Assembly: GCA_022606425.2 (NCBI GenBank)
Contig: JAHDVF020000578.1
Span: 744,001-808,000, forward strand
DNA from: Lepidostoma basale
Taxonomy: Eukaryota; Arthropoda; Insecta; Trichoptera; Lepidostomatidae
DNA: 64,000 nucleotides
Direction: 5' to 3'
Both the position numbers and the translations under genes were made by a program. Each line of letters opens with the position of its first letter. Position 1 is the first letter of the stretch. The notes beneath the pieces were generated by a model. That model had not been told where the DNA came from. It made no database searches and worked only from the letters and a program-made list of their open reading frames with translations. This document shows positions 1-64,000 of the stretch, one piece after another.

Positions 1-224
1 TTCAGTTTATCGGTCGCAAATGACGGAATTTAGTGGGCGATAAACGCTTTGGGTGGTGGAATGGTGTTAAATCCGTATACTTATTACGTCAATATTATGA
101 GCCTAACATCTGTATGGCATATTTTCATCTTTCAGTGGCGTTTTATCTTGTTATTTATTCTCGATAATACAATAATGTATCTTTTTAATGAACTTAAGTA
201 CTCATTTTGTTTTATTTTAAGAAA
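1..224. other. unassigned AT-rich sequence
   Basis: No repeat family, RNA or transposase fragment was recognised here. The 93-codon open frame starting at 49 shows no domain and runs into a LINE-B tail on the other strand, so it is treated as chance. Confidence 0.4.
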
Positions 225-275
225 ACTAACTAACTCACCATCACGCCGTCTCCCTGAAAGTATGTTCTTCTTCTA
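225..275 (-). mobile_element. LINE-B 3' tail fragment
   Basis: Read on the minus strand it gives the family's signature end, ACGGCGTGATGGT followed by a GTTA-rich run. Only the last ~50 bp are kept. A second, longer minus-strand LINE-B piece follows from about 410, so the two may be one broken copy. Confidence 0.7.
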
Positions 276-409
276 CAGCCAATTGTTGCCATCCACTCTT
301 TTTTGTGACATTGTGACTATCATAGCATAAGTGATTCTTGGCAGAACACAAGCGTAGAGTACTCTCCTTTTCAAATTAATTAGTATTTTCGGATTCTACT
401 TTCTTCTCA

Positions 410-770
410 TTCGATTCTTCTCCCCGAAAGTATAGGCAGAAAGAATGGACCGCCACATTGTTCTATTCTGACATAATTCGCACATCGCGTCATCCACGCA
501 CGTCAATTTACTCGACTCTTCGCGTAGCCTTTAATATTTAATTCATGATGTAAAATTTTATTTTGCAAGTATTTCCCCGGCTTTCATTATTTCTTGTTCC
601 GTTTACATCGTTAATACATGCTTTCTTGATCATTATTTCTTCATTTATTATTTTCATTAGTACAAACCATCTTTATGAGTCTTTCATTATATTACTCACA
701 ACACATTCTTGTGCACTGTTTTCAGTTCTTTTATTTGAAATTGACACTTTTCATCTACAGATTCAAGACA
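410..770 (-). mobile_element. LINE-B (RTE-like) 3' fragment
   Basis: The minus strand carries the degraded C-terminal tail of a non-LTR reverse transcriptase, with the 'GGTCCATTCTTTCTGCC' region and the stretch before 'CATGTGTCC'-type sequence both recognisable against better copies such as the one at 62402-62890. Several frameshifts and a short deletion near 540 leave no usable frame. The plus-strand frame at 563-808 is its antisense shadow. Confidence 0.75.
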
Positions 771-892
771 TATTCAAAAATAAATTGTTATTTAAAATGT
801 CACAGTAAAAGATCATTGTAAATATTGAAAATAAAAAAATGCATTAATTTTGGTTTATAAAATACTGCAATTATGTATGTAAGTTGGCATCG

Positions 893-1352
893 CAAACAAA
901 AGCCTATCTAAAAATAGCTAAAATAGCAGTGCAAAATAGTGTTCTTGTACCGACCCTTATGCATGGAAGCGAAGCATGGAACTGGCAATAGAAAGATAAA
1001 AGTAGAAAAATGCAATAGTTCTCTAGAAAATCTGTTCAGAATATGTAATTAAAATTCAAGAAGTGAATGAAATTTCGAATGTAAGCGTTATAAAAAAAAT
1101 AATGAAAGGAACATGAAGATGGTTGGGATACATGGAAAAAATGAATAAATAATGATAAAAAGTACATGGTAACGATGCAAATGGAACTAAAAAAAGAGTA
1201 GCAGAATCAAATAAAAATATTGAATGTCGACCACGTGAGGAGTCGGACAAATCGACGTGCTTGCATGGCACGATGTATGAATGTAGCGAGAGAAAAGTGT
1301 GGCAGTTCATTCTTTCTACCCCTTTGCAGATACGGTGTGATGGTTAGTTAGT
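893..1352 (+). mobile_element. LINE-B 3' fragment, GTTA-tailed
   Basis: It opens with the motif encoding 'LVPTLMHGSEAWNWQ', runs through the Trp-His-Asp-Gln and Arg-Arg-Ala-Cys tail, and ends in GGTGTGATGGTTAGTTAGTTAG. Many stops and frameshifts make it dead. The upstream palm domain is missing, as expected for a 5'-truncated retroposed copy. The RTE assignment is inferred from the short 3' UTR ending in a simple repeat. Confidence 0.85.
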
Positions 1353-2097
1353 TAGGTGCTTCAACCGGTTTCGGCAGATAGCTTCCATCTTTTGGTATTG
1401 AAGCCATAAACCTAATTAAAATTTAACTAAATATGTATTAAAAAAAAAAAAAGATTTAAATTTTTATTGACACATTCTTCTTAATACCTCGTTGCAATTT
1501 CATTTTTCTATTATAATCCTTCTTTTGCCAGTTGCACTATTCAAATTATTTCTCTATTCATTGTTGTATTATACGAGTATTTATTTAAAAAAATCACTTT
1601 AAACATATGATTTTTAATAATCCACAATCCTGCTAACTATTTATTTACTACGTAACAAAAATAAAACAACTGACAATTTTGCCACTAGTCTGCAGTTTTG
1701 CAAGCACAGTGTCGGCACGTGTGATTTCTTCCAATTTAAACTGATTCCGTGTGGACACAGCGGCGTCCGCACTTGTCTGAGAGCTGTGACCATTTTGCGC
1801 TGGCCTCGTTTAAAGGGCAAACATTTACAGAATTACGGACGGCACTGCCAAATAATTTAATACCACTGAAAGATTTTCTCTCGCTGTATTTATTTAACTT
1901 ACAAGTTTCCGAAATATATTAATAAAAACGTTTAAAATGGTACATTAATTCTTTCCGAAAAACACATCTATTGTATTTTTATTTTAATATGCTAGATCTC
2001 GTATGTACGTATAATAAAATATTGTACTGTTGAGAGACAATGGGTTTTTCTTTGATAAAGAATTTTTGGCTTTCTTTCACATTTAAACATTGTAAAA
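1353..2097. other. fold-back motif plus mostly unassigned sequence
   Basis: Bases 1355-1400 hold a minus-strand motif ending GCCGAAACCGGTT, related to the GAAACCGG family at 37390 and 60625. From 1690 to 1860 the sequence is less AT-rich and looks non-repetitive in this window. No coding feature was seen. Confidence 0.4.
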
Positions 2098-2157
2098 ATC
2101 ATTTAATACGAATGAAAACGTCTGTTTTCTAGAAGTATTGTTACAATTTATGGGAAC

Positions 2158-2590
2158 ATTTATTTATTTATTTATTTATACCTAATACACAAATGTGTAA
2201 CAAAGATAAAACAACGACATGAAACAAAAAAATCATAATAATTAAATAAAATTATGCTCTTTAACTACTTCCACCTTTGTCTTTATTTTGACAGCGACCG
2301 GTTTCCCCAGGCTCGCTGGCATCGGCAGACTGGTGACACTATTGCAAGCCGAGTCCTTTATATACATACAGATCAGGGGTGGTATACATGATTCTATACA
2401 AACATCGTTTTATTTAATTATTATTCAAAATGAACTTCCACCAAATATTTCAGTAAAATCATTTGATTATCTAAAGAAATCATACATATCAGAAGGAACC
2501 CAAAAATGTCGACGTCAGTGAGGCAGAACTCTTTCCAGAATTTGTATAATAATATATTTTTTATGAATCATGCTTGACTGTCACTGACAC
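2158..2590 (-). mobile_element. LINE-D (Jockey-like) 3' UTR
   Basis: Minus strand. The sequence matches the 3' UTR of the plus-strand LINE-D at 16155-16815, sharing the block with CAGTGAGGCAG, CTTTCCAGAATTTG and GTTTTATCTTTGTTAC. It ends in (TAAA)n, seen as TTTA repeats at 2160-2180. No coding sequence remains. It lies inside MITE-1 and is interrupted at 2237-2476. Confidence 0.75.
2237..2476 (-). mobile_element. 240-bp element with hammerhead-like core, 7-bp TSD
   Basis: Flanked by AAATCAT direct repeats (2230-2236 and 2477-2483), which fixes its ends. The minus strand at 2292-2332 reads CAGU, CUGCCGA, a GCCAG stem II with a mutated partner, GAAA, the palindrome ACCGGU, then C (a GUC site), then GCUG pairing with the CAGU. 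The outer ends are inverted (AATAATTAAATAAAA against TTTTATTTAATTATT). It resembles a Penelope-type non-autonomous unit, but A6 of the hammerhead core is not conserved. Relatives: 14440-14606, 28785-28880, 29490-30000, 51840-51975, 62885-63060. Confidence 0.6.
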
Positions 2591-2861
2591 TAAATGACAT
2601 GTTTCGCCTTTCTAAGGTATAATAAAATATTTTTGAGCATTATCAAACCGCCTTTCTAAGACATTGTATAGTGCATTAGAAAGGCGATACATATCAATCC
2701 CATAAATTATAATAAATCTCCTAGAAAACAGACGTTCTTAAATTAGGATCTAGAAAATTGTCACTTACCGGTTAGGAGAAGGGGCCACCAACCCCATATG
2801 AGGTTCATAGCCTGGCCATAATGTTCACTTCTGAAACAATAAATTAAATATTATTAAAACA

Positions 2862-3260
2862 TATGTTCAACGCCAGTGTTCAGATATGGTACTGAGACAG
2901 TCACAATAGTGCCAAGAAGCTGAGAGTCACACAGAGAGCAATGGAGAGAGCCATGTTGGGTATTAGCTTGCGGGACAGAGTCAAGAATGAGGACATACGA
3001 GCCAGGATAAAAGTATCCGACGTCATCATGTTGGCTGCAACCCTTAAGTGGCCTTAGGCGGGACACGTCGCTCGTGATCCAGGTGAAAAGTGAACAAAGC
3101 GAATACTGTGGTAGTGCCTGAGAACGGCAAAGCGTGGAGTTGAAGTGAAGAGTGCGGGAAATGTCTAGATTCCGATCGCTCAGGAAAGAATGGAGAGGAG
3201 GCCTACGTCCAAGAGTGGACGGCCACAACAGGTTGAAAAAGAAAAAGAAGATGGAGATAA
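2862..3260 (+). mobile_element. LINE-C 3' fragment
   Basis: Encodes in broken frames 'KLRVTQRAMERAMLGISLRD' and 'TLKWP*AGHVAR', the C-terminal tail of a non-LTR reverse transcriptase, then an A-rich end with GAAAAAGAAAAAGAAG. Stops interrupt it. The long minus-strand frame at 2854-3432 is antisense to it and is not a gene. Confidence 0.8.
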
Positions 3261-3274
3261 TCACATGGAATGCT

Positions 3275-3478
3275 TTTTTTATTGTTTCCTGAGCAATGAT
3301 GTAAAGCTCCATTAATACGAATGAAAACGTCAGTTTTCTAGAAGTTTTATTATATTTTATGGGAATGACATGTATCGCCCTTCTGTATGATATTTGATAA
3401 TGCCTTAGGAGGACAAAATATGTCATTCCCATAAAATATAATGAAATTTCTAGAAAACTGACTATTTCATTCGTATTG
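3275..3478. repeat. MITE-1 fold-back, nearly complete
   Basis: The left arm starts near TATTGTTTCCTGAGC and includes TTAATACGAATG and TTTTCTAGAAG. The right arm mirrors it up to CATTCGTATT. The apex has ATGACATGTATCGCC and, opposite, GATAATGCCTTAGG. Palindromic DNA of about 200 bp with no open frame. Confidence 0.8.
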
Positions 3479-3489
3479 TAAACCCTTTC

Positions 3490-4230
3490 AGAACATCACA
3501 GCCCTCAAAGTTCTTTATACAACCATGGTTCGCTCACTACTCGAATACGTATCTCCCGTTTGGTCTCCTTACTATGCAGCGCATATTCAACGCATCGAAA
3601 GAGTCCAAAAAAATTTCATTAAACACATTAATTTCAAAATGTCCAGGTCGTTTACAAATTATAATTCTGCCCTTAATTTTTATTCCTTAGACTCTCTCGA
3701 AAATAGACGTACAATTAATGATATGATGTTGCTTCACAAAATCATTCATTTCAAAATAGACAACTCCGAACTTCTTAGTAAATTATTACTGAATACCCCT
3801 ATGCTTCGCACAAGACACACTGCGAACCAAATATTCCACCTTCCTGCTTATCGGACTAACTACGCTCAGAGTGCGGCGGTGTACCGGACGTGCGACATGT
3901 ACAATAAGTGCTTTAGTAACCTCGATGTGTTCCATCTTAATGAAAGTGATGGTTGGAGCAACCCTACCCGGCGAATGAAATTAGTTACTCTATTTTTTTT
4001 CTTTTCTTGTATTTTTCTTTTTTTACATTTTTAATTTATATTTCATTTTTCATTATTTTCTCTTTAACTTATCAAAGTGTTACTTTATTATTCTTATATA
4101 TTTAACCTTATATCAATTGTTATATAATATTTGTGGTAGCATGTAATTGGCCTTGTTTTGTTGTCTCTGTGTGTTTATACTTATATACTGTAATTGCTGT
4201 TTGTTACCCTCAATAATAAAATAAATAGTA
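3490..4230 (+). mobile_element. LINE-D1 (Jockey/CR1-like) RT C-terminus and 3' UTR
   Basis: A 169-codon open frame (3525-4034) encodes 'LLEYVSPVWSPYY' near its start, then 'IERVQKNFIKHI' and 'LENRRTIND'. This is the region after the reverse transcriptase palm in Jockey-clade LINEs. The catalytic FADD box and endonuclease are absent, so the copy is 5' truncated. The 3' UTR (4035-4230) ends in AATAAAATAAATAG. A 3' UTR relative lies at 40020-40135. Confidence 0.8.
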
Positions 4231-4285
4231 TTAAGTATGCTTTACTTTTATTAATGAGTTAGAAAAACTAAACCTTATACAAGGT

Positions 4286-4505
4286 TAATACGAATGAAAA
4301 CATATTTTTTCTAGAAGTAATATAATGTTTTGAATGATATGTTCCGCCTGTCTAAGGCATTATTCTTTTAAAACGAAACATTGCGAAACATATAATTTAT
4401 ATTAAATTAAATAAAACTCTTAGAAAAAAAGACAATTTTATTCGTATTAATTATTTAATATGGAGTTTTGCTTCATTGTTAAAAAAACAATAAATACTTA
4501 TTAAA
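4286..4505. repeat. MITE-1 fold-back
   Basis: Left arm with GGTTAATACGAATGAAAAC and right arm with TTCGTATTAATTATTTAA, then TGGAGTTTTGCTTCATTG and AAACAATAAATAC. The apex contains TATGTTCCGCC and CGAAACAT. The arms have drifted but remain mirror images. Confidence 0.8.
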
Positions 4506-4664
4506 GGTATTAATTTTGAAACACTTTTATTATACGAAGACAATGACATAAATATTAATCTAATTTAACAATATAGTTGTAGGGCCACACACATTCATTC
4601 TAATAAATCATCATCATAATGAAACAATATCAAACTAAAAAATTTAAACATCACCCTGAAAAAT

Positions 4665-5290
4665 CGAGAAATGTCATTTTTTTCATTTTTCCAAAAGAAG
4701 GCAACCAAATTGCAACGTCGTAACCGTAGTAATACCTTCAAGTATCTAGGCATAGACCTGGTGGGAGGAGCTGATCTGCGGGAAGAAATACAAGCCCAAG
4801 TAAACAAGGCAGCTGCAATCTCTGGCGCTTTAAAATCCATAATATGGAAAAACAATGACATAGCCAGAAGAGAAAGAAGAAAATGTATACAGCATGCGTA
4901 AAATCAATAATAACATACGGCGTCGAAGCAAGGGCAAACACAGTAAGGACCAAACAAGTTTTGATGACTTCCGAGAAGAAGACACTAAGGACGATAGCAG
5001 GCAAGACACTAAGAGATCCCGTGAGAAACACCAGAATAATAGGTGAGGTTAAGGATATTATCAGATGGAGCAGACAGCAAAAAAGTGACTGTTACGGTCA
5101 TGTTAAAAAAAATTGACACCACCAGACTCCTCTAAATTGCACTACATTATCATCCTAATGGGACTCGTCCTCGTGGAAGACCTCCTAAAAGATGGAAGGA
5201 CAGCTGGGAATCCACTTCACAGGAAGAGCAGCACTCTGGAGAACAGACTACATAGGTCTTTAACAAGGAAAAAGAAGAAGAATACGCATA
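4665..5290 (+). mobile_element. LINE-A2 RT C-terminal fragment
   Basis: Overlapping frames encode 'NTFKYLGIDLVGGADLREEI', 'KSIITYGVEARANTVRTKQ' and 'GKTLRDPVRN', then 'GRPPKRWKDSWESTSQEE' in broken form. It ends in AAAAAGAAGAAG. This is the thumb and tail region of a LINE reverse transcriptase, dead through frameshifts. A close minus-strand relative is at 44592-45025. Confidence 0.8.
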
Positions 5291-5337
5291 GTAAAAATTG
5301 TATTTATTTCATCTACAGGATTAATTGTTTTTGAAAA

Positions 5338-5575
5338 ATTTTGTCAGACGTGGTGGTCGTAAGAAGTGCGGAATGGGGAATGTTGTTAACATAAAGCGAT
5401 CCCTTAACCCAACCAATGACAGGTTATAAGTCCTGTAAACGCCTCGTCTACCATATTCTGTTTCCAAAAAAAAAACAATTTACATCTTCGTCTCTATTGA
5501 GATACAATTAATTTTTAAAAATGATTAACCCGCAAAGGATAAAATGCAGTATTTGCCTACAAGTATTTGTATACA
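5338..5575 (+). repeat. 238-bp interspersed repeat, copy 1
   Basis: Matches 47616-47850 in the same orientation over most of its length, both copies starting near TTTGTCAGACGTGG and including CATAAAGCGATC and CATCTTCGTCTCTATTGAG. No coding capacity and no tRNA-like boxes were seen. The class is unknown. Confidence 0.75.
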
Positions 5576-6375
5576 TATAAAAAAAACTAATTCATCTACG
5601 GTTCGTGACGTCAACAATAAAAGTATTAAAATTATACTTTTCTAAACAAAATAAATTTTCTGCGTTCCAAAGTTATTATGTGTGATACGTTTTATTTGCT
5701 GGTTACGTCATCACCCAAAGGATCCGAACTAACCCCATTTTAAAGTGGTTTAATTATAAAAGCTTATAAATTAAAAGTCCAACTGGAGTGGAAACTCCTC
5801 TATGATATATGAAAATACTTTTTCCATACATTATTTTCCTTGTCACTATCTCCCCTCGCTTCTGTTCCCTTGGGATCACCCTCCTTTATTCGGTCCACAA
5901 AACGCGAAAACTCTTTCAATCTAAACATATACAACTGTTTATACGTTTATACGTGTAAGTTATATTTCGTTAGATAATAATGAAAAATTATATTGTTATA
6001 TGTAGAAATACTTCCCTACTAAAAAAATTTATAAAATTTTATATAAAAAATAGCTAACGCTGTTTATTTACCACTTAAATATTAAATATTACGACATGTT
6101 TCGGAGCAAACCTTCATATAACGAAAACTAAACAAAGAAAAACTTATTAAAACGCCTTTAAAAATGGAAACAATACATTTGAATGAAAAAAAAAATGCAG
6201 TGACTAATTGCTTTAAGAACCAATAATTATTTTTTTACACTTATAATACATATTATTATAATTATTAGTGATAATATAAAATTATAATTAAGATTCATAC
6301 ATTTGAAAAGACATATTTTGTCTAGATATAAATAATTGATTGATTTGCGTTGAACAAGACCAAGGTAAGGTTGGT
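5576..6375. other. AT-rich sequence with one degenerate fold-back arm
   Basis: Around 6085-6125 the minus strand reads ATGAAGGTTTGCTCCGAAAC then ATGTC, a decayed relative of the hammerhead-like fold-backs. The core CUGAUGA is lost. The rest shows nothing recognisable. Confidence 0.45.
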
Positions 6376-6790
6376 TCAAACCCTTGTTTTCTCGATATTC
6401 CTTTATGGTTGCGAGTCTTGGACTACGTGAACATTTGGGCGGTCCAAAATTGATGATTTCGAGAAGAACAAACCAGTCAAGCATTGACCAGCTGGGTATC
6501 AAGGCAAGACTCTCGCGGATGTGCTCTCAGAGAGTGCTGAAATATTTTGAACACATAGCCCGGAGAGAACAGAACCACCTTGAAAAGCTCATCTTCGTGG
6601 GCAAAGTGGAGGGAAGGTGACCACAGGGACGAGCACCGAGCCGCTGGTCCGATCAAATCAGGGATCTGACTGGTCTCTCATTAGCTGCAGCCTGGAGACC
6701 GACGGGTGAGAGGAGCGCATGGCGTGCCATGATCAATGGTTTACAGGATGGACACGACCCTCAATCATGAGGAATACGACTGAGAAGATG
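6376..6790 (+). mobile_element. LINE-F RT C-terminal tail
   Basis: Encodes 'SIDQLGIKARLSRMC', 'RVLKYFEHIARRE' and 'LIFVGKVEG', then, after a stop, 'RAPSRWSDQIRDLTGLSL'. This is a common arthropod LINE reverse transcriptase tail. It is 5' truncated and carries one premature stop at about 6619. Confidence 0.8.
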
Positions 6791-7024
6791 AATGAATGGG
6801 TACTTGGAAGACTAAAAGTAGAAAGGGTATTTAAGGAGGAGTAAATGGAGGAAGGAATGTTTTTTCCCAATTTCACCGACTTAAGGTTTTTAAATTATTT
6901 TTTATTTTTCAATTCCAAAGTGTATTACAATGGAATTCCACGGTGTTAATGCCTTTCATCAAATTGAAAAAAGCTGTTTATTGTTTAATGAACAAAAAAC
7001 TGCATATTAAATCATTAAAGTAGT

Positions 7025-7215
7025 GACTTTTTTATCTCTTTGGCGAAGAAGCGTCAGCAGGCATGATCGGGTGGTGCCGTGGCAGACTGTCGTGTCCTGG
7101 AGCAGCAAGACTGGGAGGTGGCGGCCAGAGACAGGACGGGATGGAGACGTTTCTTGGAGTATGCTAAGACCCACCAAGGGTTGTAACGACGGAGAAGAAG
7201 AGAGAATACTGTTTT
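7025..7215 (+). mobile_element. LINE 3' stub, GAA-tailed
   Basis: In a frame with one early stop it encodes 'WEVAARDRTGWRRFLEYAKT' and ends in GGAGAAGAAGAG. This is the last ~40 residues of a LINE reverse transcriptase followed by its simple-repeat tail. Confidence 0.65.
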
Positions 7216-7477
7216 TTTTTAACTTGACAAAATTAAAATAATTAAATATCTAATGAAAGAAGACGAAATTACAATACAGTTTTACATAAGAACTTACTAT
7301 TAAAATCAATATTAAGCGATTTAGTCAAATTAATATATAAATTACCATTAATATTTTTTGCCGATAGGGATGGCACTAGAACTTTATGGCGTAATGCCAT
7401 ATTCGATTCTGTCGATATATTTTTAGCTATTATCAGTTAATAATTTAAGTGTTCTATTATCATAGATAGTTTTATCA

Positions 7478-7785
7478 TTAAGATGGTTTGGACATATGGA
7501 AAGTTTGAATGAAGAAAGAATGGTAAAAAAATATATGTTAACGATGTAAATGGAACCAGAAATAGAGGAAGACCGAGGAAAACGTGGCACTATCAAATAA
7601 TTCAAATATTGAATGTCGGCCATGTGAGGAGTCAGAGAAATCGACGCGCGTGCATGATACGATGTATGAATGTTGAGGAAGCGAGAGAAATATGTCTGGA
7701 AAGGAAAGTGTGGCAGTCCATTCTCTCTGCCTACTCCTTCGGGGAGAAGGCGTGATGGTTAGTTAGTTTGTTAGTTTAGGTTTGT
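7478..7785 (+). mobile_element. LINE-B 3' fragment, GTTA-tailed
   Basis: Starts at AAGATGGTTTGGACATATGG and carries the motifs for 'RGRPRKTWHYQI' and 'RRACMIRCMNVEEAREICLE', ending GCGTGATGGTTAGTTAG. A frameshift near 7535 separates the two halves. Confidence 0.85.
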
Positions 7786-8159
7786 TAAATTTGATTGATT
7801 AAATTTTACGATTTTTTTTTCATGGAATCAAATAATTATGTGACCGCTTACACTTTACTTGTAAGTTGTTTTAAATAGAGTTACCAGGATTGTCCTGTTT
7901 CCTAGAACACCCTCTATAATGTGATACAGAGGTTCCTTCAGAAGGAACCTTCGTCCTTAATTTCTTGTGTCTCCCCCAGGAAGGACTTGTTTGCGAACAA
8001 CTTCCAGAAAAAGTTAAGAAACTTCTCTCAAAGGCTATTTAACTTCGATCACACTCTTTCAGAACTGGCCTTATTAAGTGGAAAACAGTGAATGATAAAA
8101 TATGTGTAATGCGTATTGATTTTTCTTTTCAAGTAAGTTATAACAATTTATAAAAACTT

Positions 8160-8265
8160 ATAGCTTTTTTAACAATGATGTACAACTCCATATTAAATAA
8201 TTAATATGAATGAAGACGTCTGTATTCTAGGAGTTTTAAATCATAAATGACATTTATTTTTAATG
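8160..8265. repeat. MITE-1 left arm
   Basis: Contains AACAATGATGTACAACTCCA and TAATATGAATGAAGACGTC and stops after AAATGACAT. The right arm is missing. Confidence 0.7.
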
Positions 8266-8297
8266 TGATTATATCAAAAAATTTAAGTAAGTAACAA

Positions 8298-8530
8298 ACG
8301 CCCTTCGTGGCAGAGTGGTTACGAGCGATGGCGGTGTGATTGTCACACTGTCGTTGGTCTGGTGTAGAATTCACGTGACAATAATATGGCGATAGATTGG
8401 CTACCTATCACATGTCACGAGAATCAATATAATAGCTAAAAAATAAAAATTGTATACAGTAATTGGGTCCAAACGACCTGTTGTGTACGTAAAATAAAAA
8501 AATAAAAAATAAAAATAAAATAAATTATAT
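8298..8530 (+). mobile_element. tRNA-derived SINE, head partly deleted
   Basis: Shares the body of the intact copy at 32557-32870 (AGAATTCACGTGACAAT, GATTGGCTACCTATCACATG, AACGACCTGTTGTGTACG) and ends in an AAAATAAAA-rich tail. The A-box region GTGGCAGAGTGGTTA is kept, but the part holding the B box is deleted, so it should not be transcribable. Confidence 0.85.
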
Positions 8531-8734
8531 ACGTATGTACATCTTGTAATAACGGATTTTAAAAATTCTATAAGGTTGTATATAATTTAGCACCTCATGG
8601 GGCTCTTCTACTCCCCCAGGGCCAGAATTCCACAACCTCTGCTTCCTCCAGGGCTCCCTGGGGGGCTAGGGGGCCCACATTGGGAACCTATGATCTAGAT
8701 GGAAACTTTCCAAAACCCGACGCTAAAATAAAAT

Positions 8735-9415
8735 CTTATTCTTTCGGTGCCTTGTCAGGTCCCCCCAACGTTGACGATCACTGCAGCAAAGGCATCTCTA
8801 TCCTGCGCCACTTTGAACAGGTACTGAACTCTTGTTATTCCTGTCCACTATTTGATGTTACGCAGCCAGGACAGCTGCCTTCTACCAACTCCCCGACGTC
8901 CCTCCACTTTACCCATTAATATCAATCGAAGAAGATGGTATTTTTCTCCCCTTAGCACATGACCCAAATATGAGACCGTTCTAATTTTCACACTCGACAA
9001 CAGCTCTCTATTGGCTCTGGCTCTCTGCAGTACGTCTGCATTACTGACCCTATCGGTCCACGGTATACGGAGCTTTCTGCGGTATATCTACATCTCGAAA
9101 GCTTCCTACAGGTTCATTACATTCCCTTACAAAGAAGAAGAACATACCATATAACATGTAATCATTATTTGTAGGAGTTTCAAGTTAAGATTATCGTTGC
9201 AAAATAATGTTCTCATTTTATTAAATGCAGCTCGTGCAACATCAATTCTGCATTTTATTTTAATGTCCGGGTTAAGCGCTTTAGTGATAATGCTACCAAG
9301 GTATTTAAATTGGTCGACCATTTCAACATTCGCACCATTCAGTTGCAGAGTGGATGAAGAATAGTTATGTCGCCCAAATGTCATCAATTTGGTCTTCTTA
9401 ACGTTGATAACGTTG
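8735..9415 (-). mobile_element. LINE-E RT C-terminal fragment
   Basis: The minus strand reads 'MVDQFKYLGSIITKALNPDI' and 'ARAAFNKMRTLFCN', then, after frame breaks, 'LRIPWTDRVSNADVL', 'LGHVLRGEKYHLL' and 'GKVEGRRGVGRRQLSWLRNI'. This is the reverse transcriptase thumb and tail. The palm with FADD is missing. Related pieces lie at 11757-12175, 24076-24255 and 35405-35665. Confidence 0.85.
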
Positions 9416-9706
9416 ATAAATAAAATACAAGTATATAATGAGATATTTTTTCTTTCGATTTCTATTTTAGAATTTCATATTAAACTTACACAAAATGTAA
9501 GGTAAATAAAACCAAAAAATATTGGTTCATAAACCTTGGCGTATAATACATTTAATAAATATGTCTTCGCGCTTTCAACGTCAAAATATATGAGAATTTC
9601 AACAACTAAACCAGACGTACCCAACTTTAAAGTTTTCCTGAAACACGTAAAAGAACTTGTTTTGGTTATACATAAAAACGAACACTGTGCTATTGTAAAC
9701 AAACGT
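9416..9706. other. unassigned
   Basis: No domain, repeat or RNA was recognised. The 75-codon minus-strand frame at 9475-9702 is hydrophobic and unsupported. Confidence 0.35.
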
Positions 9707-9907
9707 AACTAACTAACCAACCATGACGGCAGAAATAATAGACCGCCAAACTGTTCTCTCCTGACATACTTCTCACGCTCACATTTCCGATATTAAATAA
9801 TTATTTGATCATGCCACGTTTTTCATGGTCTTCCTCTATTTCTAGTTCCGTTTACATCACTAAAATTAACTATCTTCACCATTATTTTTTCATTCATTCT
9901 ATTTGTC

Positions 9908-10113
9908 GAGGTAGACCGAGGAAAACAAGGCATGACCAAATGAATCAAATTTTAAAGGTTGGTCATGTTAGAAGCCGAAAGAATCGACGTGCGTGCATGA
10001 CTCGCTGTATGAATGTGGGGGAAGCTAGAGAGTATGTCAGGATAGAGTAGTGTGGCGGTCCATTCTCTCTGGCGGAAACGGCGTGATGGTTTGTTGTTAT
10101 TGTTGTTTATTTC
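9908..10113 (+). mobile_element. LINE-B2 insertion with 7-bp TSD
   Basis: Encodes a slightly broken 'RPRKTRHDQMNQIL' and 'RRACMTRCMNVGEARE' and ends in a GTT-rich tail after GCGTGATGGTTTG. It is flanked by ATTTGTC at 9901-9907 and 10114-10120, a target-site duplication, and sits inside the minus-strand LINE-B. It is a 5'-truncated retroposition event. Confidence 0.85.
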
Positions 10114-10229
10114 ATTTGTCTAAACCATCTTAATGATTTTCTCATTATTTTGTTCATAGCACTTTCATTCGCACTGCATTCGCTTATAATTTCATTCGAT
10201 ACACTATCATACTTCGTCTATGATATCTC

Positions 10230-10606
10230 ATTTCTTCTTCTTCTTCTTCTTTTAATAGATCTGACGATCTGTGACACAGAGAAGTCACACATATCTCGTC
10301 GGATGATGAGATCCAGCTGTCCCTCCATCTCTTAGGCGATCTTCCAGGTGGGCGGAGTCCGGGGGGATTTCATAAGCGGCCATATATGCAAGTCTGTCAC
10401 CATGCATTTGGGCTACATAGTCCCTCCAGTATCTTCTTCTGGATCTACTCCACTGAACGCTGTAGAGACGCGGGCTGACACTGTGCGAACCAAGGGACTA
10501 CTAAGAACATCGGAGATGAAGGTCCTAAGATCAATTACTGGAAAAACTCTCCGAGATCATGTCCGCAACGTAGACATAAGAAAAACTTGCGAAATACAAG
10601 ATATCT
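10230..10606 (-). mobile_element. LINE-A insertion with inverted 5' part
   Basis: 10230-10445 is minus-strand LINE-A 3' end beginning with a (TTC)n tail. 10446-10605 is the adjacent upstream part of the same element in plus orientation, encoding 'VETRADTVRTKGLLRTSEMK' and 'GKTLRDHVRN'. The join falls between the codons for 'CEIQDI' and 'VQWSRSRRR', so no sequence is lost. This is the footprint of twin priming. Confidence 0.8.
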
Positions 10607-10783
10607 ACTGCATTTATTCTACTTTTATCCTGATTTTACCAGTTCTATGCTTCACTTTCATTTATAAGGTCGATACAAGAACACCATTGTGGACTGCCAT
10701 TTTAGCGAAATTATTATTGTAATTTGTAAAAACTTATCGGCTTTGAGCAAGACGTACGTAAGTCAGTGAAAGGTAGATACCAA

Positions 10784-11084
10784 TCTGAGTTACCACTTAG
10801 ACCTGAGTAAGTTACTACTTATACCTAAGTAAGTTACCACTTAGACCTAAGTAAGTTACCACTTAGATCTAAGTAAGTTACCACTTAGATCTAAGTAGGT
10901 TACCACTTAGACCTAAGTAGGTTACCACTTATATCTAAGTAAGTTACCACTTAGACCTAAGTAAGTTACCATTAAGACCTAAGTTAGTTACAACTTAGAC
11001 CTAAGTAAGTTACCACTTTGGCCTAAGTAAGTTACCACTTAGACCTAAGTAAGTTACCATTTAGACCTAAGTAAGTTACCACTT
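10784..11084. repeat. 22-bp minisatellite, about 14 copies
   Basis: Unit TAAGTAAGTTACCACTTAGACC repeated head to tail, with single-base variants and a few truncated edges. Each unit contains AAGTAAGT, which resembles a splice donor. No coding frame. Confidence 0.95.
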
Positions 11085-11312
11085 CAACATTCAACATCCA
11101 TACTAACCAGCCTACAATTATAAATGAGATGTAAGTTGGACAAGCCTGCAATAAGTGATCATATTTAATATATTCGCCCCTCTTCAGAGCATGTCAACAA
11201 TAAATTTTGATAGATTCAACAAATTTCATTATTTTTTTATGTAAATTATCATGCGATATTTGAACGCAGAAAAGCTCTCTGAAAAAAATATGCCCACAAT
11301 CACAATCTACAC
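11085..11312. other. unassigned spacer
   Basis: Non-repetitive AT-rich sequence between the minisatellite and the hAT element. It ends in the hAT target duplication ATCTACAC at 11305-11312. Confidence 0.4.
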
Positions 11313-11588
11313 CAGTGGTTCACAAAGTTTACGGTACCGCCCCCCAGTGGGAGTTGAAGCTTTCTATGGGGGGCAATAGTGATTTCAGAAACATATGAAG
11401 AGAATTAAGATGGTCTAGAGGTCGGTGATTTCTCATAATAGATATTAAACAATATGTATTTGAAAATTATATATTTTTGTGTGTTATTGCAATGGAATAT
11501 ACATGTGCGAATTTTCATATGAAACACTCACTTTGTGGTAAGACATATTTAAATTATAGATATAAAATAATAAATCACATTTAACCAC

Positions 11589-11725
11589 GGTATGGTTATT
11601 ATAATTTATGCCAACTAGTTTCGCTTGGAACCAAGCTTCATCAGGGCAGTATAATAACTGTTATTATACTACCCTGGTAAAGCTTGGGTCCAAGCGATAC
11701 TAGTTGGCATCAATTATAATAACAA
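11589..11725. repeat. fold-back with hammerhead-like arms
   Basis: Two arms mirror each other around about 11657. The minus-strand arm, 11606-11651, reads UGCC, CUGAUGA, A, GCUUGG-UU-CCAAGC (a perfect 6-bp stem II), GAAA, the palindrome ACUAGU as stem III, U17, then GGCA, which pairs with the UGCC. The plus-strand arm has decayed (CTGGTAA and GATAC in place of the two core boxes). Confidence 0.7.
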
Positions 11726-11756
11726 TTTCTATAAGTTTAAATTCTACGTTTTAATT

Positions 11757-12175
11757 CTTCTTGGGTCCATATTATCTTCTTCTTCTTCAAGTGCCCTGTC
11801 GGGTCCCCTCAACGTTGGCGATCACCTCAACGAACCTTTCCCTATCCTGCGCCGCTCGGAACAGCTCTTCCACACTTCGGATGCCGGTCCACTCCCTCAC
11901 GTTTCGCAGCCAGGACATTTATCTCGCGTCTGGTAAATGGTACTTTTCCCCACGCAGTACATGACCCAGATGTGAAATCTTCCGAACCTTGATAAGAACA
12001 GGTCCCTGTCAACTCTAGATCGCCTCAGGACCTCGGAATTGGTAACAATGTCTGTCCAGGAAATTCTGAGCATTCGGAGATAGAGTAACATTTCAAATGC
12101 TTCCAGTCTGTTCATTGAGTTGACTTTTAATGTCCACTTTATACAAAGTCCATATTATACAACACTATATTTCAT
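11757..12175 (-). mobile_element. LINE-E 3' fragment in the hAT element
   Basis: Starts with a TTCTTCTTCTTC tail. The minus strand encodes 'MNRLEAFEMLLYLRMLRISW' and 'TDIVTNSEVLRRSRVDRDLF', then the 'VGRG' to 'WRS' tail in broken frames. It is a 5'-truncated reverse transcriptase C-terminus. Confidence 0.8.
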
Positions 12176-12240
12176 TTTCATATCTGACAGAAATAATTGT
12201 TAGTTTTTTTAAATAAAGAGCGTATGTTCCATTTGTTTAA

Positions 12241-12374
12241 ATTTACAGGAATGTGTGCAGAAATATTTTTTTCTTTTTTATGCCAAAACATATATAAATC
12301 ACTCCAAATTTACAGGAATGTGTGCAGAAATATTTTTTTCTTTTTTATGCCAAAACATATATAAATCACTCCAA
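12241..12374. repeat. 67-bp tandem duplication
   Basis: Two apparently identical copies, 12241-12307 and 12308-12374, beginning ATTTACAGGAATGTGTG. The lack of differences suggests a recent duplication. Confidence 0.9.
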
Positions 12375-12488
12375 ATTAGTCAAAAATATCAGCCAGCCTG
12401 AATGTGGAAAAGTTATATAATATAGGGCCATTACAAAATGTAGATCTTGCAAAGGGGGCGGTGACCCGAAAAAGTTTGGGAACCTCTG

Positions 12489-13017
12489 CTCTACACCATA
12501 AACGAATCTAAAACACTTTAGTAGCGTATTTTTTCTTCACAAATACAGACTATTTACACGAAAAATCCTATCACCTATATTAGGCCTTTTTCAATTAAGC
12601 GTCCTCTGATTATTGATCGAGAATTCTATTAAAATTGCCATAATATCAAAATTTAAGCGACCAAAACTTGACATCTTTACGAGTCAAAAGTTGGGCGTTA
12701 TCCCGAAATACGGCCGCCTGAATTTTGAAGATATTATAAGATATTAAATATTAATTATTGAATATCAAAATTGATTCTTTTGACAGGCAGTAAGTTGTCC
12801 ATTATAATTTTATTTAATTAATCTAACATCTTTTGAACTTTAATAATTTATTTAAGTATTTGCGAAGTTTTCGTTAATTTTACTTCAAGTATATAATTTT
12901 ACTTCAAGTATAAATTTTACTTCAAGTATATAATGACGTAAAGTTAAAATGAAATTATATACCTAATATAAAAAATATTCAAAGGAAAATTATAATTTTA
13001 CTTTTATTATTATGAAT
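12489..13017. other. unassigned AT-rich sequence
   Basis: Contains a short triplicated motif TTTTACTTCAAGTATA at 12887-12931. No element end or coding signal was recognised. Confidence 0.4.
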
Positions 13018-13140
13018 TGACGACCTTCAGGACAGAATACTTCGAAGACTGCGACACTCACTAAACGTGATGAAATAAAGATGAACTGCTTCGAAAGGAA
13101 GTTCCTCAGCAGAACCTTCGGACCCATCAAAAATTGTCAA
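13018..13140 (+). mobile_element. two joined LINE RT scraps
   Basis: Encodes 'DDLQDRILRRLRHSLN' (the region just after the catalytic box) and then, in another frame, 'LNCFERKFLSRTFGPIK' (the tail region). The intervening part is deleted. Confidence 0.6.
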
Positions 13141-13162
13141 ACGTGTATAAAGTTGCCAATGT

Positions 13163-13700
13163 TGAACATAGGCCTCCCTTCCCGACTTCCACAACTCTCT
13201 ATCTCTCGCCGCTCTATGCCATTGACCTCCTGCCACTCTCTTAATGTCATCAGACCATTTGGCTTGTGGTCTGCCAGGATTTCTATGACCGGGTCTCAGT
13301 CGCCGCTCCAGGGTGCGTCTTGTCCACCGATCATCCGTTGTCCTCGCTATATGGCCGGCCCAATTCCACTTCCACGAAGCTATTTTGCACCCTACGTCTG
13401 CAACTTTGGTCCTTTCTCTGATCCATTAATTTTGCTTCCTGTCTCGCAGACTGATGTTTAACATCCTCCTCTCCATTGCCCGCTGGGTCACTTGGAGTTT
13501 CTGCATTGTTATTCTTGTGGACGTAACTGTTTCCAGCCCGAATGGCAGTACTGGGAGGATGCACATGTCAAATATATTTTTCTTCGGGTGGTTCGCGAAT
13601 CTTTTGGACTTAAAGATATAGGACAGTTTACTGAAAGCAGCCTCATTTTTCGTTGTCTTTCGTTTTGGAGTAGTTCATTTTCATACCCACAGATCGGGTA
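13163..13700 (-). mobile_element. LINE-G RT C-terminal fragment
   Basis: The minus strand encodes 'QWHRAARDRELWKSGREAYV' near its 3' end. Further upstream it reads, with breaks, regions for 'RRTRWTRRTLERRLRPGHRN' and 'QRAMERRMLNISLRDRK'-like text, then 'GWKQLRPQE'. This is a reverse transcriptase thumb and tail with stops. The plus-strand frame at 13081-13461 is antisense. Confidence 0.7.
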
Positions 13701-14234
13701 TAAAATATTTGTTTTCATAAAATAACTCGTTTTACCCAAAACGGGTTTCTGAATAATAATATTGACATTTTTCTAAAGGAAAAATATTGGATACAGTCCT
13801 TTAACGTAATTTTCTTTTTTTTGCATGATTGAATTTCTTGCCAGTATAAACAGGGCAATTATTAAAAAGGCGTATTTTTTCGATTATCATAACAGAGAAC
13901 TCAAATTAATATCCTTTTAAAATATTTCCTTCAATGTCTCCGGAACATTTACATCTTCAACATAAAACATTTTAATCCCAGAAGAAATATTCTCTCCATC
14001 TTGCTCCACCCCCTCCCCGGTTTCCTCCCTCTATTGTCTTCAGCCAAACAATGTTTGCAGTGGGAAAGAGATGGCTGTAGAATTTTTAATATCTGGAGCG
14101 ATGGAAGAGTCCTGATTAATAAGGATAAATGGAAAAGTAAAATACCATTGGTAATGCAAATCTTTCATCTTTTAAGGATAAAATTAATGTCTCGTGGAAT
14201 ACTCAAGGTCTTTAAATAATATTTAAGTAAAACG
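13701..14234. other. unassigned
   Basis: No element or domain recognised. A short pyrimidine-rich block lies at 13990-14035. Confidence 0.35.
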
Positions 14235-14395
14235 ACGACCTTCGTGGTGGAGTGCAAGAGCTCTGGCCGCAACACCAAAGGTCCCGGGTTCGATTTCCAA
14301 AGTTATCAGTATGATTGTCATGCTGTCTTTGATTAATTAATCGGTAGAAGTTCATATTAAATGATGAACACAAAAATGAATAAAAAAAAATTTAT
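14235..14395 (+). mobile_element. tRNA-derived SINE, diverged
   Basis: The head reads CGACCTTCGTGGTGGAGTGC with a B box GGTTCGATTTCC at 14288-14299, followed by the family's ATGATTGTCATGCTGTC body and an A-rich tail. The body is truncated relative to 32557-32870. Confidence 0.8.
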
Positions 14396-14439
14396 ATATC
14401 CTTGTATTTAGTGTGCTTTTGAAATCAATATTAAATTAT

Positions 14440-14625
14440 TAAATATTATTATTTAACTAATAGGTATTTAAGATAATCAAATAATTTTACTGAAATCTCT
14501 TGATGGAAGTTATTTTTAAAAAAAAAACAATGTTTTTTAACTACTTCCACTTTTGTCTTAATTTCTACAGCGACCGGTTTCGCCAGGCTCGCTGGCATCG
14601 ACATACTCTGTCGAAAGTCTGTTGC
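14440..14625 (-). mobile_element. hammerhead-like element related to 2237-2476
   Basis: Contains TTTACTGAAATCTCTTGATGG, ACTACTTCCACTTTTGTC and, on the minus strand at 14568-14606, GCCAGCGAGCCTGGC (a perfect stem II), GAAA, ACCGGU, C, GCUG. The upstream core box has drifted (AUGUCGA). The far half has been lost, replaced by a LINE-B tail. Confidence 0.6.
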
Positions 14626-14627
14626 AA

Positions 14628-14697
14628 TATGGCAGTCCATCCTCTTTGCCTACTCTTCCGGAGAAATGTCGCGATGGTTATTAAGTTAGTAAAGTTA
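14628..14697 (+). mobile_element. LINE-B 3' tail fragment
   Basis: Reads ATGGCAGTCCATCC and then GCGATGGTTATTAAGTTAG. Only the last codons and the GTTA-like tail survive. Confidence 0.7.
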
Positions 14698-14714
14698 TTA
14701 ATTTTCAGCCAGCC

Positions 14715-14948
14715 ACTGTAGGATATAGACCTTTTCTATTTTCTTTCGTTTTTCGCTTTTTTGGGCTTTCCTTACTCACCCTCTTCCTGCGACTGGAATA
14801 ACATTATCGGCCCACCTTTTTGTGGGTGACCTATTCCTCCCTATTTTTACACGGTTTTCATCTTAAAATTCTGGGTTGCTCATCTACTAGTTCTTTGTCT
14901 AGCAACATGATCTGCCAATTGCCATTTCAAGTTGGCTATACGGTCCAT
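14715..14948 (-). mobile_element. LINE-C/G tail fragment
   Basis: The minus strand encodes 'DIMDRIAYLKWQLADHVARQ', the 'LKWQWAGHVAR'-type tail found in LINE-C. Downstream frames are broken. Confidence 0.6.
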
Positions 14949-14949
14949 A

Positions 14950-15915
14950 ATATCAACATTTATAAAAAAATTAAACACTTTTCAGTTACAAGGTCTGTAC
15001 ACCAATTGCAAAACAAAAATTGTGGTTGACAATGAACTGTCTAGGGAAATTCCTGCAATCAATGATATACTAAGACCGGGAGATAGTTTTAGCTCCTTTC
15101 TGTTCAATCTTATTATAGACAAAATCATAGAAGAGGTAGTTAGACTTAGGACCAGGTTATAAAATGGACAGTAAAACTATGAACGTCATTTGCTATGCAG
15201 ACGATGCCGCATTAACAGCTGAGTCTAAAGATGACTTGCAAAAATGTTGTACAAATTCCACACAGTATCACAAAGGCTATATCAGTGGCTATATCAGTCA
15301 ACAAAACAAAAAGTCTCACTATATCTAAGCAACTTACAAGATGTAAGCTGATTGTTGATGATATACCTGTGGAGCAAGTAATGAGTTTCAGATATTTGGA
15401 AGTAGAGATCTGCAGCCAAAAAGACCTTTATACCGAAGTACGAGAACAAGTCAGTAAAGCCTCTGTCGTGTCAGGATGTATGAAGAACTAGCACGTGCGT
15501 ATCGACAGCAAGATCAGAATTTACAAAACGTTCGTGCGACCTATCATGACGTACGCTGTAGAGACGCGGGCCGACACTGTGCAAACTATGGGACTACTAA
15601 ATATCGGAGATGAAGGTCCTAAGATCAATTATTGGAAATACTCTCCGAGGTCGTGTTCGCAACGTAGACATAAGAAAAACTTGCGAAATAGAGGATATCG
15701 TTCAGTGGAGTAGATCCAGAAGAAGATACTGGAGGGACCATGTAGCCCGAATGGATGGTAACAGACTTGCATATATAGTTGCTTATGAAATCCCCTCCGG
15801 ACACCGCCCACCTGGAAGACTGCCTAAGAGATGGAAGGACAGCTGGACCTCATCATCCGACGAGACGTGATTTTTGTGTCACAGATCGCCAGATCTATTT
15901 AAAGAAGAAGACGAA
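14950..15915 (+). mobile_element. LINE-A reverse transcriptase, palm to 3' end
   Basis: The most complete LINE reverse transcriptase here. Broken frames encode 'LRPGDSFSSFLFNLIIDKII', then the catalytic box in 'VICYADDAALTAESKDDLQK' (about 15183-15242), 'MSFRYLEVEICSQKDL', 'IRIYKTFVRPIMTYAVETRA', 'GNTLRGRVRN' and 'RSRRRYWRDHVARMDGNRLA', ending 'GRLPKRWKDSWTSSSDE'. It closes with GAAGAAGACGAAGAAGAAG. YADD is intact, but at least four frame breaks or stops kill it, and the fingers and endonuclease are absent. Confidence 0.85.
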
Positions 15916-16150
15916 GAAGAAGTTACAAGGAAAGGACATGACATAGGAAATTGACTTTGGGATGGGATTTTGCGGAATTTTAATACCTCCTAAGAGTAAT
16001 CTAAAGTCAAAATAAGGAAGCGCAATAGCCAGCCAATTTCTAGAAAAAAGCCTTAATAGTTTCCACCATTGCGTATATATTTTATTAGAAAATTCACCAC
16101 AAGCTTTAACATTTATGTGGCTGAGCGAATAACTTTTCTTCCTTTTCTAT
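15916..16150. other. unassigned
   Basis: No repeat or coding signal recognised between the LINE-A tail and LINE-D2. Confidence 0.35.
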
Positions 16151-16815
16151 TCCTTTGGCTGGCTGGGTCTCCAGTTCAAATCAGTTCAGAACTCTATATA
16201 ACTCCTTATTCAGAAGCAGGCTCGAGGGAAGTGCCGTGATATGGAGTCCTCATGAGGCTCAGTATTCTCTCATGTTGGAGAGGGTTCAAAAGAAATTCTT
16301 GAGAGCCCTCTACATGAAAGAGTACGTGGTATATCCTTGACTCTATCCAACGGCATTTCTATTGGAGGAGGGAAGGATTAATGTCAACGCATTTTTTCAA
16401 ACTGATTCGGGGCTCTATTGAGAACCTCTATGTTCTGGAGCAAATAGGTATTTTTGTTCCTGATAATTACCTGCGACAGCGCCGACGTCATTTGTTCTTT
16501 GCTCCGTCACGCAGAACCAACCTGCCTTTGGTGATGCCAGTAGGAAGAGCAATTCGGACGTTGAATCTAATCGAATTTGAACATTTTCTGTGTCAGTGAG
16601 GTAGTATTCATAAATAATATATTACAAATTCTGGAAAGAGTACTGCCTCACTGACGTCGACATATTTGGGTTCCTTCTGATATGTATGATTTTTTGGTTT
16701 CATGTTGTTTTATCTTTGTAACACTGTTTCGTGTCCAAATGAGTCACCTAAATGTTATTCGTTTGTTATGTCTCATTTGTGAATTACATATGTATGAATA
16801 AATAAATCTCGCGTC
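16150..16815 (+). mobile_element. LINE-D2 (Jockey-like) RT C-terminus and 3' UTR
   Basis: Two offset frames: 'LYNSLFRSRLEGSAVIWSPH' and 'LERVQKKFLRALY' (to 16340), then 'LIRGSIENLYVLEQIGIFVP' and 'TNLPLVMPVGRAIRTLN' (16381-16599). The 3' UTR contains a small inverted pair (TGTCAGTGAGGTAGTATTC and GAGTACTGCCTCACTGACG) and ends AATAAATAAATC. It is a 5'-truncated, frameshifted copy. Confidence 0.8.
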
Positions 16816-17078
16816 ATACACTTTTTTTCTTTTTTATTTCTAATATATAAACAAATGTGAAAATATTAAAGGATAATTTGTAGAAATTGGCAGGCTATTG
16901 CATTTTCTTACTTTGTCTATCGACAGCTCTTAGGGGGTACTACAATTTTGCAAAAACCCATTCTGAAGTAAATTTTCTGTGTCGTGCCCTCACCTTGTTA
17001 GCATAAACCACTTTAGTTTGAGTTAGTAGAGCCAACCAGTTTCACTCTATAGCTAGGGTATCCAGCTAGAGAAGGATA
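16816..17078. other. unassigned, possibly non-repetitive
   Basis: No family recognised. The stretch before the mariner end (16960-17070) is more balanced in composition than its surroundings. Confidence 0.35.
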
Positions 17079-18177
17079 TTTGGGTTGATGCAAAAGTTTT
17101 GATGTTTTTTTTTAATAAAATAAAACTTAAAAAAAAATTGTTTTGCTATTTATTTAATCAATTAAATAAATAGAAAACTTTAAAGTTAGTTAGTTAATTT
17201 CCAACTTACTAACTAACCATCACGCCATTTCCCTGGAGGGGTAGGCAGAGAGGATGGATCGCCACAATGGCCTGTCCTGGCATACCTCTCGGGCTTCCTC
17301 TACATTCATACATCGTACCATGCACGCACGTCGATTATTCCGACTTCGAATGTGGCCGCCTTTTAGTAATTGATTAATTTGGTCATGCCATGTTTTCCTC
17401 GATCGTCCTCGGCTTCTTTTTCCACTCACGCTGCTTGTGTACAACTTTTTAACCATTCTACTCTCATCCATTCGTTCCATATGTCCAAACCATCTCAGGG
17501 ATCCTTTTTAATTTTATTCATGATGCAGTCATCTGCCTTACATTTCTTTCTTATTTCATCATTCGGTATTCTATCATACAACGTTTTCCCGCACATTCTT
17601 CTTAGTGATCTCATTTCTACGGCGTTTATCCTGCTTTCATCCTTCTTTTGCCAGCTCCAAGCTTCACTTCCATACATGAGGGTTGGTACTAGAACTCCAT
17701 TGTGTACTGCCATCTTTACTTCTGTGGATATATTTCTATTTGCAGTAATGCATCGACTCTTATAACCTTCTCCAACTTTACTATTAACTTAATAATTCCG
17801 TTGTAGTAAAATTCTCTCTATTGCATAAAAAAATATCTGTATAAAATCTCCAGATCGGTATTTTGTAAACCATCTTTGTGTTAGTCGAACTATAATGATA
17901 TCTGCTCTATATGCATCGCAAATGTTTTTGGTTGCCACAGCATTACTATTGTCTTTACGGAATTCATACAATGGCGTAAATGCATTTTTCGACCGAATTT
18001 TTAAAAAATATAGGGGCTCTTCAATGTACCCTGGCCGGGCCAAAACTGAATATAAAGTAGAAAGGAAGTATTCTTTATACAATAAAATCATTTTAAAATA
18101 GATGTTATTCATCAGTTCAGAGAAAAAAAATTCTCTGGGATCATTCAAAAACGTCAAAACTTTTGCATCAATCAATA
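17079..18177 (-). mobile_element. mariner element, HTH remnant, LINE-B inside
   Basis: Inverted repeats TTGATGCAAAAGTTTTGATG (17085) and, mirrored, CAAAACTTTTGCATCA (18155-18170) bound the element, each next to TA. The minus strand at about 17830-18010 encodes 'LYEFRKDNSNAVATKNICDA' and 'RLTQRWFTKYRSGDF', the N-terminal DNA-binding domain of a mariner transposase. The catalytic DD34D region is gone, and LINE-B occupies 17195-17740. Confidence 0.75.
17195..17740 (-). mobile_element. LINE-B fragment inside the mariner
   Basis: The minus strand encodes, in two frames, 'VLVPTLMYGSEAWSWQKKDE', 'MRSLRRMCGKTLYDRIPNDE', 'MERMDESRMVKKLYTSSVSG' and 'NNRRACMVRCMNVEEAREVC'. It ends with GTTA repeats at 17195-17220. 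One of the better preserved tails, with a single frame break near 17490. Confidence 0.85.
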
Positions 18178-18285
18178 TAATTAAACTAATTAAAAAGAGG
18201 GAGGAGAGGGGATAAGTTTAGGAATAACTGCTGGGTGACTAAGAGATATCTGAAACATTTTAAATTGGTCCGTATTTTACATAAC
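18178..18285. other. unassigned spacer
   Basis: Nothing recognised between the mariner and LINE-C. Confidence 0.35.
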
Positions 18286-18968
18286 TTCTTCTTCTTCTCT
18301 CTCCTTTTTCTTCCTCAGCCTTTTCCCGTCCACTTCGCTTCCATGTCACTCTTTCCTGTGCAGACTGTATCCAGGTTATTCCGACGTGTCTGTTCAGACC
18401 ATCCTTCCACCGTAGTTGCGGTCGCCCTGCACTTCTCTTTGCCGTCCACGGTCTCCAAGTCAGCAGTCTTCTTGTCTACTTTTCATCTGAGCTTCTGGCT
18501 ACGTGACCTGCCCATTGCCATTTTAGAGTGCCACCCGGTGGATGATATCAGTGACCTTTGTTTTTTCTCTCACCGTATCGTTTCTGACTCTGTCTCTTAA
18601 GCTTATTCCTAACATGGCTCTTTCCATGGCTCTTTGGGTCACTCGTAGTTTCTCGGCACATTGTTTGGACAATGTAATAGTTTCAAGACCATAAGTACCA
18701 ACTGGCAGAACGCAGGCTTAATAGACTTTTCGTTTCAGGTTGGTCGGTATTTTCCGCTTTTTAAGGATGTAACTCATGTTTCCGAAAGCTGTCCAGCTGA
18801 GTCCAATTCTTTTTTTTAGCTCCGCGGTTTAGATATATCGGCCCAATCGAATATCGTGTCCTAGGTATGTATATTCTTGGACATTCTCAATTCTCTTGCT
18901 GTCCACGTTGATTTTAAGCCTTTTCGTGCCCATCTCCTTGGTCTTTGCCAGGTTCATATTTTTTGGGA
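18286..18968 (-). mobile_element. LINE-C RT C-terminal fragment
   Basis: The minus strand encodes 'NLAKTKEMGTKRLKINVDSK' and 'VQEYTYLGHDIRLGRYI', then, in other frames, 'ACVLPVGTYGLETITL', 'QRAMERAMLGISLRDRVRND' and 'KTKVTDIIHRV'. It ends near a CTTCTTCTTC tail. This is the reverse transcriptase thumb onward, with several stops. The palm is absent, and the 5' end abuts an LTR at 18972. Confidence 0.8.
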
Positions 18969-18971
18969 TGA

Positions 18972-19690
18972 TGTGAGGGGTTGAAAGACGGTGGAGGTTT
19001 CGACGTTTATTGTAGATCACAAGTAATTATACATTAATAGTATTATGTACTCATGATGGAGCGTGGCTGGATGTCGATAGCAGCGGGGCGGAGTCCAGGC
19101 CGCGAGCAGCTGAGGACGAAGTTACGCTGGGCGTTAGTGTCGGTCAGCTGAAGCGTAGACTCGCCGGAAGCTGCGTGACGTAGTCGAGTGGCTTCGTAGG
19201 TCGGCGGGAGGGAGTTTGAGATCCCTCGTGGCGTAGACTTGATAACTTAGACTCGTGTCGGTTAGAAGCCGTAATACTGACTGACGTGGCTTCGTAGCTC
19301 GGCGGGAGGGAGTCCGAGATCCCTCGTGGCGTAGACTTGATAACTTAGACTCGTGTCGGTTAGAAGCCGTAATACTGACTGACGTGGCTTCGTAGCTCGA
19401 CGGGAGGGAGTCCGAGATCCCTCGTGACGTAGACTTAATAACGTAGACTCGTGTCTGTTAGAAATCGCAAAAAGGAATGGCGTATCGGGTGGTCGGAAAT
19501 ACGGCTTTTATATGTTTCGCTTCCTTTGCACGCGATGCTCTGCCGGACAACCCCTAGTAACCTTGTGTGAATGAACCCGGGCCCTGATTCATCACTTTTG
19601 TCCATGCAATGAATTTCATCATTGCGATATGCTGGTACAGCGGTCGAAACCCATTCCCTCCACTCATGTGGTGTCATGCATTTCGTTCTT
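18972..19690 (-). mobile_element. LTR, diverged and internally expanded
   Basis: Aligns with the LTR at 19760-20285 in the same orientation: both begin TGTG (plus strand) and share GTTTATTG-AGATCACAAGTA, ATTATGTACTC-TGATGGAGCGTG and GCTTTTATATG. This copy is longer because a 98-bp segment is repeated about three times. Confidence 0.65.
19188..19480. repeat. 98-bp tandem repeat inside an LTR
   Basis: Units start at 19188, 19286 and 19384 with GTGGCTTCGTAG and include GGGAGGGAGT, GATCCCTCGTG and AGACTCGTGTCGGTTAGAA. The third is partial and more diverged. GC-rich compared with the surroundings. Confidence 0.9.
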
Positions 19691-19759
19691 TGCCTGCGAG
19701 GTCAATGACCTACATATTCAAACCTACAGATCACATATACTTTTCATATATTTGGGGAA

Positions 19760-20285
19760 TGTGGTAATAGATAAAAGCAGTGGAAGTTTCAGCGTTTATT
19801 GCAGATCACAAGTAATCATACGTTAACAGTATTATGTACTCGTGATGGAGCGTGCGCCTGGACATCGATAGCAGCTGGGGCTGAAGGCTCACTGGGCAGT
19901 AGCGTCGGTCGGCGGGAGCGAAGACTCGTCGGAAGTTACGCGGCGTAGCAGTGTAGACAGTTGCGTAGCTCGGTAGGAGGGTCGGAGGTTCCTCGTACGT
20001 AGGCTTGACGGCGTAGACTCGTGTCGGTTAGAAGTCGCAAGAAGGAATACTGTCCATGGTGGTCGGATGTACCGCTTTTATATGCTTTGCTTCCGTTTTC
20101 ACACGATGCTCTGCTCTAGTGACCTAGTGACCTGTGTGAATAAAATCTGGACCCCGATTCATCACTTTTGATAAGTAGGTCCTAAGTCAGGCGTTTTCGG
20201 TTATTCGTGTAATATATTTCATCATGAAATATGCTGATTCAGCAGTCAAAGTTCGCTTAAATGGGTTATGCATTTAACCCCGACA
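19760..20285 (-). mobile_element. 526-bp LTR, likely solo
   Basis: On the minus strand it starts TGTCGGGGTTAAATGC and ends ACCACA, giving the usual TG...CA ends. It holds a TATA-like GCATATAAAAGCGG and a late AATAAACGCTG polyadenylation signal. No primer-binding site or internal coding region follows on either side. The superfamily (Gypsy or BEL) cannot be told from the LTR alone. Confidence 0.7.
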
Positions 20286-21003
20286 TATGTATGCATTCAT
20301 TGTACTTTTCATGTAGGTACATAACAAACATGCTGGCTACATTGAAAACACGTAAATACGTTTTATCTCCAATTAACAAAAAATATATGAGTTTTCATTT
20401 AAAACCGGCGACTCATAAATAATGAGACCTACCCGTCAACAGCTCGGATAACGCCAATAGGGTTTTTTCAATACGATTTCCAGTTATGGATTCTTTTCAT
20501 TCCGAATTCCATTTGCTTTCATTGAAATCACATGCAAAGGAGTACACGAAAATGGTAGGCCTAATATTGCGGCACGTTCGCGGGGCAATCAATTCTCAAA
20601 ACACGTTTTAATTAAAATCTTCAGGCTGGATGAGTGATCGGGCGCTGTGCGATTATTCAGGTTTGCAGATTTAATTAAATACAAATTTCTTTAATTATAG
20701 AAAAATTACGTAGCTCGCTTCTACCGGGAAACTGTAAGTGCTTTTTCTTCATCATAAGTAATACATAAAGAAACGCTAAGTGTTCTTGTTAAATTGAGCT
20801 AATTCATATTTGATTGAAAAAGTATACTTAATATATTATTTAATAATATAATTTTTATTTTTCACAAACATGTTACGGATTAAAAGCACCTATTAAGGAA
20901 TAGAAGAAATGAAAACCTATTAAAACCGTCGGGATATGTTATTTGATCTTTTATTTTTAAATCACAGTTGTGTGTTATTAACATTTATCATAAAATATCC
21001 ATA
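20286..21003. other. low-repeat island
   Basis: No mobile element recognised. Composition is more balanced at 20400-20720, so this may be ancestral host sequence. No open frame with a recognisable domain. Confidence 0.4.
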
Positions 21004-21180
21004 TTAACCTTAAGACGTCCAGTGGTCCCGTATAGGACCGAATATTAGCGTAGTTCAATGCCAACGGTCCCACACGGGACCGATGATTATGGTGCATTTC
21101 GAGACAATTTTTGTATTGAATTATAAACATTTATAATTTATCCGTTGGTAATTTTTCAATCGTTGATTCAATAACTACAC
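21004..21180 (+). repeat. TTAA-ended MITE, left end only
   Basis: Begins TTAACCTTAAGACGTCCAG with short palindromes GGTCCCGTATAGGACC and GGTCCCACACGGGACC. The same ends occur at 22186 and, inverted, at 53468. The right end is lost, replaced by LINE-B2. Confidence 0.65.
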
Positions 21181-21450
21181 AACAATAATAACAAACCATC
21201 ACGTCGTTTTCCCGAAAGGTTTATTCAGAGAAAATGGACGGCCACACCACTCTATCCTGCTACACCTCTCCAGATTCCTCCACATTTATAAAGCGAGTCA
21301 TACACGATTCTGCCGACTTCTTCCGACCTTCAAAATTTGATTGACTTGGTCATGTCATGTTTTCCCCGGTCTTCCTCGACTCCGTACTCCAATCACATCG
21401 TTATCGCATACTTTCATAACCATTCTTTCTTCATCCATGCGTTCCACCAA
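21180..21450 (-). mobile_element. LINE-B2 3' fragment, GTT-tailed
   Basis: Starts with AACAATAATAACAAACC (the GTT-type tail on the minus strand), then the standard tail region up to the 'HMERMDE' segment. Degraded by small indels. Confidence 0.8.
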
Positions 21451-21714
21451 ACCCAACTACACAAAATATAATAACATTTATTTAACCTAAAAAAAATTAA
21501 CATTTATTTACCTGTAAAAGTGAATTGTTTTCGTCAATTTGACTGTTGCCGCACTTTATAGTAGTGAGTTGTGACACGTAATACTTTGTATTGTTTTGCT
21601 GTTGAAATTGTATTGGTTGTGTCGTTTTTATAAAGAATTTGGACAGGTGTAAAAATAAAGTTTTCATTTGTTCCAATGACAATTTGAATAATTTCTTCAA
21701 TATTATTTTTAAGT

Positions 21715-21950
21715 TTTTGCTGGTGAAGTGCCTAATTACAGCTAATTTAAAAAACGGTGGATACGTGTAACATAAATTAAATAAACACAAAAGTCCGAAT
21801 CGTCCATGTCAACATGTGCAACATCGAAAAAAACATTATGTGTTATTACATTATGTGCTAAATTAAAAAACGGTGGATTCGTGGAACATAAATTAAATAG
21901 TCAATATGTGCACCATCTAAAAAGAACATTTTGTGTTAAATTATTTTTAT
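21715..21950 (+). repeat. 118-bp tandem pair, with an inverted copy at 23428
   Basis: AAAAAACGGTGGATACGTG and AAAAAACGGTGGATTCGTG head two successive units at about 21748 and 21866. The segment 21720-21825 recurs inverted at 23428-23520. Function and class unknown. Confidence 0.7.
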
Positions 21951-22019
21951 TTTGTTATTTTATTTTATATCATTGTATTTTATATTATTTGTTTTAGATT
22001 TATTTTGTGGGTGTTGGAC

Positions 22020-22183
22020 GATCGAAGTGTGCGCGGGAGATGCCTATGTGGCGATGAGGTTCGCAACCCATCACACCGCGTCTCCCGCGGGGCGAAAAGA
22101 GAAGGATGGAGTGCCGCATCAGTAAAAGTGTGACAATCCATTCTTTCTGCCTACCCTTTCTAGATGGTTAGTTAGTTAGTTTT
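22020..22183 (+). mobile_element. LINE-B tail with unrelated 5' flank
   Basis: 22125-22183 reads the LINE-B end (CAATCCATTCTTTCTGCC, then GATGGTTAGTTAGTTAG). The preceding GC-rich 100 bp carries an extra CCGCGTCTCCCGCGGGG box that looks like a duplicated tail segment. Confidence 0.6.
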
Positions 22184-22185
22184 AT

Positions 22186-22772
22186 TTAACCTTCAGCCGC
22201 CCAGCAGTCCCATACTGGATCGCGGATTTGGGCCTTTCAGTGTTCAGTGGTCCCGTACTGGACCGGTGAATACGCTTTCGGACAATAGTATTCAAAATAC
22301 GAATATTAGCTTACATAAATAATGTCTTTGAGATACCGATCCTTAATTTTATTTTCGGTTCCGATCAACATTTTTGTCATGATACGAATTTTAGTGTTTA
22401 TACCTGCATTACAAGGTAGACTCTTGAAATATGCTTTGTTTTATTACAATCTACACCACTGCCTAAAATAGGTTTATGCATAGACAATTGGTTTTAAAAT
22501 TTGGCATGCGAAAAAAACGATTAAATTGAATGTTTTTATTTATTTTGTTTTTATTATTTAACTTTAATGTGTAATTATACAAAATGTGAAAAATTACTTA
22601 TTCAGTTTTTGTAAATTATAAACAATCATTTTATTTTACTTAAATAGGATGACTAATTTTTTAGATATAATTATTTTTATAACAGCTACGCGTAAGTTGC
22701 AAGTCGCGTGAATATTTGCTTGGGCAGTGGGCTACCTTTATTGCACGCGGTGCACGGGCGTTTAAAGGTTAA
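22186..22772 (+). mobile_element. piggyBac-like MITE flanked by TTAA
   Basis: The left end is TTAACCTTCAGCCGCCC. The right end read inward is TTAACCTTTAAACGCCC. TTAA lies at both boundaries, the piggyBac target site. It is 587 bp, AT-rich inside, with no transposase. Partial relatives: 21004-21180, 28092-28440 and 52950-53468. The superfamily call is an inference from TTAA and the shared ends. Confidence 0.65.
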
Positions 22773-22959
22773 AAGATGAGCTATCATTATTTTTTAGTTT
22801 GTAAACTCCCGATTGGATGAATTTATCGCCTTTATCTTTATAATTTTTTTAATAATTTATTTAGATTATTACTTGTATAGAACATGGGTCTAATGTCACA
22901 TGGAAAATCTTTTGAAATAAATTTTTTACATTATTAATATTTGAAATTATATGTCATTG

Positions 22960-23080
22960 TGTGTCTTCTAGAACGAGTGGTAATTGTTTTGACTGCCAAA
23001 CCGAAGGTCTCATATTCAAATCCCGACGATAGGCAATGTGATTTCATACTGTCTATAGCCGCCCTACCTTTGGGTTATTT
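22960..23080 (+). mobile_element. possible tRNA-derived SINE head
   Basis: Reads GAACGAGTGGTAATTG, then CCAAACCGAAGGTCTC and ATTCAAATCCCGACG, with A- and B-box-like spacing. The A box is poor. It could be a decayed copy of the SINE at 32557. Confidence 0.4.
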
Positions 23081-23427
23081 TCCGAGAAACGTGCAAATAA
23101 ATCGCAGTTTTTTATTGATGAAATTTAATTAAATATTATTTTTAATTTTTTAAATTACGAAACGTCAAATACTCGGCCGCACACTGCGCCTGCTCCTTGT
23201 AAAACAATCATATTTATGAAGACTTGTACTCGAGGGCTGTTGGCACACGCGCGTAACCCTAACAGTTTGTACATTTTAGGTAAATTACTTTTTCTCAAGT
23301 GCGTACGTGATACGGGATAGCGCAGAATGGTACAGTCAAAGTGAACGTATCACGTACGTTCAAATACGTAGGGTGGTTAAGATTTAATTATTTAAAGAGC
23401 GATTGAACAAAATTTTAGATGGTGTAC

Positions 23428-23520
23428 ATGTTGTCAGCTGGATGATCCGAACTTTTGTGTTTATTTAATTTATATTCCACGTATCCACCGTTCTTTAAAA
23501 AAAACTGTTATTAGGCACTT
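23428..23520 (-). repeat. inverted partner of 21720-21825
   Basis: Reverse complement shows AACGGTGGATACGTGGAA and AAATAAACACAAAAGTTCGG, matching 21748-21800. The pair spans about 1.8 kb that includes the TTAA MITE. Confidence 0.7.
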
Positions 23521-24075
23521 AAAACAATCCAACTCCAGCAAGAATCTTGTTGTAATAAATATGTTAACCAATTTTGTTGAGACAATAACAAATCAAATAA
23601 TGTTTAATGTTCGCTTGGTTTATCCAGATTGCTTCTCTGGAAACCATAGATGAAATGGGTATTATTTTGCTCTTTTTGTTTGTAAATATTGAAAAAACAT
23701 TAAGCCTCCAGACTCAGAGTGCCTAAGCTGGGAATCATAATTTATGTTGGGTAAATATCGCAATCCTTAATCACACCCATTAGAGGGGGTCTAATAGGAT
23801 GTTCCCGGCGACGCGATATTACGTTTTCAATGGAAAATCTGTGCGTAAATATGGAAATCTTTTAAACGCGCCTAAATATTTCAACGGTAGAATTTTTCGC
23901 AGAAAATTACCCGGCTTAGAATTTTACACGTGTATATGCATACATATATTAATTCAGTGAATCTTGTTTAAGTAACGTAATAAAATGTAATTTTACATAT
24001 TCGTACCGTGTTTTTTGATATCGTGATGTGTTTCTATATATATTTTAATGATTTTTTCCACGTTTGATTTTAGTT
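23521..24075. other. low-repeat island
   Basis: No element recognised. 23750-23940 has a less AT-biased composition and several CpGs, suggesting ancestral rather than transposon-derived sequence. Confidence 0.35.
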
Positions 24076-24255
24076 GTCTTCTTCTTCTTCTTAAAGTGTC
24101 CTGTCAGGTCCCCCCGATGTTGGCGATAATTCTGGTAAACTCTTCCCTATCCTGCGCTGTCCGGAATAGCTCCTTCACAGTTAACGATTCCCGTCCATTT
24201 CCTCACATTGCGCAGCCAAGATATCTGCCTTCTTCCTGCCCCCCTGCGGCCTCGA
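24076..24255 (-). mobile_element. LINE-E 3' stub
   Basis: Begins CTTCTTCTTCTTC and CCTGTCAGGTCCCCCCGATG, matching the 3' ends at 8740 and 11770. Only the last 180 bp are kept. Confidence 0.8.
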
Positions 24256-24369
24256 AAAAAAACTCGATTTTGAAATTGCATACTTTTATTGCCTTAAGTT
24301 TATGGAAAATAAATTGTATTTGTATATTACGAGTATTTGTATTTGTATATTATATGATATTATATTATC

Positions 24370-25066
24370 AGATATATTTAATTTATTATTTGAATATGAA
24401 GAGATGGAAAAATGGAGAAAGATATCACAGGGTTGGTGCTGGGAACAAAATTGATGGCGCTCTCAAAGTCATCACTGCAAAGATGGCAGTACGTATTGGA
24501 GTTCTAATGCCAACCCTTATGTATGGAAGTGAAGCTGAGAGCTGGCAAAAAATGATGAAAGAAGGATAAATGCTGTAGAAATGAGATCACTGAGAAAAAT
24601 ATACGGGAAAAGGGTATATGATTTACCGAACGACGAAATTGCATCATAAGTAAAATTAAAAAATGATCCCTGGAGGTTTGAACATTTGGAACGGATGGAC
24701 AGGAGAAGAATTTGTAAATATGTTGTATACAAGCAGTGAGAGTGGAAAGAGAAGTCGTGGAAGACCAAGGAAATCATAGCATGATCAAATAAATCAAACA
24801 CTAAAAGGTGGCCATATTCGAAATCGGAAAAATCGACGATCATGCATGTTCATCATCATCATCAGCCGTCTGTCATCCACTGCTGAATGTAGGCCTCTCC
24901 TTTTGGGAGCACGCCACCGCTCCCTATCCATTGCCGCTCCCATCCATCTATGTCCAGCAATCCTCTTCAGATCGTCGGTCCACCCATCGTGCATGTTACT
25001 ATGTCTGCAATATGGCGGTCCATCTTCAATATACCCCTCTGGAGAAATGCTGAAATGGTTAGTTAG
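24370..25066 (+). mobile_element. LINE-B copy interrupted by LINE-G
   Basis: Encodes, with breaks, 'ITAKMAVRIGVLMPTLMYGS', 'MRSLRKIYGKRVYDLPNDEI' and the 'RPRKS*HDQINQTLKGGHIR' tail, ending TGGTTAGTTAGTTAT. A LINE-G stub occupies 24850-24986. It extends further 5' than most LINE-B copies. Confidence 0.85.
24850..24986 (-). mobile_element. LINE-G 3' stub with 10-bp TSD
   Basis: Starts with (ATC)n, the minus-strand view of a (GAT)n tail. The minus strand encodes 'GWTDDLKRIAGHRWMGAAMD' and 'RERW'. It is flanked by TCATGCATGT (24840-24849) and TCGTGCATGT (24987-24996), which differ at one base and form a target-site duplication. Confidence 0.8.
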
Positions 25067-25505
25067 TTATTTATTGTTTTTTTGAAACAATTTTATTTCA
25101 TTTTACATATAATTATTAAATTTCCTTTAAAAGCAATTTTCCGGCAATAGGTACTCCAAACGTCTGGTGGAATAATAACAAGTTTTCTACTGAATACAGT
25201 ATTTTTTTAATTAAAATTTTCCAACATTTTACTATCGTAAATATTCACATTAATTTGTTCTCCGTACTTTGTCATACGAGTAAAAGCATTTGATTCTAAT
25301 TTGTTTTCTTCTTAATCAAAAAATTCTTATTCCAAGAATTTGAGAAATGATATTCTGTTTTAAATAAACAAGGTATCTGGTATCATTCATACGTTTATTA
25401 TTCTCAATAGAATTCTCTGAAGTATATGATGTCAGGATTGCGTTATGTGACCAAATTGAAGATAAATATTACCATCTTCGACATATTATTATGTATATCA
25501 GTGAT
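25067..25505. other. unassigned AT-rich
   Basis: No family or domain recognised. Confidence 0.35.
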
Positions 25506-26090
25506 TTTTACGGGGGCGCAAGCGCCCCATTGTGGGGGTTTTGAGGTCTGGGGGGGCGTTTACATTTTTTTAGAATTTAGGGGGCGCTGCAGGAGTTCTA
25601 GTGGGCGTTATGTCGAAATACAAAAATAAGGTATTTTCACATATCCTTGGTCGTATTTAGTGGAAAAGAATTTTAGTGCAGTAATGCATATATTAAAAAA
25701 ATCATGAAATCGATTACAAATAAGCCAAAGAGAAGATTTGAGATTGTATATAAGTAAATTTGAACCTAATATTATGAAATTGGCGCAATCACATGAGGCT
25801 CAAGGATCTCATTAAATTTACTTTTTATTAAAAATTTCATATTTCGAATTGAATCATGTACTTTTTTTATTGAAATAATATTACAATGTTGTGTGTTATG
25901 TTAATATGACAAAAATGGCAATAAATTCATAATGTTTTTAAAAATAATCACGTGTTTTATTTTTATTTCTCCTATTTACTATTTATAGTAGGAAATCGAT
26001 TGCATAAAATACATATTTTGATTTCGCTTTTTTTGGGGGGAGGGCTGAGTCACCATGGTTATCGAATCAAATTTAATCAGTTTATTATCA
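25499..26090. mobile_element. possible hAT fragment
   Basis: Begins CAGTGATTTTTACGGGGGC with a G-rich block (GGGGGCGC, GGGGGGGCG) typical of hAT ends. A matching right end with an 8-bp duplication was not found. The G-run at 26033-26044 might be its remnant. Confidence 0.35.
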
Positions 26091-26099
26091 TCAAGATAG

Positions 26100-26550
26100 A
26101 ACAAACAAAATGAAGGTTAAAGATGAGAGCAGAATAAATGCGGTAGAGATGAGGTCCCTAAGACGTATGTGATTGAATATTATACGACGGAATCTTAAAT
26201 GCTGATATAAGAAAGGAATGTAGAGCGGAAGAAGGTATTATGAACAAAATTATGAAAGGATCGCTGCGTTGGTTCGGACATATGGAGCGCATGGATGGAG
26301 AAAGAATGGTTAAGAAAGTATACGTTAATGGTGTAAATGGAGTACGGAGTCGAGACGAACCGAGGAAAACATTAGAATTAATTAAATTTCAATGGTTGGT
26401 CACGTTAGAAGTCGGAAGAATCGACTTGCGTGTATGACTCGTTGTATGAATACGGAGGATACTAGAGAAGTGTGCCAGGATTGAGTAGTGTGGCGGTCCA
26501 TTCTCTCTGCCTACCACTGCGAGGAAACGGCATGATGGTTTTGTTGTTTG
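26100..26550 (+). mobile_element. LINE-B2 3' fragment, GTT-tailed
   Basis: Encodes 'NKIMKGSLRWFGHMERMDGE' and 'MVKKVYVNGVNGVRSRDEP', then the Arg-Cys tail in another frame. It ends ATGATGGTTTTGTTGTTTG. Confidence 0.85.
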
Positions 26551-26569
26551 TTTTGTTTTGTTGACATAA

Positions 26570-26935
26570 TGAAAATATAAGAATTTAATGCGGTGCGAAT
26601 GATGGTGTTATGAACAAAATAATGAAAGGATCATTAAGATGGAGTGGACACATGGAACGAATGAATGAATAAAGAATGTAAAAAAGTATATGTAAACGAT
26701 TTTAATGGAACTAGAAATAGAGAAAGACCGTGGAAAACGTGGCACGATCAAACAAATCAAATATTGAATGTCAGCTACTGGAGGAGTCAGAGAAATCGAC
26801 GCGCGTGCATGACACGATGTATGAATGTTGAGGAAGCGAAAAAAAATACGTCAGGAAAGAAAAATGTGGCAGTCCATTTTTACTGCCTACCCCTTCAGAG
26901 AGACGGCATGATGGTTAGTTATTTAGTTGGTTATA
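26570..26935 (+). mobile_element. LINE-B1 3' fragment, GTTA-tailed
   Basis: Opens at GCGGTGCGAATGATGG. Encodes 'KVYVNDFNGTRNRERPWKTW' and 'RRACMTRCMNVEEA' and ends GATGGTTAGTTATTTAG. It lies head-to-tail after a B2 copy. Confidence 0.85.
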
Positions 26936-26942
26936 TAAATAT

Positions 26943-27180
26943 AAATACTGGAAAAACTCTCCGAGATTGTTTTTGCAACGCAGGCATAAGAAAAACTTGT
27001 GAAATAGAGTATCGTTCGGTGGAGTAGATCCAGAAAAAGATACTAGAGGGACCGTGTGGCCCGAATGGATAGTGACAAACTTGCATATATGGAGGGTCAG
27101 CTGGACCTCATCATCCCACGAAACATGATTTCTGTGACACAGATCGTCAGATCTATTAAAAGAAGAAGAAGAGAAGAAGT
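26943..27180 (+). mobile_element. LINE-A 3' fragment, GAA-tailed
   Basis: Encodes 'TGKTLRDCFCNAGIRKTCEI', then 'SIRKRY*RDRVARMDSDKLA' in another frame, ending CGTCAGATCTATTAAAAGAA and (GAA)n. Directly follows the LINE-B1 tail. Confidence 0.85.
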
Positions 27181-27479
27181 TATATAAGTTATATATTTCA
27201 TCCGCCCTTTTGAGGGGGTTGTTGATCCTTGTCGGGGGAGAGGGGGCACCTTGCGGAACCCCGTTCTTTCCTCTTAGATCAATTTAAATTATACACATTA
27301 AAATGTTAGGTTTCCTGTGTTCTTGTCCCTAGTTTCCATGACTGTTTTCTCTATTTACTTAGGATTTTTTTTTCATTATTCCAAGTTTTCTCTCTCATCC
27401 CACACTCTGTCACAATTTTATAATAGGCCATAAAATCAAGTACCATATTTTGTTTCGTTTTGTTAGATTGGGACATAGA

Positions 27480-27745
27480 AGTGGATTGAAATTAAACTGA
27501 ATTAAATGTGGCCTAGATACCCTTTTTGCCTTTTGCTTTTTTTTCTGGAATGGTGCAATCTCCAGCTAATGGTAGTCCTACGTGGATGAGGGGCGGGTCT
27601 AGGGATTGTTTGAGCGAAGCTGACGAAGGGGCGCCGCTGCGTCTAACTTTCTATGTCTTTATTTAACTGGAAGTTTGTTCATTTGTATGTGTATTAACAA
27701 TCACTGTATGTTACCCTAGAATAAATAAGTTCTATATTATTTTCA
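27480..27745 (+). repeat. LINE 3' UTR-like repeat, copy 1
   Basis: Shares GTGGCCTAGATACCC, AGCTGACGAAGGGGCG and CGCTGCGTC with 31690-31870, and ends CTGTATGTTACCCTAGAATAAATAAG like a Jockey-type 3' end. Confidence 0.55.
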
Positions 27746-28091
27746 TTTCGCAAAAATCAAGGAATATTTTTCCATAGAAATCCGGAACGCATCCGTTAAA
27801 ACTGATTAATCTCTTCATCCGAAGATTCGCTTCTTTCCCGTCCATTTCAATTCGTAAAAGTCATATTAAGCGAGTCCACGTCTCTATGAAATACATCCAA
27901 GCAAGGATAATGATGTCCTTTCTCAACGCTCTCACACCAACATCATTTAATGTCACACACATACATACACTTACAGCTCGAGTAATCTCCTCTCACACAT
28001 CTTAACTGGGTAATCTTCATTCACACAACTCGCAAAGGCCGCCCTCACACGGTAACTCTGGCGACGCACAGCGCCTTTACTACTCGTTATA
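27746..28091. other. unassigned, C-rich in part
   Basis: 27940-28080 is rich in CA and TCACAC runs. No element ends or coding signal. Confidence 0.35.
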
Positions 28092-28440
28092 TTAACCTTT
28101 AAATGCCCGTGCGCCGCGTACAATAAATGTAGCCTACTGCCCAAGCAAATATTTGCGCGACTTACGACCCACGCATAGATGTTATATAAATAATTATTTC
28201 TCTAAAATTAGTCATCCTATTTAGGTAAAATAAAAAGCATCATAAAAATAAAACATTGTTTATAATTTACAAATGCTTTATTTGTAATTTTATATAATTA
28301 CACTTTAAAGTATTATATAAGAATAAAATCATAAATAATTATAATATTAAATTTAAATATTCACAACAGCAATGTGATTACAACCGATAGTATGACGAAA
28401 AAGTGACAGTGGTATAGATTGTGTGCTTGATAAGGCGGAC
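28092..28440 (-). mobile_element. piggyBac-like MITE, partial copy
   Basis: Starts TTAACCTTTAAATGCCCGTG and follows the reverse complement of 22772 inward through CCTACTGCCCAAGCAAATAT and GTCATCCTATTTAGGTAAAA. The opposite end is missing. Confidence 0.65.
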
Positions 28441-28780
28441 CATATATTACGGACCCATTATATAATATTACGACTCCTATGGACAGTCAGTCTCCTACTG
28501 TGTTCGAGTTTTAACGTGTCGTGTTGTTTTTTCAACATGTCTTTATTTATTCGAGATTACGTGTGTACATTGTGAAAAGTTATTATAAATGCATACTTGT
28601 TTTTGCAGTAAAAAATTTAATTTCATAATCAAGCCGAGGTAAAAAAAATCGATTATTTTGCTAAAATAATTAGCGCCCGTTTGATTATTCCGAAAAATCG
28701 GTATCCGAAACACCTCCGGTCTTAATTAGTCCAGATAAACGACGTTTTACTGTATTTCCACTTTGCCATTATTTCACATT
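28441..28780. other. unassigned
   Basis: No family recognised. AT-rich with short open frames only. Confidence 0.3.
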
Positions 28781-28784
28781 TATT

Positions 28785-28880
28785 ACGCCAGTCCGTCAAT
28801 GCCAGCTAGCCTGGTGAAACTGTCAGTGTCAAAATAAAAACACGCTGTCGAAATAAGTGGAAGTAGAACATCGTAGTACA
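28785..28880 (+). repeat. decayed hammerhead-like arm
   Basis: CCAGTCCGTCAATGCCAGC, then AGCCTGGTGAAAC, follows the plan of 2292-2332 with several substitutions. A repeated CTGTCGAAATAA and GTGGAAGTAG follow. Confidence 0.5.
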
Positions 28881-29489
28881 ATATCATTTAATAAAATGCA
28901 TTATGAAAAGTGACAAATGTGTAGACGCCTTTATGAATATATTCTCACACACATCCACTGACACATCCACTCATACATCTTCAGTAAGGATTAGAGGAAG
29001 GGTGTCCCTAATCCAAAAAGGATTTAGACAGTTAGTAGAATTAATTTTATTACCACGAAAATACGATCCAGGGTTTCGTTTCGCCTACAAACCCTCCCTC
29101 CCATGAATAAATTGTCTATTTAAAAAGGTTCGCAATACACTCCATAAATTGTATTCAAATTTTATCTCCGGCTATTCTCAAGATCAAAACACTGTGTAAT
29201 TTCGCGTTAGCTTTAACTTTAAATTTCTTACAAAGTTTTCATTACATCAGTAATCTTATTACCCTTATAAGTAGACGTCTATATGAAGTTCAAGGACATT
29301 GAGAACTTGTGAAAAATAAGACGAATTTAATATAAAGACGAAAGCTTTTAAAAATGAACGTAAAAGGTTTTCTAATCGTTTTTAAGAAACTAATATCATA
29401 GAAAAGATCATTCTAAAATGTAAATTCTTCTCTATGATACATAGTATTTTGATTCGTTCTAATAACATTAATAAGAATATATAATCTCA
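28881..29489. other. unassigned
   Basis: Includes a 67-codon frame (28903-29106) with Thr/His-rich start but no domain. No repeat recognised. Confidence 0.3.
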
Positions 29490-30000
29490 TGATTTTACTG
29501 AAATCTCTTGATGGATGTTCATTTAAAATAATAATTAAATAAAACGATGTTTTTTGTGGACACTGAAGATGATAGCAGGAAATACTATTCAAGATAGGGT
29601 GAGGAACACGGCTATCAACGAAGTCTGCAAGGTGGAAGATGTCGTGAGATAGGGCAGACAACGCAGAAGATACTGGAATGCGCACGTGCAGAGGATGGAT
29701 CCCACCAGAATCTCACACGCTGTGGCGCATCAGATTCTAGCCGGCTACCGTCCCCCCCGGAAGACCACCAAAGAGATGAAGGGATAGCTGGGAGTGTACC
29801 TCCCAAGAGAGGCCAGCATGATTACAGGAACAGACCAAAGGTCTAAAAGATGAAGAAGAAGATGTTTTTTATTAACTACTTTTCCACTTATCACCAGGCC
29901 ACAGTCTGTCTAGCCAGGCGAAGGCGGTCGCTGTCAAAATAAAGACAAGTTTAAGTAGTTAATAAAAAAACATTGTTTTATTTCATTATCATTTTAACAA
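29490..30000 (-). mobile_element. hammerhead-like element split by a LINE
   Basis: 29490-29555 (TTTTACTGAAATCTCTTGATGG to AACGATGTTTTTT) and 29861-30000 (TTAACTACTTTTCCACTT with its mirror AAGTAGTTAATAAAAA) are two parts of the element type seen at 2237-2476. The central core has decayed. A LINE-A relative occupies 29556-29860. Confidence 0.6.
29556..29860 (+). mobile_element. LINE-A-like insertion with 10-bp TSD
   Basis: Encodes 'TLKMIAGNTIQDRVRNTAIN', 'EVCKVEDVV', then 'RRRYWNAHVQRMDPTRISHA', with stops, ending GATGAAGAAGAA. Flanked by GATGTTTTTT at 29546-29555 and 29861-29870. A clean 5'-truncated retroposition. Confidence 0.85.
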
Positions 30001-30163
30001 AATACGACATTTTATTTTCTTTGTTTTAAAAATCATTATGGTATCCTAAAGGCCTTAATCATTTATCCGACTATTCAGAAAACAAAAGGAGGTATTCTTA
30101 TCTCAATAAAATCAAATAAATAATAATAATATGTCTACTGCAATAAAAATCTTAAAAACTCAA

Positions 30164-30800
30164 CGAACTAACTAACCATCACTCCGTCTCGCCGAAAAGG
30201 TAGGCAGAAATAATGAACTGCCACATTTTTCTTTCCTGACATATTTCTCTCGCCTCCTCAACATACATCGTGTCATGCACGCGCGTCGATTTCTCAGACT
30301 CGTCACGTGGCCAACATTCAATATTTTATTTATTTTTTCGTTTTCCTCGACCTTCCTCTATTTTCAGTTCCATTTACATCGTTAACACATACATTACTAA
30401 TATTCTTTCTTCATTCATTTTTTCCACGTGCCCCAACCATCTTATTGATCTTTCATTGTTTTATTCATAACACCATAATTCGCACCGCATTCACTACTTA
30501 TATTTTCAGACACTCTATCTACTGCATTTATTCTACTTTCATCCTTGTTTTGCCAGTTCCATGCTTCGCTTACATACATAAGGGTCGGTACAAGAACACT
30601 ATTGTAAACTGCCATTTTAGCTTTTTTGGATAGGTTTTTGTTTGCGATAACAACTTTAAGTGCACCATTCACTTTGTTGCCTGCCTCAACCCTTCAATAT
30701 CCCTTTCCACTCGCCCATATTTTGTAAACATACCACCCAAATGCATAAACTCATCTACTTGCTCCAGATTTTCACCATTAACTCTAATGTTATAAACTTA
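30164..30800 (-). mobile_element. LINE-B1, longer copy
   Basis: Minus strand. Beyond the usual tail it keeps upstream sequence for 'VNGENLEQVDEFMHLGGMFT' and 'KYGRVERDIEG', the region between the catalytic box and the tail. 'SVLVPTLMYVSEAWNWQNKD' follows. The GTTA tail is at 30164-30178. Frames are broken near 30690 and 30440. Confidence 0.85.
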
Positions 30801-30835
30801 ATTGTAAATAATGAAAGAAATTAAGTATTAAAAAG

Positions 30836-31375
30836 TAGAGCGGAAGAAGGTATTATGAACAAAATTATTAAAGGATCGCTGCGTTGGTTCGGACATATGG
30901 AGCGCATGGATGAAGAAAGAATGGTTAAGAAAGTATACGTTAATGATGTAAATGGAGTACAGAGTCGAGGTAGAAGGAAGAAAACATGGCATGATCAAAT
31001 TAATCAAATTTTAAAGGTTGGTCATGTTAAAAGTCGGAAGAATCAACGTTCGTGTATGACTCGCTGTATGAATGTGGAGGAACATAGAGAGATGTGCCAG
31101 AATAGAGTAGTGCCAGAATCGGGTGGTGGTCTAAGGGATAGAACGCTTGGCTTCTGATCCAGGGGATTTGGGTTCGAGCCTGAACACGACCAGATTCCTT
31201 CTTCATAATAATGAGCTATTTTCTGCTGATTGTAAAATAAATTCTAATATCATTGATTTAAATCCTTGGTATTAGTCTTTTTAAAAAAAAAAAAAAAAAG
31301 GTGTGGCGGTCCATTCTCTCTGCCTTCCTCTACAAGGAAATGGCGTGATATTTTGTTGTTGTTATTGATGTTGTG
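30836..31375 (+). mobile_element. LINE-B2 interrupted by a SINE
   Basis: Encodes 'NKIIKGSLRWFGHMERMDEE', 'KVYVNDVNGVQSRGRRKKTW' and 'CMTRCMNVEEHREM' in one open stretch (30855-31110). The tail resumes at 31297 with GTGTGGCGGTCCATTC and a GTT-rich end. Confidence 0.85.
31110..31296 (+). mobile_element. tRNA-derived SINE (tRNA-Arg-like head)
   Basis: The head GTGGTCTAAGGGATAGAACG carries an A-box-like region and GGTTCGAGCC is a B box (about 31172-31181). Spacing and text resemble arginine tRNA, which is an inference. The ~110-bp body ends in a run of 16-17 A. It differs from the SINE at 32557 and sits inside LINE-B2. Confidence 0.75.
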
Positions 31376-31689
31376 AAAAAATGTTATATGTGTTTTTTTA
31401 ATGTTTTGATATAATCACACACATTTTTTAATTGATATATATCCTCCATCCATCCCATCCCAATTTATTCATTCTTACTTAACATCTTCCCGCCTCCCTC
31501 ATACACCATCTTCTTCCTGTTTTAAAATTTAGTTTGTTATATATTTGTCCTATTGTGTATTGTGAATTAATGTGTGTTTTATATAATTTTAATGTGTGTT
31601 TTTTTTTTTTACTAATTTAAGGTGTGCTTTATATAATATTTACTTCTGATTTTATTTCATAATAAAGAGATGTGAGGCCGCGCGGGAGA

Positions 31690-31870
31690 TATATAAGGTT
31701 AAAAGAATAGATTAAATGTGGTCTGTCACCCTTTTGATTGATGACAAGAAAAGGCTAAATTAAATTAACGTAAGTCCCGGATGGACAAGGAACAGGCCTA
31801 GATAGTGCAGCGAGACTGACGAAAGGGCGTCGCTGCGTCCTATAACAGTCTCGGGTGGTGGTGGGAACCT
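31690..31870 (+). repeat. LINE 3' UTR-like repeat, copy 2
   Basis: AAATGTGGTCTGTCACCC, AGGCCTAGATAGTGC and GACTGACGAAAGGGCGTCGC match the copy at 27510-27650 with many substitutions. No coding frame. Confidence 0.5.
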
Positions 31871-32556
31871 TATATACCAATTGATATATTTATTATAAGC
31901 ACGATAAACTAATTTATCTCGGATGTTTCAAGGTATTCCTTCATTTATTTCTTTACAAAGTGGCTTATCTTCCGTCAGCTTTAATACATATTTTGTTTAT
32001 TACGTAATATAGATTAGAACACAACCTCTTACTCGAATGAAAAGGAAAATTATGGAGCTTATACATAAAAAATATAAATACACATTATATTCGTACGCAA
32101 TGTTATGTGTGTATATATAATATATTAAATGATAAAGCGGCGTTTTTGTGGTGAGTATCTTAAAATGACAGATGAAGTAATGAGGGTAGAGGAAAGAATG
32201 AAGGGGTGAGAACTGTGACAGATTTGATGGATTTATCTTTTATAAATCTTTCAGGAATATATTTTTATACTCCACTCATCGCAGTGATGCCACGATTTCT
32301 GATTGGTAAAATGAATGCGAAAACGTTTAGTTATTTCAAAAATATGCTTATTTTACTAAATTATGCTTTTATCCAAAGTATTTCTGCCAAATAATTTAAA
32401 TTAGCTTTTATAATGAACTTACAGTAACAAAAATATGCTATTCGTTATTATGATTTAATATACTTTTGAACAATACATTTATTTTTCTTCTATGTTCACC
32501 ATAACTATGTGTTTCGGATTCAATTGAACAATTAAAAAGAAAGAAGAACAGCTAAA
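31871..32556. other. unassigned
   Basis: AT-rich with a leader-like fragment TTCTTCTATGTTCACC at 32487, shared with the fold-backs. No gene recognised. Confidence 0.35.
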
Positions 32557-32870
32557 AAGACGACCTTCGTGGCAGAGTGGTTAGAGCTCTGACTTCCATA
32601 CCGAAGGTTCCGGGTTCGATTCCCGGCGATGGCAGTGTGATTGTCACACTGCCTTTGGTCTGGTGTAGAATTCACGTGACAATAAAATGGCAATAGATTG
32701 GCTACCTATCACATGTCACGAGAATCAATATAATAGCTAAAAAAAAAATGTATTCAGTAATTGGATTCAAACGACCTGTTGTATACATAAAAAAAAAAAA
32801 TTTAAATAATAATAAACATAAAATAAAATAAAATATAAGAATAATTTAATAAAAAAGAAGAAATATAAAA
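32557..32870 (+). mobile_element. tRNA-derived SINE, most complete copy
   Basis: A-box TGGCAGAGTGG at 32570-32580 and B-box GGTTCGATTCC at 32613-32623 form an RNA polymerase III internal promoter. The body has TTCACGTGACAATAAAATGG, CTACCTATCACATGTCACG and CAAACGACCTGTTGTATAC, with an AAATAAAATAAAAT tail. Other copies: 8298, 14235, 56572 (minus) and 57497 (minus). It would depend on a partner LINE for mobility. Confidence 0.85.
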
Positions 32871-32881
32871 AAAAAACTTAC

Positions 32882-32988
32882 TAACTACCTTACTAACTAA
32901 CCATCACGCCGTCTCCTTGGAAGAGTAGGCAGAAAGAATGGACCGCCACACTGTTCTGTCCTGACACAATTCTCTCCATGCTTTACTA
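32882..32988 (-). mobile_element. LINE-B 3' tail fragment
   Basis: ACTAACTAACCATCACGCCG through CGCCACACTGTTCTGTCCTG, the minus-strand tail of LINE-B. It breaks off after ACAATTCTCTCC. Confidence 0.8.
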
Positions 32989-33048
32989 TAAAAAAAACAA
33001 TGGAGTGTAATTAGGAAACCAATAAAAGCAAGTTCAATTTTAATACAA

Positions 33049-33562
33049 TATACCTACAGTTTTTTTTAGAGTGTATGTACAATACTCGTACATATTCAAA
33101 ATGAAAAAAAAACACATTAAAATAATGTTAATGATATTGGTTTTATTTAATTTTATGCCATTATTGTTTAAATATGATTTCGGGCATATGAGCGCCACGG
33201 CTAGCTCGAATGAAGCGCAATCGTGAAATCCAATTTTTGACAATTGTCGTCTTTGTGGATGCGTATTAACCACTTGAGTGTACGTGGGTTGAAAACGATC
33301 CATGGTCTTCCTAATAACTCGCTCGGATTGACGATTATGTCGATCGTAAAACGGACGTAGTGCACGATAAGTTTGGCGAGGCGAACCACGATTTTCAAAA
33401 TAAATTTGCACAATTTGTAAGTGCTGTTCTGACGTCAGTCTATTCGTGGTGAAATGGCAAAACGTACTTATTACAAAATCAACTGTCAGCTGTCAAATAA
33501 ATAGTGTGTAAAAACAATGTTGCTAGTTTAAAAACCGAACCTCTAAAAAAATACCCTTTATA
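33049..33562 (-). pseudogene. Tc1-type transposase, internally deleted (DUF4817-like N-terminus)
   Basis: The minus strand (33457 down to 33190) encodes 'NRLTSEQHLQIVQIYFENRG', 'SPRQTYRALRPFYDRHNRQS' and 'ERVIRKTMDRF', the N-terminal DNA-binding region found with insect IS630/Tc1-type transposases. After 'VNTHPQRR' it jumps, in a shifted frame, to what looks like the last residues ('FIRASRGAHMPEII'), so the whole catalytic domain is missing. The ends are TA-flanked inverted repeats containing TTTTTTTAGAG (right end read from 33562, left end near 33051). It could only move with a transposase supplied elsewhere. Confidence 0.75.
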
Positions 33563-34030
33563 AGATATAGATCCTTTCTGAGGGTGGTCGTTGTCTCTCT
33601 CCTTCGATTCTGCGGAGAACCTCGTCATTCGTGGTGTGGTCTCTCTTAGAAGAATAATGCTGAAATTACGTGTTCAAATAAGAGAATCCATGTATGACAA
33701 AGTGAGAGGGGGGATTGTTCTAAAATAATTTAAACAGCAGAAATGTATGGAGTTCTGTTAACATTATCCTCTGCGGTATCTTCGGGCTCATTAATGGGTG
33801 TGGGCTCGCGCAATAAAGGGCGCTTTTAATTAAACAAACATTTGTGTTGGAACGCGAAATGTTTTAAATAAATATTATCTGGCTGGCCCATCGCAGTTAG
33901 GCCGCGGTGTGCGAGACCGTTTAGGCGAGATAAGGAGGGGTGGTTTTTCAAAATCTGCCTAATTTATTAACTGCTTAACTTGTAATATCCACTTATTCAA
34001 GAGCTGCCACAATTATTACACTATCTTAAT
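33563..34030. other. low-repeat island
   Basis: No repeat recognised. 33760-33950 is CpG-containing and more balanced (GGGCTCGCGCAATAAAGGGC, CGCGGTGTGCGAGACCG). Likely ancestral host sequence, possibly conserved non-coding. Confidence 0.4.
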
Positions 34031-34033
34031 TAT

Positions 34034-34210
34034 TTATTGTTTCGTAAACAATGATGTAAAATATCTTCTATATACGCCATACTTTGTGTTGTTGTGATGG
34101 TTTTTTTCTATTTTCCTTTTTTGTACACTTTACAAGACTTTTATTAAAAATAAAATTACATAGACATGTTTCGGACAAACAGTCATTCTCCAATAAAGAT
34201 ACATATTTAT
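34034..34210 (-). repeat. fold-back arm with decayed hammerhead-like core
   Basis: Leader TCTTCTATATACGCCATACT at 34066 is shared with fold-backs at 49388 and 54222. The minus strand at 34165-34200 reads GACUGUUUGUCC, GAAA, the palindrome ACAUGU, then C (a GUC). CUGAUGA has decayed to GAGAAUGA. Confidence 0.55.
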
Positions 34211-34227
34211 TAAAATATTATAAAATT

Positions 34228-34536
34228 GTTATTGTTCATACATCGTACAATGCACGCACGTCGATTATTCCGACTTCGAATGTGACCGCCTTTTAGTAAT
34301 TGATTAATTTCATCATGCCATGTTTTCTTCGGCCGTCCTAGGCTTCTTTTTCCACTCACTCTGCTTGTTTACAACTTTTTAACTATTCTATTCTCATCCA
34401 TTCGTTCTATATATGTCCAAACCATCTCAGGGATCCCTTTTTAATTTTATCCATGATGCCTTACATTTCTTTCTTATTTCATCGTTCGATATTCTATCAT
34501 ACAACGTTTTTCCGCACATTCTTCTTATTGATTTTT
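34228..34536 (-). mobile_element. LINE-B fragment lacking its 3' tail
   Basis: Starts at the Met-Asn-Val region (TTCATACATCGTACAATG) and extends to CCGCACATTCTTCTTATTG, the 'MCGKTLYDR' segment. The GTTA tail is missing, so this is not a simple retroposed end. Confidence 0.8.
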
Positions 34537-34544
34537 AATTTAAC

Positions 34545-34805
34545 TTCTTCTTCTTCTTCACTTTTGGTAGACTCAGGAGTCTGTTATTTCAGGCGGGTTC
34601 TCTTGAGACGCTGAACTCCAGCTTTCTCTCCACCGTTTCGGGGGTCTTCCTGGTCGGCGTTGTCCGTTTGCCGTTCCATGGAGAGCTATGTGTGGTATCC
34701 TACGAGTATTTGAGCTCATCCTTTCTACGTGTTGATGCCAGTATCGCCGTCTTTGACGTCCCCATCTGACCACATCTTCGACCTCGCAGATTTCTCGGAT
34801 TGCTT
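34545..34805 (-). mobile_element. LINE-A-like 3' fragment
   Basis: A CTTCTTCTTCTTC tail, then a minus-strand frame (34573-34773) with 'MVRWGRQRRRYWHQHVERMS' and 'RRPGRPPKRWRESWSSASQE', and upstream 'AIREICEVEDV'. The 66-codon stretch is intact. Confidence 0.8.
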
Positions 34806-35300
34806 TAATTTAACAATTTATTTATCAGTTAATTTAACAGTTTATAATAATGAAAATATTACAGTGTATTGAAATTAACAAATTATTATATATTTTCCAA
34901 GATTGGGATTTGAAACAAAATATTGATCCACAGAGCACATCAATTGCGCCATTAAAATAATGCGAAAACGTAATTGTAATTTAAACAATTTTAATAAACT
35001 ATGCCTTTATTATGGAGCTTATCACAAACGGCCCATTTGTAACGGTAAATATTCAATGACCCACCCCGGTTCGCGCTACGAGCTTTCTAAAACAGCGCCT
35101 AATAGTCCAATACTAATTATTATTATTGTTTATTTTTCGTATTTAAACGAGTTTCTATTTCATTAAATTTACTCAACACGATATAATGTACCAAGTATAA
35201 TTTAACTCTGCAAGCTTTCGCGTTAAAATTAAATTAACGATTTAGAGTGCTAAGGAAGAAATGTAAGGCTAAAAAAGGATAATGATAAATGTAAAATTAA
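34806..35300. other. unassigned
   Basis: AT-rich. 35020-35100 is less AT-biased. No domain in the 68-codon frame at 34960-35166. Confidence 0.3.
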
Positions 35301-35304
35301 AATA

Positions 35305-35850
35305 GGTTTTAATATATGGAAGTAATGGACGAGAGAAGAATGGTTAAAATGTTTTATACAAGCAGTGTTAGTGGGAAGAGAAGTCGTGGAAGATCAAGAA
35401 AAGCATTCTTCTCTCGTTGCCGTGTCAGGTCCCCCAACATTGGCGATCACTGCAGCAAAGTAATTTCTGTCCTACACCACTTGGAAAGGTTCTGTATTAT
35501 TGTCATTCCTGTCCACTATTTTATGTTCCGCAGCCAGAACAACTGCCTTCTACCAACTCCCCGACGTCCCTCCACTTTACCTATTAATATCAGTCGAAGG
35601 AGGTGATATTTGTCTCCCCTTAGCACATGACCCAAATATGAGACCTTTCTAGCTTTCACACTCGTAACTAACTAACCATCACGCCGTTTCCCCGGAGGGT
35701 TAGGAAGAGAGGAAGGACTGCCATACCGTTCTGTCCTGACATAGCTCTCTATATATCGTAACATGTAAGCTCGTCGATTTTTCCGACCTCGAATGTGTAT
35801 TTGATTAATTTAATCATGCCATGCTTTCCTTGGCCTTCCACGGCTTTGTT
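35305..35850. mobile_element. LINE-B (+), LINE-E (-), LINE-B (-) composite
   Basis: 35305-35404 is plus-strand LINE-B ('MVKMFYTSSVSGKRSRGRSR'). 35405-35665 is a minus-strand LINE-E 3' end (CCGTGTCAGGTCCCCC, GACGTCCCTCCACTTTACC). 35667-35850 is minus-strand LINE-B starting with its GTTA tail. The two LINE-B pieces face each other, so at least two events are stacked. Confidence 0.75.
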
Positions 35851-35851
35851 T

Positions 35852-35910
35852 TTTAGAAGTTTTAATATATTTAATGGGAATGATATGCTTCGGCTTTCTA
35901 AAGTCGTCTT
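35852..35910. repeat. MITE-1 fragment
   Basis: TTTTTAGAAGTTTTAATATA, then GGGAATGATATGCTTCGGC, matches a MITE-1 left arm. It is cut by the hAT MITE downstream. Confidence 0.65.
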
Positions 35911-35934
35911 AATTGCACTGCATTTGGTTCTACT

Positions 35935-36181
35935 CAGTGGCGGTACTCCCATAGAAGCCCAGAAGCCCGGCTTGCGTAAGAAATTTTGAATCAAAACCTC
36001 TTCTGGCTTACAGAGGTTCAGCTCTTGTGGCTATTCCTCTTACGTCTGAATGAACATTATTGGAAGGTGATTTGGTGGATTGTTGGTTTATGTGGGGGCA
36101 CGATTTCTTAGATTTGGGGGTTTTGATTCAAAATTTCTTACGCAAACCAGCTTCTGGGCTTATATGGAGGTACCGCCACTA
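35935..36181. mobile_element. hAT-type MITE with perfect 8-bp TSD
   Basis: Ends CAGTGGCGGTAC and GTACCGCCACTA with about 60-bp inverted arms (each includes TTGCGTAAGAAATTTTGA or its mirror). Flanked by GTTCTACT at 35927-35934 and 36182-36189. The centre (36000-36115) is a LINE-H 3' UTR piece matching 41727-41835. Confidence 0.85.
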
Positions 36182-36599
36182 GTTCTACTGTAATTTCCTC
36201 TGTACGAGTATTCAATATATTTTTAAATTCATCTGTTATACATCATTAAATTTTGAGTAAAATGCTTGACTTCTCTTCAATATGGTAAAACCAGCAATAG
36301 CTACTCTGGGAATGAGGCATTACTTGTAATTAGAGTGAAATTTGAAATGAAAAGGCTGCTAGAACAAAAGAGTCCTCCATTCAGTCGATTTCTATTCACG
36401 ATGTTTATTTTTTAAAGTATGAGCGATGTTTGAACAATTATTAGGGGAAACGTTTTCATATAATTTATCATCATAAAAAAATGTTTTAAATTAAAATGTA
36501 TTTTGAAAATATATTAATTTTGACTCTACTGAATGGTGACTTTTTTTAAAGTACTCCATTTTAGATTTTTTTTATCATATGTAAATTTATTATTACTAT
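36182..36599. other. unassigned AT-rich
   Basis: No family or domain recognised. Confidence 0.3.
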
Positions 36600-36745
36600 T
36601 ATTTTGATGAATTATTTTTTAAATGCGCCGTTTTGTGATATAATAATCTAAAGGGCGCTTTACGACGCATTATGAACGCAACATCTGATATTCGCGATCG
36701 GTTAGAAAGAATAATACAACCAAATATACGAGTTTTAAATTGGGT
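36600..36745 (+). repeat. interspersed repeat shared with 61490-61640
   Basis: ATGCGCCGTTTTGTGATATA, GAACGCAACATCTGATATTC and CGATCGGTTAGAAAG match 61490-61640 with moderate divergence. The opening motif partly recurs at 36777-36830. Class unknown. Confidence 0.6.
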
Positions 36746-37149
36746 ATGAATTAATGTTTTGATGACTTATATTTTAAGTGCGATGTTTTGTAAAATCAAT
36801 TACTCCAAGGGCGCACTAGGAAAATACTGAACAGTACAGTCTTTAGAAGTTTCTTAAATTTAATTTCATTATCCTCATACTTAATACTAATATGTAGGCT
36901 ATTCCACGCCAAAAGCAAGATCACAGAAACTTGCTTTATTGGCTCTGACTGGAATTGTTGTTTGCACTTGTTTCTACTGATAGTAGTGAACGTTGCCTTT
37001 CCGTTGGCGTGGGTGTCACGCAGAGGTCCGATATATACGCTGGCGCTCTCTGGTGTCGAACCTTAAACACTGTCAAACACAATTTATATTTTGCTAATTA
37101 ACTGTTAAAATATAAAATGCTGTTAATGGTATCATATTTTTTTTACTTT
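36746..37149. other. unassigned
   Basis: 36940-37060 is GC-richer and shows no repeat match within the window. Confidence 0.3.
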
Positions 37150-37200
37150 TCGCGATAGCTGTTTCGTCAAACGATCATCTGGTGTTACAATTTAAATATG
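37150..37200 (-). repeat. hammerhead-like motif, second type
   Basis: The minus strand reads CAGAUGA, UCGUUUGACGAAAC, AGCUAUCGCGAAA. The same plan at 54741-54800 has a full CUGAUGA and a GUC after the ACUGCUGU hairpin. The core is one base off here. Confidence 0.4.
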
Positions 37201-37369
37201 CGTTTATTTAAATATATAAATAAATAAATGAATATGAGGGGAAGTTAAAAGGTTCCGCCATAACATAAAAATTATCAAACTTAAGACGTTAACATTCGAA
37301 TTCTATAATGATTTTTTTTTTTTTAATTAAAAAACAGTTTTTATCACTTTTATAACACAAGATGTTTTG

Positions 37370-37480
37370 ATTTTTGCTAAGCTTTTGACTAGAAGATGAC
37401 AGTAAGCTGCCGAAACCAGTCGACGTTAAATACAAGTGTAAGCACACTAAATATATAATAATAATAAATTATATAAATAT
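37370..37480 (+). repeat. GAAACCGG-type fold-back relic
   Basis: GACTAGAAGATGACAG, TAAGCTGCCGAAACCAGTC. Relatives at 1355-1400 and 60610-60680 share 'GAAGATGGCAGC' and 'GCTGCCGAAACCGGT', so GGCAG and CTGCC can pair as a stem. Confidence 0.5.
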
Positions 37481-37699
37481 ATTTATTAAATACATTAGAA
37501 CGTCGTTTATCCGGACGTCAGTTAACCGGAACATCAATTATCCGGACAAACTGAGATGATGAACCGCAAAAAATGACGAGGAAATCTTGTTAAAAAAACT
37601 CATATTTTTTTCAGTACTGTAGAGTAATGTAAGCCTTATTATGTATATGTACTACATACATACTTGTCTTTACAGTTAAAATTTTAATTTCATAATCAA

Positions 37700-38100
37700 T
37701 AAAATCAATAAATGGTGTCCTTGTACCGACCCTTATGTATGGAAGCGAAGCACGGAACTGGCAAAAGAAGGATAAAAGTAGAATAAATGCAGTAGGGATG
37801 AAATCTCTTAGACGAATGTGTAGATACTCTGTGTAAGATAGAGTGTCGAATGAAATTATAAGAAGTGAATGCGGTGCGAATGATGGCGTTATGGACAAAA
37901 TAATGAAAGGATCATTAATATGGTTTGAACACATGGAATGAATCGTAAAAAAGTATATGTTAACGATGTAAATAGAACTAGAAATTGAGGAAGACCGAGG
38001 AAAGTGTGGCACGATCAAATAAATCAAATATTAAGGTCGGCCACGTGAGGAGTCGGATAAATCGGCACACGTGCATGACACGATATATAACAAGTACAAA
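37700..38100 (+). mobile_element. LINE-B fragment
   Basis: Opens with the codons for 'VLVPTLMYGSEARNWQKKDK' and runs to ATGACACGATATATAAC. It includes 'VWHDQINQIL' with indels and lacks the GTTA tail. Confidence 0.8.
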
Positions 38101-38450
38101 AAAACATACCGCGAATACGAACAGAAAAAGTCCACTTTAGTAGCCACTAACAATTGGAAAAACAATGTTAAATAAAAGATTTCAAGCGCGTAGCAAAAGT
38201 ATAAAGGCAACCTGAAATATAGCTTTCATTTTTGTACAATTCATTTGTGATTTTACATGAATATTTCAAGCTGTTTGCGCTAATTTACGATATGGCAACC
38301 CTGGCTGGCGGATGGATGTAGGGTCAGCCCACTTTTATAACGTTCTTGTAATGGTGGCACGTGATAATTTATTAAAAGCATCTAATTATTATTTTATGTG
38401 CCACCAACAGTCGTCATAACATCGATGTTTCATTTAAAATAATAACATGT
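38101..38450. other. unassigned
   Basis: 38270-38420 includes GCCACC/GGTGGC-type short inverted text. No element identified. Confidence 0.3.
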
Positions 38451-38454
38451 TAAA

Positions 38455-38655
38455 TTGACAATGATTTAAAACTCCATATTCAATAATTAATACAAATGAC
38501 AACATCTGTTTTCTAGAATTTTTATTATATTTTATTGGAATGATATGTTTCGTCTTTCTAAGGCATTATCTACACATTTAATAACGTCCTAGAAAGGGGA
38601 AACATGTCATTCGCATTAATTATTATAAAACCCTTAGAAAATAGTCAGTATTTGT
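38455..38655. repeat. MITE-1 fold-back
   Basis: Left arm AATTAATACAAATGACAAC, then TTTTCTAGAAT. The apex has ATATGTTTCGTCTTTCTAAGG and the opposing CCTAGAAAGGGGAAACATGT. Right arm truncated after ACCCTTAGAAAATAG. Confidence 0.8.
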
Positions 38656-38747
38656 GTACAAGATGTTTGAACATAATCACTCTATACAATTTGTATACAC
38701 TTTGTGTACAATTTGTGTACAATTTGTTACCGAAACACCTCTCGCGA

Positions 38748-39092
38748 CAATCTCATAAAAAAAATTGTGATACATATAATAACAGTGTTTCAAATTTAAA
38801 GATTTAATAATGCATAACAGAGTGGTTCCCAAACTTTTTTGTATCGTAGACCCCCTGCTGATTTAATTTATTTTGGGCAGACCCCCCACTTTCGTAATAT
38901 TGTTTTTTTTTTTACAAATTCTTCCAACAAATAAATAACAAAATCAATTAGTAAGTTCCAACATTCTAATAATGATGCCAACATACTCGTATGTTGGCGG
39001 AATAGCTGTTGCGACAATCTCACAAAAATAAATTGTGATACATATATTATATACTAGTAATAAGTGTTTCAATTTAAAACATTTAATAATGT
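38748..39092. repeat. direct repeat flanking a hAT-like end
   Basis: GCGACAATCTCATAAAAA to TTTAATAATG at 38750-38812 recurs at 39010-39092. Between them, 38818 begins CAGAGTGGTTCCCAAACTTT, a hAT-type end followed by GACCCCC runs. No right hAT terminus was found. Confidence 0.5.
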
Positions 39093-39450
39093 TGAAGTAT
39101 CATAATATTGAGACCAAAACAGTGGACTATCTAATAAATAGAGAACAAAATCAATTCGAAAGTTCGCGGTAGCTTTGCGTTGTATACGGAAAAACGTCCT
39201 CACATCGGAAGAGTTTAATAGTCAATAAATATGGCACGTTTTTACTTATGTAAGAATCCTATTCTTTTTTTCAACGTGACCATTTTCAGGATATTCACAC
39301 GCCGCCCTTGTCCTGGTCCCTCGCGTCCCGTCTATACGATCCTTTATCACGTACGCCACTTGAAACGTTATTTAAAAACAGCTTTTAACATATTGTATGT
39401 GGATGATTTTAACCACCCTCCGTGGCACTGCGGTTCAAGTATTATATAGG
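39093..39450. other. unassigned
   Basis: Includes a C-rich block (39300-39345). No family recognised. Confidence 0.3.
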
Positions 39451-39457
39451 CTTTGTA

Positions 39458-39945
39458 TTATATGGTGGTGTTCTTGTGCCTACCTATGTTTGGAGGTGAA
39501 GCATAGAACTGGCAAACGACCGATGAAAGTAAAATAAATGCAGTATAAATTAATTCGGTATATCTTCGGATAGAGCGTCTAACGAACTAACTAACTAACT
39601 AACCATCACACCGTTTCCCCGGAGGGGTAGGCAGAGAGGATGGATGGCCACATTGTTCTATCATGACATAACTCTCGCGCGTCTTCTACATTCACACATC
39701 GTGACATGCACGCTCGTCGATTGTTCCTACTTCGAACATGGCCACCTTTCAGTAATTGATTAATTTGGTCAGGCCATGTCTTCCTTGGCCTTTCTTTACT
39801 TCTTTTTCCATTCACACTACTTGTCTTTTTGACCATTCTTCCCTCATCCATTCGTTCCATATGTCCAAACCATCTTCGTGACCATTTCTTGATTTTATTT
39901 ATCACGCGTTCATCTTCGGGGAGACGGCGGGATGGTTGGATGATT
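39458..39945 (-). mobile_element. LINE-B, two facing pieces
   Basis: 39458-39578 is a short plus-strand piece ('GGVLVPTYVWR*SIELANDR*' region). 39580-39915 is minus-strand with (GTTA)4 and an open tail: 'RRWFGHMERMDEGRMVKKTS', 'RPRKTWPDQINQLLKGGHVR' and 'NNRRACMSRCVNVEDARELC'. 39914-39945 is a plus-strand scrap of the same tail. Confidence 0.8.
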
Positions 39946-40019
39946 AGTAAGTTTATCATATATAACTTTATTTTATTCAATTATTGTAATTCAATTGTTT
40001 GAATCTATTTTAACTTTAA

Positions 40020-40135
40020 TTTCGATTAACTAGTGTGTACTATTAACTATTATTATCATTTACACTTGTGGTAACATGTAATTGGCCGTATTTTATTGTT
40101 TTTATGTGTTTTATTTATGTACTGTAATCGCTGAT
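40020..40135 (+). repeat. LINE-D1 3' UTR fragment
   Basis: GTAACATGTAATTGGCCG and TTTATGTACTGTAATCGCTG match 4135-4205 downstream of LINE-D1. A 40-bp LINE-B scrap (ATGAACAAAATAATGAAA) follows at 40138. Confidence 0.65.
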
Positions 40136-40559
40136 TATGAACAAAATAATGAAATAGTCGTTAAGAAGGTTCAAACAAATGAAAAGAGCATTAGAAATTT
40201 AAATGAAAAATTAATCTTTCTCGTAATTTCATTTTTGTCTTATTTTACAAGGTTCAAATCATCTTTAAAGCCAATTAAAAAAATAACGATTCTCTCGACA
40301 ATTATAGTGGTATTACCCCTTAATATAATATACACGTACAACTCTTCAAGTGGTGCGTGTGATTAGAAGTACAATACTGATAGTTATATGCTTCGTTTCA
40401 ATACTTAAGGGTTGTAAACAGAAATCCACTGAAACTTAAATCCTATGAAAAACAATTTCGCTTTCATTCATTGTTTGCCATTAACAAATCATTATTTATT
40501 TATTTTATTATTTTAAACTATCTAAAAAGTGTACACAACAAACACTTTATTAAAAAATA

Positions 40560-40605
40560 AAAACCAAACATGTTTCGGACACACAAACCCTTCATCAGTG
40601 ATATT
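40560..40605 (-). ncRNA. hammerhead-like motif
   Basis: Minus strand: stem I 5' strand AAUAUCA, core CUGAUGA (plus 40592-40598), an extra A, stem II GGGU/GUCC with G-U pairs, GAAA, stem III ACAUGU, U17, then UGGUUUU. Stem I has about four pairs. One extra base precedes stem II compared with the textbook core. Confidence 0.5.
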
Positions 40606-41043
40606 ATATTAATATAACAAAAAATAAATAATTTTCACGAAAGTAAGTGGTCAGTTTTGACAGATATTAAAATGATTTATTTCGGAAGGTTTATGCTTTT
40701 CTTATAACAAATATTGCGAATAAATTTAATATAATAATTTTAAGTTCTTGTTGGGGTCCAGGTATTGTCTTTCAACAAAGGAAACAAATCAAGTATTGGA
40801 CTTGGCGTTAAATTTATTTAATTATTAAAATAATTTCTTCATTTTTTTTTTCTTTTTTAATTTCAAAAATTTCGAGAGTGATCAGTGCTATATTACTTTT
40901 ATTACCATGCAAAATTTCACTGCCCTTTTTTTTATTCAGAATATTTGTTATAACAAAAACATAAACGAAATAAATCTTTTTAATATCTGTAGAAAACTGA
41001 CCACATTCGTGAATTTTATTTTAAATATTTGTTATATTTATAT

Positions 41044-41089
41044 AATATCACTGATGAAAGGCTCGTGTGTCCGAAACATGTTTGATTTT
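41044..41089 (+). ncRNA. hammerhead-like motif
   Basis: AAUAUCA, CUGAUGA (41051-41057), a weakened stem II, GAAA (41073-41076), palindromic ACAUGU, U17, UGAUUUU. Stem I pairs at positions 1-4 and 6-7. Probably impaired by stem II mutations. Confidence 0.5.
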
Positions 41090-41195
41090 TAATTTTAATT
41101 TTTTAATAAAGTGTGTGTTGTATACCTACAAAGTATATTTAAAAAAAAGAAACATTAAGCATCCGCAACACAAAGTTATGGCGAATATAGAAGAC

Positions 41196-41660
41196 ATTCT
41201 TGTATTATTGTAATGTTGCATTAATAATAAAGAAATTATCTGTGTGAAAGGTTTCAGCTGATGTGACAAATGCTGCAGCCAATATCCATGGCGCAGGAGA
41301 ATATGCCCCCGTGGCATTATCGTAGCGGATGCCAGTCGGCAGGAATACCCCAGGAGATTATTGGAATATTTGAGAAAGTTATTGGAAAAGTGGAATTGCT
41401 TTTCTCGAAATTGGCACCGTTCAATTATAATATTTCTATGGCGTCGGGAGAATACTCGCCGCTCCTTGAATACTAAGCGCACTTCGGCACCGTTGTTCAG
41501 CGGACAAGATGTTTTTTTTTATAAATTAATACGTATTTACATATTCATAGACTCGTACTAATGCAAATTTAAACAAATGCAAACTTGAAAAAAGCAAACA
41601 AGATATATTTCATTGGAAGTGGATTCACATTTGAGTAACTGCAATTAGTATTTTTACAAC
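41196..41660. other. low-repeat island with open frames on both strands
   Basis: 41260-41500 is GC-richer, with overlapping frames (plus 41270-41476, minus 41126-41482) but no domain I recognise. It may be ancestral host sequence. Confidence 0.35.
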
Positions 41661-41708
41661 ACTTTTATTACATAATTAATATGAATGAAAACTTCAGTTT
41701 TCTAGAAC

Positions 41709-42057
41709 ATGGACTTGGACTTGGATCTTCTGGCTTACAGAGGTTCAGCTCATGTAGCTATTCCTCTTACGTCTGATGGGAACATTGTTGGAAAGTGATT
41801 TAGTGGGTTGTTAGTTTATGAGGGGGCATGATTTGTGTGGCCCGTAGTGTTCCTCTGAAGGAGGATCGATTTTGGGCGCTTGTGACGGCTGGAGGTGTTT
41901 GGGTCGTAATTTGAGAGGTCTTTTATTTTGGGGTTAGGATGTGAAGGGAGTTCTTTGCAAAAACGTTCGGCAAGTTTCAGAATGAATTCATCTACCATCG
42001 GGATTCCCGATTCTAGGTGCAGTTGTGTGATCCTGGTCCACCAAGCGATAAACGGAG
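41709..42057 (-). mobile_element. LINE-H (Jockey-like) 3' end
   Basis: The minus strand encodes 'IAWWTRITQLHLESGIPMVD', 'FCKELPSHPNPKIKDLSNYD' and 'RHKRPKSILLQRN', the extreme C-terminus of a Jockey-type ORF2, then a 3' UTR shared with 36000-36105. The last 90 codons are open. Confidence 0.75.
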
Positions 42058-42094
42058 AATTTTTATTATATTTTAATGGGAATGACATGTTTCG

Positions 42095-42404
42095 AATGAG
42101 GAGATTAGACGCCGAACAAAAATAACGGACATCATGGAACGACTAGCGAGACTGAAGTGGCAATGGCCGGGTCATGTGGCGAGACAAAGTGAGGATAGAT
42201 GGACCCAGAAAACAATAAAGTGGAGACCATGGGTAAATAGGAGTAGCATCGGCAGGCCGCAACAAAAAAGGTGGGCCGACGACATTGCTGCCGTGAGGAG
42301 GGAAATGTGACTGCAGCTGGCAGAAAATAGAGACGAGTGGAAAGGAAGGGAAGAGGCCTTTGTCCAGCAGTGGACCGATGAAGGCTGACGAAGAAGAATA
42401 AGAA
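42095..42404 (+). mobile_element. LINE-C insertion with perfect 11-bp TSD
   Basis: Encodes 'RLKWQWPGHVARQSEDRWTQ', 'SIGRPQQKRWADDIAAVRRE', a stop, then 'REEAFVQQWTDEG', ending GACGAAGAAGAATAAGAA. Flanked by GACATGTTTCG at 42084-42094 and 42405-42415, inside MITE-1. Confidence 0.9.
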
Positions 42405-42565
42405 GACATGTTTCGCCCTTCTAAGGCATTATAAAATGACATCTGATAATGGCTTAGTAGGGCGAAACATGTAATTCTCATAAAATATAATAAAACTTCT
42501 AGAAAACTGACGTTTTTATTCATATTAATTATTTAATTTGGAGTTTTACATCATCAAGAAACAAT

Positions 42566-42652
42566 AAATACTTTTATTACATAATTAATACGAATGAAAA
42601 CATCAGTTTTCTAGAAGTTTTATTATATTTTATGGGAAAGACATGTTTCGTT
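42566..42652. repeat. second MITE-1 left arm
   Basis: TAATTAATACGAATG, TTTTCTAGAAGTTTTATTAT and GACATGTTTCG, directly after the previous copy. The right half is absent. Confidence 0.75.
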
Positions 42653-43985
42653 CATATATAGTTCATGCTCGTTGTCTGCGAATAGTAGCATCGTCAGCAT
42701 ACAACAGGCAGCTTACAGACACCCCGCTCATTTTTGCACCTACATCCTACCCTTTCAGTTATTTCATACACTTATTCATAAAATAATGACAGATTATTTT
42801 TAGAAATAGGCAAAAACCCGGATACCATCAAGAAGGAGTGCAAAAATATTTTAAAATATTCCTCCCTCGCTCTCTTTTATTAAAATAAAAGAGAGGGAGA
42901 GAGGAATACTCCTCCAAAGGTAATTCGAAAAATTCGAATGTGCCCCGTGAACGTGAAATCCCGTAAATGTTTCTGAATTATTATAAATTTTGTTCTGATT
43001 ATTGTTGTGTGACAGTTCTGTAGAAAACAAAAGAAGAACAATTTGATATTGTTAATTGTAAAAAATTTAACGTGTGTGAAAAAAAATATTTACATTAAAA
43101 CTTAAAACTTATTACTAATTACAATTTTACATTGAACTAAGTTTTTAAAGGGTAGAAAATCTTTACTTCCGTGAATATTTCACAGGTTGAAACTAGTAAT
43201 AATTAAAAACGGTTTAAACACTAACATTGAAGATCTTAAATACAACGATTCCTGCTTAATGTAAAAGGGAATGCATTTGAATAACATTAGCTCAAAGGAT
43301 AGAACTTTCCCGATTACGGCGACGGGTTAATGCGATAATCAGATTATTTTTATCGGTACAAATTCCCAATTTCGCGAGTCGTGTTGGATATTCACGGCGA
43401 TTACCATAGATCCCGGGAGATTCATTATTCATTGGTACGTTTATTAAAAAGCATAACGCCCAGAGCCGCCAAGCGGGAAGGTGGGTAACTGAAATAATAT
43501 ATCGGTTCCATAACTCTCCGCTCGGCGCCACTCTCTCCAATATGGCGGCCGCGTGACAGCTGTATTATCTTTTATCTTACGACAATCATTTTTCATCGCA
43601 TAATACACGGCGACCGAAAATTAGCCGCTTATCACGATTTTATAAAAGGAAAACGAATTTTTATTCAAAATAAAATTAAATCTTGTTAAAACACGGTCAA
43701 AAGCTACATACGGCAGTACGTTTATAGAGAGTAGATACTTTTACCATTAACCGTTACTATGGACTACATATCTAAAAACATTCGAAATACATTTGCCCTA
43801 TACAAGCTTGATTCAAATCCTATAAATTATACTTCAAATTTAAAACCAATCAAACCATATATAATTTTTCCGACCACCCGTTGACCAACTTATAAAAAGC
43901 TCTCATCATGAGGCGCCATATGCAATGCCGTAGATGTGCCAATGTATTGTTTCTTGAACAGAGATATAAAATTATATATTAAATA
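42653..43985. other. largest low-repeat island
   Basis: Apart from a short inverted run at 42858-42905 (CTCTCTTTTATT with its mirror) no repeat was recognised. 43290-43640 is the GC-richest host-like stretch (CAATATGGCGGCCGCGTGAC). The 82-codon minus frame at 43292-43540 has no domain I know. A promoter-like or conserved non-coding segment is possible but unproven. Confidence 0.4.
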
Positions 43986-44004
43986 ATTATTAATGCCTTA
44001 GACA

Positions 44005-44505
44005 CGTCTTCATATTCTTCCGCAGCCTATTCCCATCCACTCCTGGACAAAGGCCTCCTCCATTCGCTTCTATGTCACCCTGTCTTGTGCAGACTGTATC
44101 CAGGTTATTCCGACATGTGTGTTCCTTCAACCTTCTGCCGTAGTTGCGGTCGCCCTGCACTTCTCTTTGCCGTCCACGGTCTCCAAGTCAGCAGTCTTCT
44201 TGTCAATTTTTCATCGGAGCTTCTGGCTACGTGACCTGCCCATTGCCATTTTAGAGTCGCCACCCGGTGGATGATGTCAGTGACCTTTGTTTTTTCTCTC
44301 ACCGTATCGTTTCTGACTCTGTCTCTTAGGCTTATTTCTAACATGGCTCTTTCCATGGCTCTTTGGGTCACTCGTAGTTTCTCGGCACTTTGTTTGGCCA
44401 ATGTTACAGCTTCAAGACCATAAGTACCAACTGGCAGAACGCAGGCTTCATAGACTTTCCGTTTCAGGTTGATCGATATTTTCCGGTTTTTAACGTAACA
44501 TAACA
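44005..44505 (-). mobile_element. LINE-C RT C-terminal fragment
   Basis: A 141-codon minus frame (44105-44530) encodes 'KRKVYEACVLPVGTYGLEAV', 'QRAMERAMLEISLRDRVRND', 'DIIHRVATLKWQWAGHVARS' and 'RRLLTWRPWTAKRSAGRPQL'. It is the longest open LINE-C tail here. At 44484-44521 it snaps back on itself (CCGGTTTTTAA facing TTAAAAACCGG), and the 5' part is absent. Confidence 0.85.
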
Positions 44506-44524
44506 TTAAAAACCGGAAAAAATT

Positions 44525-45075
44525 AGACACACATCATATCTATTATAATAAAACTTCTAGAAAACAGATGTTTTCATCCGTATTAATTATTTCTTCTTCT
44601 TCTTCTTCTTACTTATTGAAGACTTATGTGGTCTGTTCTCCAGAGTGTTGCTCCTCCTGTGAGTATATTTTATAATGTTTACATCAAAGATTTTAGCGTT
44701 ATCTTCTTCTTCTTCTTCTTCCTTGTTGTAGACCTATGTGGTCTATTCTCCAGAGTGTTGCTCCTCCTGTGAGGTAGATTCCCAGCTGTCCTTCCATCTT
44801 TTAGGAGGTCTTCCACGAGGACGAATCTCATGAGGTTGATTATGCAATGCAATATAGGGGAGTCTGGTGGTGTCCACTCTTCGAACATGACCGTACCAGT
44901 CGCAGTCGCTGTCTGCTCCATCTTATAATATCCTCAACCTCACATATCTCTTTTATTCTGATGTTCTTCACGCGATCCCTCAGTGTCTTGCCTGCTATCG
45001 TCCTCAGTGTCTTCATTTCAAAAATATTATAAAGTTTAATATATAATTTTACATCATTGTTCAAGAAACAATAAA
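44525..45075. repeat. MITE-1 right arm split by LINE-A
   Basis: 44530-44592 (AATAAAACTTCTAGAAAAC to CGTATTAATTATT) and 45030-45075 (TACATCATTGTTCAAGAAAC) are the two parts of a MITE-1 right arm around a LINE-A copy. Confidence 0.75.
44592..45025 (-). mobile_element. LINE-A2 with duplicated 3' end
   Basis: The minus strand encodes 'KTLRTIAGKTLRDRVKNIRI' and 'EICEVEDIIRWSRQRLRL'. The last ~70 bp plus (TTC)n occur twice, at 44592-44661 and 44703-44775, with a 40-bp AT-rich spacer. Closely related to 4665-5290. Confidence 0.8.
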
Positions 45076-45685
45076 TACGTCAAGTAACATACGATTGTAA
45101 TTGATATCTAGTTAGTAAACTGAAATTCCTTATCACCTTGTAATTGGTGACATGAAAGTTATTACATAAATATATCTGGCTAAAGATTATCGCCCAAACA
45201 GGCAAACAAGATCATTGTTTTAAGCGTCAATCATGCGCGCCGGAATCTGGTAATAAACTTAAAGGGAAAAATAACCCATTATAAAGTTTAATGAGCAAAG
45301 TTTTCGTTGAAAACGGTTCCAATATTACATTAAATAACAAAATTCCTTTTATACTGCGTTATTTTTAAATTTATCATTAATTTGGGAACAAGAGAGCCAA
45401 CAGAATATTTACGTAAGGCGCTGCTTATCAAATTTCAGACAAAGATTACAAATAAAAATTGAATTATGTCATAAACAAATTTTGTAGTCAAACTGTAGAG
45501 AATTCTAAAGTAATTACTTTCGCGTTTATGGAGCAATTAAATTTTATGCCAAAGGTTTGATGTATCCAAACGAAAGAATTCTTCCTTCGTAATGTTGGAG
45601 GCTTAATTTGAATCTGTACAAACAGAAATGCTGGATTACAAATTTTGTACAAAGATTAAATATTTAATCAATTCAATCAATTCAA
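45076..45685. other. low-repeat island
   Basis: No element recognised. 45180-45310 has balanced composition and several CpGs. Likely ancestral sequence. Confidence 0.35.
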
Positions 45686-46400
45686 TTGATGCTGACGATG
45701 CTGCAATACTAGCAGAGAAAGAAGATGACCTTCAGAGAATGCTCTACGAATTCCACCTCACATCTGAACATGACGATTTCTATTAGTAAAACGAAGTGCT
45801 TAACGATATCTAAAGAGCCTCTCAGATGTAAGCTGATTATCGATAACACGCCTATTGAGCAAGTCATGAGATTCATTTACCTAGGCATAGAGATCGGCAG
45901 CTACAGTGACCTATATGACGAGGTGCGAGCACAAACCAACAAAGCGACAGCCATCGCTGGCTGCTTGCGTGACACCATATGGAAGAACAAATACATGCTA
46001 ACCGAAAGTAAAGTCAAGATATACAAGGCATGCGTTCGCCCCATCATGACGTATGGAATAGAGTTAAGAGCCGATACGAATAGAACTAAGAACCTTCTTA
46101 GAGTAGCAGAAATACGAACCCTACGCTCCGTCGCAGGCAAAACCCTCAGAGATCGGATCAGAAAGAAACGATAAGGTCTGTCTGTGGTGTTGAGGACATA
46201 TTGATATGGGGAAGAAGCAGGAGGCGCTTTTGGAGAGACCACGTGGACCGCATGGAGAATACAAGAATTGCAAAAATTGTTAAAGATGAAAATCCAAGCA
46301 GCAAGAGATTACCAGGAAGGCCGCCGAAGAGATGAAGAGATGGCTGGACATCATCATCCCAGGACAGCCCACCGCCATAACAGGTCATACAACCTAAACT
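45686..46400 (+). mobile_element. LINE-A3 RT, catalytic box to tail
   Basis: Starts at the catalytic box, seen as 'DADDAAILAEKEDDLQRM' (Tyr of YADD changed to Asp). A 149-codon frame (45725-46174) then gives 'TISISKTKCLTISKEPLRCK', 'MRFIYLGIEIGSYSDLYDEV', 'RPIMTYGIELRADTNRTKNL' and 'AGKTLRDRIR'. A final frame holds 'RSRRRFWRDHVDRMENTRIA'. Two frame changes and the missing 5' half make it inactive. Confidence 0.85.
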
Positions 46401-46423
46401 AAGAGTAAGAAAAATAAGAATAA

Positions 46424-46565
46424 TCAAATATTAAATGTCGGCCATGTGATGAATCGTAACGTACATTCATGACACGATGTATTAATGTTGAGGAATCGAA
46501 ACAAACAGTGTGGCGGTACATTAGTTCTACATATCCGTTCAAGGAGACGGCGTGATGGTTAGTAA
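46424..46565 (+). mobile_element. LINE-B 3' tail
   Basis: AATATTAAATGTCGGCCATG to GACGGCGTGATGGTTAG, the last 45 codons in broken frame. Confidence 0.8.
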
Positions 46566-46594
46566 ATTTAAAAAAGCCATTAATGTTGTAAAAT

Positions 46595-46805
46595 TCTTGC
46601 GTCGATTTCTCTGACTTCTCACGTGGCCGATATTCAATGTTTGATTTATTTCATCGTGCCACGTTTTCCTCGGTCTTCCTTTATTTCTGGTTCCATTCAC
46701 ATCGTTAATATATAAAAAAAATTACCATTCTTTATTCATTCATTCTTTCCATGTGTCCAAACCATCTTAATGATCCTTTCATTATTTTGTTCATAACACC
46801 ATCAT
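46595..46805 (-). mobile_element. LINE-B internal fragment
   Basis: CGTCGATTTCTCTGACTTC to TTGTTCATAACACCATCATT, minus strand, without the 3' tail. It faces the plus-strand tail upstream. Confidence 0.8.
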
Positions 46806-46807
46806 TC

Positions 46808-46872
46808 CATATGTTTTATTATATTTTATGGGGATGCCATGTTTCGTTCTTCTAACGCATTATCAAATGTGA
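46808..46872. repeat. MITE-1 fragment
   Basis: TGTTTTATTATATTTTATGG, CCATGTTTCGTTCTTCTAACG. Only the left inner arm and apex are kept. Confidence 0.7.
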
Positions 46873-47615
46873 AACATTTACATACGAATATTTTGAATAT
46901 TTTTTTATTATTTACAATAACTTTTGAATGTAAGCTACTTGAATATATTAAAACAAAGATTTCTCAAAGAGCTTACACCTTGGCGGCTTTAAACAATGTT
47001 TCTTTATAATCTTTTCTCCTTAAAATGTTTACCTTTGGAAAACCCGATCCCCTCCTAATCCTGAAGGACCACCTGAAAAATGTTCCAATCTTGTTTTCCG
47101 GCAATATTTTTTTTTAAGTTTAACCAAGAAAGTTCAGCGAAATTGGTTTTAAGAAAAGAAGAAAAAAAAAGTGAATTGAACAACGACAATAAACTTGAAG
47201 ATTTTCTTGAATTGCGTATCCCGCTAACAATAAAATGTATCCACTCGTATAATGGAATCCTAGATTACTTAGATAATAGAGAGTAGTTTGTGAATCCTTA
47301 GAAACTACGTTGAAAAAGATCTCACCTAATATTAAACAACAGTACACCTAGTATTTTAATTTCACTTGAGTAACCTTAATCTATATTTACATTTTTAAAT
47401 TTAAAAAACCAAAAACTGGTCCAAGTTTAAAAAAGCATAAAAATTGGAAAGTACCTATTCTCCTGGCGTTGTCTAGCAAATGTAACCTTTCACATTGCAT
47501 TAATAAAAGATTTTCTGCTTAATGCTTACACATATTCTTAATAGAAGGCGCTAGTGTAGATTGAACTAGTAACATGTGAAGTGTGGTGCAACATAGTAGC
47601 ATATATACAACTTCC
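46873..47615. other. unassigned AT-rich
   Basis: No repeat or domain. The short Lys-rich frame at 47080-47286 is unsupported. Confidence 0.3.
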
Positions 47616-47850
47616 AAAAATTTGTCAGACGTGGTGTGTTCGTAAGAAGGGCGGAATGGGGAATGTTGTTAACATAAAGCGATCGGTTAACCCAACCAAT
47701 GACAGGTCATAAGTCCTGTAAACGCCTCGACCACCATATTCTGTTTCCAAAAAACGATTTACATCTTCGTCTCTATTGAGATACAATCAATCCTTACAAA
47801 TGATTAACCCGAAATGGATAAAATCCAGTATTTGTCTACAAATATTGGCA
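47616..47850 (+). repeat. 238-bp interspersed repeat, copy 2
   Basis: Matches 5338-5575 with few differences (for example GTGGTGTGTTCG against GTGGTGGTCG) and in the same orientation. Followed at once by LINE-B2. Confidence 0.75.
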
Positions 47851-48240
47851 ACATTCAAGAATCTCAAATGCTGATATAAGAAAGGAATGTAGAGCGGAAG
47901 AAGGTATTATGAACAAAATTATGAAAAGATCGCTGCGTTGGTTCGGACATATGGAGCGTATGGATGGAGAAATAATGGTTAAGAAAGTAAACGATAATGA
48001 TGTAAATGGAGTACGGAGTCGAGGCCGACCGAGGAAAACATGGCATGACCAAATTAATCCAATTTTAAAGGTTGGTCATGTTAGAAGTCGGAAGAATCGA
48101 CGTGCGTGTATGACTCGTTGTATGAATGTGGAGGAAGCTAGAGAGGTGTACTAGGATAGAGTAGTGCGGCGGTTTATTCTCTCTGCCTACCTCTACGGGG
48201 GAACGGCGTGATGGTTTGTTGTTGTTGTTGTTGTTGTTGT
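47851..48240 (+). mobile_element. LINE-B2, best GTT-tailed copy
   Basis: An open stretch 47909-48151 encodes 'NKIMKRSLRWFGHMERMDGE', 'NGVRSRGRPRKTWHDQINPI' and 'RRACMTRCMNVEEAREVY'. A single stop follows, then ATGGTTTG and (GTT)7 at 48214-48241. Confidence 0.9.
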
Positions 48241-48379
48241 TAATATTTAAGTTTTTATTTTGCGTACTTATTCGAGTCACAGAGTAATATCTTAACAATG
48301 GTATATTATTATTATAATTATTATTCATAGATTGCATCTTTCACGAGTTAATTTATAAATACAATTCGCCACCACTTTG

Positions 48380-48535
48380 TGTAGTGATAGACGCGCGTAA
48401 TCGACGTACGTCTATCACTCCGCTGTATGAATGTGGAGGAAGCTAGAGACGTGTGTCAGGATCGAGTAGTGTAGAGATTCATTCTCTATACCCAACCCTT
48501 AGGGGAAATGGCGTGATGGTTTTTTGTTGTTGTTG
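48380..48535 (+). mobile_element. LINE-B2 3' tail
   Basis: AATCGACGTACGTCTATCAC to GATGGTTTTTTGTTGTTG. Part of a short duplication (GTGATAGACG and CGTCTATCAC mirror each other) at the 5' edge. Confidence 0.8.
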
Positions 48536-48536
48536 T

Positions 48537-48660
48537 CATGTTTCGACATTCTAAGGTATAATCAATTGAAATTTAATAATGCCTGAGCAAGGTTATAACA
48601 TTCCCATTAAAAGTACTCGTAATAAAACTTCTAGAAAACAGTAATTTTCATTCGTATTTT
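48537..48660. repeat. MITE-1 fragment, apex and right arm
   Basis: ATGTTTCGACATTCTAAGG to AACTTCTAGAAAACAG and TTCATTCGTATT. The left outer arm is missing. Confidence 0.75.
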
Positions 48661-48784
48661 TTTTAAATATGTAAATAATAAAATTAAAATATTTTTTTAT
48701 TAGTTTTTACACCTAAAAACTAACTTATAAAAGTGTATTAATGTTATTTTTAATAATGCAACATCATTAATTAAGTGTAAGTTA

Positions 48785-49145
48785 ATAAAAAAGAAATGTA
48801 AGGCAGATGACTGCATCATAAATAAAATTAAAAAAGGATCCCTGAGATGGTTCGGACATATGGAACGAATGGATGAGAGTAGAATGGTTAAAAAGTTGTA
48901 CACAAGCAGCGCGAGTGGGAAAAGAAGCCGAGGACGACCGAGGAAAACATGGCATGACCAAATTAATCAATTACTAAAAGGCGGCCACATTCGAAGTCGG
49001 AATAATCGACGTGCGTGCATGGTACGATGTATGAATGTAGAAGAAGCCCGAGAGGTATGCCAGGACAGGCCAGTGTGGCGATCCATCCTCTCTGCATACC
49101 CCTCCGGGGAAATGGCGTGATGGTTAGTTAGGTAGTTAGTTAGTT
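48785..49145 (+). mobile_element. LINE-B, intact tail frame, GTTA-tailed
   Basis: One open frame from about 48789 to 49117 encodes 'ADDCIINKIKKGSLRWFGHM', 'KKLYTSSASGKRSRGRPRKT', 'NNRRACMVRCMNVEEAREVC' and 'SILSAYPSGEMA', then TGATGGTTAGTTAGGTAG. Intactness over ~110 codons suggests a younger copy. Closely matches 17195-17480. Confidence 0.9.
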
Positions 49146-49387
49146 AATTAAGTGCTTCAAACGAAAGTACGAGTATAAATAAAATAATCTTCCATCACCA
49201 TTTTCGATATGTTTCTATTATCCGCATAATCCTCATTGAAAACAAATTACCCCTAGCCCAGGAATTAACCCTATCCTATTTAGTCTATTCAGTGAACGAT
49301 TTTCCACCATTTTATTGATAAATTTTACAATACAATAAAGGATTTTCCGCGAACAGTGAAATAAAGCGTATTAAAAATATAATGTTT

Positions 49388-49625
49388 AATTTCTTCTATA
49401 TTCGCCTTCATGTTTGTGTTGTGGATTCATATTTGAATAAATAAAATTACATTTGGTATTATAACACTTTATTTCACTTAACACAGGCATGTTTTGGTTA
49501 TAACATAACCTTTATCAATGTACACAATTTTAGCATTTTACACTGATAAAGGTTATGTTATAACCGAAACATGTTTGTATTAAGTGAAATAAAGTGTTGT
49601 AATACAAAGTGTAATTATATTTCTT
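49388..49625. repeat. fold-back with GGUUAU-type stem II
   Basis: Leader TTCTTCTATATTCGCC, then mirrored arms AACACTTTATTTCACTTAA and TTAAGTGAAATAAAGTGTT. The plus-strand apex module is 49539-49579. The minus-strand one (49485-49515) has lost GAAAC (now CAAAAC). Confidence 0.75.
49539..49579 (+). ncRNA. hammerhead-like motif with G8 changed
   Basis: UACA, CUGAUAA (49543-49549), A, GGUUAU-GUU-AUAACC (perfect 6-bp stem II), GAAA (49566-49569), palindromic ACAUGU, U17, UGUA pairing with UACA. The core differs from CUGAUGA at the catalytic G8, so activity is doubtful. Confidence 0.5.
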
Positions 49626-49990
49626 CAAAACAATGTTTAATATTATGCTTATTCAATTAACTCTTCTTTCGCAACCCAGTACCTCAATAAAAGCACAAAA
49701 TGAAAGAGAATAAAAAACGTTACAGATAAAAAAAAATACTTCTTTAAAAATGAGTTTTAATATTTATAAAATATGGAATATTCAAAATACCATAAAAGTT
49801 TGGAAATAATGAAATAAACACCACCAGACTCCTCTATCACAGTTCTCGTCAACAGCTGTCATAGAAGGAGCTATCCAACTTTCTGGAGGTCTTAGTATAG
49901 ACCACTTAGGTCTAAAGCAAGCATATAAGAATAAAATGAAGGTATTTATATTTTTGACGTAACTTTACTTCGAAGAACTATGTCAGGTAA
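49626..49990. other. unassigned
   Basis: Nothing recognised except CACCAGACTCCTCTA at 49821, a scrap matching the LINE-A2 3' region. Confidence 0.3.
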
Positions 49991-49991
49991 T

Positions 49992-50125
49992 GAATACGAA
50001 TGAAAACAATTGTTTTCCAGAAGTTTTATTATAATTTATATGAATGACATGTCTCGCCAGTCTAATGCACTATCAAATGTAGCTATATTTGATGGTGCAT
50101 TTTCATTCTTATTAATTACCAGCTG
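49992..50125. repeat. MITE-1 fold-back, compact
   Basis: ATACGAATGAAAACAATTG to TTCATTCTTATTAATTACC, with apex GACATGTCTCGCC. The right arm is shortened. Confidence 0.75.
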
Positions 50126-50490
50126 ACACGGGGAACTTCGTACCGCCTCAGAATCAATAAATGTTGTGTCAACTTATTAGTTAAATTAAATTCTGTTATT
50201 TATTAAGTTTAAATATATTTGAATTACATTGATAAGAATGTCATTCACATGGCAGTAACGGATTTGCTATATTGAAGTGAATCGGAATGATTCGTAGCAT
50301 TGTTGCACTACTTTCTGTTAAACTATTATATTTACTGGACGGGATGCACTCGGGTCGATTTTTTTTCGGTGATTTAATAGTTATTCTGCTATTCGGGACG
50401 GAGACAAATCCAACAAATCGAATATCATCAAAATCGGTCCAGCCGTTCTTGAGTTATAAATGGTGTAACTAACGCGACTTTGTTTTGTAT
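50126..50490 (+). repeat. insect interspersed repeat with 'AAAATCGGTCCAGCCGTT' box
   Basis: Starts CAGCTGACACGGGGAAC and ends near ATCATCAAAATCGGTCCAGC and GTAACTAACGCGAC. I recall this closing text from many insect transposons of uncertain class. No coding capacity. Confidence 0.5.
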
Positions 50491-50905
50491 AAAAATAATC
50501 TATAAATAACAATATACAAATAACAATAATCTATTTTAGGATTAAAATCAAACGTGTTTTCATTAAATTCAGATTTTTTAATTGTTAATCTCTCTGTGCA
50601 TCGCCATATCATTACTGAAACTTAAATACCTGAGAATATTTAAAGGGGTACAATTAAGATCCCTGGGGAACGCCGGAAACAACTGAATCAGCATTCTTCA
50701 GGCGCCCTGATTACAGGGGTGATCTTTTAATTACGCGACTAAGAGGGCATTTCTCGTTCTATTGTAATACCCGCCCCTACAAGGGCGGTTCGTTAGATTT
50801 GAGAGCTTTGTGAGAGCAGCGGACTGAAATCAAAAACAATCCGACTTCACTAAAATATGATTGCAGTCTTCTAAGGAGTATTGAAATTTAGTTTATGATT
50901 TATAA
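50491..50905. other. low-repeat island
   Basis: 50650-50840 is CpG-containing and balanced (GGGGAACGCCGG, CCCGCCCCTACAAGGGCGG). No repeat or domain recognised. Confidence 0.35.
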
Positions 50906-50911
50906 ATAACT

Positions 50912-51345
50912 AACTAACCATCACGTCGTCTAGCCGAAGGGGTAGGCACAAATAATGGACTGCCACACTATTCTTTCCTGACATATTTCTCTTGTTCCTC
51001 AACATTCATACATCTTGTCGTGCACGCGCGTCGATTTCTCTGACTCCTAACATGGCCGACATTCAATTTGATTTATTTGATCGTGCCACGTTTTCCTCGG
51101 TCTTCCTCTACTTCTAGTTCTGTTTACAACGTGTACTTTCTTTACCATTTTTTCTTCATTCATTATTTTCATGTGTCCAACCCATCTTAATGATCCTTTC
51201 ATTATTTTGTTCATAACACCATCATTGGCACCGCATTCACTTTCATGACATGACACGATGTATGAATGTTTAGGAAGCGATAGAAATATGTCAGAAATGA
51301 AAAGTATGGCAGTTCATTCTTTCTGCCTATTGTTAATTAGTTTAG
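50912..51345 (-). mobile_element. LINE-B, inverted junction
   Basis: 50912-51243 is minus-strand from GTTA tail to the 'CGANDGVMNKIMKGSLRWVG' region. 51244-51345 is plus-strand tail (ATGACACGATGTATGAATG to TTAATTAGTTTAG). The pieces are joined head to head. Confidence 0.8.
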
Positions 51346-51835
51346 TTTCCAAGATGTTGTTATGTGGTTACTTAATTCTACTCTGAATTTGTTCATATTC
51401 TTCTCACTTCTGACATCTTCTGACGACTTTATACATTTCAGTGCTTTATATATGACGAAATTTTGAGGGTTTTTTTCTGAATGAGAGCCTTAGTTTATTT
51501 TGTTTTCTGGTCGTATAATAATGTTCGTCCTTGCTGCTATAACGGATTGGGGAAAAGCGAATAAGGCGACGCCAACCTATTTGACCAAGATATACATAAC
51601 ATGTTATAGTTAAATTCAGTAATAATAAAAACGAAAGTACCAATTTCTCAAAATTTATTTTAGCTGACATATTTATATATAAAATATGTCAGCTAAAATA
51701 AAATTTAAAATTTATTATATTGAATACGAATCGTTTTAAAAAACTGTAATACCAATATTTAAATTCAGTAAATTTTACATAATTATTTTAAGATTATTTT
51801 TGTACAGAATCATGTTCACCACTCCTGTTCTGTAT
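51346..51835. other. unassigned
   Basis: A short palindrome at 51655-51690 (TTTTAGCTGACATATTT with its mirror). No family recognised. Confidence 0.3.
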
Positions 51836-51839
51836 ATAC

Positions 51840-51975
51840 TCGTATATAAAGGACTCAGTTTGCAATAGTGTCATCAGTCTGTTGATGCCAACCAGCATGA
51901 CGAAACCGGTCGCTGTGGAAATAAAGGCAAAAGTGGAGTAGTTAGAAAACATCGTTTTATTTAATTATTATGTTC
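51840..51975 (+). repeat. half-element with hammerhead-like core
   Basis: Matches 2340-2240 inverted. 51875-51915 reads CAGU, CUGUUGA, U, a weakened stem II, GAAA, ACCGGU, C (GUC), GCUG. Followed by AAAGTGGAGTAGTTAG and AACATCGTTTTATTTAATT. Confidence 0.55.
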
Positions 51976-52059
51976 GTTTTTGTTAACTTTGATATTCCTT
52001 AAGAATTATTGGGAGGTATGCCTATTAACAATTTTATGAATGAGGAATTTTCTTATTCT

Positions 52060-52210
52060 TTCTTCGATTACTCATTACTGAGGGTCGTGATCCATGGAGC
52101 TTCACGTGGTTAAATCCTTAATCTGGTCACACCACCGCGCAGGAGATCTGCCTCTACTTCTTTTCCACCAAAGAAACTCAATACTCGTCGACTGCATATT
52201 ACTGATTATC
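52060..52210 (-). mobile_element. LINE tail fragment
   Basis: The minus strand holds codons for 'LSFFGGKEVEADLLRGGVTR' and the 3' end CACGACCCTCAGTAATGAG and CGAAGAAAGAAT. Last ~45 residues of a LINE reverse transcriptase. Confidence 0.6.
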
Positions 52211-52645
52211 TTTCTGTTATTTTGAGTTCATAAGGACTGAATTTTGTTTCAACTGCTATTTATTGCAGACTATTTACTGATCTTCATCAAGACCAACAAA
52301 ATATATTTTTTAAATCAGTAGTTGTAACAAATGAATACAACATTGTTAATCAATCATGTGCGAACATTTGATTATATTAATCTGATTAATAATTCTGCAT
52401 CATTGCCTTTACCTTTTCGAAATTACCAAAATTATACTTAAATCTTATCGTTCGCAATGGGTGAAAGTAAAGAGATAATTTTTGCAATTTAATTAAGAAA
52501 GCACAATTAAGTTTTAATTCAATTTTTAATGTTACGGTTAGAGCTTTTTACGTGATTGCCTTCAGTCACGGTTAATTTTGAAACCCGATTATTATAACTG
52601 GTATCTATATAATTACTAATGGATGAAATAAAAAATATACTGTTG
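52211..52645. other. unassigned
   Basis: Nothing recognised. A 20-bp direct duplication (GGAATATACTGTTGTAACGT) lies at its end, 52651-52671. Confidence 0.35.
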
Positions 52646-52647
52646 TA

Positions 52648-52885
52648 ACGTGGAATATACTGTTGTAACGTATGGAACCAGAAATAGAGGAAGACCGAGG
52701 AAAACGTGGCACGATCAAATAAATCAAATATTGAATGTCGGCCATGTGAGGAGTCAGAGAAATCGACGCGCGTGTATGACACGATGTATGATTGTTGAGG
52801 AAGCGAGAGAAATATGTCAGGAACGAAAAGTGTGGCAGTCCATTCTTTCTGCCTACCCCTTCGGGGAGACAGCGTGATGGTGTAA
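52648..52885 (+). mobile_element. LINE-B1, open 75-codon tail
   Basis: Encodes 'YGTRNRGRPRKTWHDQINQI', 'NRRACMTRCMIVEEAREICQ' and 'SILSAYPFGETA' without a stop. The GTTA tail is replaced by unrelated sequence after GCGTGATGGT. Confidence 0.85.
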
Positions 52886-52949
52886 ACAGCTGTCGCGACA
52901 CTTGTGATATTATAAGTATTTAACTTTTAACAGTTAAAAAATTAAATTT

Positions 52950-53468
52950 AAACATTTTATTCGTATGCCAAATTTTAAAACATTTGTCTATGTATAGACC
53001 TATTTTTCATTTTTGTCATTTAATTTTATTTTTATTTTTATTAGGCCGATCGTAATAAAAACAAAACGTAAAACATATCCCTAGAGTCTACCTTGTAAAG
53101 CAGGTATCAACACTAAGGGTACGGCCACACCGAAGTGCCAGAGAAGGAGTCAAAAGGAACCAATGTATGGCACACTATAGGACCGGCCACACTATACGCT
53201 ACGCGCCACAGGGCGTGATCGCAAGCGAACTGTGTCTTGACACCTACCCAGGCAATCCAAAGTGGCCGTGCCCTAATATTGCGCATCATAGAGAACCGTA
53301 AATAACATTATGGATTAACTAATATTCATAATATGAATACTATTGTCATGAATCAGTGTAATCAAATAACGAAATGCAACATAATAACCAGTCCCTTACG
53401 GGACCGTTGGGTATTGTACGGCGCAAATCCGCGGTCCCGTACGGGACCACTGGGCGTCTTAAGGTTAA
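52950..53468 (-). mobile_element. piggyBac-like MITE with a nested MITE
   Basis: Right end (plus strand) CCACTGGGCGTCTTAAGGTTAA at 53447-53468 and internal text (GGCATACGAATAAAATG, minus) match 22186-22772 inverted. It has paired GGTCCCGTACGGGACC palindromes. The other terminus is lost. Interrupted at 53117-53273. Confidence 0.65.
53117..53273. mobile_element. 157-bp Harbinger-like MITE, TAA TSD
   Basis: Ends GGGTACGGCCAC and, read inward from the right, GGGCACGGCCAC, one mismatch in 12. Flanked by TAA at 53114-53116 and 53274-53276, the 3-bp target duplication typical of PIF/Harbinger. No coding sequence. Confidence 0.75.
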
Positions 53469-53622
53469 TAAAGATATTCTACCAAGAAATTGCAAATAAC
53501 CAACATGTATATTAAATGGATTTTTTTTAATGTTGAGCAATCCAATATATATTTTAATATCATATATAATACTTTTTAAAATTTCTGAAAAATATTAAGA
53601 ATTATTTATACTGTTAATGAAC
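53469..53622. other. unassigned spacer
   Basis: AT-rich sequence between the TTAA MITE and LINE-B2. Nothing recognised. Confidence 0.3.
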
Positions 53623-54070
53623 TACAACAACAACAACCACGTCATTTCCCCGCAGGGGTGGTCAGAAAGAACGGACCGCCACACTACTCTATCCTGAAAC
53701 ACCTTTCTGCCTTCTTCACATTCATACAATTTCCGACTTCTTACATGACCAATTTCTTACGTGACCAACTTTAAAATTTGATTAATTTGGTTATGCCGTA
53801 TTTTCCTCGGTCTACATCGACTCCGTACTCCATTCACATCGTTAACGTATAAGTTCTTTACCATTCTTTCTCCATCCATGCGCTCCATATGTCCGAACCA
53901 ACGCAGCGATCCTTTCATAATTTTATTCATAATACCTCATTCCGCTCTACATTCCTTTTTTATGTCATCATTTGAAATTCGGTCGTACATCGTTCTATTA
54001 CACATACGTCTAAGGGACCTCATCTCTACCGCATTTATTCTGCTCTCATCCTTCTTATGCCAGTTTGTTT
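53623..54070 (-). mobile_element. LINE-B2 3' fragment, GTT-tailed
   Basis: ACAACAACAACAACCACGTC tail, then the tail region up to 'TGCCAGTTTG', the GSEAW-side segment. Duplicated text ACATGACCAA/ACGTGACCAA near 53745-53770. Confidence 0.85.
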
Positions 54071-54330
54071 CCAATAACTATTTTTAAAATTTTATTATCT
54101 TAGTTACCCACACCAATCCTTTTTTCGACGTCACTATCCGTTCGGCCATCCGCTGTGAACATGCTACCTTAATACACTTAATATAATACTTTTTAAATTT
54201 TCTGAAATGTATTTAGGATTTCTTCTATGTTCGCCATAACTTTGGGTTGTAAACGTTTAATGTTTCTTTTTTTATATACCTACTTAGTATACAAAACCCT
54301 CTCTTTATTAAAAAAATAAAATATAATTTA

Positions 54331-54376
54331 AATACCAAACCTGTTTCGGACTAACCAGCCCTTCATCAGTGATATT
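54331..54376 (-). ncRNA. hammerhead-like motif, full stem I
   Basis: Minus strand: AAUAUCA, CUGAUGA (plus 54363-54369), A, GGGCU-GGUU-AGUCC (5-bp stem II with one G-U), GAAA, ACAGGU (only the outer two pairs form), U17, UGGUAUU. Stem I pairs over 7 bp with one G-U. One extra A lies between core and stem II. Confidence 0.6.
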
Positions 54377-54525
54377 ATAAAAATATATAATAAATATTTT
54401 AAAAAATATTTTTTTTTACAAATGTGTTTAGTTTTGACAGATAATAGATTTAATGTCTAATATATTTTTTTAACATCTGTCAAAACTTACCACATTTGAC
54501 CACATTTGAATATGTATATTTATAT

Positions 54526-54571
54526 AATATCACTGATGAAGATCTGGTTAGTCCGAAACATGTTTGATATT
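54526..54571 (+). ncRNA. hammerhead-like motif, perfect 7-bp stem I
   Basis: AAUAUCA (54526-54532), CUGAUGA (54533-54539), extra A, stem II GAU/GUC with drifted inner part, GAAA (54555-54558), palindromic ACAUGU (54558-54563), U17 at 54564, then UGAUAUU (54565-54571), the exact complement of the first strand. The palindromic stem III suits dimer formation. Predicted cleavage is after 54564. Confidence 0.65.
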
Positions 54572-54699
54572 TTAATTTTTTTTTTTTTTTTTTATATAAA
54601 GTGAGTGTTGTATACTAAATATATAAAAAAAGAGACAGTATTAAGATTATTTATAGAAAAGTCCATTACTTTGGCCGAAACACTATGAGACTTTAACAT

Positions 54700-54840
54700 T
54701 ATAAACTGCTAAGTTAATAAACTTTGTTTTATGTATCGCAATTGTATCTTTATATTTCGCGACAGCAGTTTCGTCAACATCATCAGGTGTAAATAAAAAT
54801 ACAATTGTGATACATAAAACAAAGTTTTTTTCATTTAACA
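54700..54840 (-). repeat. fold-back, second hammerhead-like type
   Basis: Mirrored arms AAACTTTGTTTTATGTATCG and ACATAAAACAAAGTTT. The minus strand at 54755-54787 reads CUGAUGA, UGUUGAC, GAAAC, UGCU, GUC. The GUC is in place, but stem I does not pair well. Related to 37150-37200. Confidence 0.5.
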
Positions 54841-55125
54841 GATAATTTATAGTGTTAATGATTTTTTTGTATGAACTTATATTAATTAACAAGATAAGTA
54901 ATAAAGCAGCTGAATTTTGCCTACGTGAAAGCTGTAAAGAATAAAATATTATGGTGGATTCGTTGCAGATTTCGCAGAAAGATAGTTAACTCCCGTGTGT
55001 TCCTTGCTTAACCAATATTTGTTGAACATAATGTGTTTACTGTAAACGTGAATTTAATAATGTTTTTCTTTACACATACTGTGGAGTTACAACTTTTTTT
55101 TTCATTTTCGTAGACTGCAGAAAAG
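54841..55125. other. unassigned
   Basis: Nothing recognised. Confidence 0.3.
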
Positions 55126-55127
55126 GG

Positions 55128-55790
55128 TTTCTTCTTTTTCTTCCCTTTAGTTTAGGTCGTATGACCTGTTTGTGACGGTGAGTTGTCCTTGCCCTTGATA
55201 ATTATGTTCAATTACGGATGAAAAATGGACAAGAAGACTGCTGAGTTGGAGACCGTGGACGGCAAAGAGAAGTGCAGGGCGACCGCAACTGCGGTAGTAG
55301 GATGATCTGAACAGACACGTCGGAATAAACTGGATGCAGTCTGCACGGGACAGAGTGACATGGAAGCAAATGGAGGAGGCCTTTGTCCAGGAGTGGACGG
55401 GAATAGGCTGAGGAAGAAGAAGAAGAAGAATTTTGTCCAGGCAACTCTCCATCTGTTTGGCGGCCTTCCTATTAGTCTCTTGCTGCTTGGGTTTTCATCT
55501 TTAACAATTTTTGCAATTCTTATATTCTCCATGCGGTCCACGTGGTCTTACCAAAAGCACCTTCTGCTTCTTCCTCATCTCACTATATCCTCAACACCAC
55601 AGACAGACATTATCGTTTCATTTCTGATCTGATCTCTGAGAGTTTTGCCTGCGATGGAGCGTAGGATTCGCATTCTGCTACTCTAAGAAGGTTCTTAGTT
55701 CTATTGGTATCGACTCTGGGCCTCTACCATATTCCATGCGTCATTATGGAGCGGACGCATGCCTTGTATATTTCAGTGAAGGACCAGTTT
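55128..55790 (-). mobile_element. LINE-A copy split by LINE-C
   Basis: 55128-55200 (TTCTTTTTCTTCCC tail, GGTCGTATGACCTG) and 55432-55790 are minus-strand LINE-A3 sequence. The second block covers 'KDENPSS', 'HVDRMEN', 'GKTLRDQI' and 'RPIMTHGI' text in broken frames. A LINE-C end lies between. Confidence 0.8.
55205..55431 (+). mobile_element. LINE-C insertion, GAA-tailed
   Basis: Encodes 'RRLLSWRPWTAKRSAGRPQL', then 'SARDRVTWKQMEEAFVQEWT' in another frame, ending GCTGAGGAAGAAGAAGAAG. TTGTCC occurs on each side (55184-55189 and 55434-55439) and may be a short target duplication. Confidence 0.8.
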
Positions 55791-55928
55791 GTAAAAGCTA
55801 CATATTGATTTTTATTATATTTTCTAATTATACGAGTAACACGTTTCATTTTACATTTAAAACTTGCGAATAACGTTTCAGGATCACGGCTCCCAGTATC
55901 ATAAATAAATTATGAACATTTAATATTT

Positions 55929-56520
55929 GTATATCTTCCATGTATGGAAGTGAAGCATATGGAACTGGCAAAAGATGGATAAAAGTAAAATAATTGCAGT
56001 AGACTAATGTGTAGTAAACGAATGGAAGTGTTATGAACAAAATAATAAAAAAAATAATTAAGATGGTTTGGAATTAGGATGGGTCTTCTTCGATGGCCCT
56101 ACAGCCCATATCGAGCCTTAGCCTCCAGTATTCTTCGCCTCCAACTGCTCTTGTACTCCGCTTCGACCCTCCAATCTGTCGTCCAATTGGTCTTCTACCA
56201 CCTGGGTGCCACTCCAGCAACCTTTTTGGGGTTCGCGATAACGGCATCCTCTCCACGTGACCGGCCCATCTCAATCTATTCAGTCTGACCTGTGTGGAGA
56301 GATTGGGAGCTTTTTAAATATGGTACAGCTCATCATTATGCCGCACTCTCCAGCCTTCGCCGTCATTCACAGGTCTCAGAATTCTGCGCCGCACCCTTCT
56401 TTCAAAAGTATCCAGTCACTTTGCGGATTTCGCTGTCATTGTCCACGCCTCACACCCATAGGTCACCACTGTTGTGGTGTAAATTAAACCAGAAATAGAG
56501 GAAAACCGAGGAAAACGTGG
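55929..56520 (+). mobile_element. LINE-B interrupted by LINE-J
   Basis: 55929-56072 (CATGTATGGAAGTGAAGC to AAGATGGTTTGGA) and 56486-56520 (CCAGAAATAGAGGAAAACCG) are consecutive parts of one plus-strand LINE-B. The gap is LINE-J. Confidence 0.75.
56073..56485 (-). mobile_element. LINE-J RT tail
   Basis: The minus strand encodes 'DTFERRVRRRILRP', 'RWAGHVERMPLSRTPKRLLE' and 'WHPGGRRPIGRQIGGSKRST'. This is a widely shared arthropod LINE tail. The catalytic region is absent. The plus-strand frames here are antisense. Confidence 0.8.
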
Positions 56521-56571
56521 CTTCTTCTCTGGTTTCAATGGCTTTTTGAACTGTGGTGTAAACCCCCATTT

Positions 56572-56806
56572 TTTGTTGATACAACAAGTCGTTTGAACCC
56601 AATTACTGCATACGACTTATTTTAGCAATTATTATTGTCTCATGACATATGACAGGTAACTAATCTATCTCCATTTTATTGTCATGTGAAATCTTAGATT
56701 CAGATCAAAGACAATATGACAATTACACTGCCATCGCCGGGAATCGAACCCAGGACCTTCGGTGTGGCAGTCATAGTTCTTACCACTCTTCCGTGAAGGT
56801 TGTCAA
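56572..56806 (-). mobile_element. tRNA-derived SINE, minus strand
   Basis: Read on the minus strand: ACCTTCACGGAAGAGTGGTA, B box GGTTCGATTCCC (plus 56740-56751), TTTGATCTGAATCTAAG and AACGACTTGTTGTATC. Same family as 32557-32870. Confidence 0.85.
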
Positions 56807-56814
56807 TATTCAAT

Positions 56815-56920
56815 CATTATTGCACATGAAAACGTCTGTTTTCTAGTTTTTTAATGGAAATAACATTTTTTGCCTTTCTAAGGTATTATTAGTGGTTTTG
56901 ATAATGGCATAGTTAGATGA
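56815..56920. repeat. MITE-1 fragment
   Basis: CATGAAAACGTCTGTTTTC, then TGCCTTTCTAAGGTATTATT with a partial mirror GATAATGGCATAG. Confidence 0.65.
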
Positions 56921-56924
56921 TTTT

Positions 56925-57070
56925 TTTTCTATATTTGCCTTCACTTTGTGTTGTGGATTCACATTTGGATATAAAGAATACACTTTGTATTTTCACAACA
57001 CTTTATTTTTCGATTTCTAAACATGTTTCGCTTGTGACCCAACCTTCTTCACAAATTTTAACTCACGTTA
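56925..57070 (-). repeat. fold-back arm with decayed core
   Basis: Leader CTATATTTGCCTTCACTTTG as at 49390. The minus strand at 57010-57055 reads GUGAAGAAGGUUGGGUC, then GCGAAACAUGUUUAG. CUGAUGA is lost. Confidence 0.5.
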
Positions 57071-57164
57071 TTTATCCAAAATATTTATAAATAAAGTCAA
57101 TTTCATATTTTTAATACTAATTAAAACATTGCTATTTTTAACTACTTCCACAGACGAAGAATAA

Positions 57165-57365
57165 ATGCGTTTTCTAGAAGTTTTATTATATTTTATGGAA
57201 ATGATATATTTACCTTTCTAAAACATTATCAAATAAACAAGGCAATACATATTATTACCTTAAATTATAATAAAACTTCTAGAAAACACACGTTTCCGTT
57301 CGTATTCGTTATATTATATGTATATGGAGTTTTTTTTTATAATTTTCCAAGAAACAATAAATGTT
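57165..57365. repeat. MITE-1 fold-back
   Basis: GCGTTTTCTAGAAGTTTTAT and its mirror AATAAAACTTCTAGAAAAC, ending TATGGAGTTTTTTTTTA and AAGAAACAATAAATG. The apex has drifted. Confidence 0.8.
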
Positions 57366-57496
57366 TTCATCCTTCATATTTTTGTGCTAACTTTTTTAAG
57401 TCTCTTTTTGGTTTCCAACAAGTTAAACATCTTTGCCGATTCTAGGGATGCCACTTGGGTCATTAGCGCGGTAGTTTCCCGTTGCTTTTTACAGGT

Positions 57497-57575
57497 TACT
57501 AGAACCCAATTACTGTGTACCTTTTTAAGCTATTGATTCTCATGACATGTGATAGGTAGCTAACCAATAAAAATG
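57497..57575 (-). mobile_element. SINE body fragment
   Basis: CCCAATTACTGTGTACC and TGACATGTGATAGGTAGC match the body of the SINE at 32557 on the minus strand. Head and tail are missing. Confidence 0.7.
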
Positions 57576-57654
57576 GTGATAGTCTAGCTACACACACGTC
57601 ATGTTCGTTTCCAACCCATAAGATAACACCGGTAGAACACATCAGTCAAACACC

Positions 57655-58095
57655 TTCCGTTGATGGGGGTTCGTGTATTTTTCAAAATATGATCTAATTT
57701 ACGGAAGGCAGCCCTTCCCAAACCAATTCGTCGGTCGATTTCCGCAGTTTGATTTTCTCTACTCAGTAATATTTTGTGGCCCCAATATATAATATGAATC
57801 GATCATTTCGATTACGGTATTGTCTATTGTGATCTGTACAGGAATGGGTGACATGATTTTCTTTTTCCAAAGGTTCATGCATAGTCCTATTTTCTTTGAT
57901 GTTTTATTTAGTTCTTCCAACATCGTAGATATTTGCTCAGGGTAATTGCTAATCAGCACTATGTCTCTTTCATTTATTCTCTATCTATGAGTATTCCTCT
58001 GTCATCCCAATTAAATTCTTTGAAAATGTATTCCAGGGTGAGAGTAAATAATTTTGGAGATATCGTATCTATCACCCTGTCGGACTCTTCTTCGT
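57655..58095 (-). mobile_element. LINE-I reverse transcriptase fragment
   Basis: Reading the minus strand from 58080: 'LTLEYIFKEFNWDDRGILID' (palm), then the catalytic region reduced to 'RDIVLISNYPEQI' (ADD lost), 'MLEELNKTSKKIGLCMNLWK' and 'QITIDNTVIEMIDSYYILG'. A last frame has 'KLDHILKNTRTPING'. At least three frame breaks. One of four copies here that reach the catalytic region. Confidence 0.75.
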
Positions 58096-58284
58096 ATAAG
58101 TATCTTCGCAGTCATTAAAATATATTATAATATATTTTTTTAGTAAAGGGATCGATGAACTACCTATGAGATGGAAAAAGTGCATAGATAGCAATGATAC
58201 TTACTTTGATTAAATAAATATATTATATTTTTAAAAAAATCAACTTTATGTTCCTCCCATACAACGCCAATTTCATACGTAAGG

Positions 58285-58285
<1 letters not shown>
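58096..58285. other. unassigned spacer
   Basis: AT-rich, leads into the microsatellite. Confidence 0.3.
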
Positions 58286-59260
<975 letters not shown>

Positions 59261-59261
59261 T

Positions 59262-59350
59262 CGAAGTACGAACAATCGACGAGCGTTCGTGTCACTCTCT
59301 GTCACTCTCTGCCTACCCCTCAGGGAATCCACATGATGGTGAGATAGTTA
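59262..59350 (+). mobile_element. LINE-B 3' tail scrap
   Basis: CGAAGTACGAACAATCGACG, a duplicated TCTCTGTCACTC, CTGCCTACCCCTCAGGG, then CATGATGGTGAGATAG. Confidence 0.7.
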
Positions 59351-59394
59351 GAGAGTATTTTCACGAAGTGGAAAGAAAAATAAATTAGCAGCAT

Positions 59395-60240
59395 AAATAC
59401 TAATGAAAAATACGGTTTTCTAGAATTTTCTCTTTCTTTATTAGTTTCTGTAATACTATTCTTGCCGTTGGTTGTTTTAAGACTATTACTTATTATTATA
59501 AAATTGTATTTCTTTATTTTACATTTCATTTCTAGTCTACAAAGCTGACTCAGTCAAGCTCTGTGGTCCACGAGTTATCTCTGACATTAGTCTCATAGTT
59601 AAGAGAAAAAAATGTAAAACTTGAGCATTTAAGATTTAAATATGGGGAAAATAAAAATCTGAAACGATTGCGAAAGTGGAAGCGGCAATGTGGGCAGATC
59701 GAAGACTGACGGTTCGGGAGCTTGGCGAGATGATCCCAGATGTCAGCAAGATAACTATAGACAAGATCCTAACAGAACATTTATGTTATTCTACGGTTTG
59801 TGCAAGGTGGGTGCCCAGGATACATACGGAAGACCACAAACGACGCTTATTGAGATAAACGGATGGGATATGGTCCTACACCCACCATACAGTCCGGAAT
59901 TGGCCCCGAGCGACTACCATCTCTTCCCTGATTTGAGAAGAAACACCTCGGTGGAACCCATTTTGCAAACGAGGAGGAGCTGAAAGAAAAGGTTCCGAGC
60001 TACCTTCACGGCCTGGCAGGAGACTTCTATGACCAGGGAATCAAAAAGGTGACCCGGATGAAAAATTGCAACGAAGTCAACGTAAAAAATGTAAAAAATT
60101 AGCTGAAAGTCTAAGCTTTCCAATGATGTATTGTTCGTTGAAAATAAAAATGGTTTTCATTGTAAAAAAAATAGGGAAACTTATTTTACGGACAACCCTC
60201 GTATTTTATGGGAATGGCATGTTTCCAACTTACAAAATCG
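59395..60240. repeat. MITE-1 split by a mariner
   Basis: 59395-59430 (ATGAAAAATACGG, TTTTCTAGAA) and 60203-60240 (TTTTATGGGAATGGCATG) are parts of one MITE-1 left arm. The mariner end CCCTCGTA abuts the second part. Confidence 0.65.
59657..60202 (+). pseudogene. mariner transposase, catalytic core deleted
   Basis: 59657-59856 encodes 'ADRRLTVRELGEMIPDVSKI' and 'LCYSTVCARWVPRIHTEDHK' (DNA-binding and linker region). It then jumps, in a new frame, to 'GWDMVLHPPYSPELAPSDYH' (about 59862-59925) and 'GLAGDFYDQGIKKVTRM' (to ~60104). The last motif holds the third Asp of DD34D. The segment with the first two is missing. A right inverted repeat, TACGAGGGTTGTCCGTAAAA read from 60202, is present. No left one was found. 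Confidence 0.8.
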
Positions 60241-60331
60241 TTAAAAAAATAAAGATGTTTAATTAAAATTTCTTGGTAGAAATTCATTTTAAAATATGAA
60301 AAAAATTTAATGCAAAATTCCTTTTATTTTT

Positions 60332-60592
60332 TCGCACGTTGAAAACAAGAGTGACTCTATACAAAAATCTCAATTTTTCAGTACGGTCATTTAAAGTTTT
60401 GCCTGCTTATTAACCTAATTGAAATCAACTAGATTCTGATAGAATAATATCTAAACTAATATATAAAACAACAACATTAGATATATTTCTACTCACAGTC
60501 AAGTTATTGACCTCACAAAAACTTTAAATGACCGTACTAAAAAATTGTGATTTTTGTATAGTGTCACTATGTTTTCAACGTGCGATATATTA
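60332..60592. mobile_element. MITE with ~68-bp inverted repeats
   Basis: TCGCACGTTGAAAACAAGAG and its mirror ATGTTTTCAACGTGCGA bound the unit. Inner arm text ACGGTCATTTAAAGTTTT pairs with AAAACTTTAAATGACCGT. No coding sequence. The superfamily is unclear. Confidence 0.8.
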
Positions 60593-60599
60593 AGTGGGC

Positions 60600-60700
60600 T
60601 TTCCACTTGTGTTTAACGTCACCGGTTTTGGCAGCTTCCTGCAGACCAGAAGATGGCAGCAAGTAGACACCCACTAACTATATAATAATAAAGAAATTTT
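60600..60700 (-). repeat. GAAACCGG-type fold-back relic
   Basis: Minus strand GAAGCTGCCAAAACCGGTGA, and plus strand ACCAGAAGATGGCAGC. Same family as 1355-1400 and 37370-37480. Confidence 0.5.
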
Positions 60701-60766
60701 ATATCCAGATTTATTTATTTTCATTATTTACAAAAACATTGTCAAAAAAAATACATTTGATTAAAT

Positions 60767-60875
60767 ACCTTAGCTAGGTGAAACATGTCGTTCCCATAAA
60801 ATATAATAAAACTTCTAGAAAACAGAAGTATTCATTCGGAATAATTACTTAATATGGGTTTTAAATTTTGTACCT
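60767..60875. repeat. MITE-1 right arm
   Basis: TAGGTGAAACATGTCGTTCCC, AACTTCTAGAAAACAG, TTCATTCGGAATAATTAC. The left arm is absent. Confidence 0.75.
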
Positions 60876-61488
60876 TAAAAAACCCATTTCGTACAAAACC
60901 CATAACAAGTTTATTAGACTTAGTTTACAGTAAATTCTCTAGTACAAAACACTCGCATACAATATGTTAAGGGTAAATACAAATACACCAAAAAAGAAAA
61001 TACTTAACGCACCATCATAATGTTATTAAATTAAATTAAAAGTAATAAGTTGATTTTTTATAATATTTTATGATATATTTCCATGACCCAATTTCGCAAT
61101 TTTATTTCCAGCTATATATTTTTTTTTTTTATTACTAATAATTTGTTTGTGTGATTTTTGGTATTTTGGGCATATTTGGGGGAAGTAAGGGGGATCCTTT
61201 TGACATCACCGTGGTTATGGCCATGCTATTGGGAGGATTGATCTGATCCCAAGTACCTATCCATACCTCCTCGACTTTGGTCTCCCCTGGAAAATATGCG
61301 AAATGTTAGAGATTGAGTATGAATAACCTTGATGGATAATATTGATGCATAGGCTAACGTGAAAGTACACCTCGCCAACCCGTCTGGCAAGCGTGGCGTT
61401 AATTGAATTGGCGTTAGTTGAATAAAAACACTGTTTTTTCACTTTTGACTTTATTTTTCTCGACATAATAATAATAATATGCTAACTT
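60876..61488. other. unassigned
   Basis: 61140-61440 is less AT-biased, without a recognised family. The 69-codon minus frame has no domain. Confidence 0.3.
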
Positions 61489-61489
61489 T

Positions 61490-61645
61490 TAAAGCGCCGT
61501 TTTTGTGATGTAATCACCTCAAGAGCCCATTAAGACGTATTTTAAATCTAAATGTGAACGCTGCATCTGATTGATATTCTCGATCGATTAGAAAGTATAA
61601 TAGAACAAACTATGCAGTTTTAAATTGGATATGAAAGAAATATGA
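61490..61645 (+). repeat. interspersed repeat shared with 36600-36745
   Basis: AAGCGCCGTTTTTGTGATG, AACGCTGCATCTGATTG and CGATCGATTAGAAAG. Followed by a decayed hammerhead-like text on the minus strand at 61668-61712 (CCGAUGA, then UUCGAAACAC). Confidence 0.6.
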
Positions 61646-61799
61646 AATATATGGGTTTTCAGCTTAGATCTGAAGTGTTTCGAAAGTTTTACACATTCTT
61701 CATCGGGGAAAAGATGTACACTAACCAAAAATATTTTTAACAAAATACAAGAACCTAAGTAGGAACCACGGTGAAAAGTGGGTTACATATCAAGTAGTA

Positions 61800-61908
61800 A
61801 TGCTAACCGCCCCCCGTATGACATGTCATACATGGAGAAGTATGGGGGAGGCCTATGTCCATCAGTGGAGGACAATGGCTGTTAAAGAAGAAAAAAGAAG
61901 AAGATTTT
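61800..61908 (+). mobile_element. LINE-G 3' stub
   Basis: Encodes 'WRSMGEAYVHQWRTM', the last residues of a LINE reverse transcriptase, then a GAAGAAAAAAGAAGAAG tail. Confidence 0.65.
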
Positions 61909-62068
61909 GGGTAAAAACGTATGATTTCTCCTTCTCGACCGACGCTTCGGAGATCGTTGCTGTCTCCATCTTTAGAGTTATGTGGTTGTGGTAATTACCA
62001 CCTTCCACCACCACCACTTACCGCCGTCGGTCGAGAAGGAAAAATCACACGTTGTTACCCAAAATCAC
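61909..62068. repeat. fold-back, ~40-bp arms
   Basis: TTTTGGGTAAAAACG and TCTCCTTCTCGACCGAC on the left mirror GTCGGTCGAGAAGG and CGTTGTTACCCAAAA on the right. The loop is a GGTGG/CCACC-rich 75 bp. Confidence 0.8.
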
Positions 62069-62401
62069 ACAAAACATATTGCTGCCAACCGTGAAAATCT
62101 ATGCAATTACTGATAGTTTATATATAGATTGATACATTGTTTCAAATCTTATCACACCTTCAATAATTTTGCTTATCGCATATATAATAATGCGAATGTT
62201 CTCCTTTCCACAGTGTTCATATGTGTTTAACAAATAAAAATAAAGTATTTTTAATCCATTTTATTTATAAGTAATTTTTTAACCAAATAAATCTAACTAT
62301 GAAAAATATTATAATGCATCTCATCAATATGGAATAGTTAAATACAATATATAATTTTTTTATATAAAACAAAATTTACCCACAACTCAATTAAAAACTT
62401 T

Positions 62402-62890
62402 ATGATAACTAACTAACTAACTTACCATCACGCCGTCTCCCCGGAGGGATAGGCAGAAAGAATGGAACGCCACACTGTTCTGTCCTGACATACGTCTCTC
62501 GCTTCCTCTACATTCATACATCTTGTCATGCACGCACGTCGATTTTTCCGACTCCTCACGTGACCGACATTCAATATTTGATTGATTTGATCGTGCCACG
62601 TTTTTCTCGGCCTTCCTCTATTTCTAGCTCCGTTCACGCCGTTTACATATACCTTCTTTACCATTCTGTCTTCACTCATTCTTTCCATGTGTCCAAACCA
62701 TCTTAATGACCCTTTCCTTATTTTGTTCATAACACTTTCATTCGCACCACATTCACTTCTTATACTTGCATTTGTCACTCTATCATAAACAGATTTGCCA
62801 CACATTCGTCTTAGAGATCTCATTTCTACTGCATTTATTCTACTTTCATCCTTCTTTTGCCAGTTCCATGCTTCACTTCCATACATAATC
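62402..62890 (-). mobile_element. LINE-B, longest intact tail frame (154 codons)
   Basis: Minus strand, open from 62892 to 62428: 'YGSEAWNWQKKDESRINAVE' near residue 4, 'MRSLRRMCGKSVYDRVTNAS', 'GSLRWFGHMERM' near 68, 'NRGRPRKTWHDQINQIL' near 95, 'RRACMTRCMNVEEARDVCQD' near 120, and 'SILSAYPSGETA' at the end. Then TGATGGTAAG and GTTA repeats. Its 5' end abuts a hammerhead-like fold-back. The reverse transcriptase core is absent, so it encodes only the tail. Confidence 0.9.
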
Positions 62891-63060
62891 AAATTATTTT
62901 ACTGAAATCTCTTGATGGAAATTCATTTTAAATAATAATTAAATAAAACGATGTTTTTTTAACTACTACCACTTTTGTCTTTATTTCGACAGCTGTCGAA
63001 ATAAAGACAAAAGTGGAAGTAGTTAAAAAACATCGTTTTATTTAATTATTATTTAAAAAC
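62885..63060. repeat. near-perfect palindrome, apex deleted
   Basis: AAACGATGTTTTTTTAACTA, then CACTTTTGTCTTTATTTCGACAG, meets its mirror CTGTCGAAATAAAGACAAAA at 62991-62992. These are the arms of the 2237-2476 element type with the hammerhead-like centre gone. Confidence 0.85.
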
Positions 63061-63915
63061 TTTATGCGAATTAGAAATAAGTTTTTTTACGTTGTTTAAG
63101 TATGTTATTATTAATAATTGTATTTAAGTAATAAAACTAATTCTTACCTTCAGAAAAACACTCGAAGTTTTTAATAAAATCCATCAAGTTATAGTACAAA
63201 TTTTACACAATTACGATCCTTCTAAAATATTCACACTTTTAAAATACTTCCATTAACAAAATTTTCAAAACACAACTCGTTAAAGTTTCCAGCTACGAAC
63301 TAATCAAATTATTTCCACAACACAACCCACTAAAGTGAATTAATAGTAAAACACATTATTTCATTCATAGCCGAACTAGATATTTTATAATACAACAGGA
63401 CCGTAGTACCCACGTACGCGAGTGCACTAAAATGCACTCACATGGACACAAATTTCACAAAATATCAATGAAAACATGAAGGATACAAGTACAAATTTTG
63501 ATCCAGCGCTTTATTGGGATGTTCTTGATAAAGTGTGATGTTTTTTTCATTTATTTCGGTGTAATATTTTGTGTTATTGTGACGCGGATTGTCAGTTGGT
63601 TTCAGGAAGGGGCGAACCGTCAGGCACCTGCCTGCTCGCGGTCACAGGGTGTACTAATCAGTAATCGTTGCCTGGTGTACGGAGGCTGTAGTCCACCCCC
63701 TGTTCTCCGCCCCCATCTCCTCCTAAGGGGAGGGTCCCCCTAAAGATACACGAGGTACCGCGGCAGGGCTGAGCGATATAATATTTACCAAAACCATAAA
63801 AAAAAACTCACAAACTAAGGACAACATTTAATAAAAATTTCACATGTGCCGATTGCTAATGAGTCTGTATTTTAAGTTATATATTATATTCTTGGAAATT
63901 ACGTTTAACTCCAAA
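63061..63915. other. unassigned, with one GC-rich block
   Basis: 63580-63770 is strongly GC-rich (GGTACCGCGGCAGGGCTGAG, CTCCTCCTAAGGGGAGG) against AT-rich flanks. I do not recognise it. The short frame at 63498-63743 has a hydrophobic start but no domain. Confidence 0.35.
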
Positions 63916-63917
63916 GA

Positions 63918-64000
63918 ATGAAGACGTCCGTTTTCAAAAAGTTTTATTATATAATTGTTTATTAGAATGACATGCTTCACCTTGTATATACATTATTAGA
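63918..64000. repeat. MITE-1 left arm, cut by window end
   Basis: AATGAAGACGTCCGTTTTC, AGTTTTATTATATAATTG, AATGACATGCTTCACC. Confidence 0.75.

Follow-up and report, generated by a model that had tools for sequence, protein, structure and literature searches.

Two hammerhead-like motifs face each other in a fold-back at positions 54331-54571 of the window, the 64,000-nt stretch of Lepidostoma basale DNA analyzed here, and the locus thus raises the question of whether it holds a pair of ribozymes working together or belongs to a mobile element of a described kind. Inspection of the sequence bears out the preliminary description as to the CUGAUGA and GAAA held by both arms, their coordinates and the pairing of stem I. 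In the plus unit, the stem I strands AATATCA (54526-54532) and TGATATT (54565-54571) enclose CTGATGA (54533-54539), an extra A (54540), GAAA (54555-54558) and U17 (54564), and stem II has two mismatches, A-C and U-U. In the minus unit, stem I comprises 7 bp including one G-U, and the 5-bp stem II reported for it, GGGCU/AGUCC, is confirmed. The pair had been called near-complete, which holds for both cores but neither for the plus stem II, with 3/5 pairs, nor for the minus stem III hexamer, ACAGGU, which is not self-complementary; the self-complementary stem III suited to dimers is likewise supported by the plus unit (ACAUGU) but not by the minus one. The arms do differ while stem I still pairs, yet their sole difference there is one change from A-U to G-U, so that no covariation exists within the pair. 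Each of the two copies is damaged, one (plus) in stem II and the other (minus) in the stem III palindrome, and as ribozymes both are probably weak or dead. Their motifs lie on opposite strands and never form two ribozymes in one transcript; a transcript of the locus would hold one motif and its complement, and a long hairpin would be favoured over the ribozyme fold.

Table 1. Positions of the fold-back insertion, its parts and the other motif copies in the window (R1 is a model trained on motif units from this genome)
Feature	Position	Strand	Remarks
Whole fold-back insertion	54218-54640 (423 bp)	-	Limits taken from the inverted repeats, the tail and a comparison of arm ends among copies; the end with the tail lies at 54218 (minus-strand reading)
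Tail, 39 nt	54218-54256	-	Contains ATG GCG AAC ATA GAA GAA, with which an open frame would start; exact tail motif at 54221-54243
Tail-bearing arm	about 54257-54387	-	83% alike to the other arm
Minus unit	54331-54376, read 54376 down to 54331	-	Core intact; stem II 5 bp; R1 54.7 bits (training-set member)
Inverted arm without tail	54515-54640	+	Inverted repeat; end by comparison with copies
Plus unit	54526-54571	+	Core intact; stem II 3/5 pairs; stem III ACAUGU; R1 51.4 bits (training-set member)
Second opposed pair, inverted-arm unit, family A	40558-40607	-	R1 52.4 bits, outside training set
Second opposed pair, tail-bearing-arm unit, family A	41042-41091	+	R1 45.3 bits, outside training set; tail motif 41172-41194
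Family B unit	49534-49584	+	Core CTGATAA; stem II GGUUAU/AUAACC; in 198-bp palindrome
Family C unit	11604-11653	-	Stem II GCUUGG/CCAAGC; stem III ACUAGU; in 135-bp palindrome
Related unit found by R1	37381-37430	+	29.3 bits, E 2.5e-5; outside training set

The motif is not confined to this locus. The pattern CTGATGA-N1-21-GAAAC matches six times in the window against a shuffle mean of 0.15, and 0 of 100 shuffles reach six. In the whole genome from which the window comes (769 Mb, 1572 contigs), the core pattern CTGANGAN{11,18}GAAACNNGT (CTGANGA-N11-18-GAAACNNGT), which sets the core and the outermost two pairs of stem III while leaving stems I and II free, has 32,908 matches versus 59 for the reversed pattern, a 558-fold excess. 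Details were read from the first 100 listed places, and partners were swapped among the first 30 loci by position. Among these 30 loci, picked by core and position alone, stem I forms 4.6 of 7 pairs versus 3.22 after swapping, and the stem II run reaches 3.2 bp versus 1.79, with 0 of 1000 swaps as high in either case. No stem II of at least 3 bp is seen at any offset in 21 of the 100 listed places; of 73 distinct inserts, 42 have a stem II of at least four pairs, the swapped mean being 13 and the maximum 24. The stem II arms of the listed places read GGAC/GUCC, GCUC/GAGC, GCUU/AAGC, GGAG/CUCC, GGGA/UCCC and GCCU/AGGC, and the type GGUU/AACC occurs in the window. An alignment of 23 units has 80% of its cells paired versus 56% when shuffled, but these units were hand-picked from 103, themselves kept from 168 for pairing, and because of this preselection the case rests on the 30-locus and 100-place tests. 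The covariation of stems I and II that the preliminary description had named as a check is present across the families, as the swap controls show, and supports the hammerhead-type architecture. Core position 7 is free in the genome's units, as it is in hammerheads, and the core CUGANGA and GAAA stand in a three-way junction except in family F, which reads CUGUCGA, with core position 6 changed, at 5 of 5 loci and in young elements. Control loci from prokaryotic contigs (pattern CTGATGAN{8,24}CGAAACATGTTT, 17 loci) show stem I of at least 4 bp in 1/17, stem II of at least 3 bp in 1/17 and both in 0/17, and their best R1 score is 19.4 bits (E 0.037). A pattern scan of IMG/VR gave two loci, both of one phage-like coding repeat and neither a relative.

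The extra A between core and stem II had been regarded as the weak point of the pair, yet A or U stands directly after CTGANGA in 99 of the 100 listed places, which makes the extra nucleotide a constant of the families seen. Stem II does not begin directly after A9, where a hammerhead would have it: a stem of at least 4 bp lies at offset one in 69 of the 100 listed places, at offset zero in one and at offset two in none. When G is placed right after CTGANGA and C before GAAAC, just 313 matches are found in the genome, and in many of the listed places of this pattern G looks like the extra base. Since known hammerhead alignments tolerate insertions of one or two nucleotides (PMC10085705), the additional position is compatible with activity. 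Of the 100 listed places, 86 have a self-complementary stem III centre, in three main types (AU 61, CG 20, UA 5), a count inflated by kinship and obtained with two stem III pairs imposed by the search pattern. Judged from its sequence, the motif is a minimal type I hammerhead with an extra nucleotide between A9 and stem II, its stem III being two base pairs closed by the self-complementary hexamer ACnnGU, and that stem would be stable as a dimer only, if at all.

The other computational check that had been named, a search with the Rfam covariance models, turned out negative: no hammerhead was found in the window at the gathering score, or, at E ≤ 10, in 54000-54900 and in six loci. The model from this genome's own motif, R1, scores well, although its training set included both 54-kb units and came partly from families F and G; the second window pair, outside that set, receives 52.4 and 45.3 bits. 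The remaining Rfam matches, mostly of microRNA models on palindromes, look like chance. The sole Rfam match in the window is a weak tRNA (31.9 bits, 32563-32634), and a tRNA-like stretch at about 56720-56790 resembles it, which suggests a tRNA-derived SINE. A further motif (54752-54795, minus strand, R1 20.4 bits) lies in the loop of a palindrome, 54693-54858, that adjoins the pair. Family D, for example at 42405-42580, is a palindromic repeat that BLAST places in 33 pieces over the window, with a hammerhead-like character; its core reads TTGATAA or CTGATAA (positions 3 and 8 are both altered in many copies), its stem II is kept and its stem I is weak, and it is probably a relic.

The opposed arrangement is no special two-ribozyme device and consists instead of inverted terminal repeats of a kind already described for Penelope elements. 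The insertion is a decayed, non-coding Penelope-like fold-back in which two terminal-repeat pieces stand head to head, one of them with a fixed 3' tail. The open frame that the tail begins is absent from the insertion, and a Pfam search of ten open frames of the window found no reverse transcriptase and no GIY-YIG, with one DUF4817. The insertion has no clear target duplication, the longest stretch common to both flanks being 6 nt, and the flanks of the second window pair have 7 nt in common.

The 241-bp query spanning both units gave 1725 first-look candidates in the genome, of which 40 places were scored and 39 fetched, the window's own being omitted, and 40 of 40 match the query on both strands. 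With up to 6 mismatches allowed, the tail AAAGTTATGGCGAATATAGAAGA is found in 31 of the 39 fetched copies and at the two window loci; L050 is the one exception to its restriction to a single strand. Its end is a nearly fixed point beyond which the flanks diverge, and the other arm often ends at GAAACATTAA, directly before the tail (judged by eye and uncounted, e.g. L027, L031, L034 and L037). Flank repeats of at least 9 nt, variable in length, accompany 15 of 32 family-A loci versus 15% of swapped pairs. A tail on one arm, a 3' end fixed inside the start of an open frame and target duplications together speak for a target-primed retroelement and against a DNA transposon. No coding copy beginning with the family-A tail was found in the genome loci examined, and family A itself can be linked to Penelope by its layout.

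The arms of this family are much damaged. The core is intact in 48 of 82 arms, 30 of the 82 possess every feature, and both arms do so at 5 of 41 loci. The cut-site nucleotide H17 is other than G in 81 of 82 arms, and core positions diverge less than their surroundings (5.7% vs 12.7%), a difference given no weight because the latter are of low complexity. As to whether the arms are remade at each insertion, a comparison at the 41 loci minus L054 and L057 placed 7 of 78 arms closest to their own partner, against 1 expected, and revealed no majority sites specific to one arm; the loci had been collected with a query that spanned both arms and fixed their spacing. L042, L050 and L074 were considered as composites of family A and a LINE 3' end, a proposal given up on the evidence of L042, where the junction letters are those of a 13-nt flank repeat; L042 is more likely an insertion into a LINE repeat. 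In all three, family-A-type tails join one point of an abundant LINE-like 3' repeat, which suggests a preferred target.

The coding counterpart is found in other families. At least 62 matches to GIY-YIG (PF01541) exist in the genome, 150 of 542 candidates having been scored, and ten loci were hand-picked. The hammerhead-type motif is present at nine of these ten fetched loci, four of them with young inverted repeats and opposed motifs, which, together with a layout as published for Penelope, supports the association with these elements that had been suggested. L115, a copy of family F, has one open frame of 758 residues with RVT_1 (302-478) followed by GIY-YIG (651-734), the domain order of Penelope. 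Among the homologues listed for this frame, those with a named organism are from insects, and the best of them, which belongs to the moth Phthorimaea, has both domains too. The frame is flanked by 456-nt inverted repeats, 99% complementary, each with an outward-pointing motif. Three further loci of family F, L117, L118 and L120, have a fold-back form in which the motifs are opposed and the arms agree at 97.5-99.5%, and in these three and L115 the intact tail stands on one strand only, the ATG lying 66 nt after the predicted cut. Terminal repeats with a one-sided frame-start tail are thus found in family A as well as in these four loci, and target-site duplication is seen in the family-A set and, with 12 bp, in L117, L118 and L120; L115 sits in an AT repeat and is uninformative in this respect. 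The left flank of L120 reads GAAACATGTTGAGA, which resembles the 3' half of another hammerhead motif. L119 has a single motif and lacks the intact tail. L121-L124 form a separate group in which GIY-YIG was the domain read, both domains being read in L115, and in which a family G motif lies downstream of the domain, exact in its core in two loci and altered in L122 and L124. The locus without a motif, L116 (G000:C102), is a 1.64-Mb contig with a long-frame GIY-YIG match; its frames, which we take to resemble bacterial ones, belong to what is possibly a symbiont or an assembly contaminant.

CChMVd is a plant viroid, not a retroelement, and its hammerhead has a full stem III. With the motif described here, its plus-strand hammerhead has in common an unpaired A after A9 (PMC3705267). 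Minimal type I hammerheads with a palindromic stem III and dimer cleavage have been described in the pLTRs of Penelope elements (PMC7761336, PMC6466107). These small hammerheads (Cervera and de la Pena 2014; Lunse, Weinberg and Breaker 2017, via the same two citing papers) agree with those of L. basale in having a stem III that is short or absent, with a palindromic loop, in their place in terminal repeats, in their thousands of copies and in cleavage as dimers, which for L. basale is a prediction; as presented in the citing papers they are tandem, whereas close same-family neighbours in L. basale are inverted, and the extra nucleotide, constant in L. basale, is possibly a further difference (PMC7761336, PMC6466107). 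The Penelope elements of Adineta vaga have an inverted pLTR, a 31-bp tail that includes the first codons, an inverted copy that is shorter by 37 bp, target duplications of 9-10 bp and head-to-head palindromes, a layout the same as that of the L. basale elements, and their fold-back copies have been proposed to be self-primed on antisense templates (PMC3846280). A literature search showed no mention of hammerheads in that paper, and family A differs in being without a coding part. In the Anolis element PAc, as in family F, the hammerhead lies near the start of the open frame, and reverse transcription begins inside the element near there; the PAc motif, however, overlaps the start codon, while the predicted cut of family F lies 66 nt upstream, and hammerhead mutants of PAc still insert in vitro, the motif cutting only with protein (PMC11167929). 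Metazoan retrozymes are likewise non-coding, similar in size, equipped with type I hammerheads and high in copy number, and the hammerheads of the axolotl exceed 100,000 copies; but retrozymes are direct tandem repeats (PMC7229834), whereas family A has inverted arms and a tail of the Penelope type and family G forms an array of inverted pairs in L045. This array, at L045:927-1350, comprises three opposed family G pairs, 141-172 nt apart on the minus strand. A literature search found no paper joining hammerhead, Penelope and Lepidoptera, nor any title on inverted hammerhead pairs, which is weak evidence of novelty, subscription papers being thinly covered.

The insertion is likely to be an old non-coding copy of a Penelope-like element whose progenitors used the motif to cut their transcripts. 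Such transcripts would be cut after H17, slightly upstream of the open frame, so that a read-through or tandem transcript is shortened to one unit. With so short a stem III a single motif would not suffice, and cutting would call for either the pairing of two motifs through ACnnGU or assistance by the protein of the element. The next step would be reverse transcription from a point in the tail that lies barely within the open frame, and self-priming would account for the fold-back copies. The core change of family F, the damaged family-A arms, the Rfam miss and the lack of a coding copy with the family-A tail among the loci examined count against this reading. In view of the defects of these two families, and of the Anolis mutants that insert and the protein-dependent Anolis cut, cutting in this genome is put forward here as a prediction. 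That the same element carries a motif that no longer has to cut, a conserved structure of the terminal repeats derived from a hammerhead and turned over to protein binding, the start of reverse transcription or promoter function, is unlikely, though it draws on the young age of family F, whose core is changed, and on the normal insertion in vitro of the PAc mutants (PMC11167929). It sits poorly with the recurrence of CTGANGA and GAAA among very different stems, with a hexamer centre that stays self-complementary and with the near-absence of G at H17 in family A.

Very little probability is given to the view, close to that of the preliminary description, that both strands of the fold-back yield self-cutting RNAs that act together. 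Opposed neighbours do recur, since same-family pairs less than 2 kb apart among the 100 listed places stand in the order minus, plus in 10 of 10 cases, and the L045 array repeats the arrangement; but plus and minus transcripts, complementary to each other along about 120 nt, would pair into a duplex, each would hold one motif and its complement, and in the window one arm is without stem II and the other without the hexamer. A fold-back DNA transposon (MITE) with a palindrome merely like a hammerhead would account for the long inverted repeats, the absence of coding sequence and the palindromic family D with its weak stem I, and is nevertheless highly implausible given the one-arm tail, the 3' end fixed in an open-frame start, the flank repeats of varying length and the same layout at loci coding for reverse transcriptase and GIY-YIG. 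Chance resemblance, which has the Rfam miss and nothing else in its favour, is scarcely conceivable against the 558-fold excess and the swap controls.

The kind of motif is known, and what sets it apart here is the constant extra core nucleotide and tens of thousands of copies in one genome, missed by standard models. With roughly 33,000 core matches, six or more stem families and an extra nucleotide near-constant among the 100 listed places, the genome offers a natural library of motifs in which the role of Penelope hammerheads becomes testable by statistics and by mapping of RNA ends, and the Rfam hammerhead models overlook this L. basale set. It is a bolder and rather doubtful idea that, through inverted pLTRs, Penelope elements possess hammerheads on both strands, so that transcripts of either sense are cut to unit length, and that these dimer-dependent motifs with their extra nucleotide form a separate, very large ribozyme class missed by the models; if true, cutting on two strands could supply the missing step for the antisense-template priming proposed for fold-back copies (PMC3846280).
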